From assembly GCA_021383565.1 (NCBI GenBank), contig CP079699.1, forward strand, positions 868,001 to 932,000: a DNA stretch of 64,000 nt, read 5' to 3'. How positions within the stretch are numbered: position 1 is the first letter of the stretch; the number at the start of each line of letters is the position of its first letter. Shown in pieces: positions 1-64,000 of the stretch. This stretch comes from Levilactobacillus brevis (GTDB lineage Bacteria; Bacillota; Bacilli; Lactobacillales; Lactobacillaceae). Below the pieces are notes generated by a model that did not search any database, had not been told where the DNA came from, and worked only from the letters and a program-made list of their open reading frames with translations. The translations under genes and the position numbers were made by a program.

Positions 1-612
1 AAATTCATTCAGTACGCCGTCGAAGTCCGTGCCAATGGCGTAACCGGCATCACTGGTATGACAGGTATCGAAGCAGACCGATAGCCGGTCGTTGGCCGCG
101 GTTGCCGACATGATGGCCGCCAACTCCTCAAAGGTCCGTCCGACCTCAGTGCCCTTACCGGCCATCGTCTCCAGTGCAATCTGCACGGGTTCATCGGCCG
201 CCGCCAAGATTTCGTCGAGACCCTTGGCAATCTGGGCAATGGCGGCATCCACCCCGGCGCCCACGTGTGCGCCGGGGTGGAGCACAATCTGCGTAGCGCC
301 CAAGGCCGCGGCGCGTTTTACTTCGGCCGTTAAAAACTCAACGGCAAAGGCGTAGTTCTGCGGCTTCATGGTATTACCCAGATTCACCACGTACGGCGCG
401 TGAATGACCACCGCTCGTTGATCGTGGTCGGCCATAAACTGCCGGCCAGCCGGAATGTTAAGCTCGTCAATCGGCTTACGACGGGTATTTTGCGGCGCAC
501 CCGTATAAATCATGAAGACATTTTCACCATACTGGGCCGCCTCTTTTGCCGATCCCAGCAGCATTTCCTTACCCTTCATGCTGACGTGTGAACCTATCAA
601 GAATTCTGCCAT
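1..612 (-). CDS. nfo: Endonuclease IV (AP endonuclease), truncated by window edge
   Basis: The first 204 residues of a TIM-barrel endonuclease IV are visible; the C-terminal third lies beyond base 1. The family cuts DNA 5' to abasic sites during base excision repair using a three-metal centre. Visible signatures are the N-terminal IGSHVS strand, [17 protein letters not shown] near residue 100, [11 protein letters not shown] with its metal-binding Glu near 145, and [11 protein letters not shown] near 180. The start ATG at 612 lies one base from the stop of the upstream teichoic-acid transferase gene, so the two are probably co-transcribed; this is a positional link, not a functional one. The frame is open to the window edge. 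Confidence 0.96.
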
Positions 613-613
613 G

Positions 614-1834
614 CTACTCATCCTTTCCGCTGATAATCAAGCGGGCCACGCGTTGACTCGCCGTACCGTCTTCCCAAGAACAGAACTTCTGGTAAAATGC
701 CGCCTGTTGCTGGCGATAGGCGGGAAAGCCCCCCTGCCGTTGCCATTCATCCAATTGCTGATAGAAGGCCGTGGCGGTGGTGACCAGCGGCCCCGGAATT
801 TCTTTTTGATAGTCGAAATAAAAGCCGCGCAATTGATCCCGGTAGTGTGCTAAATCGTAAGCAAAGAACAACTGCGGCCGTTTGAGATTGGCGAAATCAA
901 ACATCACCGAAGAGTAGTCGGTGATCAACAGGTCACTCACCAGGTATAGCTCAGCGATATCCGTATCGGCCAAAACCGTCACCCGGTCCTCGTAGCCGCG
1001 GATGTCCACAGCGTCCTTGACCAGATAGTGCGGCCGAATAATCAGGTGGGTGCCGACCGGGACGTGCTGGAAGAACTCGCCCAAGTCAAAGGGTAGATCA
1101 AACCGATAGACGCCGGGTCGAACCGCCATGTCGTCTCGCCAGGTCGGCGCGTAGGTCACGACGGGCCCGGTTACCTGACCCAACAACCGTTGGCGTAATG
1201 CGTCAATCCGTTCGGGCCGATCGTCCGTGTATAGGACGTCATTGCGGGGGTAACCAATCGTCAGGAAGTGCCCCCGGTAGCCAAAGGCTCGTTTGAAAAT
1301 ATCACGAGAATACTGGTTCGGGGCAATCAGATAGTCCCAACGTGAAGAAGCCGTCACGAATTGTTGGTGGTAATCGGCCGTACTGGTCCCGGGAATCGCA
1401 ACGTGCTCGATATCGGCACCTAACTTCTTCAGCGGCGTGCCGTGCCAGGTCTGGATGGTACGCGTTCGCCGGTTAGGCCGCCACCAGTTTGGTAGCCGAG
1501 AATTGAGAACCCAGTACTGCGCTCTGGCCATCAGCCAGACCCACTTGGGCGTGAACCGCTTCACCAAGCGAATCTCCGGATACCGTGCCTTTAGAGCCGC
1601 ATACGTTCGCGGTTTGACACTAAAGTAGGCCGTCTCCCGGTAGCGCGGGTCCGCCGCCACTAACGCGCGGTAGATAGCCGCCGGGTTATCGTTGACGTCC
1701 TTTCCGTTAAAACTTTCAAACATCACTAGTCGCCGTTTGATGGGTAAACAAATAAGCCCATCGTTCAACACGATGAGCCCATAGCGAGCAACTAGCTTCA
1801 ATGACTGCGTGATTTTGCGTAAACCGTTCGCCAT
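614..1834 (-). CDS. CDP-glycerol glycerophosphotransferase family protein (TagB/TagF-like)
   Basis: 406 aa. The family transfers glycerol-phosphate from CDP-glycerol to build teichoic acid at the cytoplasmic membrane face. Glyphos_transf motifs run in order: [13 protein letters not shown] near residue 130, [11 protein letters not shown] near 170, IGYPRND near 195, YAPTWRD near 230, IIRPHY near 265, and [13 protein letters not shown] near 310 followed by the family's FFAYDL and GFYFDY strings. A good ribosome site (GAAAGGAG) precedes ATG 1834. It lies directly downstream of a TagG-type permease and a second family member. The exact role (primase TagB, polymerase TagF, or decoration) cannot be told from sequence alone. 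Confidence 0.92.
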
Positions 1835-1853
1835 TTGAGGTTGCTCCTTTCAA

Positions 1854-2663
1854 TTAGATTAAATCAACAAAGCGTGACCGGAACTTGTAGTGCAAGTGAG
1901 AACCCACCAGCAGTAAGAAGAACACGAACAGCCAGAATTCTAACGTCAACATCGGCTTGTCCCAGAACCAGCCAGTTCCCAGGAAGGATTCCCGGAAGCC
2001 CGCCACGATGTAGTAGTACGGGTTCAATTCGAGTAAGTGAATGAACGGTGTTGGGAACGACGGCGTCACGAAATTAAACAGCACCCCGGACACGTAGAAT
2101 AACATCCGCATCACGGATTGTAAGAGAATGTGGTAGTCTCGCACCAGCACACTGATACAGGAGTTGAAGATCCCGAGAGCCACTAACAGGCAAATCATCG
2201 CAAAGAAGTAGTAGATCCACTGGAACCAAGCGACCTTCGGGTAAACCCCGTTCAACAAGCCGATGAAGATGGTGAAAACCATCATGGTCCAGAAGGAACT
2301 CAGATTGCTGACGATCTTAATCGTCGGCAATGCGGAGACAGGAAACTTCATCTTCGCTACCATGTTGACCCGTTGGTAGATACTCTTGGAGCCATCCAAC
2401 GTGGCCCGGTTCATGAAGAACCACGGTGAGATCCCGATGACCATCCAAGGCAGGTAGCCCACCCCACTAATCGGTTGGCCGTGCTTCAGACCGACACCGA
2501 AGACGAGCCAGTAGATCCCAATTTGAATCAAGGGATATAAGTACTCCCACATTAAACCTAAGTAATGACTCTGATAACTTGCTTGATCCTCGTAGCGCGA
2601 AATCCGAAAAATAATTCCGACACTCGAGATTTGTTCTTTGAATAAGGTCATGACCTCTTTCAA
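1854..2663 (-). CDS. tagG: ABC-2 type permease, teichoic acid exporter subunit (TagG-like)
   Basis: 269 aa polytopic membrane protein with about six hydrophobic segments and the ABC-2 permease layout. The RYEDQASYQSHYLGLMWEYL N-terminus is typical of TagG/Wzm-type exporters, which with an ATPase (TagH/Wzt) flip teichoic acid across the membrane. The start is probably TTG at 2663 because AAAGGAG sits 9 bases before it; an in-frame ATG at 2651 has only a weaker GAGG. No ATPase gene is adjacent on either side, so the TagH partner must be elsewhere. Neighbouring CDP-glycerol transferases support a teichoic-acid substrate. Confidence 0.9.
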   Translation of the reverse strand: MKEVMTLFKEQISSVGIIFRISRYEDQASYQSHYLGLMWEYLYPLIQIGIYWLVFGVGLKHGQPISGVGYLPWMVIGISPWFFMNRATLDGSKSIYQRVNMVAKMKFPVSALPTIKIVSNLSSFWTMMVFTIFIGLLNGVYPKVAWFQWIYYFFAMICLLVALGIFNSCISVLVRDYHILLQSVMRMLFYVSGVLFNFVTPSFPTPFIHLLELNPYYYIVAGFRESFLGTGWFWDKPMLTLEFWLFVFFLLLVGSHLHYKFRSRFVDLI

Positions 2664-2698
2664 GGCACTGCACTCCTTTAAATTTTAATCGCTGATGC

Positions 2699-3847
2699 TT
2701 ACTTCGCGAGTAGCGCCGCATAGCGGGCCACAACGCGTTGGGTTGCCGCACCATCGTTGGCGGAATTCCACCGTTGGTTAAACTGCGTCAGATCGGTCGG
2801 CGCATCGGCCTGAATGGCCGCCGCCAACTGGGCCGTCGTCTTAATGATTGGCCCCGGCAACCAGTCCTCCAGATCCGGCTGAACTCCCGGATCACGCCGG
2901 TAGTCGTCCAGATCGAACAGGAAGAACAAGAGGCTGTGCGCATTGGGCACCAGACTGTAGTCAAACGCCACGGAGGAATAGTCCGTAATGACCGTCTCCG
3001 CCACGTTCAACAGGTCGGTGGTGCTGAGTGACTCGGTCACGACGACCTGCTGGCCCAGCTGCGCCTGAAGCGTCTGAGCACCGTCTTTCAAGGCTGGATG
3101 CACCTTGACCACGACTTTAGCGGTCGGATCGGCCGTTAACGCCGCTGCCAGACCGGTCGGCGGAGTGAAGGTCACGCCCTCACGATAGGTCGGCGCGTAC
3201 AGAATCACCCGGTGACCGATCAATTCGGGCGCCGCTTCGGCTACCGCCTCACGCGAGAGCCGCTGCCATTCGGGATCACGATACCGGTCCGAGCGAGGAT
3301 ACCCTAGCACCTGCATGCGGTCCACTGGCACCCGATAACTCCGCGCAAAGACTTCCGCCATGGCCGGTGACCCGACGACGTATTCATCAAAGTGGTCATA
3401 TACCGCCTGGAACCGTCGCTGGTCACTAGCCGAGCGCTGCGCCGTGGTGGGATCGTCCCACCCGAAGCGCTTAATGGCCCCCGCCGCATGCCAGACCTGC
3501 ACGATCCGCATGCGCCGCGGATGCCGCAAGCCACCCAAAAACGCATAATAGTTGTCGCAGAACAGCACCCGAGCCTGCATAATCACCGGAATCCCCGTGA
3601 AGACAAACTCAAGATTGTCGCGAAATGGCCGCACATCAATTCCGGACCGCGCTAAACGTTGCGCCGCCCGTTCCTGTTGCGGTCGGTAAAACACGACTAA
3701 CGGTTGTTCAACCGGTGACGCTTGAGCCAACGCGCGAATAAACGCCAGATTGTCTCCAAAACTCATCAGGTAGACAAAGCGGTGTTGACCGCGCCAACCA
3801 CTCACTCCCGACATCAGCCGGATTAACCATAAATAAATATCTTTCAC
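2699..3847 (-). CDS. CDP-glycerol glycerophosphotransferase family protein
   Basis: 382 aa from the preferred GTG start at 3847. An upstream in-frame ATG at 3886 would sit at the transcription start, because an extended -10 (TGGTATAAT) ends at 3892; the GTG, preceded by GGTGAT, is the first usable start. Glyphos_transf motifs are QVWHAAGAIKRFGW, VVGSPAMAEVFA, LGYPRSDRY, ILYAPTYREG, VVVKVHPAL and VITDYSSVAFDY. The catalytic-region His of the WHA motif and the DYSS motif are intact. It is only distantly similar to the neighbour at 614-1834, so the two probably do different steps of poly(glycerol-phosphate) synthesis. Confidence 0.9.
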   Translation of the reverse strand: MKDIYLWLIRLMSGVSGWRGQHRFVYLMSFGDNLAFIRALAQASPVEQPLVVFYRPQQERAAQRLARSGIDVRPFRDNLEFVFTGIPVIMQARVLFCDNYYAFLGGLRHPRRMRIVQVWHAAGAIKRFGWDDPTTAQRSASDQRRFQAVYDHFDEYVVGSPAMAEVFARSYRVPVDRMQVLGYPRSDRYRDPEWQRLSREAVAEAAPELIGHRVILYAPTYREGVTFTPPTGLAAALTADPTAKVVVKVHPALKDGAQTLQAQLGQQVVVTESLSTTDLLNVAETVITDYSSVAFDYSLVPNAHSLLFFLFDLDDYRRDPGVQPDLEDWLPGPIIKTTAQLAAAIQADAPTDLTQFNQRWNSANDGAATQRVVARYAALLAK

Positions 3848-3891
3848 GCTATCACCAATATCACTTATTTTCGCTGTCCATAACACCGAGA

Positions 3892-3900
3892 ATTATACCA
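3892..3900 (-). promoter_or_regulatory. Extended -10 promoter for the teichoic acid gene cluster
   Basis: The minus strand reads TGGTATAAT, a consensus extended -10. No convincing -35 is seen at 17 bases. Transcription would begin near 3885, leaving a short leader before the GTG start at 3847. Confidence 0.65.
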
Positions 3901-4069
3901 CATCTCCGTCACGAACCTAGAGAAATTTAATAACCTTTAAGAAATGACCGGAAATTTCGCTGTCCTTGGACTGATTTCGACCGTTTAGAAAAAAATTCTC
4001 CAAATCATGCAACAAAATGGCCCGATTTTACATTAGTAATAAGTAGAGGGACCATTTCGCCCAAACAAA

Positions 4070-4096
4070 TACAGCGATGGGGTCACCCTCACCGCT
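4070..4096 (-). terminator. Weak hairpin downstream of yitT
   Basis: The minus strand forms an interrupted stem CAGCG..TG..GG with CC..CA..CGCTG followed by TATTTGTTT. It is a weak intrinsic terminator candidate for yitT. The rest of 3901-4069 holds no gene. Confidence 0.35.
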
Positions 4097-4103
4097 GCAC
4101 GTC

Positions 4104-4979
4104 TTACCATTTCGGCTCATAGAAGTGTCCCAATACCTTAATCGTATCCGAGATGCTCACGAATGCGTGCGGATCGGATTCTTCCATGGCAACTTCCAGT
4201 TCATCCATTTCATAACGCGTAATCACCGTAAACAGAATCGTCTTCTCATCGTGGCGATAGGCACCTTCAGCGCCGTGGACGATGGTAATCCCGCGCCGCA
4301 TGTGGTTCTGAATGCTATCAATCACCGTCTTGGGCCGGTCGGTAATGACCATGACCTGCATCCGTTGTTGGCGGGTAAACGTCATGTCGATGACCTTGGC
4401 GTTCACGAACAGACCCAACGCGGAATACAGGGCATACGGCCAGCCGTAGACGAAGCCGGCACTAATAACAATCAGGCTGTTAAAGGCAATGTTGATGGTC
4501 CCCATGCTACGGCCGGTCTTCCGCCGCAACACGATGCCAATGATATCCAGTCCCCCAGTGGAGATGCCGTTTTTCAGGGCAAAACCGGTCCCGAAACCGT
4601 TGACCGCGCCCCCAAAGATTGCACAGATAATGGGATCACTGGTCAGATGGACGGGTTGAATGACCCGAATCATGACGGACGCGAACAGGACACAGATAAA
4701 CGTAAAAACGGTAAAAGACTTGCCAATTTGCTTCCAGGCCAAGACAAACATCGGAATGTTAATCAGAAATAACCCCAGGGCTGTTGTGATGTGAAATGCA
4801 CCCAGTCCCGCCGTTAAACTGTTAACCAACTGCGCCAACCCGGTCACACCGGAGGAATAAATATGCCCCGGCGTCCAGAAAAAGTTCACCGCAATCGACA
4901 CCAAGACGCCGTAAAAGAACGCTACGGAGAATTTCGCCGTATAGGTATGCCGTTTCAACAACTGCTGCACATCATCCAT
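4104..4979 (-). CDS. yitT: YitT family membrane protein
   Basis: 291 aa. Hydrophobic segments span roughly residues 18-205 (YitT membrane domain), followed by a soluble C-terminal DUF2179-like domain from about 215 with VMVITDRP, RRGITIVHGAEGAY and ILFTVITRYE. Family function is not firmly established. The start ATG 4979 has a GAGG/GGGG purine tract upstream. An extended -10 promoter at 5038-5046 would give a monocistronic message. No link to the neighbouring msrA is evident. Confidence 0.9.
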   Translation of the reverse strand: MDDVQQLLKRHTYTAKFSVAFFYGVLVSIAVNFFWTPGHIYSSGVTGLAQLVNSLTAGLGAFHITTALGLFLINIPMFVLAWKQIGKSFTVFTFICVLFASVMIRVIQPVHLTSDPIICAIFGGAVNGFGTGFALKNGISTGGLDIIGIVLRRKTGRSMGTINIAFNSLIVISAGFVYGWPYALYSALGLFVNAKVIDMTFTRQQRMQVMVITDRPKTVIDSIQNHMRRGITIVHGAEGAYRHDEKTILFTVITRYEMDELEVAMEESDPHAFVSISDTIKVLGHFYEPKW

Positions 4980-5037
4980 GATTTAAACCCCAACCTCGCT
5001 TACTTTCTTTTGCCGTATTTCATACTATGCTCGGCTT

Positions 5038-5046
5038 AGTATAGCA
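5038..5046 (-). promoter_or_regulatory. Extended -10 promoter for yitT
   Basis: The minus strand reads TGCTATACT, an extended -10 about 60 bases before the yitT start. The -35 is weak. Confidence 0.5.
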
Positions 5047-5092
5047 TTTATCCCGGTTGACGGCCACGGCAATGCGTATCTTTTAGCGACTT

Positions 5093-5623
5093 CTAATGAT
5101 TCTGCCAGTGCTGGTCGATGAAGGCAGCACGTCCCCCGGCCTCTTCTTCCTCGAATCGAGCCGACTGCTTCTTATAGAATTGCTGATGACGTTCCTCGGC
5201 CACGAAGAAGGGCTGAACCACCTGAATCCGCGTCACAATCGGCTTGTCGAACTGTTCGCGAGCCTGCAATGCCGCCTTGGAAGCCGCCGCAGTGGCCGCC
5301 TGCGCCGCACTATTGACGAAGATGACGGGCCGATAGTTGGACCCGCGATCCTGAAATTGGCCGGCATCATCGGTCGGATCGGTTTGTTGCCAATATAACG
5401 TAACTAACTGGTCATACGTCACCACACTAGGATCGAACCAGATTTTAACCGCTTCGGTGTGTCCCGTCGTCTGACTTTTGACCTGTTCGTAGGTCGGATC
5501 AGTGACGGTCCCGCCGGTGTACCCGGACAGCACCTTCACGATGCCAGGAAAGGTGTCAAAGGGCTTAACCATGCACCAAAAACACCCACCGGCAAATGTT
5601 GCTGTTTCAATTTGTTGACTCAT
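5093..5623 (-). CDS. msrA: Peptide-methionine (S)-S-oxide reductase MsrA
   Basis: 176 aa from ATG 5623, chosen because GGAGTG lies 8 bases upstream; the frame opens further up (to 5680) but without a ribosome site. MsrA reduces methionine-S-sulfoxide in proteins with thioredoxin as electron donor. The catalytic GGCFWC motif is at residues 11-16, followed by [15 protein letters not shown] and the family's YRPVIF segment. Length is typical for a stand-alone MsrA without an MsrB fusion. Confidence 0.97.
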
Positions 5624-5794
5624 ATCAATCACTCCATTTTCTAATATTTCCATTGAACGCCTTTTAGCAGATAACGTCAAGGAACCTACTGGTAACTATT
5701 AGGATTTATGATAAAAACTGAAGGTTGAAAGCTAGAAAGCAGCTAGAATCTGTAGTATGACAAGGATACCGTCCATGATAATAGGCTAGTCGCA

Positions 5795-5822
5795 TACTGG
5801 CCGCCTTACCGTTGACTGGCAA
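5795..5822. repeat. Copy of dispersed intergenic repeat (core only)
   Basis: Contains CTGGCCGCCTTACCGTT, whose 11-base core GCCTTACCGTT (5803-5813) recurs in the gaps near 45.2, 51.2 and 56.1 kb. Only the core end of the element is preserved here. The surrounding 5690-5838 holds no gene. Confidence 0.55.
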
Positions 5823-5838
5823 CGTATTTGTGGGTAAT

Positions 5839-5872
5839 CAAAAAACGCCGACTGCAGCTACAGTCGACGTTT
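5839..5872 (-). terminator. Intrinsic terminator of hisS-aspS
   Basis: The minus strand forms ACGTCGACTG/CAGTCGGCGT with a short loop followed by six T residues, 14 bases after the aspS stop. Confidence 0.88.
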
Positions 5873-5885
5873 AATGAGACGCATC

Positions 5886-7688
5886 TTAATCTTGGTCGGT
5901 TTCTTCTTTTTTGGCAATCAAGAGGTCTAGGTCAAGCAATTGCTTGTCCGCCACCGTACTTGGCGCCTCGGTCATTGGTTCCGTGGCCTTCGAGTTCTTT
6001 GGGAAGGCAATCACGTCACGAATGTTGTCGCGCTTAGCCAACAAGCGGGCAAAACGATCCAACCCGATGGCCAGACCACCATGAGGCGGGAACCCGTAGT
6101 CTAAGGCTTTCAGGAGGAAGCCAAATTGCTTTTCGGCCCGTTCCGGCGTAAAGCCTAAGGCCTTCAACATCTTCATCTGTAACTCGCGGGTGTGAATCCG
6201 GATAGAGCCCCCACCGAGTTCCAGACCGTTGAGGATGATGTCGTAACTTTGTGCGTAGGCCTTGTGTGGGTCTTCGCCGTCGTTTAAGTAGTGGGCGTCC
6301 CCTTCGGCCGGCATCGTGAATGGATGATGCGCTGGGACCCAGCGTTCCAAGTCAACATCGTAGTCGAACAGTGGCCAGTTGACGATCCAGAGGAAGGCCC
6401 ACTTGTTCTCGTCGATCATGTCTTGTTCCTTGGCAATGGCTACCCGCAGGTAACCCAACGTTTGGGCAACGACCCGCTTGGAGTCAGCGGCAAATAACAA
6501 TAGGTCGCCACTCTTGGCACCGGTAGCGGCCGTAATCTGGTCGAACCAGTCGCCTTCCTTGAAGAACTTGGCGATTGGGCCGCTGAAGCCATCATCGGTG
6601 ACCTTCATCCAGGCTAAGCCCTTGGCCCCGAAACGTTCGATGTACTGACCATACTTGTCGATGTCCTTACGGCTGTACTTATCGGCTCCACCAGGAACGG
6701 CGATAGCCTTGACTTGACCACCGTTGGCAACGGCGCCGGAGAAGACCTTGAAGTCGGTGTTGGCCATGATAGTCGACAGGTCCTTTAATTCCATGCCGAA
6801 GCGGACATCCGGTTGGTCAGTCCCAAAGCGCGCCATGGAATCGTCCCAGTCCATCCGTTCGAATGGTAACTTCACGTCAACGTTCAAGGTATCCTTCATG
6901 ACCTTGGCAATCAGACCTTCAGTCAGGTCTTGGATTTCTTCGGCCGTCAGGAAGGACGTTTCCAAGTCGATCTGCGTGAATTCAGGTTGCCGGTCGCCCC
7001 GCAAGTCTTCGTCACGGAAGCAACGAGCGATTTGGTAGTACCGATCGAAGCCAGAACCCATCAACAATTGCTTGAACAGTTGTGGGGATTGTGGCAAGGC
7101 GTAGAAATGGCCGGGGTAGATCCGTGAAGGAACCAAGTAATCCCGGGCCCCTTCAGGCGTGGACTTGGTCAAGTCCGGCGTTTCGATGTCGATGAAGCCG
7201 TTCTTATCGAAGTAGCTGTGCACGGATTGGACGATCCGGTTACGCAGCATCAAGGATTTTTGCATTTCTGGCCGGCGTAGGTCCAGGTACCGGTATTGAA
7301 GCCGCAGGTCATCGGAAGCGTTGACGCCATCCTTGATTTCAAACGGCAATTCCTTGGACTTGTTCAACAGGTTGATGCCGGTAACCCGTACTTCAACCTT
7401 CCCAGTACGCATGTCTGGGTTGATTTCCTTAGGTGCCCGAGCAACGACTTTACCTTGAACTTCAATGACGTATTCGCTCCGTAATTGGTCGGCAACGGCC
7501 AAGGCGTCTTCGCCGTATTCTTCACTGAAGACCAATTGAACGATACCTTCACGATCGCGAAGATCAATGAAAATTAAGCTCCCGAGGTCCCGGCGCTTTT
7601 GCACCCAGCCTTTTAACACAACGGTTTGGTCGAGGTACTGTTCATCGACTAAGCCGGCATACGTGGTACGTTTCAAATTCTTTTCCAT
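5886..7688 (-). CDS. aspS: Aspartate--tRNA ligase
   Basis: 600 aa, the bacterial-type length. It charges tRNA-Asp. The N-terminal OB-fold anticodon-binding domain contains [20 protein letters not shown] (residues 22-41); class II motif 2 has [15 protein letters not shown] near 218, the bacterial GAD insertion spans about 285-425, and motif 3 is [13 protein letters not shown] near 545. It is the second gene of a hisS-aspS operon, 12 bases after hisS, a pairing widespread in Firmicutes. Expression should depend on the T-box leader at 9055-9272. Confidence 0.98.
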
Positions 7689-7700
7689 GCTTATCCCCTC

Positions 7701-8996
7701 TTATTTTGCCGCAAACTTAGTGTTCACAACGTTTTGGAAATCTTGGTAGACGTCAGCTAAAGGTACGCTAACTTCTTCGCCGGATTCCATGGATTTTAAA
7801 TTAGCCGTTTGGTTGGCTAACTCTTGGTCACCAATAGTTAAGGTGTACTTGGCTGCTAACCGGTTGGCCGTCTTGAATTGGGCCTTCGGTTTGCGGGCCA
7901 GATAGTCGCGATCGGCGGTCAAACCGGCGTGCCGAATGGCCTGAACCAGCTTGAGCGTCTCTAACGACGTATCATCGCCGATCCCCACGACGTAAACGTC
8001 CAGCGGGTGATCGTTTGGAATCGCAACCTTTTCGGCCTGCATCAGTAAGACCAGGCGTTCAACACCGAGGCCAAACCCAACACCGGGCATTTCCGGACCG
8101 CCAAGTTCCTTGACCAAGCCGTTGTACCGGCCACCGGCCAAGACGGTCGTGTAACCTTCACCTAAGGCTGGTGAGTCAGCCATGATTTCAAAGATGGTAT
8201 GGTTGTAGTAGTCCAAGCCCCGCACCATCGTGGCATCGACGTCGTAGGCAATGCCCAACGCATCGAGGCTCGCCTTCACCCGGTCAAAGTGTGCCGTGGC
8301 ATCCGGCGTCAGGAAGTCCAGGATGGATGGCGCATCGGCCACGATTTCTTGGTCGTGCTTATCCTTACTGTCCAAGACTCGCAATGGATTCTTGTGCAAC
8401 CGGACCTTGGAGTCATCGCTCAACTCGTCAAAGTGTGGTTCCAGAAAGTCGATCAGTGCTTGGCGGTAATTGTCGCGGGTTTCCTTGTCACCCAGGGTGT
8501 TTAAGGCCAACCGCAAGTGGGTCAACCCCAACTTACTCAGCAGATTCATCCCCAGCGCAATGACTTCCACGTCCAATTCCGGCGCGTCACTCCCGAAGGC
8601 TTCGACCCCGATTTGGTGGAATTGCCGTTGCCGACCGGACTGTGGCCGTTCGTAACGGAACATGGGGCCCATGTAGTAGACCTTGTAAGGCTTGTTGGTT
8701 TCTGGTCCGTAAAGCTTGTTTTCGACGAAGGCCCGAACCACACCGGCCGTCCCCTCAGGACGTAGGGATAAATGCCGATCCCCCTTGTCCTTGAAGTCGT
8801 ACATTTCTTTGGTCACGATATCCGAGGTATCCCCGGAAGTCCGTGAGAAGACTTCGAAGTTTTCGAACATTGGTGTCCGGATCTCTTCGAAGCGATAGTT
8901 AGCAAACAACTGGCGCGCGGTGGCTTCAACGAATTGCCAGGTCTGTGACTCGCCTGGTAAGATGTCGGCCGTTCCCTTTGGTCGTTGATAACGCAT
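7701..8996 (-). CDS. hisS: Histidine--tRNA ligase
   Basis: 431 aa from ATG 8996 (MRYQRPKGT). An ATG six bases earlier (9002) is too close to the AAAGGGAG ribosome site, whereas 8996 has normal spacing. Class II synthetase motifs: [12 protein letters not shown], motif 2 [17 protein letters not shown], the His-specific [15 protein letters not shown] near residue 255, motif 3-region [10 protein letters not shown], and a C-terminal alpha/beta anticodon-binding domain. First gene of hisS-aspS, regulated by the upstream T-box. Confidence 0.98.
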
Positions 8997-9054
8997 GAGC
9001 ATTCTCCCTTTCTACGCCCGCAACGAACCTTCGTGGATGGATTCCTCAGAGCAT

Positions 9055-9272
9055 AAAAAACGCCCCTGTCAATTGACAAGGGCGCAGGTATGCACGGTAC
9101 CACCTTTTTAAAGTTCTCTGCAGGATAACGTTGCAAACGAATGACGCAAGCGCCATTAGCCTCAGAAGTGTCTTCAGGGTCACACCACTAACCGCTCCCA
9201 GCAACGCGGTCTCTCTTCAAGCAGGCTTTTCCTTACTATTCTTCCTCATAGGCAATCTATTTTATTCTTCCT
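9055..9272 (-). ncRNA. T-box riboswitch leader of hisS-aspS
   Basis: The minus strand carries the conserved T-box AAGGTGGTACCGTG at 9093-9106, complementary to the tRNA acceptor end, followed by the terminator CGCCCTTG/CAGGGGCG plus T-run at 9055-9084. Stem I lies at about 9140-9240 and its specifier side reads GAAGACACTTC. The string GACAC at 9168-9172 holds GAC (Asp) and, two bases on, CAC (His). Uncharged tRNA pairing should favour the antiterminator and permit synthetase expression. T-box identity is firm; which codon is read is inferred. Confidence 0.93.
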
Positions 9273-9273
9273 A

Positions 9274-9302
9274 AGCTTACTGAACCTGTTGTGAAAAGTC
9301 AA
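9274..9302 (-). promoter_or_regulatory. Promoter of hisS-aspS
   Basis: The minus strand has TTGACT at 9297-9302, a 17-base spacer and TAAGCT at 9274-9279, immediately upstream of the T-box leader. Confidence 0.6.
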
Positions 9303-9342
9303 GGCGTCGCTCATAAATCTTAAAGGTGTTGAAAACCTTTCG

Positions 9343-9351
9343 TGGTATAAT
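9343..9351 (+). promoter_or_regulatory. Extended -10 promoter of the amidase gene
   Basis: TGGTATAAT 30 bases before the start at 9382, divergent from the hisS promoter. A TTGAAA at 9329 is too close to act as -35. Confidence 0.6.
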
Positions 9352-9381
9352 TGACTCTAATTTGATGAAGGAGTATTCAGC

Positions 9382-10233
9382 ATGCATTTTAAACCACGCA
9401 ACTGGCCGGGTATCGTGACCGCGCTAGTGATTCTCTTGATTGCCGGGGGGCTGTTAATCAGCTTTACCCGCAATAATTCCGTCACCGCCACCGTTAGCAA
9501 TCTCAATCTCCGTAACGGTCCCGGCCTTACCTATAAAGTCACGCACAAGGTCAAGCCGAACAGTCGCCTGACCATCCTGGGCGAAAAGAGCAACTGGTAC
9601 CACGTTCGCGATAGCCAGAACCATTTCGGCTGGGTCGCCAGTTGGTTGGTTGATCATCCGGGTAGCCTCAAAAAAGTCACCAGTCTGTCGGAAGCCACGG
9701 TCGTCTTGGACCCCGGCCACGGTGGAAGTGATTCTGGTGCCCTGTCGATTGACCAGAAACATGACGAGAAGACCTACACGCTCGCCATGGCTAAGCAAGT
9801 CGCCAAGCAGTTACGGGCCCGGGGCACCCACGTCATCATGACCCGCGACAGCGACAAGACGGTCAGCCTCGCTGATCGGCCGGCCCTCGCCAATACGAAC
9901 CAGGCCAGCGCCTTTATCAGCTTTCACTTTGACTCTTCGCCGACGAACAACCTGGCTTCCGGCACTACGACCTACTACTATCACCGAGGGACTTCCTACC
10001 GGTTGGCCGAAGACATCAACGATGAAATGAGCGGCCTTGGCCTGACCAATCGCGGCATCAAATACGGAAACTTCGAAGTCATTCGGGACAACAGTCGGCC
10101 CGCACTTCTCTTGGAGATGGGCTATATTAATACGAAAAAAGATTTCAAATCCATTAGCAGTCCGCAATACCAAAAGCAGGTGGCCACCCGAGTCGTTAAG
10201 GGTCTGAGCGCCTACTTCAGTTCACAATCCTAA
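9382..10233 (+). CDS. N-acetylmuramoyl-L-alanine amidase with SH3b domain
   Basis: 283 aa membrane-anchored or secreted cell wall hydrolase. An N-terminal hydrophobic segment spans residues 11-30, an SH3b cell-wall binding domain with NLRNGPGLTYKV spans about 38-90, and an Amidase_3 catalytic domain runs from about 105 to the end. Zinc/catalytic residues are visible: His in LDPGHGGSDSG, Glu in HDEKTYT, His in ISFHFDS and Glu in LLLEMGYI. It cleaves the amide between MurNAc and the stem peptide. GAAGGAG precedes the ATG. A fructosamine-kinase gene follows 22 bases downstream. Confidence 0.95.
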   Translation: MHFKPRNWPGIVTALVILLIAGGLLISFTRNNSVTATVSNLNLRNGPGLTYKVTHKVKPNSRLTILGEKSNWYHVRDSQNHFGWVASWLVDHPGSLKKVTSLSEATVVLDPGHGGSDSGALSIDQKHDEKTYTLAMAKQVAKQLRARGTHVIMTRDSDKTVSLADRPALANTNQASAFISFHFDSSPTNNLASGTTTYYYHRGTSYRLAEDINDEMSGLGLTNRGIKYGNFEVIRDNSRPALLLEMGYINTKKDFKSISSPQYQKQVATRVVKGLSAYFSSQS

Positions 10234-10255
10234 TCTATAGAAAGAAGATCTTGAC

Positions 10256-11098
10256 ATGCAACTCACATCGGCCTGGCTTAACCAATTGCCGTTACCCACC
10301 ATTACATCAGCTCATTCCGTCTCCGGTGGTGATATCAATGAAGCCTTCCGGTTGGAAACCGCCGAAGGCCCCTATTTCCTACTCGTCCAGCCCGGTCAAC
10401 CGGCAAGCTTCTACGCACACGAGGTGGCGGGCTTGCAGGCCCTCGGCCAAGCCGTCAACGTCCCCGAAGTCATTGCGACCGGCGAGATCGACCACGACGC
10501 TTACCTGGTCCTGGAATTTCTAGAGATTGGCGATGGTAGCCAGTATGACCTGGGCCAAGCTGTCGCCCGCGTTCACCGTCTCACGGCCCATCAATTTGGT
10601 TTCGATCAGAGTAATCTAGTCGCCAAGCTACCCAAAAATAATACGTGGCAAAGCGACTGGACGACCTTCTATCTCAAGCAACGACTCGACCCACTGGTGG
10701 CCCGCGCACAAAAACATGGGCTGTGGAGTCCCACCCGTCAGGCCGCTTACGACCGGGTGCGGCAAGCCATTATCGACGAGAATCAGGGTCGGCAGATTCA
10801 ACCATCCTTGCTCCACGGTGATCTCTGGGCCGGCAACTACCTGTTCACCACCGATGGGACCCCAACCCTGATCGACCCGGACGTCTTGTACGGTGACCGG
10901 GAATTCGATCTCGCCATGACAACAATCTTTGGCGGCTTTTCCGCCGACTTTTATCGTGGCTATCAGGATGCCTATCCCCTGACCGCCGGCTACACGGAAC
11001 GACTACCACACTACCAACTCTATTACCTGCTCGCCCACCTCAATTTATTTGGAGAGACTTACGGCGAGGCGGTCGACCAGACGTTGGCTCGAGGGTAA
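10256..11098 (+). CDS. Fructosamine kinase family protein
   Basis: 280 aa aminoglycoside phosphotransferase-fold kinase of the fructosamine-3-kinase family, which phosphorylates ketoamines on glycated proteins or amino acids; the real substrate is unknown. Seen: SGGDINEAFRL nucleotide loop (residues 22-32), catalytic HGDLWAGNYL near 183 and metal-binding IDPDVLYGDREFDLA near 205. AGAAAGAAG lies upstream of ATG 10256. Probably co-transcribed with the amidase; the pairing suggests no obvious shared pathway. Confidence 0.9.
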   Translation: MQLTSAWLNQLPLPTITSAHSVSGGDINEAFRLETAEGPYFLLVQPGQPASFYAHEVAGLQALGQAVNVPEVIATGEIDHDAYLVLEFLEIGDGSQYDLGQAVARVHRLTAHQFGFDQSNLVAKLPKNNTWQSDWTTFYLKQRLDPLVARAQKHGLWSPTRQAAYDRVRQAIIDENQGRQIQPSLLHGDLWAGNYLFTTDGTPTLIDPDVLYGDREFDLAMTTIFGGFSADFYRGYQDAYPLTAGYTERLPHYQLYYLLAHLNLFGETYGEAVDQTLARG

Positions 11099-11173
11099 TT
11101 GAAGGCTATCCAGTCCGACGAATAAAGCTATATTCTTCCGAACTTTTACACTTTATGGCGACTTAATGTCGCT

Positions 11174-11212
11174 AAAATAGCCAGCATTCCATTGAGAATG
11201 CTGGCTATTTTT
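11174..11212 (+). terminator. Strong intrinsic terminator after the amidase-kinase operon
   Basis: A 16-base perfect stem (11174-11189 with 11196-11211) ends in a T-run. The palindrome could also work from the minus strand. The remainder of 11099-11391 is AT-rich with no gene. Confidence 0.9.
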
Positions 11213-11391
11213 AAGCTCTTTTATTTTCATTATACAAAAAGCGTCTTAACGCAAAAATGCACATAGCAATATCAAGTTTTCAAAGACTTGTTATTCATTT
11301 GCTAATAGCCAGTCTTTTCGAGTCATGCAAAGCTTTTTTCACGACAATCATCTGCATATAACAAAAAGCCTGATGGCAACCTAAACACACT

Positions 11392-12036
11392 CTATTCAGC
11401 CGCTAACCAATCCTGCAAATCGGCCAAACGGGTCACCCGAACTTCCGGCTGACTCTCATCAACAATCAAATGTTCGGGATCAAACAGCGCACCGGCCATT
11501 CCAGCTCGGTGCCCCGCCGCCACATCCAGGTTCCGGTCACCAATCATGATGGCTGTAGCCTTGTCCACATCGTATTGCTGGCAAAGGGCCAACAGACTGG
11601 TGGGATCGGGCTTACGTGGGTAGTCATCGTCCTTGGTGACGTACCCACTGAAGAATTGATCTAGGTTCAACGCCGCTAACCGGTCCAGGGCCCGACGATT
11701 TCGATGGGTTAACAGAAAGTTTCGCCCACCCGCGGCGGTCACCGCGGCCAAGAGTTCAGCCGCGCCAGCGAAGGCCGTCGCTTCTGGCAACAGCGGTGCG
11801 GCGAGTTGCTCGTAAATTTTGGTCAACCGTTCCCGGTCAACCTGATACTCCGCCGTAAATCGTTGATAGGCCCGACCCAGGCTGTGCTGGCGCATGGTCC
11901 GATAGATATCCTCCTGATCAATCTCAAAGTCGTTGACGCCACAAGCTACCAACGCTTCCCCAAAGGCCTGAACCATCCCCGGATAGGTGTTGACCAGCGT
12001 CCCGTCGAAATCCCAAAAAAGTTGCTGATAACACAT
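11392..12036 (-). CDS. HAD family hydrolase, phosphoglycolate phosphatase-like
   Basis: 214 aa. HAD motif I FWDFDGTLVNT is at residues 8-18, motif II LLTHRNR near 107, motif III Lys in PRKPDPTSL near 142 and motif IV MIGDRNLDVAAG near 165. The helical cap between motifs I and II fits subclass I phosphatases such as PgpB/Gph-like enzymes acting on small phosphoesters. GGAGG lies 8 bases before ATG 12036. It follows dtd with a 54-base gap and may be the last gene of a relA-dtd-HAD set, although a hairpin separates relA from dtd. Confidence 0.9.
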   Translation of the reverse strand: MCYQQLFWDFDGTLVNTYPGMVQAFGEALVACGVNDFEIDQEDIYRTMRQHSLGRAYQRFTAEYQVDRERLTKIYEQLAAPLLPEATAFAGAAELLAAVTAAGGRNFLLTHRNRRALDRLAALNLDQFFSGYVTKDDDYPRKPDPTSLLALCQQYDVDKATAIMIGDRNLDVAAGHRAGMAGALFDPEHLIVDESQPEVRVTRLADLQDWLAAE

Positions 12037-12090
12037 CGTGTTTCCTCCTAAAAAACGAGCTCGGCTGTTGCCACCGAACCCGTCGCTGTT

Positions 12091-12537
12091 TTATTTATGA
12101 TCCGTATCAAACCAAATCGTGACCGGACCGTCGTTGACCAGTGCCACCTGCATGTCGGCGCCGAAGACCCCCGTCGCCACGGGAATCCCGGTAGCCGCCA
12201 ACTTGGCATTCAGTTCCTCATACAATTTTTGGGCGTGTGCCGGTTCGCCAGCCGCAGTAAAACTGGGGCGGTTGCCCTTTTTGGTACTAGCATATAACGT
12301 GAATTGCGAAACGGACAGGATACTCCCGTCAACATCGGCCAGGCTCAAATTCATCTTGCCCGCCGCATCCTCGAACACCCGCAACTTACTAATCTTATGA
12401 ACCAGATAATCGACCTCTTCACTGGTGTCGCTGTCCTGAGCACCCACCAGCAGACAGAACCCCTGCTGAATGGCACCGTGAACCTCGCCGTCAATGGTAA
12501 CGGAGGCTTGACTAACCTTTTGCAATAATACCCGCAT
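12091..12537 (-). CDS. dtd: D-aminoacyl-tRNA deacylase
   Basis: 148 aa from ATG 12537 ([13 protein letters not shown]), the canonical N-terminus; the open frame extends to 12564 but without family similarity. Dtd hydrolyses D-amino acids from mischarged tRNA. Both active-site motifs are present: SVSQFTLYA near residue 77 and the cross-subunit NDGPVTIW near 138. GAAAGGCGGG lies upstream. It sits directly after relA, an arrangement common in Firmicutes. Confidence 0.96.
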
Positions 12538-12566
12538 GACACAACCCGCCTTTCTTAATTTCAACG

Positions 12567-12599
12567 TGAAAAAAGGGCGCTGAATCGCCCTCTTTTCAC
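12567..12599 (-). terminator. Hairpin between relA and dtd
   Basis: The stem GTGAAAAGAGGGCG/CGCCCTTTTTTCAC encloses a 6-base loop and contains a T-run on its 3' arm. It looks like an intrinsic terminator or attenuator after relA; dtd would need readthrough or its own promoter. Confidence 0.7.
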
Positions 12600-12608
12600 A
12601 CCTGTTGT

Positions 12609-14843
12609 TTAGTGGAACGCCCGCTTAACCACGTAGACGTCCGGAATGTTCTTAATGCTATCAATGATTCGTTGTAGTTCAAATTGATTTCTCGTGCCCA
12701 GACTGACCGAGATGATGGCCATTCGGTTGTGATCGACCTTGCCATTGATCGAGGTCAGGAACTTCGTATTGTTGTTAATCGTCCGCAGTACGTCGTTTAA
12801 CATCCCGTTACGATTGTAGCCCTGCACCTCAATATCGGCATTGTAATTGGTCTTATCGCCGGCCATATTGCCCCAGCGAACCGCCACGATCCGCTCACCA
12901 TTCTCTTCGGCGTGCTTGACGTTTGGGCAATCCTTGCGATGAACGGAAACCCCACGACCCTTGGTGATGTAGCCAACGATATCATCGCCGGGCACCGGTG
13001 AACAACAGTGGCTCAGCCGAATCAACAGGTTGTCGACACCTTCGATGACCACGCCATCGGATTCTTTGCCCTTATTGCGATCCTTACGATCATTGTCGTT
13101 ATCATTCTTAATGGTCTGGTGTTCTTCCAGCAGCTCGCGTTCTTCTTGACGCTGCCGTTCATTCTCTTCGGCCTGCCGTACACCTTCCGTGAGACGATTG
13201 GCCACGCCACGAGGCTGAATATCACCAAATCCGATCGCGGCCAGTAAGTCATCGGCGTGCTGGTAGTGCATCTTGGCGGTGACCTTCTCCAAGTTTTCCT
13301 TTTTCATCAAGGCCTTGGGGTCGTAGCCCAACTCGCGAATCGTTCGTTCCACGGCGTCTTGGCCGGCCACAATGTTTTGCTTGCGATCGGTCTGGCGGAA
13401 GAACTGTTTGATCTTGTTGCGGGCCCGCCGCGTGGAAACCAGCTTTAACCAGTCCCGACTCGGGCCAGCCGAACTGGAAGACGTACGAATGTCGACGATG
13501 TCCCCGTTCTTAATCTCGTAGTTCAGCGGCACAATCTTGCCGTTAATGGTGGCACCGGTGGTATGGTGACCAACCTCCGTGTGGATGGCATAGGCCATAT
13601 CCAACGGTCCGGCGCCCTTCGGCAACTCGAGTACGTCGCCCTTCGGTGTGAAGGCGTAGACGTGGTCGCCAAAGAGCTCGCCCTTGACACTATCCATGAA
13701 GTCGGAGGCGTCGTCGGTGTCTTCCTGCAATTCAATGATGTGCTTGAAGATGTTGAGTTTGTCGCCGGTATTGGTCTCTTGAACCTTATCTTTGACGCCT
13801 TCTTTGTAGGCCCAGTGCGCCGCAACCCCGTATTCGGCGACGGCGTGCATTTCCTTGGTTCGAATCTGGACTTCCAACGGCCGCCCCTCGGGTCCAATCA
13901 CCGTCGTATGCAGGGATTGGTACATGTTGGCCTTAGGCATCGCGATGTAGTCCTTAAACCGGCCAGGCATGGGCTTCCACTGAGAGTGGATCGCCCCGAG
14001 AACGGCGTAGCAGTACTTAATGGTATCGACAATCACTCGGATGGCAAGCAGGTCATAGATCTGGCTAAATTGCTTGTGCTGATCCTTCATCTTCCGGTAA
14101 ACCGAGTAGATGTGCTTCGGCCGGCCGTAAATTTCCGAGTCCAAGTTCAAGTCCTTGATGGAATTTTGAATGACCTTAATGGCCCCGGCAATGTACTGCT
14201 CCCGCTGATCACGCCGAGAATTCATCAGGTGAACGATCCGGTAATACTGTTGGGGGTTCAGGTAACGCAGGGAAATATCCTCGAGTTCCCACTTGATGGT
14301 GCTAATCCCCAACCGGTCGGCCAGCGGCGCGTAGATTTCCAGCGTTTCGTTGGCAATTCGGCGTTGCTTGTCGGGCCGCAAATGTTGCAGCGTCCGCATG
14401 TTGTGTAGTCGATCGGCCAATTTAACGATCATGACCCGAATGTCCTTGGACATGGCCAACAACAATTTACGGTGATTTTCCGCCAACTGTTCCCGGTTGG
14501 ATTTGTACTTAATCTTCCCCAGTTTCGTAACGCCGTCCACAATCAAAGCCACGTCGTCGCCGAAAAGTTCCCGGACATCACTGAGCGACACCCCGGTATC
14601 CTCCACAATATCGTGCAGGAAACCCGCGGAAACCGTTTCTGGGTCCATATTGAGGTCCGCCAGAATTCCAGCCACTTGGATGGGATGCATGATGTAGGGT
14701 TCACCAGATTGACGATGCTGGTCCTTGTGGGCAACCGTCGCGAAATGACAGGCTTTAACCACCATTTCAACGTGTTGCGCATTCATATATTTACCGACTC
14801 TGGCAATTACTTCTTCAGCCGTCCAGACACGTTCTTTGGTCAT
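12609..14843 (-). CDS. relA: Bifunctional (p)ppGpp synthetase/hydrolase RSH (RelA)
   Basis: 744 aa stringent-response enzyme making and degrading (p)ppGpp. ATG 14843 ([12 protein letters not shown]) is preferred over GTG 14858 since GGTGG sits 8 bases upstream and the N-terminus matches the family. Order: HD hydrolase ([19 protein letters not shown] near residue 75), synthetase ([35 protein letters not shown]), TGS domain near 395-455, helical/zinc-finger region with [11 protein letters not shown] near 620, and C-terminal ACT domain. GRFKDYIA carries the RxKD signature typical of bifunctional enzymes. An Asp/Lys-rich low-complexity stretch (near 590-605) separates the regulatory domains. Confidence 0.97.
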
Positions 14844-14871
14844 ATTGGACGCCACCACCCTTAGTTATAAA

Positions 14872-15207
14872 TTATGATTCGACAGTCTTTTTCGTTTGGG
14901 TTAACCCGTAGCTGAGATACGACAAGCACAGGTAAACCACAGCAAAGTAATACGTATATTGCGGTAGAAATAGATAGGCGCCGAGTAGATAGACGACCGG
15001 CCAAATCAGTAGCCACCAGCCCGGCTGAGTCCGCCGATAAATGGCGCGGCCTAACCCAATCGCTAAACACCCATTGATCACGGCGAGTAATCCGCCGAAC
15101 CGGAGAACGGGATCCAAACCGATCCACGCCACCAGTGCGGGAACCACGATTCCCATGACCAGACTCACAAGCCAATACCGCCAACCAATTCTCTTCAAAA
15201 ATGCCAT
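14872..15207 (-). CDS. Small membrane protein of unknown function
   Basis: 111 aa with about four predicted membrane segments (residues 12-30, 36-53, 60-80 and 82-100), a basic N-terminus and a short charged tail. I do not recognise a family. ATG 15207 is favoured over GTG 15210 by GGGTG spacing. It lies between rsmE and relA on the same strand, 28 bases before relA, so it may share that transcript. Confidence 0.75.
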   Translation of the reverse strand: MAFLKRIGWRYWLVSLVMGIVVPALVAWIGLDPVLRFGGLLAVINGCLAIGLGRAIYRRTQPGWWLLIWPVVYLLGAYLFLPQYTYYFAVVYLCLSYLSYGLTQTKKTVES

Positions 15208-15274
15208 CACCAGTTCACCCAGCTCTCTTATAATTGGAACTATTTTAGCATGTTTTCACGGAGATTTCACCCAA

Positions 15275-16027
15275 TCATCTCGGTTGTTGCAGTTCCAAGA
15301 CCAGAGACAGCGCAGAAAGGAGATAGAGTGGCGCCGTTTCCGTCCGTAAAATCCGTGGTCCGAGGCCCACCAGCGTGGTTTGTGCGGCCTGCGCAGCGGC
15401 CACTTCGGCGGGGCTAATTCCACCTTCTGGTCCGAAGATGGTCAGCACGCGTTGGCCGGGTTCCAGAGCCTGTAACTGCTGATTTAAGGCACTCTGTTCG
15501 CCCTGCTTGGCCGATTCTTCATACGCCATCAAACGCACGTCCACGGGCTCCTGTAAGACGGCCGTGAGGTTTGGTGCGTAGCTCACCGTTGGCTGGCGGA
15601 GGCGGTGGGACTGTTCGGCCGCCCCGTCCGCAATCTTCGTGAGCCGCTTGAGTTTCTTTTCAACCTTGTTGCCCTGCCATTTGGCCACGGACCAGTCGCC
15701 CCCGAAGAAGATAATCTGGTCAACGCCGAGTTCCGTCGCCTTCTGGGTGATCCACTCCGCCTTCTCCTGCTTAGGCAAGCCACAAGCGATGAGGGCGTGC
15801 ACGGGGAGTTCAACCTTAGGCGTGGGCACGGCCGTCAAGGTTACCGTCGCCTGATCGGCGGTAACCTGAGTCAACTGGCCGTGGAACAAGTGGGCCGTGT
15901 CATCGACAAACTCCGCGGTTGCGCCCACCTCGGCCCGCAAGACGGTGACCCAGTGGTGGTAAATGACGGGAGACAACGCGACCTGATCCCCGTCGTGATG
16001 GGGTGCTGCTAGGAAGTATCGTTGCAT
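15275..16027 (-). CDS. rsmE: 16S rRNA m3U1498 methyltransferase RsmE
   Basis: 250 aa SPOUT-class methyltransferase. An N-terminal PUA-like domain (MQRYFLAAPHH start) is followed by the knotted SAM-binding domain with KQEKAEWITQKATELGVDQI near 108, TIFGPEGGISPAE near 197 and LGPRILRTETAPL near 225. The start is 3 bases after the prmA stop, indicating coupling; prmA-rsmE adjacency is conserved in Firmicutes. Confidence 0.97.
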   Translation of the reverse strand: MQRYFLAAPHHDGDQVALSPVIYHHWVTVLRAEVGATAEFVDDTAHLFHGQLTQVTADQATVTLTAVPTPKVELPVHALIACGLPKQEKAEWITQKATELGVDQIIFFGGDWSVAKWQGNKVEKKLKRLTKIADGAAEQSHRLRQPTVSYAPNLTAVLQEPVDVRLMAYEESAKQGEQSALNQQLQALEPGQRVLTIFGPEGGISPAEVAAAQAAQTTLVGLGPRILRTETAPLYLLSALSLVLELQQPR

Positions 16028-16029
16028 CT

Positions 16030-16980
16030 CTATTCATCCTCCGTTGGTTTGTGCGCGATGACACCGCGCCAATCCTTCATTTGCAAGATGTTATCGATGA
16101 TGAACCCTTGCTTGCGTTGGGCGGCCACGACCTCATCCAATTTATCAGCGATGATGCCGGACGTCAGGAAATACCCACCGGTGGTCAGGTTCTCCCAGGC
16201 TTGGGGAATCAGTGGCAAGATGATTTCGGTCAAAATGTTGGCCACGACCAAGTTGACCGGTTGGTGAATCCCCTTTAGCAAGTCATTGGGTTTCGCCACC
16301 ACGTCTTGGGCCACGGGGTTCAGATCCAAGTTGGTCTTGGCGGAACGCACGGCAACCTCATCGAGATCAAAAGCCCTGATAGCCTTGACGCCCATGTACT
16401 TGGCGGCGATGCTGAGAACACCAGAACCGGTACCGACATCATACATGGATTCGCCACCGCGAACGACCATTTCCAACGCCGTCAGGGACAGCCGCGTGGT
16501 CGGATGGGTGCCAGTTCCAAAGGCCATCCCAGGGTCGAGCCGAATGACGTTTTCACCGGGTTGGACGGGCTGATAGTTCTCCCAGCTGGGGGTCACCGTC
16601 AAATAACGGGTTACCCGGACCGGATGATAATATTTCTGCCAAGCAGTCGCCCAACTCTCGTCATCGACGGCCTTGGTCGTGACGGTACCGGGTTGGGGAT
16701 CGAGACCGAACTGACTGAGTTCGCTGACCCGCTGTTTAATCGTGGGCAAGATTTCTGGAACAAAGACGGTTTCGGGATAGTACGCGGTAATCAGCGCCCC
16801 CGTCGTCCGGTGGGGAATCGTCTTCAAGTCCACGATTTCGCCGAACTTCCCGGCCTTTAGATTGGCGTAATCCGCGGCGTCGTCGATCTTGACGCCACTA
16901 GCACCGGCTTCCTGTAAGATGTTGCTGACCGCTTCCACGGCCTCGTTGGTGGTTAAGACACTCACTTCGGTCCATTCCAT
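16030..16980 (-). CDS. prmA: Ribosomal protein L11 methyltransferase
   Basis: 316 aa class I SAM methyltransferase that trimethylates ribosomal protein L11. The N-terminal L11-recognition domain ([18 protein letters not shown]) leads into the Rossmann domain with [13 protein letters not shown] near residue 180 and VVANILTEI near 245. It heads prmA-rsmE; the hairpin at 17003-17040 between it and the upstream 105-aa gene suggests an own promoter or partial readthrough. Confidence 0.97.
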
Positions 16981-17002
16981 GACTGATTTCCTCCTTATTA
17001 TG

Positions 17003-17040
17003 TAAAAAGAGCTGGAGACAACAATCTTGTCACCAGCTCA
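17003..17040 (-). terminator. Intrinsic terminator after the 105-aa gene
   Basis: The minus strand forms GAGCTGG..ACAA / TTGT..CCAGCTC followed by TTTTT, lying between the 105-aa gene and prmA. Confidence 0.85.
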
Positions 17041-17076
17041 CCGCTAAACATTTAAGAAATTGACGAAGACGGCCGC

Positions 17077-17394
17077 CTAGACCTTCTCGGTTTTGGACGG
17101 GTGGTCAGCGTTTTTTTGCTTTCGCTGGGCAAGACGTGTTTCCAGATAATCCAACATGTCCGCCTCATTTTGGAATACGCGGGGATGCTTCTGTTTGTGC
17201 AGGCGCAAATCAATCTCGTTAATTCGCTGACGCCCGGTCCACGTATGCCCATAACGAATGATTACCCGGTTATTGAGCGAATCTTTTCCGAATTTAAAGA
17301 CGTAGACGCTCTCTGGCGCCATCAACGGCCGAATATAGGACTTCTCATAACGATAGTTGTTCTGCCGCAAAAACTCTTTGGTTCGACTCAGCAT
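17077..17394 (-). CDS. Conserved-looking small protein of unknown function
   Basis: 105 aa from ATG 17394, with AGGAGGTG 7 bases upstream (a GTG at 17403 overlaps that site). Basic, soluble, rich in Arg/Lys/Tyr, with LSRTKEFLRQNNYRYEKS at the start and a helical LDYLETRLAQRKQ tail. No family recognised. A cre-like palindrome lies at the start site of its putative promoter, suggesting CcpA control. Confidence 0.75.
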   Translation of the reverse strand: MLSRTKEFLRQNNYRYEKSYIRPLMAPESVYVFKFGKDSLNNRVIIRYGHTWTGRQRINEIDLRLHKQKHPRVFQNEADMLDYLETRLAQRKQKNADHPSKTEKV

Positions 17395-17580
17395 GGTAAT
17401 CACCTCCTAATTCATGACAATCTACTCGGTTCACAAACATTTTAAGGCCACTTCGGTTGTCTAACCCACTTTAAAATGTATCAATAATTGATAATAGTTG
17501 ATTTTACACCAGATTGCAAGCAAAAAGTCCACGCGTCACAACATTTGTGGCTCTTGATTTCAGCCCGATGGTCACTATTT

Positions 17581-17594
17581 TGTAAACACTTACA
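17581..17594. promoter_or_regulatory. cre-like CcpA operator
   Basis: TGTAAACACTTACA matches the cre consensus TGWAARCGYTWNCW with one mismatch (A for the central G). It lies at or just downstream of the predicted start of the minus-strand promoter at 17594-17602, a repressing position. Confidence 0.5.
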
Positions 17595-17602
17595 TTATAC
17601 CA
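17594..17602 (-). promoter_or_regulatory. Extended -10 promoter for the 105-aa gene
   Basis: The minus strand reads TGGTATAAT; transcription would start near 17587, giving a leader of about 190 bases. The remainder of the 17395-17745 gap has no gene. Confidence 0.55.
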
Positions 17603-17745
17603 TACTGTCCGCACGGTTTCCGCAAAAATACGGCATCCCCAACCAGAAATTGACGCCTCCAGCATTTTGGTTGCATTTTATAAACAAATCGTTAAGAATA
17701 GAAGGTAAAACAAAGCGGCTGGTGGCCGTGAGGAGGAAAACTATC

Positions 17746-18123
17746 GTGCTAAAAGAGTTTAAGGAATTTATCGCCCGCGGCAACGTCATGGACCTGGCCG
17801 TTGGGGTCATCGTTGGGGCGGCGTTCACCGCCATCGTCAATTCTCTGGTGGAAAATCTGATCAACCCGTTACTGGGGATTTTCATTGGAAACATTGATTT
17901 TTCCAATCTGGTCTTTACCGTGGGACAAGCGCACTTCCGTTACGGGGCATTTATCAACGCTATCATTAACTTCCTGATTATCGCCTTCGTGGTCTTCCTA
18001 CTGGTTAAGTTCTTGAATAAGTTGACGCCCAAACCCACCGAGAAGGAAGCAGAACCAGAGCCGAGCACTGAGGAGAAATACCTGCAAGAGATTGTGGAAT
18101 TATTAAAGAAAGATGCTAAGTAA
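17746..18123 (+). CDS. mscL: Large-conductance mechanosensitive channel MscL
   Basis: 125 aa, from GTG 17746 with AGGAGG 9 bases upstream; the open frame starts far earlier but only this start gives the family N-terminus [20 protein letters not shown]. Two membrane helices (about 15-40 and 63-85) flank a short loop, followed by an acidic/charged C-terminal helix ([14 protein letters not shown]). It opens under membrane tension to release solutes on hypo-osmotic shock. Confidence 0.97.
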
Positions 18124-18137
18124 CTCAACCAGTATTT

Positions 18138-18172
18138 TACTAGGGGCCGTGAGCGATCGCGACCCCTTTTGT
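18138..18172 (+). terminator. Possible terminator of mscL
   Basis: GGGG..CGATCG..CCCC followed by TTTTG. The stem is interrupted, so confidence is modest. Confidence 0.45.
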
Positions 18173-18255
18173 CTGTCCGCCACTATCCGCATACGTCACA
18201 AGGCACCATAAATTCGTGGTCGCCGGTAAATTTAATCAATTGCTAAAATTTTTTC

Positions 18256-18284
18256 TTGAAATCCCCCACACCGCCCCATAAAAT
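18256..18284 (+). promoter_or_regulatory. Promoter of the sunset-like/EndA operon
   Basis: TTGAAA (18256-18261), 17-base spacer and TAAAAT (18279-18284). The predicted transcript begins near 18291, just before a nested hairpin (GGATT..CGGCT/AGCCG..AATCC, 18293-18320). Confidence 0.65.
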
Positions 18285-18355
18285 AAAAATCAGGGATTAT
18301 CGGCTAAAGCCGCAATCCTCGCTATTATTTTCTACATATTAAGGAGCGACAACGT

Positions 18356-18955
18356 ATGATGATTTTTATTTGGCTGCTGATCTGTGCCGCTGGCGGCTAT
18401 TGGGCGTATACCCACCATCGCAAGTGGCTGGTGGCCCTGAGTGCCGTGCTCTTCGTCTTCGGCGGAATTGGCGCATTGGGCGCGAGTCAGCCAACCGAAA
18501 AGACCAAGACGGTGAAGGTTGGGACGGCCCGTTTGGCCAAGGCCCAGAGCGAGTCACGACAACTCGCGGCCTCGGCTAGCCGACAGGATAAGGCCTTGGC
18601 TCTCGTGTCGAGTCAAGTCGATGAATCGGAATCGGTGAGCGAATCAAAGGCCGATAGTGCAAGCGAAGCCGTGGCTAGTTCTAAAGCAACCGCTAAATCC
18701 GAATCAAAAGCGGCCGCCAAAACCGCTAGCGAACAAGCTAGTGCGGCCAGTCATCAGGCCACCCAGACCAGTCGAGCCAGCCACAAGCAAGGCGATCTCG
18801 ATACCAACAAAGCACAAAAGATTGTGGGTAACCGCAATTCCAAGATTTACCACACTCCCGATCAGGCCGGCTACCACATGAATAGTAGTAATGCGGTTTA
18901 TTTCCAGACGGAAGCCCAAGCCAAGGCGGCGGGTTATAGAAAGGCGCTGCGCTAA
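18356..18955 (+). CDS. Membrane-anchored protein with C-terminal sunset-like domain
   Basis: 199 aa. Two hydrophobic segments (residues 2-17 and 24-44) anchor it; residues 50-150 are Ser/Ala/Lys-rich low complexity, probably an extended linker outside the membrane. The last 45 residues, VGNRNSKIYHTPDQAGYHMN onward to the QTEAQAKAAGYRKAL end, resemble the small domain found beside DNA-entry and thermonuclease-type proteins. AAGGAG lies 9 bases before ATG 18356. The stop codon overlaps the ATG of the next gene, an EndA-like nuclease, so the two are translationally coupled. Confidence 0.82.
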   Translation: MMIFIWLLICAAGGYWAYTHHRKWLVALSAVLFVFGGIGALGASQPTEKTKTVKVGTARLAKAQSESRQLAASASRQDKALALVSSQVDESESVSESKADSASEAVASSKATAKSESKAAAKTASEQASAASHQATQTSRASHKQGDLDTNKAQKIVGNRNSKIYHTPDQAGYHMNSSNAVYFQTEAQAKAAGYRKALR

Positions 18956-19824
18956 TGAAAAAAATACTTACACTGACTGCCAGCCTAATCGCGCTATTTA
19001 GCATTGGCCTGAGTGGTTGCGGCCAACAAAAATCAACGGCCAAGTCCGCGAGTTCCAGTACGAAGGTCATCTATGACCATGGTCCCCAGAAGCGGGCCAG
19101 TCGCCTAGAAAAGGCCAATGCCAGCGAAAAGGCCCGGCTGGATCAACGACAAGCCAAGTTAAATCGAAAACAAGCCAGCCTCAAGGCGGCGAAAAAAGCC
19201 ACTCCCCAGACACCGGCTCAACACCCCACGACTACACGGTCGTCCGGCGTCAATCTGGCCAATCTAACCTACAGTGGCCAGCAAGAGATTACCGTTAACC
19301 AGAACAAGCCGGGCTTTAGTCAGGCGCAGCTCTCGACAAAGCACGGGGCCTGGGCAACTTATGCCAATCTGGATAGCCTAAACCGGGTCACCGGTGCCTC
19401 GGCCTTGCTCAATCAGTCCCTAATGCCAACCGCCCAACGTGAGGCACTGACGGTTGACCCGACCGGTTGGCATAATAAGCGAACTAGCCACGGTTGGCTA
19501 TACAACCGCAGTCATTTGATCGGCTACCAATTCACTGGCCAGAATAACAATCCCAAGAATCTGATGACCGGGACCCGGACGCTGAACAACCCCAGCATGC
19601 TCCACAATGAAATGGACGTCGCCACCTACCTGAAATCCAGCAAGAACCATTACGTACGTTATGCCGTGACCCCTGTCTTTAAAGGCAATGAACTGGTCGC
19701 TCGGGGCGTGCAGATGCGGGCCCAGTCGGTGGGGTCTAACGCCGTTCACTTCAACGTGTACATTTTCAATATCGAACCTGGTTATACCATTGATTATGCG
19801 ACTGGGTATAGTCACGCTAGTTAA
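18955..19824 (+). CDS. DNA/RNA non-specific endonuclease, EndA-like lipoprotein
   Basis: 289 aa. A lipoprotein signal peptide ends in LSGC with Cys22 as the lipidation site; residues 23-100 are a Lys/Ala/Ser-rich linker; the beta-beta-alpha metal nuclease domain follows. The catalytic segment YNRSHLIGYQFTGQN near residue 182 corresponds to the DRGH motif of the EndA/NucA family (Asp replaced by Asn, as seems common in streptococcal/lactobacillar lipoprotein forms), followed by PKNLMTGTRTLN and NEMDVATYLK. Family roles are nutrient DNA breakdown or DNA processing during uptake. Begins at the overlapping TAATG of the upstream gene. Confidence 0.92.
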   Translation: MKKILTLTASLIALFSIGLSGCGQQKSTAKSASSSTKVIYDHGPQKRASRLEKANASEKARLDQRQAKLNRKQASLKAAKKATPQTPAQHPTTTRSSGVNLANLTYSGQQEITVNQNKPGFSQAQLSTKHGAWATYANLDSLNRVTGASALLNQSLMPTAQREALTVDPTGWHNKRTSHGWLYNRSHLIGYQFTGQNNNPKNLMTGTRTLNNPSMLHNEMDVATYLKSSKNHYVRYAVTPVFKGNELVARGVQMRAQSVGSNAVHFNVYIFNIEPGYTIDYATGYSHAS

Positions 19825-19881
19825 TGACTTCACCAACGGGTACGATTAATTTGCAAGTTAGCTTACCTTTCTCGGATAAAA

Positions 19882-19890
19882 TGCTATACT
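19882..19890 (+). promoter_or_regulatory. Extended -10 promoter for the 120-aa gene
   Basis: TGCTATACT about 86 bases before the start at 19976; the -35 is poor. Confidence 0.5.
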
Positions 19891-19975
19891 ATTCGAGAGA
19901 TACGATAACGTTAAGAAAATGGTGGGCAGACCGAAATCGTGGTAAAAATTTAGGAATCGTCAAGAGGATGAGCAT

Positions 19976-20338
19976 ATGAGAAATGAGAAGTTAGAGTTGA
20001 CTAAAACCGATTGGCAACGCGCTCAGACAGCCGTTTTCAATGAATACGATCGGTTCGTGAAGCAACTCCATGTTGAGGGTGTGGACTATACGATTCTGCA
20101 GGCCCGACGCATTGTCATTTATCAAGATTTGATTGAGGAATGGAAGCACAACCTGCCAACATTGATGACGGACCTGGAGGATAATACGCAGGCCCTCACC
20201 GTCTTTGATGACCTTGCTCAAGATGGCCAGAGTCATCTGCTCACGCGTTGTGCAAAGAAGATGGAGGCTTGGCCGGACTACATCCCGTCGCAACTCACGA
20301 TTTGGCTGGAGTTGGCTGAGGATGCAGAACGAGAGTAA
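19976..20338 (+). CDS. Hypothetical acidic protein
   Basis: 120 aa, acidic and mainly helical by composition, without signal peptide or membrane segment. No family recognised. GAGGATGAG precedes ATG 19976. A bidirectional terminator directly follows, isolating it from the convergent gene at 20368. Confidence 0.75.
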   Translation: MRNEKLELTKTDWQRAQTAVFNEYDRFVKQLHVEGVDYTILQARRIVIYQDLIEEWKHNLPTLMTDLEDNTQALTVFDDLAQDGQSHLLTRCAKKMEAWPDYIPSQLTIWLELAEDAERE

Positions 20339-20342
20339 CCCA

Positions 20343-20381
20343 AACAAAACGCGTAAGACCAGTGGCCCTACGCGTTTTGTT
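20343..20381. terminator. Bidirectional terminator
   Basis: AACAAAACGCGTA (20343-20355) pairs perfectly with TACGCGTTTTGTT (20369-20381). It serves both convergent genes and overlaps the stop of the minus-strand gene. Confidence 0.88.
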
Positions 20382-20634
20382 GCTGAACGGGTGCCTCACT
20401 CGTCCAGGTGATGAGGTCGAGGCAAGCCAATCGGTTCAGGTAGTGGGTTAATTCGCTAGCCGTTAAGCCGAGCTTGTCCTGAATTGTCGTGACCGTTACG
20501 ACTTCTTGGGGCGTCACCGCAATCCCCAGTAACGTCTCGATTAGTGATAGTTCAACGGGGTCTAACTGGTCGATGACGCGGTTCAAGCGCTGGCTAAAGA
20601 GCCGGATACCACCTTTGAAATTAAATACCATCAT
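20368..20634 (-). CDS. Small protein of a local paralogous pair (member A)
   Basis: 88 aa from ATG 20634, with GGGGG 6 bases upstream; alternative ATGs are at 20640 and 20631. N-terminal FNFKGGIRLF is followed by NRVIDQLDPVELSLIETLLG and a helix-turn-helix-like C-terminus (TIQDKLGLTASELTHYLNRL). The gene at 21018-21260 has the same F-F-GG-IDQLD architecture. No family recognised; a winged-helix DNA-binding role is a guess from the C-terminal pattern. Confidence 0.78.
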   Translation of the reverse strand: MMVFNFKGGIRLFSQRLNRVIDQLDPVELSLIETLLGIAVTPQEVVTVTTIQDKLGLTASELTHYLNRLACLDLITWTSEAPVQQQNA

Positions 20635-20769
20635 TTTCATCCCCCAAATAAGACAAGATTTTTAATTGGTTCTACCCCAGCCTATCACGACGGCTACTAG
20701 TTGGAGTTGTTAACGACCGCCAAAGATAGCACGCTTGACCAACTAACCACGCACATTAGGAGGTGCCCT

Positions 20770-20967
20770 ATGGATACACTCGTCACAACGATTTTAGCAA
20801 AGGTCGCCAAGCTTCCCGCCAAACGCACGTTAATGTACGACGTCGAGGGTTTCGACGAAGGACAGGTCGAGACGCTGCAAGCCAAACTGGCGGCGCAGAC
20901 CGATCTGCACGTGGAAGTCACCGGTACTCGGCGGCATCCAGTGCTTGAGATTCACCAACAAAGTTAA
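20770..20967 (+). CDS. Hypothetical 65-aa protein
   Basis: 65 aa from ATG 20770 with AGGAGG 6 bases upstream. Pattern alternates strand and helix (RTLMYDVEGFD, VETLQAKLAAQ, HVEVTGTRRHPVLEI), suggesting a small alpha/beta domain. It sits between the two related minus-strand genes, with its own terminator. No family recognised. Confidence 0.7.
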   Translation: MDTLVTTILAKVAKLPAKRTLMYDVEGFDEGQVETLQAKLAAQTDLHVEVTGTRRHPVLEIHQQS

Positions 20968-20972
20968 ACGCG

Positions 20973-21014
20973 AAACGAGCCTGGAAGACGTGATCCTCCA
21001 AGCTCGTTTTTTGA
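20973..21014. terminator. Terminator between the 65-aa gene and paralogue B
   Basis: AACGAGC.TGGA pairs with TCCA.GCTCGTT and is followed by TTTTTT; the complementary A-rich side is less suited to act on the minus strand. Confidence 0.8.
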
Positions 21015-21017
21015 TGT

Positions 21018-21260
21018 TCACACTGGTTTACCGTAGTCGAGTAACTGTAGGTGCTCAAATTTCGTGAGTCGCTGTTCAATCTCAGCCGCCGACAGTTGAA
21101 TCTCGCCGGCTGGAATCACGTGGTCGTTGGTCCACGACAACTGGGTAATCTGATCTAGCAAGTGAATATCCTCATCATCCAATTGATCAATCACGACGGC
21201 CAATTGATTAATGAACCCCTTGGTCCCACCGTGAAAGCTAAACGCTAATCCCCTAATCAT
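21018..21260 (-). CDS. Small protein of a local paralogous pair (member B)
   Basis: 80 aa, ATG 21260 with GGGGGC 8 bases upstream. FSFHGGTKGF and VVIDQLDDEDIHLLDQI align with member A at 20368-20634, as does a C-terminal helical unit (IQLSAAEIEQRLTKFEHLQLLDYG). The two are clearly related but well diverged, so the duplication is old. Function unknown. Confidence 0.75.
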   Translation of the reverse strand: MIRGLAFSFHGGTKGFINQLAVVIDQLDDEDIHLLDQITQLSWTNDHVIPAGEIQLSAAEIEQRLTKFEHLQLLDYGKPV

Positions 21261-21777
21261 GATGCACGCCCCCTATATTCATAAAAAAAGACCTTTATTT
21301 ATTGGCTAGATTACCATTAACGGCGTTATCTTCGTTGGAATTTAGCTTGTCATGATAAGCCAGTTTATAAACAGTCAGCGGCTATAATTGATTTATATTC
21401 ATTTTGGTAACCGCTAAATTCGGAATTCAACCGATTGTCTTCAGAATATTCAGGATATTTATGCAAATATTGCTTTTAATTATTAAGATCGCGTAGTATT
21501 CTTATACTTGTCGCGTTTTTTGGCGGCGATTGCCCCCTAGAACTCGATAACGGTGTTCTTTACATTGGACAGACCAACTGCAATATCAATGATTTATGAT
21601 AATACCTATTTGAAGCCAACGATTCAATTGCATCAATCAGCTTAACGGTCTTTCTGTTTGGTGACGACGGCTCTGGTTCGATTCCGGAGGTAGTCCTAGG
21701 ATTAAGCTCACCTTTTCAGTCCCAACGACTTGTGCCATAATACTGATAAAGTCGCTAAATTTGGGGAGGTTGTGCTG
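21261..21777. other. Gene-free interval
   Basis: About 517 bases without a supportable gene, AT-rich between 21290 and 21520. A short tRNA T-arm-like string lies at 21671-21689 but no tRNA can be folded around it. Confidence 0.6.
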
Positions 21778-22491
21778 ATGCATGAAAAAATCGGATGTTG
21801 GGGTTGGCTGGGCATTTTGCTGGCTCTTGGTTTAGTCTACGACTATTGGTACATCATCATCCCCCTCGTCATTATTGTCTACGGTATCTACCTGTGGCGG
21901 GAAAAGCGGGCAACCAAGGATGAAGCGGTAGCCACGGACAGTGCCGCCAATTCCACTGAGTCTTTGCCGGAAGTCCCCACTATTGTTGAGGAGCAGAAGC
22001 CAACGGTCAAAGATCTATTTGACGAAACCAAGACCATGAGCACCATGACGCTCAGACTGGATGAAGAAAACAAATTCTATGATTTTCAGGACGATCATCT
22101 GAATCTTAATGTTCTGTTGACGGCCTATCAGGATAATCCGGGTCAGGCTCGCCAAGATATTCAAGACTTTGTTGATAGCCTGTGTGAACTGAGTCAAGTC
22201 GTTTACGAAAAAACTGGCGATCTGGACTATTCATTTCGTCAATACATTGGCCAACCCGACTTCGATCTCTTACTGGTTCAGGTCAAGAACGGTCAAGTGG
22301 AATACTTCTTACTGGACGACCCGCAATTTCTGCAGTTGGCCAATGGTGACCCGGATCAGCCGCTACTAGAAGTCACCCCCATGGATGATGATCTGGCCAC
22401 ACAGCTCCGCCAACTCAAGGCTTTGTTTGACGAAGGCGTCATCACACGAGCGGAATTTGAAGCTAAAAAGAAACAATTATTGGGGATTTAA
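21778..22491 (+). CDS. Membrane protein with C-terminal SHOCT domain
   Basis: 237 aa from ATG 21778, preceded by GGGGAGG at 8 bases. Residues 8-45 hold one or two membrane segments, followed by a charged linker, a soluble middle domain of unknown type (residues 90-200), and a C-terminal SHOCT motif LKALFDEGVITRAEFEAKKK, a short oligomerisation or sorting module. Function unknown. Confidence 0.85.
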   Translation: MHEKIGCWGWLGILLALGLVYDYWYIIIPLVIIVYGIYLWREKRATKDEAVATDSAANSTESLPEVPTIVEEQKPTVKDLFDETKTMSTMTLRLDEENKFYDFQDDHLNLNVLLTAYQDNPGQARQDIQDFVDSLCELSQVVYEKTGDLDYSFRQYIGQPDFDLLLVQVKNGQVEYFLLDDPQFLQLANGDPDQPLLEVTPMDDDLATQLRQLKALFDEGVITRAEFEAKKKQLLGI

Positions 22492-22564
22492 TTGGTACAT
22501 GATCCGTCCAAAAAAACTGATGACGTTAAAAGCTGAGGCATCATTTTAGAGGAGGAGTTTTGGT

Positions 22565-22957
22565 ATGACACGTTTAAAGCTTAATACCTGGACTGGGGTT
22601 TTGGATATTGTGAACTGTGTCCTGTTCGTCCTGTCTTGGTTTGTGATTTTTGGTGCCGCATTCAGCGACGCCAGCAATGGTGGAAACAGCACGGATTCGG
22701 CCGCAACATTTTTCTACGCGATGGCTTGGATTGGGGTCGTTGTGAACATCGTGCCGCTGGTACAATCCCGCAAGCACGGTATCTCACTGGTCGGTTCGGT
22801 TCTGGGGATTATTGGTAGTGCGCTGTTTGGCTTTACCGCGGCACTGGCTTTCCCAGCCATGGTTGTTCTGATTGTCGCCGCCGTCTTCATCATGTTACAA
22901 CACCCTAGTAAAAACGTCGTGAGTCAAAACGATAACTCACAATCACCCACGAACTAG
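22565..22957 (+). CDS. Small integral membrane protein
   Basis: 130 aa with about four hydrophobic segments (12-35, 46-66, 74-94 and 97-113) and a polar C-terminal tail rich in Asn/Ser/Gln. GAGGAGGAG precedes ATG 22565. It lies 73 bases after the SHOCT gene on the same strand and ends at a strong terminator, so the two may form an operon. No family recognised. Confidence 0.8.
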   Translation: MTRLKLNTWTGVLDIVNCVLFVLSWFVIFGAAFSDASNGGNSTDSAATFFYAMAWIGVVVNIVPLVQSRKHGISLVGSVLGIIGSALFGFTAALAFPAMVVLIVAAVFIMLQHPSKNVVSQNDNSQSPTN

Positions 22958-22970
22958 TGATTAATTGAAT

Positions 22971-23010
22971 AAGGCTTACCTGATCATTTCGGATTAGGTA
23001 AGCCTTTTTT
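22971..23010. terminator. Bidirectional terminator
   Basis: AAGGCTTACCT (22971-22981) pairs with AGGTAAGCCTT; a T-run follows on the plus strand. It separates the 130-aa gene from the convergent surface-protein gene. Confidence 0.88.
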
Positions 23011-23029
23011 TCACAACGAAATTTGTAAC

Positions 23030-25063
23030 TTATGACCGGTAACGCCGAAAAACAATAGCTCCCAGAGAACTGAGTGCCAACACGATCAGGCCCCAAATCG
23101 TTATCCGATCTTTTTGTTCATTGGTCTGTGGAAGTGTGACTGGAGTCGCTTTACGGGCAGTTTTAGGCACGGCCTTTGCTGGAATGAGACGCTTTGCGGA
23201 AATCAAGGGTTGAACGGAAGCCTTCACCACTATCCCCTGAATCGTCGCACCGGCACTGCCAGCCACCACGCTTGCCTCATTCAACATGTCTGGGACAGAA
23301 GATGCCGCTGGCGTTGGCTCGGTTGGTTCCGCTGGTTTTGTTGGCGCTGGTTCTGATGGCGTTGGTTCTGATGGTGCAATCGGTTCCGGCGCTTGTGGTG
23401 CGGGCGCGACCGGTACGACGGGTGTCTCGGGATCGGGGCCGCCGTTATTACCGCCACCGTGCCCACTATCATCTACCGTGTAAATGTAGACGACGGTTTG
23501 CGGTTTGGCTGTGTATTGGCCGGTCGCGTTATGATCCTTAACTTCCTTGAACGTATACCCTTTGATTTTTAGCGGACTGGTCGTGTAGGCTTCCCCGATG
23601 TAGCCATCATTTAAGACCCGATCCTCGGCGAGTGCCTTTCCCGCTTCGTCTTGGTAATGGACGGTCACGGTGGCGGCTTTGTCGGATAGGATGTAGGGTT
23701 GGACAACGCTAAGGTAGGCATATTGGCCAACACGGTACTGACCTACTAAAAAATATGCATCTTTTTGGTAAATTACATGAGTTGGCTCAATTATACTCGG
23801 TAGTTTATTTCCTGACTCTTGCTCTTGAATATTTGTAAAATTCAAGCCTCCATCTCCATCTTTGGTCACACCTGGAATATTATTCTCTCCTTTCGGAAGA
23901 TATATCAAAGGATACCATCGAGCATACAGCTCCCCATTAGCATCTATCCAGACTGGTTCTCCTACAGCGAGAGTGGGAGCTAATATAATCTTTTTCCCGT
24001 CAGAAGAATAGTAATTGCCAACTATGTGTCCCGTTAGTTTCTGACGATCGACATAAATAGGGGGTAATTTAACAAATTGATTACCGTTAGCTTCTGGAAT
24101 AAGTTTTGGAAGGTTTGCTACCGGCCGGAAATCCCCAATATAATTCATGTTCGCATCAAAGTGTGTCAAATTTGTTAGGTTCGATAACACCGAGATATCA
24201 CTCACTTGATTGTTTTGAATATCCAATGATGTTAATTTTGTTAAATTAGCCAGTGGTGAAATATCTCGAACATCGCCCTGACAATGAGAAACACCATGAC
24301 TATCAGTATTCGTACCAGTATTAAGAATAATACCCGTTAGATTTTTTGCATACTCAAGCCCTTTTAACGAATACTCGGTTTTACCATCAATATAGGTGTT
24401 GTTATTGTTAAATTGCTTGAGCAACAGCATATCATCCTGAGAAATATCCGCAACACTTTGCCAATGTTTACCACTACCCAAGGCATTTAGATTTTTTAAA
24501 ATCGCCTGCTGTAATCTTTTGTTAGGCATCCATTGGTCAATGGTTTCAGTATCGGTTCGTGTGGTCGGCACCAGTTCCTTTTCCGCCGCTGCCGACTCAG
24601 GTCCAATACTCCTAGCGATTGCCGTATCATCTGAGTCACGATCATCTTTAGGGAAACTCAAACTACTCGAGTGCTCGTCAACAGAATTATTACCCTCTAA
24701 CTCACCTTGATTTTCGCTGACAGCCGTCACCAACTTGTTCGAAGATACTGGCGCCTTACTTGCGGACTCGCCCGCAACTTGATTAGCGTTAGTATCAAGG
24801 GAATCGTCATTATTAATATCACTATTGTCGGCATTATCAGCGCTGCCTTTAGGTATTGATGAATCCATTTCATCTGATCTGCTATCCACTTTCGATTGCT
24901 TCTCACCATTTGGCACAACACCTGATTGTCGCACACTATTCTCGACCGGAACAGTGTCTGCCCGCACCGTCTGCCCATTTACGCCAATTAACGTCAAGGC
25001 TATTACAGCCGCACTCGTTAAAACCTCACACTTAGTAAATCGCCGCTTTTCTCTCACTAGCAT
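23030..25063 (-). CDS. Sortase-anchored LRR/MucBP surface protein
   Basis: 677 aa from ATG 25063; GGGAG lies 11 bases upstream, and the longer frame to 25087 uses TTG. Order: signal peptide (basic REKRRFTK then hydrophobic AAVIALTLIG, cleavage near AxA at residue 35), Asp/Asn/Ser-rich acidic region to about 150, leucine-rich repeats near 230-325 (LTSLDIQNNQVSDISVLSNL), a WW-rich middle domain, a MucBP domain near 470-540 (VTVHYQDEAGKAL, YTFKEV), a Pro/Glu/Thr repeat near 550-600, LPQTN sorting signal at 644, membrane helix and RRYRS tail. It should be covalently wall-linked and may bind mucin or host surfaces. The LRR half is distinctly AT-rich, unlike the GC-rich C-terminal third. Confidence 0.92.
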   Translation of the reverse strand: MLVREKRRFTKCEVLTSAAVIALTLIGVNGQTVRADTVPVENSVRQSGVVPNGEKQSKVDSRSDEMDSSIPKGSADNADNSDINNDDSLDTNANQVAGESASKAPVSSNKLVTAVSENQGELEGNNSVDEHSSSLSFPKDDRDSDDTAIARSIGPESAAAEKELVPTTRTDTETIDQWMPNKRLQQAILKNLNALGSGKHWQSVADISQDDMLLLKQFNNNNTYIDGKTEYSLKGLEYAKNLTGIILNTGTNTDSHGVSHCQGDVRDISPLANLTKLTSLDIQNNQVSDISVLSNLTNLTHFDANMNYIGDFRPVANLPKLIPEANGNQFVKLPPIYVDRQKLTGHIVGNYYSSDGKKIILAPTLAVGEPVWIDANGELYARWYPLIYLPKGENNIPGVTKDGDGGLNFTNIQEQESGNKLPSIIEPTHVIYQKDAYFLVGQYRVGQYAYLSVVQPYILSDKAATVTVHYQDEAGKALAEDRVLNDGYIGEAYTTSPLKIKGYTFKEVKDHNATGQYTAKPQTVVYIYTVDDSGHGGGNNGGPDPETPVVPVAPAPQAPEPIAPSEPTPSEPAPTKPAEPTEPTPAASSVPDMLNEASVVAGSAGATIQGIVVKASVQPLISAKRLIPAKAVPKTARKATPVTLPQTNEQKDRITIWGLIVLALSSLGAIVFRRYRS

Positions 25064-25089
25064 TGCATTCACTTCTCCCAATAGCAATA

Positions 25090-25394
25090 ATTCACGAAAA
25101 TATCTCTAAAATCATAATCATACAGAGCATAGCATGAGCCAGCAAACTAGGCAACACTATAAACAACATTATATAATCGCTGAGTCTCTAATAACCACGG
25201 GATTTAGACAGCCTTTCTCCCCTAATCTTTTCTCGCATCATCAAGATAAAAATACTAGGCATACACGATACAAATAAGAATTTATATCTATATTTAAATA
25301 ATTAGGGACCCATCCGCAATAGCTCCATGCCGGGTAAAATAAAAACGCCCTTGGAGGACGTTTTAGAATTCTGACACTTCCAATTTTATTCATA
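25090..25394. other. AT-rich gene-free interval
   Basis: Low-GC stretch upstream of the surface-protein gene. It probably contains its promoter, but no single -35/-10 pair stands out. Confidence 0.5.
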
Positions 25395-25752
25395 ATATTT
25401 CCGGACTCGGACCAGTCAACATTTTCGTAGTGCGGGTCCACGGCTTCATCGTCATACACTTATCCTAGACTGTTGGGCTTACCATCGCATTGACCACGAC
25501 CGCCTCATATCCCCAGGCAGCCGACTTAATCTTTCGAAACCAACGTAAGGTCTCCTTGGATAAGAAGTTTACGACTAATATGAACGGCTCCTAATTGTCT
25601 AAACGCTGACGGACCAAGCAAATACGCCGTTCCGAGACAACATAGGGCTCCAAACCGGCCTGATGATAAAGCCAGTCTTCCGTCCCTGGGAGGTCAGTGA
25701 TGGCATAAATTCTTTTTGAACTATCTGTTAGCAGCTCGCCTGAATACACCAT
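25395..25752 (-). pseudogene. Broken gene with two in-frame TAG codons
   Basis: One reading frame runs from ATG 25752 and reads well as protein (MVYSGELLTDSSKRIYAITD, LYHQAGLEPYVVSERRICLV), is cut by TAG at 25591-25593, continues as EPFILVVNFLSKETLRWFRK and AAWGYEAVVVNAMVSPT, is cut again by TAG at 25465-25467, and ends near 25395. Amino acid composition on both sides of the stops is protein-like. The original function is not recognised. It lies 34 bases after the 153-aa gene on the same strand, consistent with a decayed operon member. Confidence 0.55.
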
Positions 25753-25786
25753 CAACTGATCAGTTTTCCTTCGCTCATCTTAAGTA

Positions 25787-26248
25787 TTACTTTTTCAACT
25801 GCAAAGCATCTTCCCGATCAAGCTCCGCGTACCGCCGTTTAACAGCGGCAAGAAATTCGAGCTCTTGTTCAGAATAGAAGCTCTTAAATTCATCAACGCT
25901 AAACCCTGCCGGATCATCGGCCAAAAAGTTCAGGACCTCAGCAAACGAATGAGCATGTTCTTGATGGTGGTCTTTACGCGAGCGACTATTCCAAAAGGGA
26001 AAATACAGCCCGCTCTCGGAGAATTCACTCATGACCCAAATAATATCCCCTATCTCCGGTCCATGACTTCCGAAACTGCCCGTTGAATCTTCTTGACGCC
26101 ATTTCTGTTGAAACGGTGTATCCACCACCCATAATTCATCCCGTAAATGCTTCTTGGCAACGTTGACCGGTCGCATAACACCCTCATACTTGCGCTCAAA
26201 CCTGCGTTCAGCGTGATCAGCCCACAAACGACGAATAAATTTAAACAT
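25787..26248 (-). CDS. Hypothetical soluble protein
   Basis: 153 aa from ATG 26248 with GGAGATGGGG upstream. Basic N-terminus (FKFIRRLWADHAERRFERKY), then a Trp/Phe-rich middle (GDIIWVMSEFSESGLYFPFW) and an acidic helical end (FYSEQELEFLAAVKRRYAEL). No family recognised. Located 44 bases after the metallophosphatase gene on the same strand, so probably co-transcribed with it. Confidence 0.7.
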   Translation of the reverse strand: MFKFIRRLWADHAERRFERKYEGVMRPVNVAKKHLRDELWVVDTPFQQKWRQEDSTGSFGSHGPEIGDIIWVMSEFSESGLYFPFWNSRSRKDHHQEHAHSFAEVLNFLADDPAGFSVDEFKSFYSEQELEFLAAVKRRYAELDREDALQLKK

Positions 26249-26292
26249 GAGCCCCATCTCCAATATCTAATAGCTGTCTGCTCACAATACGA

Positions 26293-27105
26293 TTATTTAT
26301 CTTCAAACGCTTCAATCAACCGACCACTGTCAGCATCAAATACCGCAATATTTCCAATCTTCCCGGCAGGACCACTGTGGTTGCCGCCATCAACAAAGTA
26401 ACGCGGTTGCTCACCCGCATATTGAATCGTCAGAACGCCACTGGGACTTACCGTCCGATTACGCAACGTTGCCTGCGACTTGGGAGCATCGTAAATCCCA
26501 GTAATCAGGGAAGTCGGTGTATGACCACTGATAATGGCATAATCTAACGGGTTATGCGCATAGTTCGGGTAGATGGGGCCGTACCAATAGGGTTCTCGTA
26601 GCCAATATTTCTCATGCCGCGGGGTATCAGCTATTGGATCGGCAAGCGTAAGGTCTAACCCTGCATGCACAAAGAGTAAGTTTCCAATTGCCAACGTTAG
26701 CGGCAAAGCTCCCATCCACGCGATCAGTTCTGCATAGGATTGCTTAACAATCTGAAAGACATCGTCAATATCCTCAGCCGTTTCCCCCGTGGCTAAGGCC
26801 GCTTCAGCAATGACATCTTCTCCCGTACCATCTAACCAAAATTCATTCTTTCCCGTTAAGCTCTCCCAGGCGGCGGCATCGTGATTCCCCTGGATAGCGA
26901 AGACGTGCGTGGGGTCCGCGCGCTGCATCTCAAAAATTTTTTTCGCTGTAGCAAATCCAGTATGGTGGTGTAAGGAATCTTGATAGTCTCCGAGAAAGAC
27001 CACCGAAGCTCGGGGATAGCGCGCCCAAATTTTAGCTAATTTTGGAAAGACCAGCATTTGTCCATGCAGATCTGAGAGAACAATGACCTCGCGAATATTA
27101 ATCAC
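26293..27105 (-). CDS. Calcineurin-like metallophosphoesterase
   Basis: 270 aa from GTG 27105. All metal-binding motifs are present: DLHG near residue 13, GDYQD near 38, GNHDAA near 75, VHAGLD near 147 and SGHTP near 194. The spacing fits serine/threonine-phosphatase-like or Ap4A-hydrolase-like enzymes of Firmicutes; the substrate is unknown. The start is uncertain: AAAGGGG is only two bases before the GTG, and ATT at 27096 has better spacing but would be unusual. The GTG overlaps the last codons of the upstream degenerate copy in another frame. Confidence 0.88.
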   Translation of the reverse strand: MINIREVIVLSDLHGQMLVFPKLAKIWARYPRASVVFLGDYQDSLHHHTGFATAKKIFEMQRADPTHVFAIQGNHDAAAWESLTGKNEFWLDGTGEDVIAEAALATGETAEDIDDVFQIVKQSYAELIAWMGALPLTLAIGNLLFVHAGLDLTLADPIADTPRHEKYWLREPYWYGPIYPNYAHNPLDYAIISGHTPTSLITGIYDAPKSQATLRNRTVSPSGVLTIQYAGEQPRYFVDGGNHSGPAGKIGNIAVFDADSGRLIEAFEDK

Positions 27106-27618
27106 CCCCTTTCGAATCAAAAATAACCTGACGTTCCGACTTGTAGCGAACGACAAGCCCAGCAATCGGATTGCCAGCGCCGTACCAATACTTCACGCGT
27201 AGCCAAAGCAGCGAATTGTTCGGGGTATCCGGTCTAACCCCGCATGAACGAAGCAGATCTTGCCCGCAACAGAATTTACCGGTAGTGCCCGCATCCAGGC
27301 AATTAGGTCGACCTGCTGTTCTAAGACCAGCTGTCGGTCACGCGTGAGACTTTGGGCTCCGCCTAACACCTTAACTGCCGCCACTAAGGTATTAGTGCCA
27401 CCGAAGCCAAGCCAAGAGTCCCACTGAATATGGCTAAGGAAGTCCAGTGCCGCCTGAACATGATTTTCCATTAACACCACGGTATGCGTTGGAATGGCTG
27501 CCTGCATCGCGATACTTGGTCTGAACCTCTGCCAGTCGTTAATTTCCCGTGTAAATCCCCGAGAGCTATATAAATCGCCACTGAGCCTCTCCGCCTCACG
27601 CAGATACTTCAATCTCAA
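27098..27618 (-). pseudogene. Decayed metallophosphatase paralogue
   Basis: Reads from 27618 to a frameshift near 27225, after which the homologous frame continues DTPNNSLLWLRVKYWYGAGN to TAA at 27098-27100. Matches to phosphatase logic: GDLYSSRG where GDxxDRG is expected, ENHVQAALDF for GNHE, LIAWMRALPV and CFVHAGLD, the last two closely paralleling the intact gene downstream (LIAWMGALPL, LFVHAGLD). The N-terminal DxHG block is missing and key Asp/Gly residues are replaced, so the product would be inactive. Confidence 0.75.
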
Positions 27619-27761
27619 TTGTTGCTACCTTTGCTAACATCAAGGATAGCATTTTCCAGTACATAACTCAACAGTAATGTTAATTTAGACAAATAAACGT
27701 TATAAGTAACAGCTAGGCTCCACAATTTTTCTTCGAAACCCTACTGTCCATCCAATCCAAC

Positions 27762-29090
27762 TCAAACATCGGTTGGAAAAGTAAGCCGTGCACAAATGGC
27801 CGCATGATCCAATCGCTTAGGCTTTAACCACCGGTACGCCAGTGATTCAATTTCTATCCGCGGCGAAATGGTAATATGGTCATCGGCAATCTTCGTTTCA
27901 ATACCGTTTTTACCCTTGTGAATGAAACTTCCGCCACTCACTGGGGTCTGCAGCAACAAACCATATTTACCTAGTAGTTCACGCTGGACCAACTCACTTG
28001 CTGGTTCTTGGTCTAGGCCGGAATAATCTTCGTCCACAATGATCCGCGCATGATTATGGTCGCCAAGTAGGAGCACGATATCAGCCTCGCCCTCACGCTT
28101 TAACCGCTGAATCATCTTTTCAAGATGGGGTAACGCATCCACGGACATATTCTGATATCCCGCCGCACTGAGATCTTGACGCTCGCGATGTGCCTGATAG
28201 CTCTCGTCAGACAATGCCGGATGAAGTCTAATTGAAGCAATCCCCAATTTGACACCCGAGTACAGTGGCAATACCGTTGCCAAGTAATCACAACCTGAGG
28301 GTTCCGCTGGATAGTAGCAGGGAAGCTTCTCCCGTAGCGAAATGAGTCTAGGACCAAACGCTAACAGACATTCATTGTCATGGTTGGTAGCAGGACGCGG
28401 ATCTGTCATGACTCGGTAGTTGGCCGCCTCAAGCTGCTTCACGAAGTCAGGGAAATCGGCGGTCTTGTACAGTTCATTAAACGCAAGTAAATCCGGTGCT
28501 TCTTCCAATTCATCCAAGGCTGGCAGGACATCTTCTTTGAGTGAGGCATTGAGGTTAGTCTTTCCCGCTTTGCCATTCAAGTTTAGACTCAATACCTGAT
28601 AAGTCGGCGACGCCATTTCCTTTAAAAGATTGTCGGTCAAAATTTGTGGTACAAACAGGGTTTGCGTCGTTTCGTACTGCTTGTTGAGAACCGCTATGAG
28701 GGCAGCTCGCTCGTCACTGGTAGAGATGTAAGGGGCAAATGCCGTGTGACATAAGTTAGATAACACCCGAAATAATCTATTTAGACGTTTCGTCGCCACG
28801 CGGATAAATCGCGTATTCTTTGCACTAATCGGCTCCTGAGTAAACTCAAACTTGGTCATTAAATCATCTTGAGTTGGATTAGGTTGTTCTGAGTCAAAAC
28901 ATTGCTCGATTACTTTCAAGCTGTGCTGCCAGGCCGCAAACATTTCCTGCTCATTTTGCCGTGTAAATTCGTACGTTTGCGGTCTATACGCCAAGGCCTG
29001 AAGCAGTTCATTAATGTCAGCCAACTGGCGAAAGCGCCGGCTAACCACTCGAATAAAACGAAAATGTTGATCAATTTTAGCTTCTCTCAT
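27762..29090 (-). CDS. EEP-fold phosphatase/nuclease with two N-terminal repeat modules
   Basis: 442 aa from ATG 29090, AAGGAG 9 bases upstream (the frame opens at 29117 without a site). Residues 1-60 and 93-146 are two diverged copies of a helical module starting FRFIRVVSRRF and TRFIRVATKRL. The C-terminal 270 residues are an endonuclease/exonuclease/phosphatase domain: LSLNLNG near 168, catalytic Glu in FNELY near 206, IRLHP near 288, GDHN at 343-346 and DDHI near 403. The catalytic set looks intact, so it may cleave DNA, RNA or a phosphoester. The divergent gene at 29863 consists of two copies of the same module. GC is lower than in the core genes around it. Confidence 0.85.
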   Translation of the reverse strand: MREAKIDQHFRFIRVVSRRFRQLADINELLQALAYRPQTYEFTRQNEQEMFAAWQHSLKVIEQCFDSEQPNPTQDDLMTKFEFTQEPISAKNTRFIRVATKRLNRLFRVLSNLCHTAFAPYISTSDERAALIAVLNKQYETTQTLFVPQILTDNLLKEMASPTYQVLSLNLNGKAGKTNLNASLKEDVLPALDELEEAPDLLAFNELYKTADFPDFVKQLEAANYRVMTDPRPATNHDNECLLAFGPRLISLREKLPCYYPAEPSGCDYLATVLPLYSGVKLGIASIRLHPALSDESYQAHRERQDLSAAGYQNMSVDALPHLEKMIQRLKREGEADIVLLLGDHNHARIIVDEDYSGLDQEPASELVQRELLGKYGLLLQTPVSGGSFIHKGKNGIETKIADDHITISPRIEIESLAYRWLKPKRLDHAAICARLTFPTDV

Positions 29091-29126
29091 GATTCGATTC
29101 TCCTTAAAAATATCCATTCACTTATC

Positions 29127-29155
29127 ATTAAACAATTAACAATGATACGGGGCAA
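29127..29155 (-). promoter_or_regulatory. Promoter of the EEP gene
   Basis: The minus strand has TTGCCC at 29150-29155, a 17-base spacer and TTTAAT at 29127-29132. Confidence 0.5.
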
Positions 29156-29813
29156 TCACTAATATATTGGCTGCCTTTTCTGCCCAAAACCATCGTTTGC
29201 TCCTTACCCCCTTTTTCTTATTTATAAAAGGTGATGTTAACTTCCTTATTGTTCTCCCTCACTTGAATCAGTTTTAAATTGATCATCTCTTAGAAAGTTA
29301 TGCTCCAAAAAATCAAAAGCGAACTTCTTCCCTCCTCTCGATAAATCAAGCATAACATATTACATAATTATATGATACTACCTTTTGCATAAAATTGAAT
29401 ATGCTGATTTCTAATCGCCTTATTGAATAGTAAGCGCCAGAGTTAAAAGACATAGAAAAAATGCTAAGCTTAAAGGCATAAAAGTTATCTGACAGGATGC
29501 TCTTATGCCTCTATTACTTTACATGTGGCAGTGAAGACCGGCCATGGTTTTTTTGGAGGGCTTTGAGACCGCATGTAAAAATGGCCACTTCAAGAAGCGC
29601 TTGAATCTCTACAGCTTTTGACATATACTCACACGCCATTCACAAGATTGAATAGCAAAGTTGTCGATATATTATTTGAAAAAATGATGAACCTGAAGCC
29701 TAATCCACCACTCTCTTCGCCTCATCCTACCATTTCAACTTTTCGTCGGATACAGGTTCGACCAATTGTTTTACCGTAAGACCATTTAAAATCGGAAGCT
29801 CGACAACCGAACG

Positions 29814-29842
29814 TTGACCGGCCGCCAAACCATCTTTACAAT
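29814..29842 (+). promoter_or_regulatory. Promoter of the two-module gene
   Basis: TTGACC (29814-29819), 17-base spacer, TACAAT (29837-29842); the predicted start is only about 14 bases before the ATG, leaving just room for GGAGGTG. Confidence 0.7.
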
Positions 29843-29862
29843 AGTCTTTATGGAGGTGTCAT

Positions 29863-30339
29863 ATGGAATCACGAAACCAGAAGTTCCGGCGTTTAGGCGC
29901 AAGTAGAATGACCCGAATCTTTCAGGTGATGAACCTTATTGCCAACCTGAGTGCCCCACAATATGTTTATACCATTGATGACATTACGGAGTTGTTCACC
30001 ACCTATCGAGAACTAGGCAAGGCCTCTCAGGAATATTTTCAAGAGACTGGCCCTACCCGTTACAACGAAATGCCCGATAGCTTCGTTTTTAAAAATCAGT
30101 CAACAACTAAGCCAGAATCACGCGCAGCTCACGAACGTTTCCGCCGCTTAGCCGAAAAAAGGATGAGCCGCGTCGTTCACACCCTACGCTTACTGACAAA
30201 TCTCTCGGACCGATCAAATTACACCTACTCTACCGAAGAAGTGACTGAATTATTTGTAGCCTTCAAGAAAAAAGGGCAAGCAGTGGAAGCGCTGTTTGCC
30301 CCCTTGGAGACTGAATTTAATTTTAAAAACAAAGAGTGA
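29863..30339 (+). CDS. Two-module helical protein related to the EEP enzyme N-terminus
   Basis: 158 aa, ATG 29863 after GGAGGTG. It consists of two tandem copies of one module: residues 7-60 (FRRLGASRMTRIFQVMNLIA, then NLSAPQYVYTIDDITELF) and residues 92-146 (FRRLAEKRMSRVVHTLRLLT, then NLSDRSNYTYSTEEVTELF). The pattern F-R-x-L-x(3)-R-M-x-R, N-L-S, Y-x-Y-[ST], E-L-F, closing F is conserved within the protein and, more weakly, in both N-terminal modules of the divergent EEP enzyme. The modules have no catalytic signature, suggesting a binding or oligomerisation role. Confidence 0.82.
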   Translation: MESRNQKFRRLGASRMTRIFQVMNLIANLSAPQYVYTIDDITELFTTYRELGKASQEYFQETGPTRYNEMPDSFVFKNQSTTKPESRAAHERFRRLAEKRMSRVVHTLRLLTNLSDRSNYTYSTEEVTELFVAFKKKGQAVEALFAPLETEFNFKNKE

Positions 30340-30489
30340 TTATTTCTCAAGTTTACTCAACTAAATTTAAAATTAACGTCTACATCAACGAGGTGTGTTT
30401 TTTGTGTCTCAGTATATATGACAAAAATGCTATTATTTTCTTTCTATTTACTTAAATGTGTGTTACTTTAAGGCTTGGAGATGTTAAAA

Positions 30490-30741
30490 ATGAAAATGAA
30501 TCCCAAACCTTTGCTAGATCTAATTTTGCCGCACATCGGGAGCTCTATTCCCGCCAACATAGTACATCAGGTATTTATCCAGAAGCTCCTACAACAGTTC
30601 CCCAGCTACAGTCACAAGAAATTAGCTCGAATTGCATCCGGAAGCATTGGTGGCGCGTCAGCCCATAAAACGATCATGTTCCATCCTGAGTTTCAGCCTA
30701 ATGGTTCTAATAAGGAATGCGTTATCGTAAGAGTCAAATAG
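30490..30741 (+). CDS. Hypothetical small basic protein
   Basis: 83 aa from ATG 30490, with TTGGAG 9 bases upstream (ATG 30481 overlaps that site). N-terminal helix MKMNPKPLLDLILPHI, middle HKKLARIASGSIGG, and a strand-like FQPNGSNKECVIVRVK end. No family recognised. It is 150 bases after the two-module gene and is followed by a strong terminator, so it may belong to the same transcript. Confidence 0.6.
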   Translation: MKMNPKPLLDLILPHIGSSIPANIVHQVFIQKLLQQFPSYSHKKLARIASGSIGGASAHKTIMFHPEFQPNGSNKECVIVRVK

Positions 30742-30755
30742 CTTATAAGAATAGG

Positions 30756-30790
30756 ATGACAAGTCCTCACTTTTCAGGACTTGTCATTTT
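30756..30790 (+). terminator. Terminator after the 83-aa gene
   Basis: ATGACAAGTCCT (30756-30767) pairs perfectly with AGGACTTGTCAT (30776-30787), followed by TTTT. Confidence 0.9.
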
Positions 30791-31141
30791 TATTTAAACA
30801 TAATCACTATAATTCATAGAAAATACATCTAACCATGCAAATAATTCACATAAAATTTAATCCTAAATTCTGCTGAAGTCCATCGTAAAATTTCCACTTG
30901 ATTAAATCTAAAACCGTACGGCTTCTGGGTAAAAAAACGAAATACACTCTATCTACCGAATTTAGGTTGACTTCAAGATTAGAGTAAAGAAAAGGAACCC
31001 AATTCGAAAATGAATTTGAGTTCCCAATATCTCCTCATCAGCATCGGTTGACAAAGAATCTTTTTAAGGCTTGTCGATATGTCGACAAATGGTAGGCAAA
31101 TGGGCGGCAACCGTAAAGGCAGTTACCCACAACCCGCGTCG
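30791..31141. other. Gene-free interval before lepA
   Basis: AT-rich, no supportable gene. It contains the hairpin at 30994-31024 and a short TTGTCGATATGTCGACAA-like inverted repeat at 31072-31086. Confidence 0.6.
30990..31024 (-). terminator. Possible lepA terminator
   Basis: The minus strand forms GGAAC.CAAATTC/GAATT.GGTTCC followed by TTTTCTTT, about 120 bases after the lepA stop. Confidence 0.6.
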
Positions 31142-32974
31142 TTATTTAGTTTCATCCTCATCAGTCTTCAAAACTGCCATGAATGCTTCTTGCGGGATAT
31201 CTACCTTCCCAACGGCCTTCATGCGTTTCTTTCCGACCTTCTGTTTCTCCAACAGTTTCATCCGCCGGGTACGGTCACCACCGTAGAGCTTGGCGGTCAC
31301 GTCCTTCCGGTAGGCCTTGATCGTGGTTCTGGCAATGATCTTGGCACCGATTGCGGCTTGAACTGGGATTTCAAAGTTTTGGCGTGGGATAATGCCCTTC
31401 AACCGCGAGGCAATCTCTCGACCCCGTTGTGCGGCGAACGTCCGATGCGCGATGAAGCTCAGTGCATCGACCTTATCTCCATTCAACAGGATATCGATCT
31501 TGACCAGATCAGCCTCTTGGTAGCCACTACGCTCGTAGTCCAATGACGCGTAACCGCGGGTACTGGACTTCAATTTATCGAAGAAGTCGAAAATAATTTC
31601 CGACAGCGGCATATTATAGATAATATTCACGCGGTAATCGTCCAGATACTCCATCGTCAGGAATTGGCCCCGCCGGTGTTGGCACAGCTCCATGACCGCG
31701 CCCACATAGTCGTTTGGCGCCATGATGGTCGCCTTCACAATGGGTTCTTCAATCCGCTTGATGGCGGAAGCTTCCGGCATCTCGGCTGGGTTCTCCACCG
31801 TCTTCATCGTCCCGTCCGTCAAGTACGCGTGGTACGTTACGGATGGCGCCGTGGTAATCAAGTCCAGATTGAATTCACGTTCTAGCCGTTCCTGAATGAC
31901 ATCCATGTGGAGCATCCCCAGGAACCCACACCGGAACCCAAAGCCCAACGCCTGCGACGCTTCTGGTTCAAATTCCAACGCGGCATCGTTTAACTTGAGT
32001 TTCTCCAGGGCTTCACGCAAGTCATTCAACTTGGCATTATCCGTAGGGTACAGCCCGGCGTAGACCATCGGGTTCATTTCCCGGTAGCCCGGCAGCGCCT
32101 TCTCCGCGGGCATCTCAGCGTTGGTGACTGTATCACCCACTCGGGTATCCGCGATATCTTTGATGCTGGCCGTAATGTAGCCCACGTCGCCGGCAATCAG
32201 GTAATCACGCGCGATCGGCTTTGGCGAGTTCACGCCGACCTCGGTCACTTCGTATTCACTCCCACTGTTCATCAGGAGAATCTTATCACCGGGTTGAACG
32301 GTACCCTCAAAGAGCCGCACGCTCATGACCACACCACGATAATCATCGTAAACGGAATCGAAGACCAGCGCTTTCAACGGCGCGTCCAAATTACCAGTCG
32401 GTGCCGGCACCTTGTGGACGATCTGTTCCAGCAACTCCGGAATCCCCACGCCCTGCTTGGCACTCGCCAGAACGGCATCGGAAGCATCCAGACCAATCAC
32501 GTCTTCAATCTCTTGCTTGACCTTATCCGGGTCAGCCGCGGGCAAATCAATCTTATTGACAACCGGCACAATTTCCAAGTCGTCGTCTAGCGCCAAGTAA
32601 ACGTTGGCCAAGGTCTGCGCCTCAACCCCCTGAGCGGCATCAACGACCAGCACCGCACCCTCACAGGCCGCCAGACTCCGTGAGACCTCATAGGAGAAGT
32701 CCACGTGCCCCGGTGTATCAATCAGGTGGAATTCATAGTCGTGGCCGTCCTTGGCGTGATACGTCAGTTCAACGGCGTTTAACTTAATCGTGATACCCCG
32801 TTCGCGTTCAAGTTCCATGCTATCCAACACTTGATCTTGCATATCGCGCTTGGAGATGGTATCCGTGAGCTCCAAGATTCGGTCCGCAATCGTTGATTTC
32901 CCGTGGTCGATATGGGCCACGATGGAAAAGTTACGGATGTATTTTTGATGGTTTTTTAATTTCTCAAGATCCAT
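31142..32974 (-). CDS. lepA: Elongation factor 4 (LepA), ribosomal back-translocase GTPase
   Basis: 610 aa. G1 AHIDHGKST near residue 20, G2-region RERGITIK, G3 [14 protein letters not shown] near 85, G4 NKIDLP near 139, then domain II, domains III/V and the LepA-specific C-terminal domain ([20 protein letters not shown]). It binds stalled ribosomes and promotes reverse translocation. Preceded by its own promoter at 33012-33040 and flanked by terminators on both sides, so it is monocistronic. Confidence 0.98.
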
Positions 32975-33011
32975 GTTGATTTCCTACTTTCTTAAACACC
33001 ATGTCCAGACA

Positions 33012-33040
33012 ATTATACCAACCATCAGCAGTAATCACAA
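33012..33040 (-). promoter_or_regulatory. Promoter of lepA
   Basis: The minus strand has TTGTGA (33035-33040), 17-base spacer and TATAAT (33012-33017) with the TGG extension. Confidence 0.75.
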
Positions 33041-33078
33041 ACTAAAAGCTGAGCGTAACGGCGAAAAACCTCGTGGAC

Positions 33079-33107
33079 ACAAAAGGCCCGAGCTTTCACT
33101 CGGACCC
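33079..33107 (-). terminator. Terminator of the dlt operon
   Basis: The minus strand forms GGTCCGAG/CTCGGGCC with a six-base loop followed by TTTTG, just after dltD. Confidence 0.85.
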
Positions 33108-33113
33108 TCTACA

Positions 33114-34403
33114 TTATTTCGTCTCATTTTCATACTGCTGCAGCTGGTTAGGCCCCAACTGTTGCCATTGCTGGCTATAGAACTTGTCATTAATCTGGTA
33201 GTGCGGTTGGGCCTGCTTCTGCGTTAAGAAGGGATCCACCCGCCGATCAATGGCTAACCAACCCCGCCAGCCGGGATGAATCGTGTCGGTCATAAAGTAC
33301 GGCACGTTCCCCTTGTCTGACAAATCGATAATGTTGTTAAAGCCCTGCGACTGCAGTTGATAGTGAATCTTCTGGTCGAATTGCTTCAGCATCGTAGCCG
33401 ATAAGCCGGTGTACTTTTGCCAACGCTGGTTAATTGGCGGAATGATGAAGATGACGTTCGTATTCAGCCGGGCAAATTGATCCAAGACCAACTGGAAGTC
33501 TCCATATTCCGGTGACTTGAGGTAGGACAAGTTCTTCTGGAACCCTTTCAGATTCCCCGACTTGATTTCCTGCTTCAATCCCTGATTATAGAACTTATCG
33601 CTAATCTGGAAACGGTTATTGCCCGTTGCCTGTTTCCCTAACTGACCACCGAGTCGATCCAGCGCCGAATAGGAGTAATGAGTGGGTAACTTCTTGGCTT
33701 GCCGGTTCACTCGACTCAAGTTCTGCGATGGTAAATTAATGCCGGAGAAGAACTGGTCTTCTTGCGTCAACATGTTCTTCCGCGTTTGTAGATAGAACCG
33801 TTGATAGTCCGTCAATGATTTACCGGCCGCCACCCGTTGTAATGCCGCGTAGATGAAATGGTCAGATTTGGCCGCGGGCATCTGGAGGAGTCGTTTAGCC
33901 GCATACTGATCAATCGCATCGTGCCGATAATGGGTTAACCATTCCGTCGTCTGCAATTGTGAGTAGTAGAAGCCAAATGCGTCCTTACGCGTCCCATTCT
34001 TCACAAACCACTGTGGTGAAACGAAGAAGACCGCCTTCTTATTGCGCAATTCGCCTTGGATGTTTTGCATCACGAAGAATTGCGTCAACGATTGGGTTCC
34101 CCGCGCACCAAGTAGGAATGGTCGATAGTCCCGGTGATACTTCTGAGCCAGGACGGACGGATGCATGGGATCGATTCGTGACCATTCCGATGAACCGAAG
34201 AATGGCACGTAACCGTTACTCAGCGCCGCTTCCTTAATGTGCTTACCGCGCAAAACGTTGGGTGACAGTGACACCGCTGCCTGCCGTTCTCGGGTGGCAC
34301 TAATGTGTTTAAACCCGAAAGTGACCGGCGAAGCGAGCACCGCAAAAACGAGAATAGACGCGAGAATTAACGGACCAAAGATCCGTAGTAATCGCTTTGC
34401 CAT
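33114..34403 (-). CDS. dltD: D-alanine transfer protein DltD
   Basis: 429 aa. An N-terminal membrane anchor (residues 8-27) is followed by an extracytoplasmic SGNH-like domain with the Ser-containing FFGSSEWSRIDP near 70 and the Asp/His pair in DTIHPGWRGW near 370. DltD acts with DltB in D-alanylation of lipoteichoic acid outside the membrane. Last gene of dltXABCD; starts 3 bases after dltC stop. Confidence 0.97.
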   Translation of the reverse strand: MAKRLLRIFGPLILASILVFAVLASPVTFGFKHISATRERQAAVSLSPNVLRGKHIKEAALSNGYVPFFGSSEWSRIDPMHPSVLAQKYHRDYRPFLLGARGTQSLTQFFVMQNIQGELRNKKAVFFVSPQWFVKNGTRKDAFGFYYSQLQTTEWLTHYRHDAIDQYAAKRLLQMPAAKSDHFIYAALQRVAAGKSLTDYQRFYLQTRKNMLTQEDQFFSGINLPSQNLSRVNRQAKKLPTHYSYSALDRLGGQLGKQATGNNRFQISDKFYNQGLKQEIKSGNLKGFQKNLSYLKSPEYGDFQLVLDQFARLNTNVIFIIPPINQRWQKYTGLSATMLKQFDQKIHYQLQSQGFNNIIDLSDKGNVPYFMTDTIHPGWRGWLAIDRRVDPFLTQKQAQPHYQINDKFYSQQWQQLGPNQLQQYENETK

Positions 34404-34406
34404 TGG

Positions 34407-34640
34407 CTAGGCCAGGCTTTCCACTTTCGCAATGATTTTGTTGGGCGTGTCCCACTCTGACCGCTCAAATTCAGAAACCGGCACGTTAACGCCCAGTTCA
34501 CTTTGCAGCGACAGCAATAATTGCACGGAAGCCATGGAGTCCATGATGCCACTGTCGAACAGGTTCTCATCCATTGCGCCACTAACATCGCTACCCGTTA
34601 AGTCGTTTAAAATATTTAAAACCGTTTCTTTGATATCCAT
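34407..34640 (-). CDS. dltC: D-alanyl carrier protein DltC
   Basis: 77 aa acyl-carrier-like four-helix protein. The phosphopantetheine-attachment Ser is in [15 protein letters not shown] near residue 36. It receives D-alanine from DltA and delivers it to the DltB/DltD/DltX membrane complex. Confidence 0.97.
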
Positions 34641-34680
34641 TATTATTTCCCCCTCGATGAAATAAATCCCTTTAAATTAG

Positions 34681-35886
34681 TTAAAACCAAATTTTATCCA
34701 AAATCCCCGAAAAGATTAGGAAGCTAAAGCAGACCAGATTCCCCGTCAAGAAGATAGCGAAGATCTGCGTGAAATGATTGTGTGGCACACTCTGCCGGTG
34801 CTTCTTCTTGTACCGTAGCCACGTGTCATTGATGACCAACGCGACCCCGTGGAAGAGCCCGTACGTAATGTAGTACCACGTCACCCCGTGCCAGAATCCC
34901 ATGACCAACATGTTAATGATGTAGGTCACATTCGCCGTCGTCGTTGGCTTCTTGAAGACCTTATGCTTCATGAACCAGAAGACCAGGCGCATGTAGATAA
35001 AGTCACGGAACCAAAACGACAGGGTAATGTGCCAACGATTCCAGAAATCCTTGATGTTCGGTGACCGCCACGGTTGTTTGAAGTTCATCGGCGTCCCGAT
35101 CCCCATAATGTATGAGGTCCCGACCGCAAACAAACTGTAACCCGCAAAGTCAAAGAACAAGTCGGCACTGTAGCAGTACATGTAACCCACTAGTGGCCAG
35201 GAAATGTCGAGGAATCCCCCGCGTGAATGCATGGCCATGAGTTGCAATTTCGGCATCAGAATCGTCCCGAAGTAGTAAGCCAGGATAAACTTGTATAGGA
35301 AGCCGACAAACAGGTAACGAATCCCCTTTTGTAGCATCCCCAAGTACTTCTCCCGGTCGGGCACCGACCGATAATCCGCCTCAAACCGGCGATAACGGTC
35401 GATCGGCCCGGAGGAGATGGTGGGGAAGAACAGCATGAACTGTAGGAACGTCATCACGTTGTAGTTCTTAATTGCACCATCCCGCGTTTCCATGATCGTC
35501 TGGACGGCTCTAAAGGTCAGGTAACTGACCCCCAAGAACCCAATCAGCGAGGCCTGGCCATTTTCCACGGCCGGGGTCACTTTGACGATCGTTAGCGGTG
35601 CGATAGCTAGAAGCACCATCAGGTAAAAGAACGGCCCCGAATTGTGATTCTTCCGGTAAACGGCATACCCCCAGGTTAAGCCCACCTCGTACAAAATGTA
35701 AATTATCAAGGCCACCCCTTGGGTCCATTTGGCACCGCCAAAGGTTAAGACCAGAAAGAAGATTGAAATTAACGTTTCGTAGAGGCGTGACCGTTTGCCG
35801 TACAGAAGACCAATCATCAGTGGCAGTAACGCCACCCCCAACAAGGCGAAATACGTTGGGTTGCCGTACGGTTCAAATGTCAACAT
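34681..35886 (-). CDS. dltB: D-alanyl transfer MBOAT protein DltB
   Basis: 401 aa polytopic membrane-bound O-acyltransferase. The MBOAT core includes GPIDRYRRFEADY near 157, SFWFRDFIYMRL near 293 and the catalytic His in MLVMGFWHGVTWYY near 336. Transfers D-alanine from DltC across the membrane. The start overlaps the dltA stop by one base. Confidence 0.97.
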   Translation of the reverse strand: MLTFEPYGNPTYFALLGVALLPLMIGLLYGKRSRLYETLISIFFLVLTFGGAKWTQGVALIIYILYEVGLTWGYAVYRKNHNSGPFFYLMVLLAIAPLTIVKVTPAVENGQASLIGFLGVSYLTFRAVQTIMETRDGAIKNYNVMTFLQFMLFFPTISSGPIDRYRRFEADYRSVPDREKYLGMLQKGIRYLFVGFLYKFILAYYFGTILMPKLQLMAMHSRGGFLDISWPLVGYMYCYSADLFFDFAGYSLFAVGTSYIMGIGTPMNFKQPWRSPNIKDFWNRWHITLSFWFRDFIYMRLVFWFMKHKVFKKPTTTANVTYIINMLVMGFWHGVTWYYITYGLFHGVALVINDTWLRYKKKHRQSVPHNHFTQIFAIFLTGNLVCFSFLIFSGILDKIWF

Positions 35887-37415
35887 TATTGATTGACCTC
35901 AGCAATAATTGATTTGATATCGACCTTGCCGTTGGGGGTCATCGGTAGGCTGTCCTTGTACACAAAGCGTTGTGGAATCATGTATTCCATCATATCGCCG
36001 CCCTGTAAATTATCCTTGATCGCCTTGGTAAGGTCTAATTCACTGGCAAAGTCGTGTTCGCTTGGGACCACCCAAGCAATCAGTTGGCTGACCTTGTGGT
36101 TCCGGTCATATCGTGGCACCGCTACCCCCACTTGAATGTGGTCTTCTTGGGACAGGTAATGGTTCACCTCTTCCAACTCGATCCGGTAACCGTGCAGCTT
36201 AATCTGAAAATCGGTCCGGCCGCGGTACATAATCAAGCCATTAGCCAGCTTGACACCTAAGTCACCGGAGCGGTAAACCCGCCGCCCGTCGACCGTTACG
36301 AACGCCTTGGCCGTCTTTTCAGGGTTGTTCAGGTAGCCCTTGGACATCGACGGTCCACTGATGAGAATCTCACCCTCAGTACCATCGGGAACCGGCTTCA
36401 GCTGGTCGTCCACCACGCTGATCTCGGTATCTCCCTTGACGTAGCCAATCGGCAACCGCGGGTAATCTGCCAAGATCTCAGCGGTAATCTCAACCTGCGT
36501 CACGGCAACCGTAGTTTCGGTTGGCCCATACGTGTTGAAGATGCGTGCGTCTGGGAACCGTTGATGCAACCCCTGCGCCGTGGCGTGCGTTAATTCTTCG
36601 CCACAGAAGAGGAACCGGCTGAGTCTTGGATAATGTTTGGCATCAAAAGTGGGCTCCAACAAGCAAATGTCCATAAATGACGGCGTTGAGACCCAGACAT
36701 CCAGGTTCATCTGCGGCAATGTCTCGAAGAGTTGTTTGAAATTATCCGTGACCGTCTTAGGTAAGGCCACCAGCGTCCCGCCACTCGCTAACGTCGGCCC
36801 CCAGTCCATCACCGATAGATCGAATGAATACGGTGCCTGAGAGAGTGTTCGTGGATACGTCGGCAGTACGAAGTCCGCGCTGAGCATCCAATTGACGTAG
36901 CTTAATAGATTCTTGTGTGAAATCTGCACACCCTTCGGCTTTCCAGTCGTCCCAGACGTGAAGATAATATAGTAGTTGTCATCCCCACTAACGGCGTGAT
37001 CCACCTGATAATCCACCAGCGGGCCATTGAAGATTGCCTGTAAGTCAGCGGGTGTAACCACCGGTGTGTCGCCTAACGTCGTGGGTAGCGCGCTGACCGC
37101 AATAGCTGCGGCCGGCTGCGCAATCTCATTAATTGTCGTAATCCGTTCCAACGGTGAATGCGTATCAATGGGTACGTAGGCATGGCCGCTCTTCACAATC
37201 CCCAAGAACGTTGCCATCATATCAAAGGTTTGACCCCCATACACCAGAATCGGCGCATGTGCTGGTAATTGCATGGCATCCAAGTGGGCGGCCAAAGCAT
37301 CCGAGCGTTGTTTTAAGTCACCGTACGTGTTCGTGTGCCCGAGATCATCATACGCAATGCGGTCTGGTTCGCGCGTGGCAAACTGATCGATCGCCGTGAT
37401 CATGTTTTCTATCAT
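35886..37415 (-). CDS. dltA: D-alanine--D-alanyl carrier protein ligase DltA
   Basis: 509 aa ANL-superfamily adenylating enzyme. P-loop IIFTSGTTGKPKGVQIS near 150, A5-type NTYGPTETTV near 297, A8 MYRGRTDFQIKLHGYRIE near 395 and the catalytic Lys in TPNGKVDIKS near 498. Activates D-alanine and loads DltC. GGGGGG lies 7 bases before ATG 37415. Confidence 0.98.
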   Translation of the reverse strand: MIENMITAIDQFATREPDRIAYDDLGHTNTYGDLKQRSDALAAHLDAMQLPAHAPILVYGGQTFDMMATFLGIVKSGHAYVPIDTHSPLERITTINEIAQPAAAIAVSALPTTLGDTPVVTPADLQAIFNGPLVDYQVDHAVSGDDNYYIIFTSGTTGKPKGVQISHKNLLSYVNWMLSADFVLPTYPRTLSQAPYSFDLSVMDWGPTLASGGTLVALPKTVTDNFKQLFETLPQMNLDVWVSTPSFMDICLLEPTFDAKHYPRLSRFLFCGEELTHATAQGLHQRFPDARIFNTYGPTETTVAVTQVEITAEILADYPRLPIGYVKGDTEISVVDDQLKPVPDGTEGEILISGPSMSKGYLNNPEKTAKAFVTVDGRRVYRSGDLGVKLANGLIMYRGRTDFQIKLHGYRIELEEVNHYLSQEDHIQVGVAVPRYDRNHKVSQLIAWVVPSEHDFASELDLTKAIKDNLQGGDMMEYMIPQRFVYKDSLPMTPNGKVDIKSIIAEVNQ

Positions 37416-37464
37416 TCTATATCCCCCCCAAAGAATTGTGGTTATTGGTTAGTTGACCCCGCAA

Positions 37465-37614
37465 CTAGAACTCGTTGTAAATAAATGTCGAGTTGTTCAA
37501 ACCACTATAACCGTACAAATAAACCAAAACCATCAAAATCACAAAGTAGAATAACGTCCACCCAATAAAGGCCACTACTGGCTGATGCCAGATCGCCAGC
37601 CACTTTGCTCTCAT
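37465..37614 (-). CDS. dltX: DltX, small membrane protein of the D-alanylation system
   Basis: 49 aa from ATG 37614, GGGGGTG 7 bases upstream. One membrane helix (residues 14-34) and a conserved-looking C-terminus YGYSGLNNSTFIYNEF, the end thought to carry an acyl intermediate. It is the first gene of dltXABCD, 49 bases before dltA. Confidence 0.92.
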   Translation of the reverse strand: MRAKWLAIWHQPVVAFIGWTLFYFVILMVLVYLYGYSGLNNSTFIYNEF

Positions 37615-37753
37615 GAAATTCACCCCCAAGTTTGCTGGTTGATTCGTCCCCCAAACCAGCTTCCGTTCACAACCACGCACCGTGTCATTTCCCCGACGAA
37701 TCCACGATACGTGGTGAGGAGTTCCGCAAAAAAACTGCGCTCCTTATGTTTTG

Positions 37754-37782
37754 AGAGTATCATTGCCAAAACCGGATTGCAA
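37754..37782 (-). promoter_or_regulatory. Candidate dlt operon promoter
   Basis: The minus strand has TTGCAA at 37777-37782, 17-base spacer, TACTCT at 37754-37759; the -10 is a poor match. The leader of about 130 bases holds no gene. Confidence 0.4.
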
Positions 37783-37844
37783 TTAACCTTACTCAACCTT
37801 AAGGCTTTCTTTTTCTTTCATAATTTTTATTATAGATTTTGTCA

Positions 37845-37880
37845 TCAAAAAAGACTGCCGAAATCTTCAGCAGCCTTGAT
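37845..37880 (-). terminator. Terminator of dnaJ
   Basis: The minus strand forms AAGGCTGC/GCAGTCTT with a GATTTC loop region followed by TTTTTT. Confidence 0.85.
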
Positions 37881-37912
37881 AGATTAGCGTTGCGAGCACT
37901 TCGCCTCGCAAA

Positions 37913-39067
37913 CTAATTTTCGTTGAATTTATCACGCATTTTGTTAAATAAGTTACCTTTGCCCGTGCCCGTTACGGACTCACCACTGGCCTTTGCAAAG
38001 TCACGGAGCGCATCACGCTGTCCTTTGTTCAGGTTCTTTGGCGTCATGACCTTCACCGTCACGTGCTCATCACCATTGCCGTTACCCCGCAAGCGTGGCG
38101 CACCCTTGCCGCGTAAACGGAAGGTCGTGCCGCCTTGCGTTCCGGCAGGCACCTTGAGCTTGACGTCGCCGTGCACGGTCTTGACCGTCACGTCGTCACC
38201 CAGAGAAGCCTGGACGAACGAGATCGGTTGGTCAAAGTAAATTTCCGTGCCATCACGCCGGAAGTCCTTGCTAGGTGTGACTTGGAAGATGATGAAGAGG
38301 TCGCCGTAGCCGCCGCCATTTTGACCCGCTTCACCTTGGCCTTGAAGCCGCATTTGTTGACCATCATCGACCCCAGCTGGAATCTTGACTTCAACTTCGT
38401 GCTGTTCTTCTTCGTGACCAGAGCCACCACAAGTTGGGCACTTTTCCTTAATTTCTTGGCCCGTCCCGTGGCAGACTGGACATGGTTGTTGACTCCGCAT
38501 CCGGCCCAGTGGCGTGTTGGTCTCAGTCGTTACGTAACCCGAGCCACCACATTGGTGACAGGTAACGGGTGACGTACCCGGCTTAGCACCGTTCCCGCCA
38601 CAGGTATGACACTGGGCTTCCCGCGTGTACTTGATCTTGGTCTTCTTCCCAAAGATGGCCTCTTCAAACTTGAGGGTCATCTGGTACTGCAGATCACGGC
38701 CTGGACGGGGTGCGTTAGGATTACGCTGCGCGCCACCTCCACCAAAGAACTGGTTGAAGATGTCGTCGAAGCCACCGCCGCCACCAAAACCGCCGAAGCC
38801 GCCACCGGCACCAGCACTACCGCCGCCAAAGCCACCAAAGCCTTGGGGACCATCGGCAGAACCATATTGGTCGTAATTGGCCCGTTTATCCTTATCACCT
38901 AAGACGTCGTAAGCATCCTGAACTTCCTTGAACTTGTCCGCCGCATCCGGGGCCTTGTTCAAATCTGGATGATACTTCTTTGATAATTTCCGGTAGGCCT
39001 TCTTAATTTCTTCTTGGCTGGCATCCTTGGAGACACCTAATACGCCATATAAGTCCGATTGCGCCAT
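37913..39067 (-). CDS. dnaJ: Chaperone protein DnaJ
   Basis: 384 aa Hsp40 co-chaperone. J domain with HPD in KKYHPDLNK near 34; Gly/Phe-rich linker 75-118; four zinc-binding CxxCxGxG repeats ([32 protein letters not shown]) between 153 and 220; C-terminal substrate-binding domain. It stimulates DnaK ATPase. Although next to dnaK, a terminator and a candidate private promoter lie between them. Confidence 0.98.
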
Positions 39068-39109
39068 CGTTTTCCTCCCAATCCGTTCCGAAATTTTTCG
39101 CTACTAGTA

Positions 39110-39138
39110 AGAATAGCATACTCGAAACAAAAAGCCAA
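39110..39138 (-). promoter_or_regulatory. Candidate dnaJ promoter
   Basis: The minus strand has TTGGCT (39133-39138), 17-base spacer and TATTCT (39110-39115) with a TGC extension; the -35 lies inside the dnaK terminator. Confidence 0.5.
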
Positions 39139-39163
39139 AGCCCCACGGACTCTGACTTTTTGC
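39128..39163 (-). terminator. Terminator between dnaK and dnaJ
   Basis: The minus strand stem AAAAAGTCAGAGTCC pairs with GGGCTTTGGCTTTTT through several G-T pairs and ends in T residues. Confidence 0.75.
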
Positions 39164-39191
39164 CTAACGACTTGCTACGCGGTAATGACGA

Positions 39192-41694
<2,503 letters not shown>

Positions 41695-41714
41695 GATAAA
41701 AACCCTCCCTTTCT

Positions 41715-42752
41715 TTACTCGTCATAAAACCGGTAATAATCTAATAGTTTCTTCGCGAGCTCTTCACGAAAAGCCCCAACAATTCCGAGCATCCGAGAAT
41801 ATGGCATCCGCGTGGGACCTAGGATGGCGATCATCCCTTGGCCGTGTTGGTCAACGTCATAGGTCGCCGTGATGAGGCTGAAGTTACGGAGCGCATCGTT
41901 GGTCATTTCATTCCCGATCCGCACCGAAATCTTATCACTGGGTTGCCCCAAAACACTGGCAATATCATCGGTCTTATCGATCAATGAATACAGTGATTTC
42001 AGTGAATCCACATCACTATCCTGCGAGAAGTTCAGGAGGTTGAGTCGCCCACCAACGTAGAACCGCTCTTGCGCGGCCCGCGTCAACACATCGCCGAAGA
42101 TATCCAAGAATCCCTGAGGACTCTGTAAATAGTTGGCAATCTGAGCGGGAATTTCAGCCTGCAACTTCTTCAAGACTTCCGGTAAAGTCAAGCCCACGAG
42201 TTGATCGTTAATCAAGCGGACCACCGCTTCAAGCTGCTCACCGTCGACATCGCCGGCCACATCGAAGGTCTGGTTCTCAACGTCACCACTATCGGTCACG
42301 AGAATCGCCATAATCTGTCGTTTGCCCAGGGGCACCAAACGGAACCCGCTGAGACGACTGTCCTTCAACTCCGGCTTCAAGGTGAACGCCGTGTAACTCG
42401 TCAGGTTAGACAGGATCGTCGCCGATTGCGAGATAATCTCGTCAATCTTATGAAAGTCCCCACCTAAAGAGGACTGAATCACATCGATATCGTTGGGCCG
42501 CAATGGATCGGGCTTCACGAGATGATCAACATAGTACCGGTAGCCTTCCACCGATGGAATACGGCCGGATGAGGAATGGGTCTTCTTAATCAAGCCCTGT
42601 TCCTCCAAGGCGGCCATCTCGTTACGAATTGTCGCTGAGCTTACGTGGATGGGTAACTGCTTGGCTAATGCCTTCGACCCCACCGGAACACCGGTATTGG
42701 TGAAATCTCGGACAACGGCTCGCAGAATCATCATTTGTCTTTCTGAAAGCAT
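41715..42752 (-). CDS. hrcA: Heat-inducible transcription repressor HrcA
   Basis: 345 aa from ATG 42752 with AAAGGGGTG upstream. N-terminal winged helix ([34 protein letters not shown]) recognises CIRCE; the remainder is the HrcA dimerisation/regulatory domain. Two CIRCE copies flank its own promoter, giving autoregulation. Confidence 0.98.
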
Positions 42753-42768
42753 CACAATCACCCCTTTT

Positions 42769-42795
42769 TTAGCACTCAAACTAATCAAGTGCTAA
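42769..42795. promoter_or_regulatory. CIRCE operator, promoter-proximal copy
   Basis: TTAGCACTC-N9-AAGTGCTAA, one mismatch from the inverted repeat consensus, between the hrcA promoter and ribosome site. Confidence 0.93.
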
Positions 42796-42806
42796 GACAC
42801 ATATAT

Positions 42807-42835
42807 AATGTAGCAAAACCGGGATTTGAAGTCAA
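42807..42835 (-). promoter_or_regulatory. Promoter of hrcA-grpE-dnaK
   Basis: The minus strand has TTGACT (42830-42835), 17-base spacer and TACATT (42807-42812), placed between the two CIRCE copies. Confidence 0.8.
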
Positions 42836-42852
42836 GAAATCTGGTAGAAAAA

Positions 42853-42879
42853 TTAGCAATCTCTGCAATTAAGTGCTAA
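42853..42879. promoter_or_regulatory. CIRCE operator, upstream copy
   Basis: TTAGCAATC-N9-AAGTGCTAA, two departures from consensus, 18 bases upstream of the -35. Confidence 0.85.
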
Positions 42880-43014
42880 TTGGCAAAATTGTAACCGATT
42901 TAGCGGTTTCTCGGGCTTCTCAATGGGTGATCTACTTAACCAATCCCCAGCATACCAAATATTTTAAGACTTGCAATTATCTTCCCAAACCCGGCGCTGT
43001 TCTCCTCAATAACG

Positions 43015-43046
43015 CCAAAAAGCCTGACACTCACTGCCAGGCTTCT
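43015..43046 (-). terminator. Terminator of truB-ribF
   Basis: The minus strand forms AAGCCTG/CAGGCTT followed by TTTT just after the ribF stop. Confidence 0.85.
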
Positions 43047-43060
43047 TGCACTTATCAAAC

Positions 43061-44011
43061 TTAATCGGCCGCAACCTGCGAGAAATACGCGCGGGTCGCC
43101 ACCTCATCTTTTTTCAATTGTGTCACTAACTCTTCCGCGGAAGCGAACTTCACTTGCCCACGTAAACGGTGATGCCACTCAACTTCCACGTTTTCCCCGT
43201 AGAGGTTCCCCTGATAATCCAGCAGGTTCATCTCGACGGTAATCGGCCGGTTGTCGCCGAACGTATCGTTACGTCCGACCGAAATCATACCGGGATACCA
43301 GATGGCGCCGACCTTCAGACGCGCCGTGTACACGCCAATGCCCGGAATCCATTCATTCTCCGGCGTCAAGACGTTGGCCGTAGGAAAACCAATTGTACGG
43401 CCCCGCGCCTCGCCGTGAACCACCACGCCGGTCGACCGGTAAAGATAGCCTAGTAAGGCATTCGCCGTGTCCACGTCTCCGGTCTTCATGGCCTTCCGAA
43501 TCCGCGTGGAGCTAATCTTCTCTTGATCGCTGGCTTCCTTAGCCACGGTCTCCACGTCAAATCGACCCTGCGCATACACCGGTAGCCGGTCCATCGTGGC
43601 AACGTCCTTCTTGCCGTAAGTGTGGTCAAATCCGGCCACAGCGGTTACCGTGTGGAAAGCCACAAGATAGTTGTCGACAAATTCTTGGGGCGTTTGCGCC
43701 GAGAAGTCACCGGTATAGCTCACCAGAAAGACGCGATCCACGCCCAACCGGTCTAATTGCTGGAGCTTACGGTCCGGCGTACTCAGATACTTGCGGTCAT
43801 CGCCCTCTAAGGGTCGGTAGACCAGCGCTGGGTGATGATCGTAGGTCAATACCGCGAGCTTCACGTGCTTGGCCGTAGCGAGCGTCTTAGCCCGTCTGAT
43901 GACCGCTTGATGCCCCCGGTGCACACCGTCGAAGAATCCCATGGCCAAAACGACCGGGTCATCGGGAATCTGTCGGGCATCTAGGGGGTGATGTATTCGA
44001 ATAACTTCCAT
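43061..44011 (-). CDS. ribF: Bifunctional riboflavin kinase/FAD synthetase
   Basis: 316 aa from ATG 44011 (MEVIRIHHP), with AAGAGG upstream; the frame to 44032 lacks family similarity. N-terminal nucleotidyltransferase (VLAMGFFDGVHRGHQAVI near 24, KISSTRIRKAM near 158) converts FMN to FAD; C-terminal riboflavin kinase (GEARGRTIGFPTANV near 197) makes FMN. Paired with truB upstream as in many Firmicutes. Confidence 0.98.
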   Translation of the reverse strand: MEVIRIHHPLDARQIPDDPVVLAMGFFDGVHRGHQAVIRRAKTLATAKHVKLAVLTYDHHPALVYRPLEGDDRKYLSTPDRKLQQLDRLGVDRVFLVSYTGDFSAQTPQEFVDNYLVAFHTVTAVAGFDHTYGKKDVATMDRLPVYAQGRFDVETVAKEASDQEKISSTRIRKAMKTGDVDTANALLGYLYRSTGVVVHGEARGRTIGFPTANVLTPENEWIPGIGVYTARLKVGAIWYPGMISVGRNDTFGDNRPITVEMNLLDYQGNLYGENVEVEWHHRLRGQVKFASAEELVTQLKKDEVATRAYFSQVAAD

Positions 44012-44035
44012 GACAAGACGCCTCTTTCTCAAATC

Positions 44036-44944
44036 TTAATTCACCGCGAACATCTTCAGCGGCTTATACTGCTTTTTTTCGGGGAGATACTGGTACAGGC
44101 ACTTCGTCTGGTCCCGATAGGTCAGGGCCACCACCGGCGCCGTACTGCCGACCTGGTCCTCATCCAAGAAGACCCCATTTTTTACCAGGCCCCACAGCCG
44201 ATCGGACAATGCGACGTGTGGATAGTCCCGCAAGGCGTAGTCAATCGGCCGCAAGATAGCGGACAGGTCTTCATTGGCCATGGCTACAGCCACCTGTTCG
44301 AGGGTCACCGTTTGGTCCAAATCAAAGCCGCCGCTCTTCAGCCGCGTCAATGAGGCCATCACGGCAGGAACACCCAGTTGCCGACCAAGGTCAACCGCTA
44401 ACGTCCGCACGTAGGTTCCCTTGGAGCAGGCGATCTCAAACGCAATCGTCTGGGTTCCCTGCTCGGCATCGAACTGGCCATCATCGACCAGATCAAAGGA
44501 CGTCACGGTAATGGTCCGCGTCGGCCGCTCAACGGTCTCACCGGCCCGCGCGTACTCGTAGAGCTTCCGGCCGTTCACCTTGACTGCCGAGTACATCGGC
44601 GGCGTCTGCTGAATCGTCCCGGTAAGCGCTGCGGCCGCTTGAAGCAGTGTAGCGCGATCAAACGGGGTTGTCAAAGGCTGACGGTCAATCACGTCGCCGT
44701 CCAAATCCTCCGTGGTCGTGGCAAGACCGAGCGTGACGGTTCCCTTGTAAACTTTCCCCGAAGCCATCAGGTAAGGCACCACCTTGGTCGCACTCCCGAT
44801 ACAGATGGGTAAGACCCCATCAACACTGGGGTCCAGCGTGCCACTATGGCCGACCTTTTTGGTATGCAGAATGTGCCGTAGCTTGGCCACACAGTCGAAG
44901 CTGGTGAGGCCTCGTTCCTTATAAAGGGGAATAATCCCATCCAT
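44036..44944 (-). CDS. truB: tRNA pseudouridine(55) synthase
   Basis: 302 aa. Catalytic Asp in HSGTLDPSVDGVLPIC near residue 38; further YSAVKVNGRKLYEYAR near 118 and CSKGTYVRTLAVDLG near 173; a C-terminal PUA-like end. Forms the T-loop pseudouridine of tRNAs. GGAGG precedes ATG 44944. The mRNA leader contains a start-stop mini-ORF. Confidence 0.98.
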   Translation of the reverse strand: MDGIIPLYKERGLTSFDCVAKLRHILHTKKVGHSGTLDPSVDGVLPICIGSATKVVPYLMASGKVYKGTVTLGLATTTEDLDGDVIDRQPLTTPFDRATLLQAAAALTGTIQQTPPMYSAVKVNGRKLYEYARAGETVERPTRTITVTSFDLVDDGQFDAEQGTQTIAFEIACSKGTYVRTLAVDLGRQLGVPAVMASLTRLKSGGFDLDQTVTLEQVAVAMANEDLSAILRPIDYALRDYPHVALSDRLWGLVKNGVFLDEDQVGSTAPVVALTYRDQTKCLYQYLPEKKQYKPLKMFAVN

Positions 44945-45031
44945 GTCCTGTTTCCTCCATTCCTGAATCCTAAATTACTTTAGTCTAAACTGACCCGCTT
45001 TATTGTTCGCCGCAACGTCACATACGGCTGG

Positions 45032-45051
45032 CTACATTTCTGGCCTCCTCC
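45032..45051 (-). promoter_or_regulatory. Start-stop mini-ORF in the truB leader
   Basis: The minus strand has GGAGGAGG (45044-45051) correctly spaced before ATG immediately followed by TAG (45032-45037), about 90 bases upstream of truB and downstream of the promoter. Confidence 0.5.
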
Positions 45052-45070
45052 GGTTATGATAAGAGCTAAT

Positions 45071-45099
45071 ACTATAGTGAATAGATACATTAATCCCAA
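45071..45099 (-). promoter_or_regulatory. Promoter of truB-ribF
   Basis: The minus strand has TTGGGA (45094-45099), 17-base spacer and TATAGT (45071-45076). Confidence 0.65.
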
Positions 45100-45148
45100 A
45101 CGTTATCGTCTCACGCCTCGGTTTGGACAAGCTAACCAGAAGTATGTT

Positions 45149-45247
45149 AGCCGTGAGTGAGCCAAAAATAGGATCAACCGGGGCACTTCTCAGGCTCGCT
45201 CCGGTCTTCCCCCAGCCTTCCAGCCCAGTTTTGATGAACGGTAAGGC
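45149..45247. repeat. Copy of dispersed intergenic repeat
   Basis: Begins AGCCGTGAGTGAG and ends GAACGGTAAGGC, sharing both ends and internal TTCCAG.CCA..TTTTG with the inverted copy at 51221-51393. Fills much of the truB-rbfA gap, which holds no gene. Confidence 0.65.
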
Positions 45248-45270
45248 GAGTTCCCCGTCACCGATAGAAC

Positions 45271-45309
45271 CTAAAAAGAGGCGCTGATCCGTTTGGACCA
45301 ACGCCTCCA
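45271..45309 (-). terminator. Terminator of the rimP-rbfA operon
   Basis: The minus strand forms GAGGCG.TG.TCC / GGA.CA.CGCCTC followed by TTTTT, after the rbfA stop. Confidence 0.85.
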
Positions 45310-45326
45310 TCTCGTTCACACCAGAA

Positions 45327-45677
45327 TTACTCCCGGTGGTGGAGATCGTTTAGCAGTTCATCGATCCGGCTACCATAACGCACCGATTGGTCTTGCTCAA
45401 AGGTTAACTCGGGCGTCTTGTAGATGCTCAAGCGTGACCCTAATTCAGAGCGAATCAGTCCCGTAGCTTTCTTCAGCCCTTGCTGTGTCTTTTCCACAGA
45501 AGAAGCCTTGTCCGATAAAATACTGTAATAAATCGTTGCCTGCTGCAAGTCACCTGTGACTTCCACGCCGGTAACGGTGACGCCCTCGACCCGGGGATCG
45601 CGGACACGTTTTAGGAGAATATCCGTAACTTCCCGTTGGATTTCTTGTTCCAACCGGCCAACTCGATATTGTGCCAT
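45327..45677 (-). CDS. rbfA: 30S ribosome-binding factor RbfA
   Basis: 116 aa KH-fold protein with RVGRLEQEIQREVTDILLKR at the start and VEGVTVTGVEVTGDLQQATIYYS following. Assists late 30S maturation near the 16S 5' end. Last gene of rimP-nusA-ylxR-ylxQ-infB-rbfA, 18 bases after infB. Confidence 0.97.
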   Translation of the reverse strand: MAQYRVGRLEQEIQREVTDILLKRVRDPRVEGVTVTGVEVTGDLQQATIYYSILSDKASSVEKTQQGLKKATGLIRSELGSRLSIYKTPELTFEQDQSVRYGSRIDELLNDLHHRE

Positions 45678-45695
45678 GACGTTTGCCTCCGATTT

Positions 45696-48137
45696 TTATT
45701 TAACGGGAACTTCCTTCATCACGTAGGCTTCGATTACGTCGTCTACCTTGATGTCGTTGTAGTTCTCGATAGTTAATCCTAATTCGTAACCCATCTTAAC
45801 TTGCTTGACGTCGTCCTTGAAACGCTTCAGACTACCCAGCTTACCTTCGTAGATAACCACGCCATCCCGAATCAAGCGGACATCGGCATCAGCCGTAATG
45901 TAGCCTTCGGTAACCATCCCACCGACAATCGTGCCGACCTTAGAAGCGTGGAAGATATCCTTAACTTCAACTTGGCCCGTCACTTGTTCTTCGTAGGTTG
46001 GTTCCAGCATCCCCTTCATCGCCGTTTCGATTTCATCGATGGCGTTGTAGATGACGTTGTGCAGACGAATGTCCACCTTGTCACTATCGGCTTGTGCCCG
46101 GGCCTGTGGTGTTGGCCGGACGTTAAACCCAATGATGATGGCATCGGAAGCTTCGGCTAAGGTCACATCACTTTCGTTAATGGCCCCAACAGCGGAGTGA
46201 ATGATGTTGACCCGAACACCGGAAACATCAATCTTCTTCAGGCTGCCTGCCAAGGCTTCAACGGAACCTTGAACGTCGGCCTTGATAATGACGTCAACTT
46301 CCTTCATTTCGCCTTCCTTAAGGGAATCGAAGAGGTTGTCCAGCGTCACGTGGCTGGTGTTCTTCCGTTCTTGAACCAAGGCTTCCTTGGCCCGTTCTTC
46401 ACCGGCAGCTCGGGCCGTCTTTTCGTCGTCAAAGACCACGAACCGGTCCCCGGCTTCTGGCACGTCGTTCAACCCGGTGATTTCCACTGGCGTTGATGGC
46501 TTAGCATCCTTGATCCGGCGACCACGTTCGTTGGTCATCGTCCGAACCTTACCAAAGGTATTGCCGACCACGATAGGATCCCCAACGTGTAGCGTCCCTT
46601 GTTGAACCAACAGCGTCGCGACTGAACCGCGACCTTGATCCAACCGAGCTTCGATGACGGAACCGGCCCCATTTTGTTCTGGGTTAGCCTTTAATTCCAG
46701 CACTTCGGCTTGGAGCAGAATCATGTCGAGTAATTCATCGATGTTCTTGCCAAACTTCGCAGAAATTTCAACGAAGATGGTATCGCCACCCCAGTCTTCT
46801 GGAATCAATTCATATTCCGTCAACTGTTCCATGACGTGGTTCGGGTTAGCACCCGGCTTGTCAATCTTGTTAACGGCCACGATGATTGGGGTTCCAGCGG
46901 CCTTGGCATGGTGAATGGCTTCGATAGTCTGTGGCATCACGCCATCATCAGCGGCCACAACTAAGACCGTGATGTCGGTGATTTCAGCACCACGCGCCCG
47001 CATTTCGGTAAAGGCCGCGTGTCCTGGCGTATCCAAGAACGTGATGGACTTGTCGTTGTAGTGGACTTGGTAGGCCCCAATAGCCTGCGTGATCCCCCCG
47101 GCTTCACCCTCGGTAATGTGCGAGTGACGCAGATGATCCAGCAACGTCGTCTTCCCATGGTCAACGTGACCCATGATGGTAACCACGGGTGCCCGTGGTG
47201 CCAGATGGTCCGTGTTTTCCATTTCGGCGTCGAAGAACTTGTCGATATCCGAGACGTCCACTTGAACCTTTTCTTGGGCCTTGATACCGTAGTCGTCCGC
47301 CAAGATTTCAATCGTATCCTTATCCAGAGATTGGTTTTGGTTAACCATAACCCCCAGCATAAAGAGCTTCTTAACGATTTCGGCTGAAGAACGGTGTAAG
47401 ATCTTGGCCAAGTCTTGGGCGTTCATGCCGTCTGTATAGACTAATACATCAGGTAAGGCCTTGTTCTTCCGTTCTGGAGCACCCTTGTGTTGATGGGTGT
47501 CTTTGATCCGTTGATTCTTCTTGTAGCGATTATTGTTATTGTTACGACGGCGATTGTTGCGATTGTTCCGGTTATTCCGGCCCCCACGACTATTGCTACC
47601 GCGCCGGCCGTTACTATTATTTGTATTATTATTCAAGCTTCCACCAAATCTGCCGGTCCCGGAATTATGTTGCGTACTGTGTTGCTTTCCGGACTGGCCA
47701 TTATTATTTTTATTGTTAGTACTGGTGCTGTGTTGTTGATTGCGATTACCGCCGTTACTGGTAGTATTAGCCGACCGTTGCGCCGTCTGATGATTGCCAT
47801 TCCCCGTGTTCCGGTTGCCCCCGTTATTGGCGTGGGCGTTACCAGCAGACCGATTACCACTGTTTTGCGTCGTGGTCTTATGACTGGTCTTCGGGTGATC
47901 GCTCTTTTGACTGGCTGGTCGTGCCGCTTGCATAGCCGGCTGCTTCGCGGGTTTGGCCTGACTGGTCTTTCCAGCCGGCCGGTTGCGAAATGCTTCGCGG
48001 AGCTGACGTTCTTCGTTCTCGCCGAGCGTTGACATGTGGTTTTTCACCGGAAAGCCCTTTGCTTCGGCTTTCGCAATGATCTGTTTACTGGAGACATTAA
48101 TTTCTTTGGCGAGTTCATAAATTCGCTTTTTCCCCAT
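45696..48137 (-). CDS. infB: Translation initiation factor IF-2
   Basis: 813 aa. N-terminal IF2N domain ([20 protein letters not shown]), then a long Asn/Gly/Arg/Ser/Gln low-complexity linker from about 55 to 220, a second IF2N-like segment ([20 protein letters not shown]), and the GTPase: G1 [17 protein letters not shown]3 DTPGHAAF, G4 NKIDKP; C-terminal domains bind fMet-tRNA. The poly-Asn/Arg linker produces long antisense frames that are not genes. Confidence 0.98.
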
Positions 48138-48184
48138 ATCTTCACACTCCTTTGTATTCTGCCGATCACGAGAACGTCAGGCGG

Positions 48185-48490
48185 CTACTTAGCAAGTAAT
48201 TGTTGTAACTTCCGGACGAAACCCGGATCGGTGATTGCGATGACAGTGCGCGCCGACCCAATGGCCGTGCTCAACTGGTCCTTCGTAAAGTCCTCGTTTA
48301 ACTGGACGTCATAGCTCGTGGTCTTATCGCGAAATTGTTTCTGACTGGTCTTACCCGCATCGTTAGCGAGTAACACCAATTTAGCGGAACCATCGCGGAC
48401 CGCAGCCATGACGAAGGATTCGCCGGTGACCAGCTTACCTGCTCGCCGAACTAATCCTAAAAGTTGTAAAGCGCGCTCGAAATTAGTCAT
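48185..48490 (-). CDS. ylxQ: L7Ae/L30e/S12e-family RNA-binding protein YlxQ
   Basis: 101 aa from ATG 48490, overlapping the ylxR stop by 8 bases (translational coupling). L7Ae-like fold: ALQLLGLVRRAGKLVTGE, KLVLLANDAGKTSQKQFRDK and TAIGSARTVIAITD. Predicted K-turn RNA binder in the nusA-infB operon; cellular role poorly defined. Confidence 0.93.
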   Translation of the reverse strand: MTNFERALQLLGLVRRAGKLVTGESFVMAAVRDGSAKLVLLANDAGKTSQKQFRDKTTSYDVQLNEDFTKDQLSTAIGSARTVIAITDPGFVRKLQQLLAK

Positions 48491-48779
48491 TGTCGAATAA
48501 TTCCCGCCGTGCTTGTTGGTGATCCACGTAAGCAATTAAGTCATCGTAGAACGAATCGTCAATCTTCACGCCAAAGACGTGATCGAAAGTCCGTTCCTTC
48601 TTGGCACGCTTAGCAATGTCCACATCCAAAGCGATGTAGGCACCACGGCCGGATTGCTTACCGGTAGGATCGACACTAACTTCTTGGTCCTGGTTACGCA
48701 CAACCCGAACCAATTGCTTCTTTGGTGCCATTTCCCCAGTGACAATATCCTTACGCATGGGGATCTTCCGTTGTTTCAT
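48483..48779 (-). CDS. ylxR: YlxR/RnpM-family RNA-binding protein
   Basis: 98 aa. PMRKDIVTGEMAPKKQLVRV near the start and the hallmark SGRGAYIALD near residue 45. Homologues have been linked to RNase P modulation. GGAGG precedes ATG 48779. Lies between nusA and ylxQ as in most Firmicutes. Confidence 0.94.
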   Translation of the reverse strand: MKQRKIPMRKDIVTGEMAPKKQLVRVVRNQDQEVSVDPTGKQSGRGAYIALDVDIAKRAKKERTFDHVFGVKIDDSFYDDLIAYVDHQQARRELFDND

Positions 48780-48805
48780 GGGACCAAACCTCCTTAGATG
48801 TGGCC

Positions 48806-50035
48806 TTATTCAGCTGATGAATCGTCAGCCGAGGCGTCACTTGTTTCGTCAACATCAGCTGGTGCGTCCGTTGCGGCATCATCAGTCGTTGCTTCAGCTG
48901 CAGTCGACGTATCGGTCGATTCCTCAACCGGCGACTCTGCTGGAACATCCTCGTCAGACGCTGGTTGTTCCTCAGCAGCCTGGTCAGCTTCCATTATAGC
49001 AGAAGCTTCGGATTCTGATTTGATATCAATCTTGTAACCGGTCAATTTAGCGGCTAAACGGGCATTTTGTCCCCGTTTCCCAATGGCCAGTGACAGTTGA
49101 TAGTCCGGCACGATGACTTGGCAAGCCCGTTCGTTGTTCGGATCGAAGATGACGTCCAAAACTTCGGCGGGGTTCAGGGCGTTGGCGATGAACTTCGCTT
49201 CGTCATCCGTCCATTCCACGATATCCATGTTCTCGCCACCGAGTTCGTTAACGATGGTCTGAACCCGTTGTCCCCGAGGCCCAACACTGGTCCCCACGGG
49301 GTCGATGTCAGGGTTGTTGGAGCGAACCGCAACCTTAGCCCGGTCACCGGCTTCACGTGCGATGGCCATGATTTCAACGGTCCCGTCAAAGATTTCAGGC
49401 ACTTCTTGTTCGAACAAGCGCTTCAACAAATCAGCGTGAGTCCGACTCACGAAGACTTGCGGACCCTTCGTGGCATTTTCCACGCGGGTAACGTAGACCT
49501 TAATCTTATCATGAATCCGGTACGTTTCGTTAGGCATTTGGTCTTGACGGCCCATGACGGCCTCGACCTTGCCTAGGCTCACGTAAACAAACCGGGAATC
49601 CTGGCGTTCAACTTCACCAGTGATGATTTCATTTTCATACTGGCTGTATTGATCGTAAATGATGTTCCGTTCTGCTTCGCGCACCCGCTGTAAGATGACC
49701 TGTTTAGCCGTCTGAGCAGCGATCCGTCCAAAGTTCTTGGGGGTCACTTCAAACTTGATGTCATCGCCGATTTCGTAACCCTTACTGATGGCTAAGGCGT
49801 CGTCTAAGCTGACTTCCAAGCGTGAATCGTAGACTTGGTCAACGACCTTCTTCACGGCAAAAACGTGGATGTCGCCCTTCTTTTGGTCGAATTGAACTTC
49901 AACGTTTTGGGCCTGGTCGTAGTTCCGCTTGTAAGCAGACACTAAGGCTGCCTCCAAGGCGTCAATAACGACCGATTTCTGGATACCCTTCTCCGTCTCC
50001 AGGACGTCAAGGGCACCTAATAATTCTTTACTCAT
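48806..50035 (-). CDS. nusA: Transcription termination/antitermination factor NusA
   Basis: 409 aa. N-terminal RNA polymerase-binding domain, S1 domain (GEVERQDSRFVYVSLGKVEA near 135), two KH domains (VGPRGQRVQTIVNELGGE near 240 and AIGKRGQNARLAAKLTG near 315) and, instead of acidic repeats, a low-complexity Asp/Glu/Ala/Ser tail after residue 345. Second gene of the rimP operon and a possible regulator of the hairpin in its own leader. Confidence 0.98.
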   Translation of the reverse strand: MSKELLGALDVLETEKGIQKSVVIDALEAALVSAYKRNYDQAQNVEVQFDQKKGDIHVFAVKKVVDQVYDSRLEVSLDDALAISKGYEIGDDIKFEVTPKNFGRIAAQTAKQVILQRVREAERNIIYDQYSQYENEIITGEVERQDSRFVYVSLGKVEAVMGRQDQMPNETYRIHDKIKVYVTRVENATKGPQVFVSRTHADLLKRLFEQEVPEIFDGTVEIMAIAREAGDRAKVAVRSNNPDIDPVGTSVGPRGQRVQTIVNELGGENMDIVEWTDDEAKFIANALNPAEVLDVIFDPNNERACQVIVPDYQLSLAIGKRGQNARLAAKLTGYKIDIKSESEASAIMEADQAAEEQPASDEDVPAESPVEESTDTSTAAEATTDDAATDAPADVDETSDASADDSSAE

Positions 50036-50058
50036 GTTGTGTTTCGCTCCTTATTTAG

Positions 50059-50532
50059 TTAGAACTTGATGGCTAACCGGGCTTGGGCAATCGCATCGCG
50101 TGGAATAGTCAACGTCTTGATGCGACCCTTTAAATTAACGGTTAAGTCCAAGGAATCGTCACGTAGCTCTTCCAACGTGCCTTCATAAACCTTGCTTTGA
50201 CCAATCTTTTGGTAGAGAGAGACGTGGATGTAATCACCCACGGCCCGCTCGAAATCTTCCGGCTTCTTCAACGGGCGTTCGGCACCGGGTGAAGAAACCT
50301 CGAGAAAGTAGGCTTGGGGAATGGGGTCCGGATCGATCGCGTCTAACTTCTCAGACAGCTCATCACTCACCATCGCACATTCTTCAATGTTAATGCCTCC
50401 GGGCTTATCAATGTAGACCCGTAAGTACCAGCTCTTACCTTCCTTGACAAATTCAACGTCAACTAATTCAAACTGATGGTGCGCCACAATTGGCTGGGCC
50501 AGGTCCGTCACGGTCTCGACGACTGTACTCAA
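50059..50532 (-). CDS. rimP: Ribosome maturation factor RimP
   Basis: 157 aa from TTG 50532, supported by AGGAGG 9 bases upstream and no nearby ATG. Two-domain RimP fold: [19 protein letters not shown] near 46, [20 protein letters not shown] near 75. Needed for 30S assembly. First gene of the operon; a terminator hairpin lies in its leader. Confidence 0.96.
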
Positions 50533-50562
50533 AGAATTCCGCCTCCTACATTTTTTCCATTA

Positions 50563-50595
50563 AAAAGAGTGAGCATGGACTGCTCACTCATTTAA
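50563..50595 (-). terminator. Leader terminator/attenuator before rimP
   Basis: The minus strand forms GAGTGAGCA/TGCTCACTC with GTCCA loop followed by TTTTT, only 30 bases upstream of rimP and downstream of a candidate promoter at 50620-50648. Confidence 0.85.
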
Positions 50596-50619
50596 AAAAC
50601 GAGTTTAACTACATGGCCT

Positions 50620-50648
50620 ACTTTACTACAGTTCACGTGGGATTGCAA
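50620..50648 (-). promoter_or_regulatory. Candidate promoter of the rimP-nusA-infB operon
   Basis: The minus strand has TTGCAA (50643-50648), 17-base spacer, TAAAGT (50620-50625); transcription would start upstream of the hairpin at 50563-50595. Confidence 0.55.
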
Positions 50649-50660
50649 CCATTGTGCCGG

Positions 50661-50936
50661 CTACTGTTCACAAGTGAACAGTAGTAAAATAAATCCCGCA
50701 ATCGTAATGAATTCAAAAACCAATAGATTTAAACGATTCAAGGCCATTTCTTTTAAGCTAATCGCCTTGATGACCGTCAGAATAAACGCAATCAGGAAGT
50801 AGCCGATCACGACCGCTAGGAAGGGCGCGGCCGCAACAGTTGCCACCAAACCACATAACACATAACCTAAACCAATCAAACAATAGCCTGCCAGGAAAAG
50901 CCAACCGTCTGGTAACCGTGCAAACCGCTGGAGCAT
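50661..50936 (-). CDS. Small membrane protein of unknown function
   Basis: 91 aa from ATG 50936 with AAAGCGGGTG upstream (GTG 50945 overlaps that site). Three hydrophobic segments (residues 11-30, 33-55 and 69-88) with a basic N-terminus. Not recognised. A near-perfect cre operator overlaps its promoter -35, so it is probably under carbon catabolite control. It is inserted between polC and rimP. Confidence 0.75.
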   Translation of the reverse strand: MLQRFARLPDGWLFLAGYCLIGLGYVLCGLVATVAAAPFLAVVIGYFLIAFILTVIKAISLKEMALNRLNLLVFEFITIAGFILLLFTCEQ

Positions 50937-50999
50937 GGTGAACACCCGCTTTCGTTAGAGTTTAGTACTGAGTCCTAGGTTCTTTGGTTCCTCACCATT

Positions 51000-51008
51000 A
51001 TTGTACCA
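51000..51008 (-). promoter_or_regulatory. Extended -10 promoter of the 91-aa gene
   Basis: The minus strand reads TGGTACAAT; the -35 position (51023-51028) falls in the cre palindrome. Confidence 0.65.
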
Positions 51009-51022
51009 TAATTCAGTGGTTT

Positions 51023-51036
51023 TGTAAGCGCTTACC
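51023..51036. promoter_or_regulatory. cre operator (CcpA)
   Basis: TGTAAGCGCTTACC contains the perfect palindrome GTAAGCGCTTAC and matches the cre consensus except for the last base; it covers the -35 region of the 91-aa gene promoter. Confidence 0.75.
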
Positions 51037-51132
51037 GTGCGATTAATCCCGATAACTGCGGGTTCAACTGCAATCCCTACTGGCCGTAACTGTTGCCCCC
51101 ATGTTTCAACACCAAGGTCAGCTAACCAACCG

Positions 51133-51180
51133 AAAAAAGCGCATTAGCCCAGCATTTAAGCTGTACCAATGCGCTTTCTA
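51133..51180 (-). terminator. Terminator of the polC transcript
   Basis: The minus strand stem AAAGCGCATTGG..CAGC pairs with GCTG..CTAATGCGCTTT and ends in TTTTTT. It lies about 450 bases after polC, beyond the repeat. Confidence 0.75.
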
Positions 51181-51220
51181 AATAGGCATAACTAAAGGTC
51201 TTAGGCTTGCAATATCTGCT

Positions 51221-51393
51221 GCCTTACCGTTCGCCAAATTTGGTCTGGAACGCGGTGGGCAGGACGGGAAAAGCCCAAGTGCTGTCTTTTCCCTCGCTTT
51301 GAGCCGAAAGCCACGTCTCAAAGTCGCCATTTTACCAAGCAACCCACTTGGTAAAATCCCACGGCTGAGACCAAATTTGACTCACTCACGGCT
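51221..51393. repeat. Copy of dispersed intergenic repeat (largest)
   Basis: Inverted relative to the 45.2 kb copy: begins GCCTTACCGTTCGCC and ends CTCACTCACGGCT. It contains perfect inverted repeats GGGAAAAG/CTTTTCCC (51266-51293) and ATTTTACCAAG/CTTGGTAAAAT (51329-51357). No coding frame. The rest of 51394-51632 shows nothing recognisable. Confidence 0.65.
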
Positions 51394-51632
51394 GGATAGA
51401 CGTGACCAACTAAATCGGATAGTCATGGCCACCCGTTGCAACCCAATGCACGCCTAGCTGTTGACCACGTATCAGCTTATGCCATGAACCAAGTTTCAGA
51501 TGACGCAGCCAACACGACCGGAGCCGAGAGTGAAGCCCAATATGAGCTCAGCCGTGGGATTATCTGAGTGGCGTCAACCAATTAGATAATGGCGACACAG
51601 CTGCCTCACCAACTCAAGTTTAAAAAAATACG

Positions 51633-54600
51633 TTACATCATGTCGTCGAACAAGCTTAACTGGTTCTCGTCTGGCAAGCCATCGAGCACGCCGTTTTCCG
51701 TCATGAAATCAATCAACGTCTTGGAGACCTTCCCCCGTTTGGCAAGATCTTCCTTAGAGATGAATGGCCGGTCGTTACGTGCCGCCACAATCTGCTTGGC
51801 CACGTTCAGCCCCAGTCCGGGAGCCGCCTTGAATGGGGCAATCAACGTATTACCGTCGATAATCCAGTCGGCCGCATCGGACTTCTCTAGGTCAATCATC
51901 TTGAAGTTGTAGCCCCGTTCCAGCATTTCATTGGCTAGTTCGAGCACCGTCAACAGGTTCTTGTCCTTAGTCGATGCGTCCATCCCCTGATCATTGATTG
52001 CCTTCATCGCGGCCTTTACTGCCGTCTTCCCCTGAGCCATGGCGACAACATCGAAGTCATCGGCCCGCACGGAGAAGTAAGCGGCGTAGTAAATAATCGG
52101 GAAGTAGACCTTGAAGTAAGCCACCCGCAACGCCATCAGCACGTAGGCCGCGGCATGGGCCCGCGGGAACATGTACTTGATCTTCAAGCAAGAATCAATG
52201 TACCAGTCCGGGCAATCCGTTTGTTTCATCTTTTCTTGCCATTCGTCGGGAATCCCCCGGCCCTTCCGCACGTGTTCCATCACCTGGAAGGACGTTTCGG
52301 AATCCAGTCCGAAGTTAATCAAGTCGGTCATGATGTTATCCCGGCAACCAATCACGTTAGCGATGGTGGCGGTGCCCGCCTTGATTAACTCTTCAGCGTT
52401 TCCTAACCACACGTCGGTCCCGTGAGACAGACCGGAAATCTGAAGCAGCTGCGAGTAGTTCTTCGGATGGGTCTCCTCAAGCATCCCCCGGACAAAGCGC
52501 GTCCCAAATTCGGGCACGCCCAGCGTCCCCGTCTTGGATTGAATCTGTTCCGGCGTGACACCCAAGGAATCCGTTCCGGAGAACAGTGCCATGACGCCCG
52601 GATCGTCCATCGGAATCGTCTGCGGATCGACCCCGGACAAATCTTGCAGCGTCCGAATCATGGTCGGGTCATCATGTCCCAGAATATCAATTTTTAAAAT
52701 ATTATCGTGAATCGAATGGAAATCAAAGTGGGTCGTTTGCCAAGCGGCATTCTGGTCGTCGGCCGGGTACTGAATCGGCGTAAAGTCGTAAATATCCATA
52801 TAGTCCGGCACAACGATGATCCCCGCGGGATGTTGCCCGGTGGTCCGTTTGACTCCGGTTGCGCCCTTGGCCAGACGATCAATCTCCGCGCCTCTAAAGG
52901 TCTGTTCCGTGTCACGCTCATAGGCTTTCACGTACCCATAAGCCGTCTTGTCGGCCACGGTCCCGATCGTTCCGGCCCGGTACACGTTCTTCTCACCGAA
53001 CAAGACCTTCGTGTAGTTGTGGGCAATCGGTTGGTAGTCCCCGGAGAAGTTCAAATCAATATCGGGGACCTTGTTCCCCTTAAACCCTAGGAACGTTTCG
53101 AACGGAATGTTATGACCGTCGCCAATCATCAAAGTTCCACACTTGGGGCAGTTTTTCTCAGGTAAATCATAACCCGAGCTATACTCACCCTTGGTATAGA
53201 AGTGCGAATACTGACAGTTGGGGCAGCGATAGTGTGGCGGCAACGGATTCACTTCGGTAATCCCGGTGAACGTTGCGACCACACTGGAGCCGACAGACCC
53301 CCGCGACCCAACCAAGTACCCGTCCTTATTGGACTTGGCTACCAGCCGTTGGGCGATTAAATAAATCACGGAGAACCCGTTTCCAATGATCGACTTCAGC
53401 TCCCGGTCAACCCGGTGCTGAACCAATTCCGGCAACGGATCGCCATACCAGGCGTGGGCCGTATCCATGGTCCGCTGCCGAATTTCATCCTCGGCACCCG
53501 CCATCCGTGGCGTATACAGCTTGTCTTTCAACGGGTGAACCTCATCCACCTCGTTGGCAATCTTCTGTGTATTGGTGACCACGATTTCCTTGGCCGTGTC
53601 CTCACCCAGATAGGCAAAGTCAGCAAGCATCTCGTTTGTCGTCAGGAAATGTGCATCGGGCAATTCTTGCCGGTTCAAGGGGTTTGCGCCCCCCTGCGAG
53701 TGAATCAGAATCTTACGGTAAATGTAGTCCTCTGGGTTCAGGTAGTGCACGTCTCCGGTGGCGACCACTGGTTTGTTCAGGTCGTGGCCCAGTTGAACCA
53801 TGTTTCCCACAATTTCTTCCAAATTGGCTTCATCGGCAATCAGACCCGAATCAATCAGTGGTTGGTAGGCCGCCTTGGGCTGAACTTCCAGGTAATCGTA
53901 GTACTTGGCCTTCGCCGCGGCCTCGACCTGTCCCTTTTGCATCATCGCGGTGAAGACTTCGCCGGACGAGCAGGCCGACCCGACGATAATCCCCTCGCGG
54001 TAATGGTCCAACACGCTACGTGGCACCCGGGGTACCCGGTAGAAGTAGTCCACGTTCGACGCCGAAACCAGCTTAAACATGTTCTTCAAACCGGCCTGCG
54101 TCTTGGCAATCAGGATGGCATGGCTCGGCCGCGCGTGTTTATACGCGTCGTTATCGGTCATGTGGTCGTTGAGTTGGTCGTGATACTGAATATCGTAGCG
54201 GTCTTCGGCGTCCTTCAAGAACAGATAGTTCAGGTGCCCCGTGGACTCGGCATCGTAAACAGCCCGGTGATGGTGCTCCAGACTGACATGGAAACGTTTA
54301 GCCAGCGTATTCAGGCGGTAGCTCTTCAGCGTCGGATACAGGAACCGGGCCAACGTCAGCGTATCGATGATGGGATTGCTGATTTCCGGCATGTTGTGTC
54401 GCTTATAGCCGGTGTTCATGAACCCCACGTCGAAAGTCACGTTATGACCAACGATAATGGCATCGCCACAGAACTCGCGGAAGAGCTTGAAGACCTCTTC
54501 TTCGGACTTGGACCCGGCCACCATGTCATCGGTAATACTGGTCAGATTCGTGGTCTGTTCGGACAGGGGGAAACCGGGATCGATGAATTCCTCGAACTGG

Positions 54601-55976
54601 TCCACCACGTTCTTATGCTCCATCTTGACCGCGGACAATTCAATAACCTTGTCATAAATGGCGGATAGCCCCGTCGTTTCCACGTCAAAGACCACATAGG
54701 TAGCGCCGTCTAGCGGCACGTGGGCACTGTTATACCCAATCGGGACGCCATCATCCACCAGATTGGCTTCCACCCCGTAGAGCATCTTAACTCCAGCCTT
54801 AGCTCCCGCATTGAAAGCAGCGGGAAAGCCTTGTACGTCGGCGTGATCGGTAATGGCCAATGCGGGCATCCCCCATTTTTTAGCCTGACTGACATAATCG
54901 CCAATCGGATTGGTGGCATCCATCTGACTCATCGTGGTGTGCAGGTGCAATTCCACCCGCTTCTGATCGGCCGGGGCCGTGTCTTGACGGCTGGCATGCT
55001 TGACTTCGTTGATATCGTAGGCGTTCAGCGCCAGATCACGCATGAAGCTGTCTTCCTGGACGCTCCCGCGAACCTTGACCCAACTGCCCTCTTCAACACC
55101 GGCAAATTGGGCTTCGTCTTCGGCCCCCCGCGAGAACTTCTTCACGACAATCGAGGATGTGTAGTCGGTAATCTTGATGGTCAGAAGTTGGCGACCCGAC
55201 CGCAATTTGCGGACTTCCTTGTCGAAAATGTACCCTTCAACAATGACGGACCGTTCCTCTTGGGTAATATCGACCATTCGCATCGTCGGCTGATCGCCCT
55301 TAATGGCCTTCCCAATCTGGGTCGGGCCACTAGCGGCCTGCACGTCACCGTTGCTCTGACTCGCCCGCTTCTGGTTAGCCTTCTCAATCGCCGCCGCGGC
55401 CTGTTGGGCCAACTGGGCATCGGTCTTTTCCTGCCGCGCCTTGAACTCGTCGATCTTAGCCTGCGACTTGGATTCGTCCACCATCACGTGGATGTTGAAC
55501 TTAGGGAAGCCCGCCTGCCGGTAGGTATCCTCAATGGGACCCAGTGCTTGATTGGCTAAAAAGTTCTTCACAACTTCATTCTGCGCGTACAGCAACACCC
55601 GCCCGTCCGGGTCCATTTGTGGGACCTGGGATTGGCAGAGTTCCTGAACTAAATTACTGGTGAGGCCGCTGTTCTTGACGACCCATTCCCAGTAATCCCC
55701 CAGCAAACGATCGGTTAACTCGGGCTGCTCAACTTCGATGGAAGCCCCGACCGTCGCAATCTCCCGAAAGGCAATTTGCAGGTGGTTATGAAATTCCACA
55801 AAGGCCGTAAACGGCAAGATACTGGGTAATTTTAAATAAAAATGCCAGCGCCGTGACTGTTCGTGAACGGTCAACCGGTCAATGGTGGCCGTCTGGAAAT
55901 ACGGCTGATCCGCCGCCCCAGACAAATCTAGTTGTTGTAATAATTTTTCAAATAATGCATGGCGATCTTCGTCCAC
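51633..55976 (-). CDS. polC: DNA polymerase III PolC-type alpha subunit
   Basis: 1447 aa, the Gram-positive replicative polymerase. N-terminal domain; OB fold near 230-320; PHP domain split around the exonuclease ([20 protein letters not shown] near 345); DEDD proofreading exonuclease with [16 protein letters not shown] near 430 and [14 protein letters not shown]; the PolC zinc finger [16 protein letters not shown] near 925-955; catalytic Asp pair in [13 protein letters not shown] near 975; helix-hairpin-helix and thumb/finger regions toward the C-terminus ending [16 protein letters not shown] precedes ATG 55976. Confidence 0.99.
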
Positions 55977-56077
55977 AAGCGAACTCCTTTCACGCTGTCT
56001 GAATCTATTTCAATTGTCTAAATGGTTTTAAGCTAGCTAAACCTAATTTTTGAGGCTACTAGTAGCCCTAGTTCGCC

Positions 56078-56112
56078 AAATCTGGCGAACGGTAAGGCGG
56101 CCAGCACAGACT
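56078..56112. repeat. Copy of dispersed intergenic repeat (core)
   Basis: CGCCAAATCTGGCGAACGGTAAGGCGGCCAG is split by an internal palindrome (TTCGCCA/TGGCGAA) and contains the core at 56088-56098. It sits in the polC-proS gap, which holds no gene. Confidence 0.55.
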
Positions 56113-56133
56113 ATGATGGCTGAAAAGCTAAAA

Positions 56134-56167
56134 GACTAAAAAGACCAGCCGCTAGCTGGTCTTTTCG
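56134..56167 (-). terminator. Terminator of proS
   Basis: The minus strand forms AAAAGACCAGC/GCTGGTCTTTT with a 5-base loop, directly after the proS stop; polC therefore likely has another promoter or depends on readthrough. Confidence 0.85.
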
Positions 56168-56172
56168 GTAAG

Positions 56173-57930
<1,758 letters not shown>

Positions 57931-57933
57931 TTA

Positions 57934-59211
57934 CTAGTGAATAAAGTAGCGTTCGATGTCGTTCCAAGTAACCAGTAACATCAAGATTACCAGAAAGCCG
58001 ACACCCACCAGCGTAATCCCCGCTTCCACGTTCTCAGAAAGGGGCTTACGCCGAATCGCCTCAATAAAGTTCAATAATATTTTACCACCATCTAAGGCTG
58101 GAATTGGTAGTAAATTGACAATTGCCAAGTTAATTGAGAGAAAGGCCAGGAAGTTCAAAACACCGACCAGGCCAAACTGCGTCGCTTGGGAGGTCGTGGC
58201 AAAGATGGCCACTGGTCCCCCCAGGTCGTTTAGACTAAAGTGCCCGGATACCATGCTCCATAGGGCGCCAAACAACGCCTTGGTCATCGTCCAGGTCTGG
58301 GTGAAGCCGGACGCTAGAATCGGCCCAATCTGCTTATTCTGGGCCTGAGTAATACCGATCATCCCGACCGTCTTACCGTTGGACTTCTCACCCTTTGGCG
58401 TCAGAGTCAACGTTTTTTGCGTCTTGCCCCGTTGAATCACAACCTTGGTCGCCTTATTGGCCCGTGGTTGAATGGCGGTGCTTAAGGCCGTCCAGTCCTT
58501 GGTCTGCTTACCATTGACCGATAAGATCTTATCGTTGGTCTGAATCCCGGCCTTCTTGGCCACGGAGACCGGAGAGCTGGCGACTTGCACCTGATTGGTT
58601 CCCATCGCCACGCCACCCTGAACGAATGACATCAGCATAAAGGTCACAATGGCCAGAATGATATTGTTCATGGGACCAGCAAAGTTGGTCATCAACCGCC
58701 GGCCTAACGATGCCGACTGGAACTGCACATCCTTGGGCGCAATCTGAAGCTCGGTGCCATCCGTTTCAATGATGGTGGCATCGTGGGCGACCGGATAGCG
58801 TTTCACCTCGGACTCATCGCCGTTCTCGTAGCCCTCAATCCAGAGTTCATCCTCCAGATCGGACCCGGTAATTTCGACCGGAATCCCGTTAAACAACGTG
58901 GACTTCTTGCTGGCGTTAATGCGCTCAACCTGATCATTTTTTCCCAGATACAGGCTAACTGGCGTCCCGGGCTGAATTTCATCTTCATCATCTTCGGCAC
59001 CGGCCATACGCACGTAGCCCCCAACGGGTAATAGCCGAACGGTATAGGTGGTGCCATCCTTCCCCCGCCGATAAAACAGCTTGGGGCCCATGCCAATGGA
59101 AAATTCTCGAACCAGAATCCCGCCGCGCTTGGCAAAGTAAAAATGACCAAACTCGTGGACAATGACCAGAATCCCAAAGACGATAATAAACGTAATAATC
59201 GTGGTAATCAC
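57934..59211 (-). CDS. rseP: RIP metalloprotease RseP/RasP (site-2 protease)
   Basis: 425 aa from GTG 59211 (GAAGGG 9 bases upstream). Zinc-binding HEFGH at 19-23 in the first membrane helix, PDZ domain about 190-280 (VASSPVSVAKKAGIQTNDKI), C-terminal LLPIPALDGGKIL with the catalytic-motif Asp, and a final membrane helix. Cleaves membrane-embedded anti-sigma factors or signal peptide remnants. Lies between cdsA and proS; no dxr is present in between. Confidence 0.97.
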   Translation of the reverse strand: MITTIITFIIVFGILVIVHEFGHFYFAKRGGILVREFSIGMGPKLFYRRGKDGTTYTVRLLPVGGYVRMAGAEDDEDEIQPGTPVSLYLGKNDQVERINASKKSTLFNGIPVEITGSDLEDELWIEGYENGDESEVKRYPVAHDATIIETDGTELQIAPKDVQFQSASLGRRLMTNFAGPMNNIILAIVTFMLMSFVQGGVAMGTNQVQVASSPVSVAKKAGIQTNDKILSVNGKQTKDWTALSTAIQPRANKATKVVIQRGKTQKTLTLTPKGEKSNGKTVGMIGITQAQNKQIGPILASGFTQTWTMTKALFGALWSMVSGHFSLNDLGGPVAIFATTSQATQFGLVGVLNFLAFLSINLAIVNLLPIPALDGGKILLNFIEAIRRKPLSENVEAGITLVGVGFLVILMLLVTWNDIERYFIH

Positions 59212-59307
59212 AGCTGTCGTCCCTTCTACTGTTCGTCTTAATTTTCATTTTTCACTGCTACCTAGCATACTCTAACCACCCTAGATGGCGCAAGCGAACA
59301 GCAGGCG

Positions 59308-60096
59308 TTAAATTAACCCGAACAAATGAATGACGGGGAGAACCAACAGTAAACTATCAAACCGGTCGAGGATACCACCATGGCCGGGCAAAATCTTACC
59401 GGAATCCTTGACGCCATAGTAGCGTTTCAAGGCGGATTCGACCAAGTCCCCGAACTGACCCACGATAGAGAAGATCAGGGTCAAGATAATCATGACAATC
59501 AGGCTGTAATGGCCGATTGGGAAGAAGTACCAGAAGACACTCCCAACAATCGTAGCCACCAGCGAACCGCCGATTGAACCTTCCCAGGTCTTGTTGGGAC
59601 TGATGTGTGGCGCCAACTTGTGCTTACCCAGCTTTCGGCCGATCATGTAGGCCCCAGAGTCCGTGGTCCAGACGATAAATAGCGCGTATAACAGGGCCAC
59701 CAAGCTCACTGCCCGTGCGGCAATAAAGAAGTGGAATCCAATCCCAATGTAGAGCATGCTCAGGGTAATCATCCCGGCATCATCAAAGGAAAAACGATTC
59801 TTGGAAACCACCGTCCGTAGCAGTAATAAGAGGACAAACAGGTAGACGATGTACCACGGGTCTAAGAAGTGAGGTAAATCCACCCACCACCCCTGTGGCG
59901 CGATCACCAAGAGAATCCCGATTCCGGAAATAATGGCTTCCGGACTCACTAACAATTTCTTCCGCATAATTAAGACTTCTGATAAGGCCACTAACCCTAA
60001 AGCAAAGGCGGCAATGTCGATCCAAATGTGCCCCGCAATGATGATGGGGATAAAGATAATTAAGGCGACAACCGCCGTGATAACCCGTTGTTTCAT
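59308..60096 (-). CDS. cdsA: Phosphatidate cytidylyltransferase
   Basis: 262 aa with about eight membrane segments. Signature ends with VESALKRYYGVKDSGKILPG and GHGGILDRFDSL near 225-250; an internal PNKTWEGSIGG is also typical. Makes CDP-diacylglycerol for phospholipid synthesis. Follows uppS after 21 bases. Confidence 0.98.
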   Translation of the reverse strand: MKQRVITAVVALIIFIPIIIAGHIWIDIAAFALGLVALSEVLIMRKKLLVSPEAIISGIGILLVIAPQGWWVDLPHFLDPWYIVYLFVLLLLLRTVVSKNRFSFDDAGMITLSMLYIGIGFHFFIAARAVSLVALLYALFIVWTTDSGAYMIGRKLGKHKLAPHISPNKTWEGSIGGSLVATIVGSVFWYFFPIGHYSLIVMIILTLIFSIVGQFGDLVESALKRYYGVKDSGKILPGHGGILDRFDSLLLVLPVIHLFGLI

Positions 60097-60117
60097 GTTA
60101 TAAATTCCTCGATTTCC

Positions 60118-60909
60118 TTATTTTTGATCAGCAGTTGGCGTCAGCCCGCCAAAGCGCCGGTGACGTTGCTGATACGTATAAATTGCCTGTTCTAGCGTGG
60201 TTTGGTCAAAGTCCGGCCAATGTTCCTGCATGAACACAAACTCACTGTAGGCGACCTGCCAGAGCATGAAATTCGATAGCCGTTCCTCACCACTCGTGCG
60301 AATCAGCAGGTCGGGGTCGGCCAAGTCGGCTAAGTCCCCGGTCATCAGCTGCTGGCCGATGGTCTCTGCCGTAATCTCGTCGGCCGTGAGCTGCCCTGTG
60401 CGCACCTGTTCGGCCAGTCGCTGCGTGGCCGTCACAATCTCGGCACGCCCTCCGTAGTTCAGCGCAAAGTTCAGCACCATACCGGTACAATCGGCCGTAT
60501 CGGCAATCGCATCACGAACCGCCTTTTGCGTTGCTGCCGGCAGTTGATCCGTGTAGCCCATGACCTTGACGCGAATATTATTCTTGACGAGGTCGGGGAC
60601 GAAGGTCCCAAAGAAATCGACCGGCAACTTCATCAGGTAGTTCACCTCGGTCGAGGGCCGCTTCCAGTTCTCGGTCGAAAAGGCATAGAGCGTTAACACC
60701 TTAACGCCCAAATGGCTAGCCGCCTTGGCCACCGTCTTCACGGTATTCATCCCCTGCTTGTGGCCAGCAATCCGTGGCAAATGCCGTTGCTGCGCCCAGC
60801 GCCCATTGCCATCCATGATAATCGCAATATGGGCGGGAATATTCTGCTCATCTAATTGGCGCTCCGTGACCTCGCCAGTGGCTTGATCCTTATTTAAAAA
60901 TGAAAACAC
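60118..60909 (-). CDS. uppS: Isoprenyl (undecaprenyl) diphosphate synthase
   Basis: 263 aa from GTG 60909, chosen because GGAGGT lies 5 bases before it; the longer frame to 60990 is non-homologous. cis-prenyltransferase motifs: IIMDGNGRWAQQRHLPR near 33, LYAFSTENWKRP near 80 and LLIRTSGEERLSNF near 200. Makes the C55 lipid carrier for peptidoglycan and teichoic acid. Confidence 0.97.
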   Translation of the reverse strand: MFSFLNKDQATGEVTERQLDEQNIPAHIAIIMDGNGRWAQQRHLPRIAGHKQGMNTVKTVAKAASHLGVKVLTLYAFSTENWKRPSTEVNYLMKLPVDFFGTFVPDLVKNNIRVKVMGYTDQLPAATQKAVRDAIADTADCTGMVLNFALNYGGRAEIVTATQRLAEQVRTGQLTADEITAETIGQQLMTGDLADLADPDLLIRTSGEERLSNFMLWQVAYSEFVFMQEHWPDFDQTTLEQAIYTYQQRHRRFGGLTPTADQK

Positions 60910-61029
60910 TGCGCACCTCCGTTGGTTCTTCATCCTGTACAATCTTTCAACGATCGTCTGACCGATACGTTCGTGACCGCTGCGAGTCACTCGTCAGTTG
61001 ATCTCTACAACCTCTCATCATAACAAAAA

Positions 61030-61056
61030 AAAGGCCGGGAAACTATCCCGACCCCC
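61030..61056 (-). terminator. Terminator between the 140-aa gene and uppS
   Basis: The minus strand stem GGTCGGGA/TCCCGGCC encloses TAGT and is followed by a 7-base T-run. Confidence 0.88.
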
Positions 61057-61086
61057 AAATTGAGCAAATTCTTTAAGTTTACGCGA

Positions 61087-61509
61087 CTACTGGATCAAGC
61101 GCCATTCGCCACGCTTGGCGTCTACCAACGTGCCAAAGTAGCTTAATAAGTTGTTGGCATCATCGGCACTGACTTGGCCTAAGAGGTTGAGGCCTTCACC
61201 CGTTGGCAATGGATCTGAAAGATCGGTAATTTCGTTGCCATTTTCAATCGTTGCCTTGGAGAACGCAACGATCCAGTCGTCCCCAATTAATTGGGTGACC
61301 ACGAAGAACAGGTTGAAGTCATCGCTGACGAAGGCTGGTTGGGCGTAAACGCCGTCTTGAATCTGTTCCAGTTCAGCCCCGTTGTAGTTCAACACGGAGA
61401 GGTTTTCCGCGTTAACCGGGTTGTTCAACCGAAAGACCATCTTACCGAATTCTTCGGTACCCGGGGTGATTTCAACGTTATCTTGGTTATTTTGGTTATC
61501 TTCTGCCAT
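61087..61509 (-). CDS. Hypothetical protein between frr and uppS
   Basis: 140 aa, strongly acidic. N-terminal Asn/Gln-rich stretch (AEDNQNNQDNVEI) then a strand-rich body (FNLFFVVTQLIGDDWIVAFS, LNLLGQVSADDANNLLSYFG). No family recognised, no signal peptide or membrane segment. AAGGAG lies upstream. It interrupts the frr-uppS adjacency normal in Firmicutes and ends at a strong terminator, so it probably belongs to the pyrH-frr transcript. Confidence 0.82.
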   Translation of the reverse strand: MAEDNQNNQDNVEITPGTEEFGKMVFRLNNPVNAENLSVLNYNGAELEQIQDGVYAQPAFVSDDFNLFFVVTQLIGDDWIVAFSKATIENGNEITDLSDPLPTGEGLNLLGQVSADDANNLLSYFGTLVDAKRGEWRLIQ

Positions 61510-61535
61510 TTTAAAGCGCTCCTTACTCAGTTGGA

Positions 61536-62093
61536 TTAGTCGGTTAAGACTTCTTTTTCCTTATCTGCCGCAATGGCATCAACGCCCTTGATGGCCTTGT
61601 CCGTAACCTTCTGAACTTGGTCTTCCAAGTTGTGAAGATCATCGTCGGTGTAGTCGCCATTCTTATGGCCCTTCTTGACGCTATCCATCGCGTCACGACG
61701 GACGTTCCGCACGGCAACCTTGCCTTGTTCAGCCGTAGCCTTAACCTGCTTAGCGATCTCCTTACGCCGTTCCTCGGTCAGTTGTGGAATCACTAACCGG
61801 ATGGCCGTCCCGTCGTTGGCTGGCGTGATCCCCACGTCAGATTCCAAGATACCCTTTTCGATATCTTCGAGGGCAGACTTGTCATAAGGCGTTACCATTA
61901 AGACCCGTGGTTCTGGAATGGTGATGGAGGCCACTTGGTTCAGCGGCGTCTGGGCACCATAGTATTCCACCATGACCCGGTTCAAAATACTTGCGTTGGC
62001 CCGGCCGGCACGAATTGTTCCCAATTCACGCTTTAAGGCGTCTTCGGCCTTTTTCATCCGACTCTGTGCATCTGTAATAATTTGATCTGCCAT
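61536..62093 (-). CDS. frr: Ribosome recycling factor
   Basis: 185 aa, standard length. [29 protein letters not shown] at the start (positions 9-37), [20 protein letters not shown] mid-protein and a C-terminal coiled helix. With EF-G it splits post-termination ribosomes. Start 3 bases after the pyrH stop. Confidence 0.98.
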
Positions 62094-62095
62094 AT

Positions 62096-62851
<756 letters not shown>

Positions 62852-62919
62852 CTATCATATTCCCGGGACTAGTGATAGTCACGGCGCATGAATTACCGCA
62901 TTTCGTTTAAAAACTCTAA

Positions 62920-62957
62920 CAAAAAAGCGTAGTTTCCCACCGGAATCTACGCTTTTT
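62920..62957 (-). terminator. Terminator of tsf
   Basis: The minus strand forms AAAAAGCGTAG/CTACGCTTTTTT just after the tsf stop. Confidence 0.9.
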
Positions 62958-62964
62958 ACTGAAA

Positions 62965-63849
62965 TTAGCCGTTAATTTGGTCGTTAACTTCCTTGGCCAG
63001 GTCACTCTTTGGCTTTTCGATACCTTCGCCAACTTCGTAACGGACAAAGTTAACTAACTTGCCACCCTTGCTGGCAACGAATTGGCCAACAGTTTGGTCG
63101 CCATCCTTAACGAATGGTTGGTCAGCTAAGCTGATTTCGGATAAGAACTTGTGCAAACGGCCTTCGACCATCTTTTCAACGATCTTTTCAGGCTTGCCTT
63201 CGTTCAAAGCTTCTTGCTTCAAGACTTCACGTTCGTGAGCCAAACGATCAGCTGGAATGTCGTCCTTAGAAACGAATTCTGGGTTGATTGCGGCAACGTG
63301 CATGGCAACGTCCTTAGCAGTGGCTTCATCAGCACCGTCTAAGACAACAACGGCAGCGATTTGGCCACCTTGGTGTAAGTAGGCACCAAAGACTTGGTTG
63401 TCGGTCTTCTTAACCACGGCGAAACGACGTAATTGAACGTTTTCGCTGGTAACTTGCGTCGTCTTAACAATGGCTTCGTTGATGGTTTCGCCATCGGCCG
63501 TCTTCAAGGCTAAAGCCGCATCCAGGTCAGCTGGTTGTTGGTCGGCAATCGTGTTGGCTACCGTGTCAACTAAGGCGTTAAACGTGTCGTTAGTCGCCAC
63601 GAAGTCAGTTTCGGAGTTCACTTCGATGATGGCTGCCGTGTTGCCCGCAACCTTCACACGTGCTAAACCGTTAGCAGCAACGTTGCCGCTCTTCTTCTTG
63701 GCCTTGGCAATACCCTTTTCACGCAGGAAATCGATGGCCTTGTCCGTGTCACCATCAGAAGCAACAAGGGCCTTCTTAGCATCCATCATCCCAACTTGGG
63801 TTTTGTCCCGTAATTCTTTAACTTGTGCCGCAGTGATTTTGCTTGCCAT
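62965..63849 (-). CDS. tsf: Elongation factor Ts
   Basis: 294 aa. N-terminal UBA-like domain with [19 protein letters not shown] at 10-28, then core [12 protein letters not shown] near 74 that contacts EF-Tu; a dimerisation region follows. Recycles EF-Tu-GDP. AAAGGAGG precedes ATG 63849. rpsB is expected just beyond the window but not visible in it. Confidence 0.98.
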
Positions 63850-63970
63850 GTGTAATGGCCTCCTTTTATTAATGCATCTATTTCCGCAAAAAAGACTGAC
63901 TCAATCTCAGGCCATTATCGGTCCTAAACATTAAGCCAGCCTAAGGTGCTTTAAATCTTATATTTGGAAA

Positions 63971-63986
63971 GTGTCAGAACTGACAC
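63971..63986. other. Palindrome upstream of tsf
   Basis: GTGTCAGAACTGACAC is a 7-base inverted repeat with a two-base centre, operator-like in form. The rest of 63850-64000 has no gene. Confidence 0.5.
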
Positions 63987-64000
63987 CTTGCATTTAATTA

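Follow-up and report, generated by a model that had tools for sequence, protein, structure and literature searches.

The locus examined here raises the question of why a predicted EEP-type enzyme and a small protein encoded divergently beside it carry the same repeated helical module, and what that module does. Both reading frames lie in the window (the whole 64,000-nucleotide stretch of Levilactobacillus brevis DNA that was analysed) where the preliminary description had placed them, at 29863-30339 on the plus strand (158 aa) and 27762-29117 on the minus strand (451 aa). Codon 10 (29090) is the likelier start of the enzyme, since AAGGAG precedes that ATG and the ortholog in genome G017 starts there. 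The features of the pair are as follows.

27762..29090, minus strand: predicted EEP-type phosphoesterase/nuclease with two N-terminal modules, 442 aa (reading frame as read to 29117, 451 aa)
28875..29072, minus strand: enzyme module 1, residues 16-81 of the 451-aa reading, HMM 16.3-24.1 bits
28653..28829, minus strand: enzyme module 2, residues 97-155, HMM 8.6-14.2 bits alone
27762..28601, minus strand: EEP catalytic domain, residues 173-451, from alignments of 4 and 7 proteins
29091..29832, no strand: AT-rich intergenic DNA, single copy in the genome, no counterpart at the G017 locus
29863..30339, plus strand: tandem-module protein, 158 aa, from HMM and AlphaFold, with a GGAGGTG ribosome-binding site
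29863..30054, plus strand: small-protein module 1, residues 1-64, HMM 33.4 bits
30121..30309, plus strand: small-protein module 2, residues 87-149, HMM 63.3 bits

Used as the sole query, the 158-aa protein matched the N-terminus of the enzyme in its own genome with an E value of 5.8e-6 and 27% identity, in a collinear alignment covering residues 7-148. Profile A2 was built from 14 module sequences. The second module of the small protein and its counterparts in two orthologs were included, and every enzyme module and every first module was left out. The profile matched all four modules, giving 24.1 bits for enzyme residues 17-78, 14.2 bits for residues 99-158, and 37.2 and, by construction, 94.0 bits for the two modules of the small protein; the whole enzyme was matched at E 5.5e-10 (Z 20000). 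A stricter profile, built from 49 single-module proteins that lie outside the family of the window and of which none is titled Lactobacillaceae, made only these two stand out among the 358 open reading frames of the window. The small protein scored 97.7 bits, the whole enzyme 26.8 bits and its first 170 residues 30.8 bits, while the third-ranked frame scored 5.0 bits. A chance likeness of Leu/Arg-rich helices, to which the weak score of enzyme module 2 by itself (8.6-11.0 bits) might point, is extremely improbable, given maxima of only 9.9 bits (first 170 residues of the enzyme) and 8.2 bits (small protein) in 2000 shuffles each and the agreement of the enzyme orthologs, three of which gave 15.9, 16.9 and 30.1 bits for module 2. 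Judged by sequence, the relationship is real, and the original observation of four related modules, two per protein, is confirmed. In a tree of the modules, enzyme modules 1 and 2 each formed one clade (support 0.998 and 0.959); module 1 grouped with the tandem modules (0.832) and module 2 lay elsewhere on a long branch.

The module was first taken to be about 55 residues long, and about 65-75 residues is a better estimate. F, R, L, Y and F are kept in all four window modules, but enzyme module 1 lacks the turn N. The retained residues are the most conserved positions among the 49 single-module proteins, in which the turn N is near-invariant and the R of the first helix is invariant. AlphaFold modelled the 158-aa protein as two helical hairpins (helices 4-30, 38-57, 84-115 and 124-143; pLDDT 94.1, pTM 0.86). 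Foldseek searches with this model gave 59 PDB and 88 BFVD matches up to E 10, none of them at E 0.001 or better, and no relative of known function in either collection. The best VIA-align Z was 6.8, in the range that the tool gives as common for helical bundles. The absence of fold matches does not establish that the fold is new. Pfam held no family for either window protein, and the 14 module sequences reached E 0.0015 at best, against scattered models. Searches of the two window proteins with NCBIfam and PADLOC gave nothing above cut-off, the NCBIfam matches being sub-cutoff. An unnamed PHROG, phrog_35258, matched 4 of the 14 module sequences, single-module relatives among them, with a best E of 2.2e-10; no cut-off is defined for PHROGs.

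The catalytic residues of the EEP domain are kept, as had been claimed. N, E, R-L-H, D-x-N, D-H and D-H are invariant in the four module-bearing orthologs, and N, D-x-N, H and D-H are invariant in seven enzymes, module-free EEPs of related islands included. The window enzyme alone matched no Pfam family and no EEP chain in PDB, and profiles of the four module-bearing enzymes alone matched no EEP chain. When the four were combined with three EEPs from sister islands, the resulting profile matched the EEP structure 3teb_A at 7.2e-5. Against sister-island EEPs, hhalign gave a probability of 90 (E 1.6e-6) and of 86 (E 5.1e-6), and of 13 with two others; of the four sister EEPs used, one (P0003) is itself above the Pfam cut-off (33.2 versus 24.5 bits). 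AlphaFold run on the enzyme with a two-row alignment gave a pLDDT of 33 and no usable model of an EEP fold. The module-bearing EEP fusion was found in 4 genomes. It had no match in the phages, plasmids and viral contigs searched, and a single-protein scan of genome contigs by short exact patterns found none.

The small protein had been viewed as built from the docking modules of the enzyme. This view is not supported by the distribution of the module, the lone single module being commoner and the enzyme fusion rare, by counts that come from different searches. The common form in our material is a stand-alone protein of about 75 aa. At 45 of 64 single-module genome loci the next gene encodes a GHKL-type ATPase, a proportion biased by seeding the genome scan with patterns of ATPase-adjacent modules. 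At 5 further loci the second gene is of the GHKL family, and 13 of the 64 are without any GHKL gene. The module and ATPase genes often overlap or lie within tens of bases of each other. The N-box and glycine boxes are conserved in both large ATPase clusters. A regular-expression search for the GHKL boxes recovered just 18 of 87; it was too strict, with some accidental matches, and profiles of the clustered ATPases took its place. Pfam HATPase models matched three of ten ATPase-like proteins, L079 at the cut-off of 25.0 bits and L032 and L061 below it, and none of the PDC-M33-type representatives L078, L092 and L089. Because these matches are sparse, motifs are the basis of the GHKL assignment, joined for one operon by PADLOC, whose model name does not mention GHKL. 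By motif and context only, the ATPases beside the module are provisionally assigned to paraMORC.

The expectation that the module would recur beside defence or mobile genes was borne out. Several single-module loci adjoin dcm, vsr or type II endonuclease genes, the one operon tested with PADLOC was called PDC-M33A/B/C, a candidate phage-defence system, and the module also occurs in plasmids, phages and viral contigs. Among 398 Bacillota genomes, 2 of 7 PDC-M33A loci have a module within 1.5 kb upstream; together with the 13 loci without a GHKL gene, this indicates that any partnership with the ATPase is optional. When ten genomes were searched, PDC-M33A was found only in G002 and was absent from the nine holding the tandem protein or the module-bearing EEP. 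The ATPase link therefore does not explain these two proteins.

We also compared the surroundings of the tandem gene. Eight tandem proteins were found, seven in Lactobacillaceae and the eighth in Metasolibacillus (L119). A broken reading frame with one TGA and three TAA was noted in G632 (E 1.4e-5). Matches of the tandem protein to frames of 833-835 aa in G035, G042, G047 and G055 (E 0.002-0.006) were treated as chance; the G042 frame was reported neither by the tandem-family profile in the family sample nor by the module profile in Bacillota at a limit of E 1e-4. The window holds the following neighbours.

25787..26263, minus strand: 158-aa island protein of unknown function, homologs in G017, G025, G535, G710 and G023
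26293..27165, minus strand: calcineurin-like metallophosphoesterase, type A, Pfam Metallophos 2e-8
27193..27618, minus strand: shortened, apparently decayed relative of the type C metallophosphoesterase, phmmer 6e-30 to the full-length type C of G025
31142..32974, minus strand: lepA, anchor of the variable flank and outside the island, from flank comparison

Metallophosphoesterases lie within 3 kb of the tandem gene in all seven Lactobacillaceae loci, and type A homologs adjoin it in G017, G025, G535 and G710; the stretch examined around L119 contained no phosphoesterase. In G025, G535 and G710 a module-free EEP gene occurs in the same stretch as the tandem gene, and G023 has the phosphoesterase island and a module-free EEP without the tandem protein. 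EEP-only and tandem loci share a small accessory gene (G011, G535, G710 and G008), and a second one is common to G542 and G710. The 3' flank of lepA varies among the Levilactobacillus genomes read, and the GC content of the island stretch is 45.7%, versus 50.7% for the window. Ten neighbours in the island were run through PADLOC with no convincing match. The island metallophosphoesterases presumably resemble polynucleotide kinase-phosphatase; NCBIfam bacter_Pnkp was matched at E 0.051 only.

The reading that we favour, and hold tentatively, is that the module is a docking adaptor of an accessory phosphoesterase/nuclease island at the lepA hotspot, and that the enzyme has captured copies of it in cis. 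The small helical hairpin would bind proteins. In many bacteria a one-module protein would be made just upstream of a GHKL-type ATPase and serve as its optional subunit in operons of restriction or defence type. In Lactobacillaceae the two-module version would belong to the accessory island of calcineurin-type phosphoesterases and the EEP enzyme, and in the window's lineage an EEP enzyme with two modules of its own could join the same assembly in cis and there meet the tandem protein. The island may serve defence or nucleic-acid end processing. A broader and doubtful form of this reading makes the module an interchangeable connector of conflict systems, an optional subunit in several distinct GHKL (paraMORC-like) defence operons. 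In Lactobacillaceae it would have been re-used to link an EEP nuclease with a set of phosphoesterases in a single trans-acting assembly, the tandem protein being its bivalent scaffold. If so, lone copies of the module carried by cyanophages and other viral contigs might serve as decoys and disrupt assemblies of this kind. Should the module prove to be a docking unit, it would join GHKL-ATPase restriction/defence operons with the EEP/phosphoesterase island of lactobacilli, which were previously unconnected in the searches made, and give a function to a small ‘hypothetical protein’ gene that heads candidate defence operons. The window pair is a compact test, since the module is present both in trans, in the 158-aa protein, and in cis, in the enzyme.

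The first alternative is that the hairpin binds nucleic acid or regulates transcription, with the divergent operon under the control of the tandem protein and the enzyme's copies holding DNA or RNA. The basic first helices of both hairpins (+6 and +5), the invariant R in the first helix and the divergent placement of the genes are consistent with this, and every setting of the module involves nucleic-acid enzymes. However, the second helices are acidic (-3 and -1), the structure searches matched no DNA-binding fold, and the single-module genes are mostly co-directional and first in the operon, sometimes overlapping the next gene, with one divergent case (L146). We consider this alternative unlikely. 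No Rfam RNA family was matched across 25000-31500.

A dedicated toxin-antitoxin or inhibitor pair, as the preliminary description had suggested, is disfavoured. This idea, in which the tandem protein specifically inhibits the EEP enzyme as an antitoxin by competing with the modules at the enzyme's N-terminus or by capping them, would agree with the modules that the two proteins share and with the divergent adjacency of their genes in G000, the window genome, and in G017. In all seven Lactobacillaceae loci the tandem gene also runs counter to its two flanking genes of at least 100 aa, a placement common for autoregulated control genes. Yet both full-length proteins occur in only two (G000 and G017) of the nine genomes holding either; G011 and G542 have the enzyme without the tandem protein, and G025, G535, G710, G577 and G740 the tandem protein without a module-bearing enzyme. 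An obligate toxin-antitoxin pair is therefore unsupported. The divergent neighbour varies by locus (EEP, type A phosphoesterase, a 275-aa protein of unknown function, others). Type II toxin-antitoxin genes are expected to occur jointly and in a co-directional, usually overlapping operon, and these genes are divergent. Taken together, a specific inhibitor is improbable.

Quite improbable, too, is that the island is a decaying remnant of a mobile element, with a gene pair that has no present joint function. The window has a shortened type C phosphoesterase and lacks two other genes of the island, both proteins are patchily distributed, and the two genes are separated by about 742-745 bp in the window versus 134 bp in G017, where the 742 bp of intergenic DNA have no counterpart. 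Against decay, both reading frames are intact with good ribosome-binding sites, and the enzyme and the tandem protein are 76% and 82% identical to their G017 counterparts with catalytic and module residues retained.

A literature search on DUF6339 and PDC-M33 found no paper. Titles and abstract openings did not describe the module, either in the literature on GHKL/MORC with restriction-modification or phage defence or in that on EEP/phosphoesterase defence islands, EEP effectors, PADLOC candidates and Levilactobacillus islands.

Among known systems, phrog_35258 is a phage family without assigned function, and when the two window proteins were searched, its match to the tandem protein reached no better than E 0.013. 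PDC-M33, a PADLOC candidate defence system, consists of the GHKL-like ATPase M33A, M33B and M33C/DUF6339. In Levilactobacillus andaensis (G002/L054) and on several plasmids a single-copy module gene stands first in such an operon; the window genome, in contrast, has no M33A gene, the PADLOC hits do not include the module, and 5 of the 7 sampled M33A genes have no module upstream. Prokaryotic MORC/paraMORC GHKL ATPases belong to restriction-modification operons and lie with dcm, vsr and endonuclease genes, according to the excerpted text of Iyer et al. (2008; PMC2292703). The genes that follow the module likewise carry the GHKL N-box and glycine boxes and are often near dcm, vsr and endonuclease genes, whereas that excerpt does not mention a small helical partner. 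The window enzyme shares with the EEP superfamily (Exo_endo_phos, PF03372) the full set of catalytic residues, and the profile-profile link to some sister-island EEPs given above may tie it to that superfamily; it differs in reaching no Pfam model and in an N-terminus made of two hairpins. Finally, calcineurin-like metallophosphoesterases (PF00149) are recurrent neighbours of the tandem gene, and the island is distinguished by having several paralogous types of them, accompanied by module proteins and an EEP enzyme.

Two genes of the 2.68 Mb Levilactobacillus brevis genome carry the repeated module:

27762-29117, minus strand, EEP-type enzyme, 451 aa as read (start more probably at 29090 than at 29117)
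29863-30339, plus strand, tandem protein, 158 aa

Neither protein matched a family in Pfam or PADLOC. All NCBIfam matches fell far below the cut-off, and those in PHROGs were weak, reaching E 0.013 and 0.088 at best. The preliminary description held that the two proteins share the repeat. This was confirmed by profile A2, an HMM of 14 module sequences, which detected two modules in each. A search of the same genome with the 158-aa protein retrieved the enzyme N-terminus (E 5.8e-6). With a stricter profile, built from 49 single-module proteins whose titles name no Lactobacillaceae, the tandem protein scored 97.7 bits and the enzyme 26.8, against 5.0 for the next-best of 358 window ORFs. Enzyme residues 1-170 scored 30.8 bits with this profile, compared with a maximum of 9.9 over 2000 shuffles. 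The second enzyme module alone is marginal (8.6-11.0 bits), and its orthologs give clearer scores. An AlphaFold model of the tandem protein from 56 sequences (mean pLDDT 94.1, pTM 0.86) predicts two hairpins, with helices at 4-30, 38-57, 84-115 and 124-143; comparison of the model with known structures gave no convincing match.

In single copy the module makes up an entire protein of about 75 aa. This stand-alone form was found by tblastn in 5 phage and 14 plasmid records, and pattern scans yielded 15 viral-contig and 69 genome loci, the latter with one module (64) or two (5). At the 64 single-module genome loci an ATPase-cluster gene was the next gene in 45 and the second in 5, was absent in 13 and the contig was cut in 1; the figure of 45 is biased upward because the scan patterns were derived from modules mostly beside such ATPases. 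Such a gene was next in 8 of the 12 plasmid and phage loci read and in 3 of the 15 viral loci, 4 of which were cut short. The two large ATPase clusters (38 and 15 proteins) both contain GHKL boxes (RE..QNS.DA, D.nT.GL and GGsfGiGk in one; TELmTNmvDA, DnGEGQ and GKfNMGSsG in the other), with weak Pfam support for this assignment. Among Bacillota the module profile matched 4 of 299 genomes, including that of the window; an ATPase-cluster gene was next in two of the other three, and the third match ends at a contig edge. Within Lactobacillaceae, the module gene lies directly before the ATPase operon in G426 (locus L147) and is divergent from it in G674 (L146). In a variant operon (L096, L108, L115, L117) the module gene is followed by a protein beginning with repeated NLSVRAYNCLKKAGV units, which we take to resemble the RNA polymerase alpha C-terminal domain, and then by a GHKL-type ATPase. 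Stand-alone copies also occur among small early-type genes of two Synechococcus phages (L030:4992-5270, L031:5001-5273).

The module is short, often lies directly before or overlaps an ATPase gene, is tandem in one protein and is fused ahead of an enzyme. Since it behaves in these respects like a docking or assembly unit, we infer from this anatomy that it may serve as an adaptor, a tentative reading that we place somewhat short of even chances. A role in nucleic-acid binding or regulation is the next candidate, at appreciably lower probability.

Module-bearing enzymes were found in four genomes. Three of these (the window genome, G017 and G011) were among 98 genomes searched; a search of 397 family genomes gave three, including G542, and its fourth match, in G740, was the tandem protein of that genome. 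All four enzymes keep N, E, R-L-H, D-x-N, D-H and D-H unchanged. A profile of these four alone reached no EEP structure; joined with module-free EEPs of sister islands it retrieved one (E 7.2e-5), and hhalign of module-bearing against sister-island EEPs gave 90% and 86%, or 13% with just two sister proteins. This profile evidence suggests, indirectly, that the enzyme may belong to the EEP superfamily. The gene directly upstream of the G542 enzyme (L144:6485-7843) encodes a protein of 452 aa whose C-terminal part is a Resolvase domain (PF00239, E 9.9e-38).

Full-length two-module proteins were found in the window genome, G017, G025 (L. enshiensis), G535, G710, G577, G740 and Metasolibacillus (L119). 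At every one of the seven loci in Lactobacillaceae the tandem gene has a metallophosphoesterase within 3 kb and is opposite in strand to both flanking genes of at least 100 aa; the Metasolibacillus stretch read contained no phosphoesterase. Recurring members of this island are several types of phosphoesterase, one with an extra N-terminal domain, a protein of unknown function that is also 158 aa long but distinct from the tandem protein, a 256-275-aa protein of unknown function and an EEP enzyme. The EEP is module-bearing in the window genome and G017 and module-free in G025, G535 and G710; none was recognised within the 18 kb read in G577 and G740. The island was absent around the enzymes of G011 and G542, each locus having one small gene in common with tandem loci. 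An obligate toxin-antitoxin pair failed on two features open to testing, and a tandem protein acting as an inhibitor is unlikely.

The extra N-terminal domain of the island phosphoesterase (genes at L019:580-1872 and L017:7660-8943) spans about 180 residues without a Pfam hit and, judged by eye, may resemble a degenerate polynucleotide-kinase domain. A 76-92-aa protein with 'LGPMKY...DFGGSLEMLGKCHSYD', without a Pfam family, recurs at tandem-module loci, the G011 enzyme locus and the G008 lepA flank (L142:4739-4969, L143:3683-3922, L018:10105-10335, L151 near 5691). A small CxxC-pair protein is common to the G710 island (L143:4757-5032) and the G542 enzyme locus (L144:9790-10122). The window also has an 88-aa ORF at 30475 without a match.

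lepA was present in all 33 Levilactobacillus-group genomes, and the island occupied its 3' flank in 4 of 13 read (window, G017, G025, G023). G023, with an EEP above the Pfam cut-off and no tandem protein, was the only one of 10 further genomes to carry it; the others had different genes. The island stretch, at 45.7% GC, is poorer in GC than the window (50.7%) and lepA (53.3%). One phosphoesterase of the window island is shortened, and the 742 bp between the tandem and enzyme genes have no counterpart in G017. That the island is a functionless remnant is slightly less probable still than inhibition. Adjoining the island is a large surface protein (23030-25087) with leucine-rich repeats, a MucBP domain and an LPQTN-like anchor. 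Chance resemblance of the repeats is scarcely credible beside the profile results, and the remaining probability falls to ideas not listed here.

Among known systems, the L. andaensis operon matched the PADLOC candidate defence system PDC-M33 (PDC-M33A, E 4.7e-116; PDC-M33B, 6.2e-63; PDC-M33C, 6.6e-53). A module gene immediately upstream of PDC-M33A (L054 7001-7222, equal to L020:8797-9045; L164 1248-1487; L166 1233-1463) was absent from the PADLOC hits, and the module may be an overlooked optional component of PDC-M33. In the reverse test PDC-M33A occurred in 7 of 398 Bacillota genomes with a module within 1.5 kb upstream in only 2; this result and the pattern bias count against an obligate link between module and ATPase. 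The window itself was rejected as a PDC-M33 member, the genome having no PDC-M33A. Several plasmid copies of the module adjoin dcm, vsr and type II endonuclease genes. None of the family libraries searched assigned the module a name, and no paper on it was found in literature that mostly excluded subscription journals and preprints. Its associates are of kinds already known: GHKL ATPases in restriction-modification operons, EEP enzymes and metallophosphoesterases.
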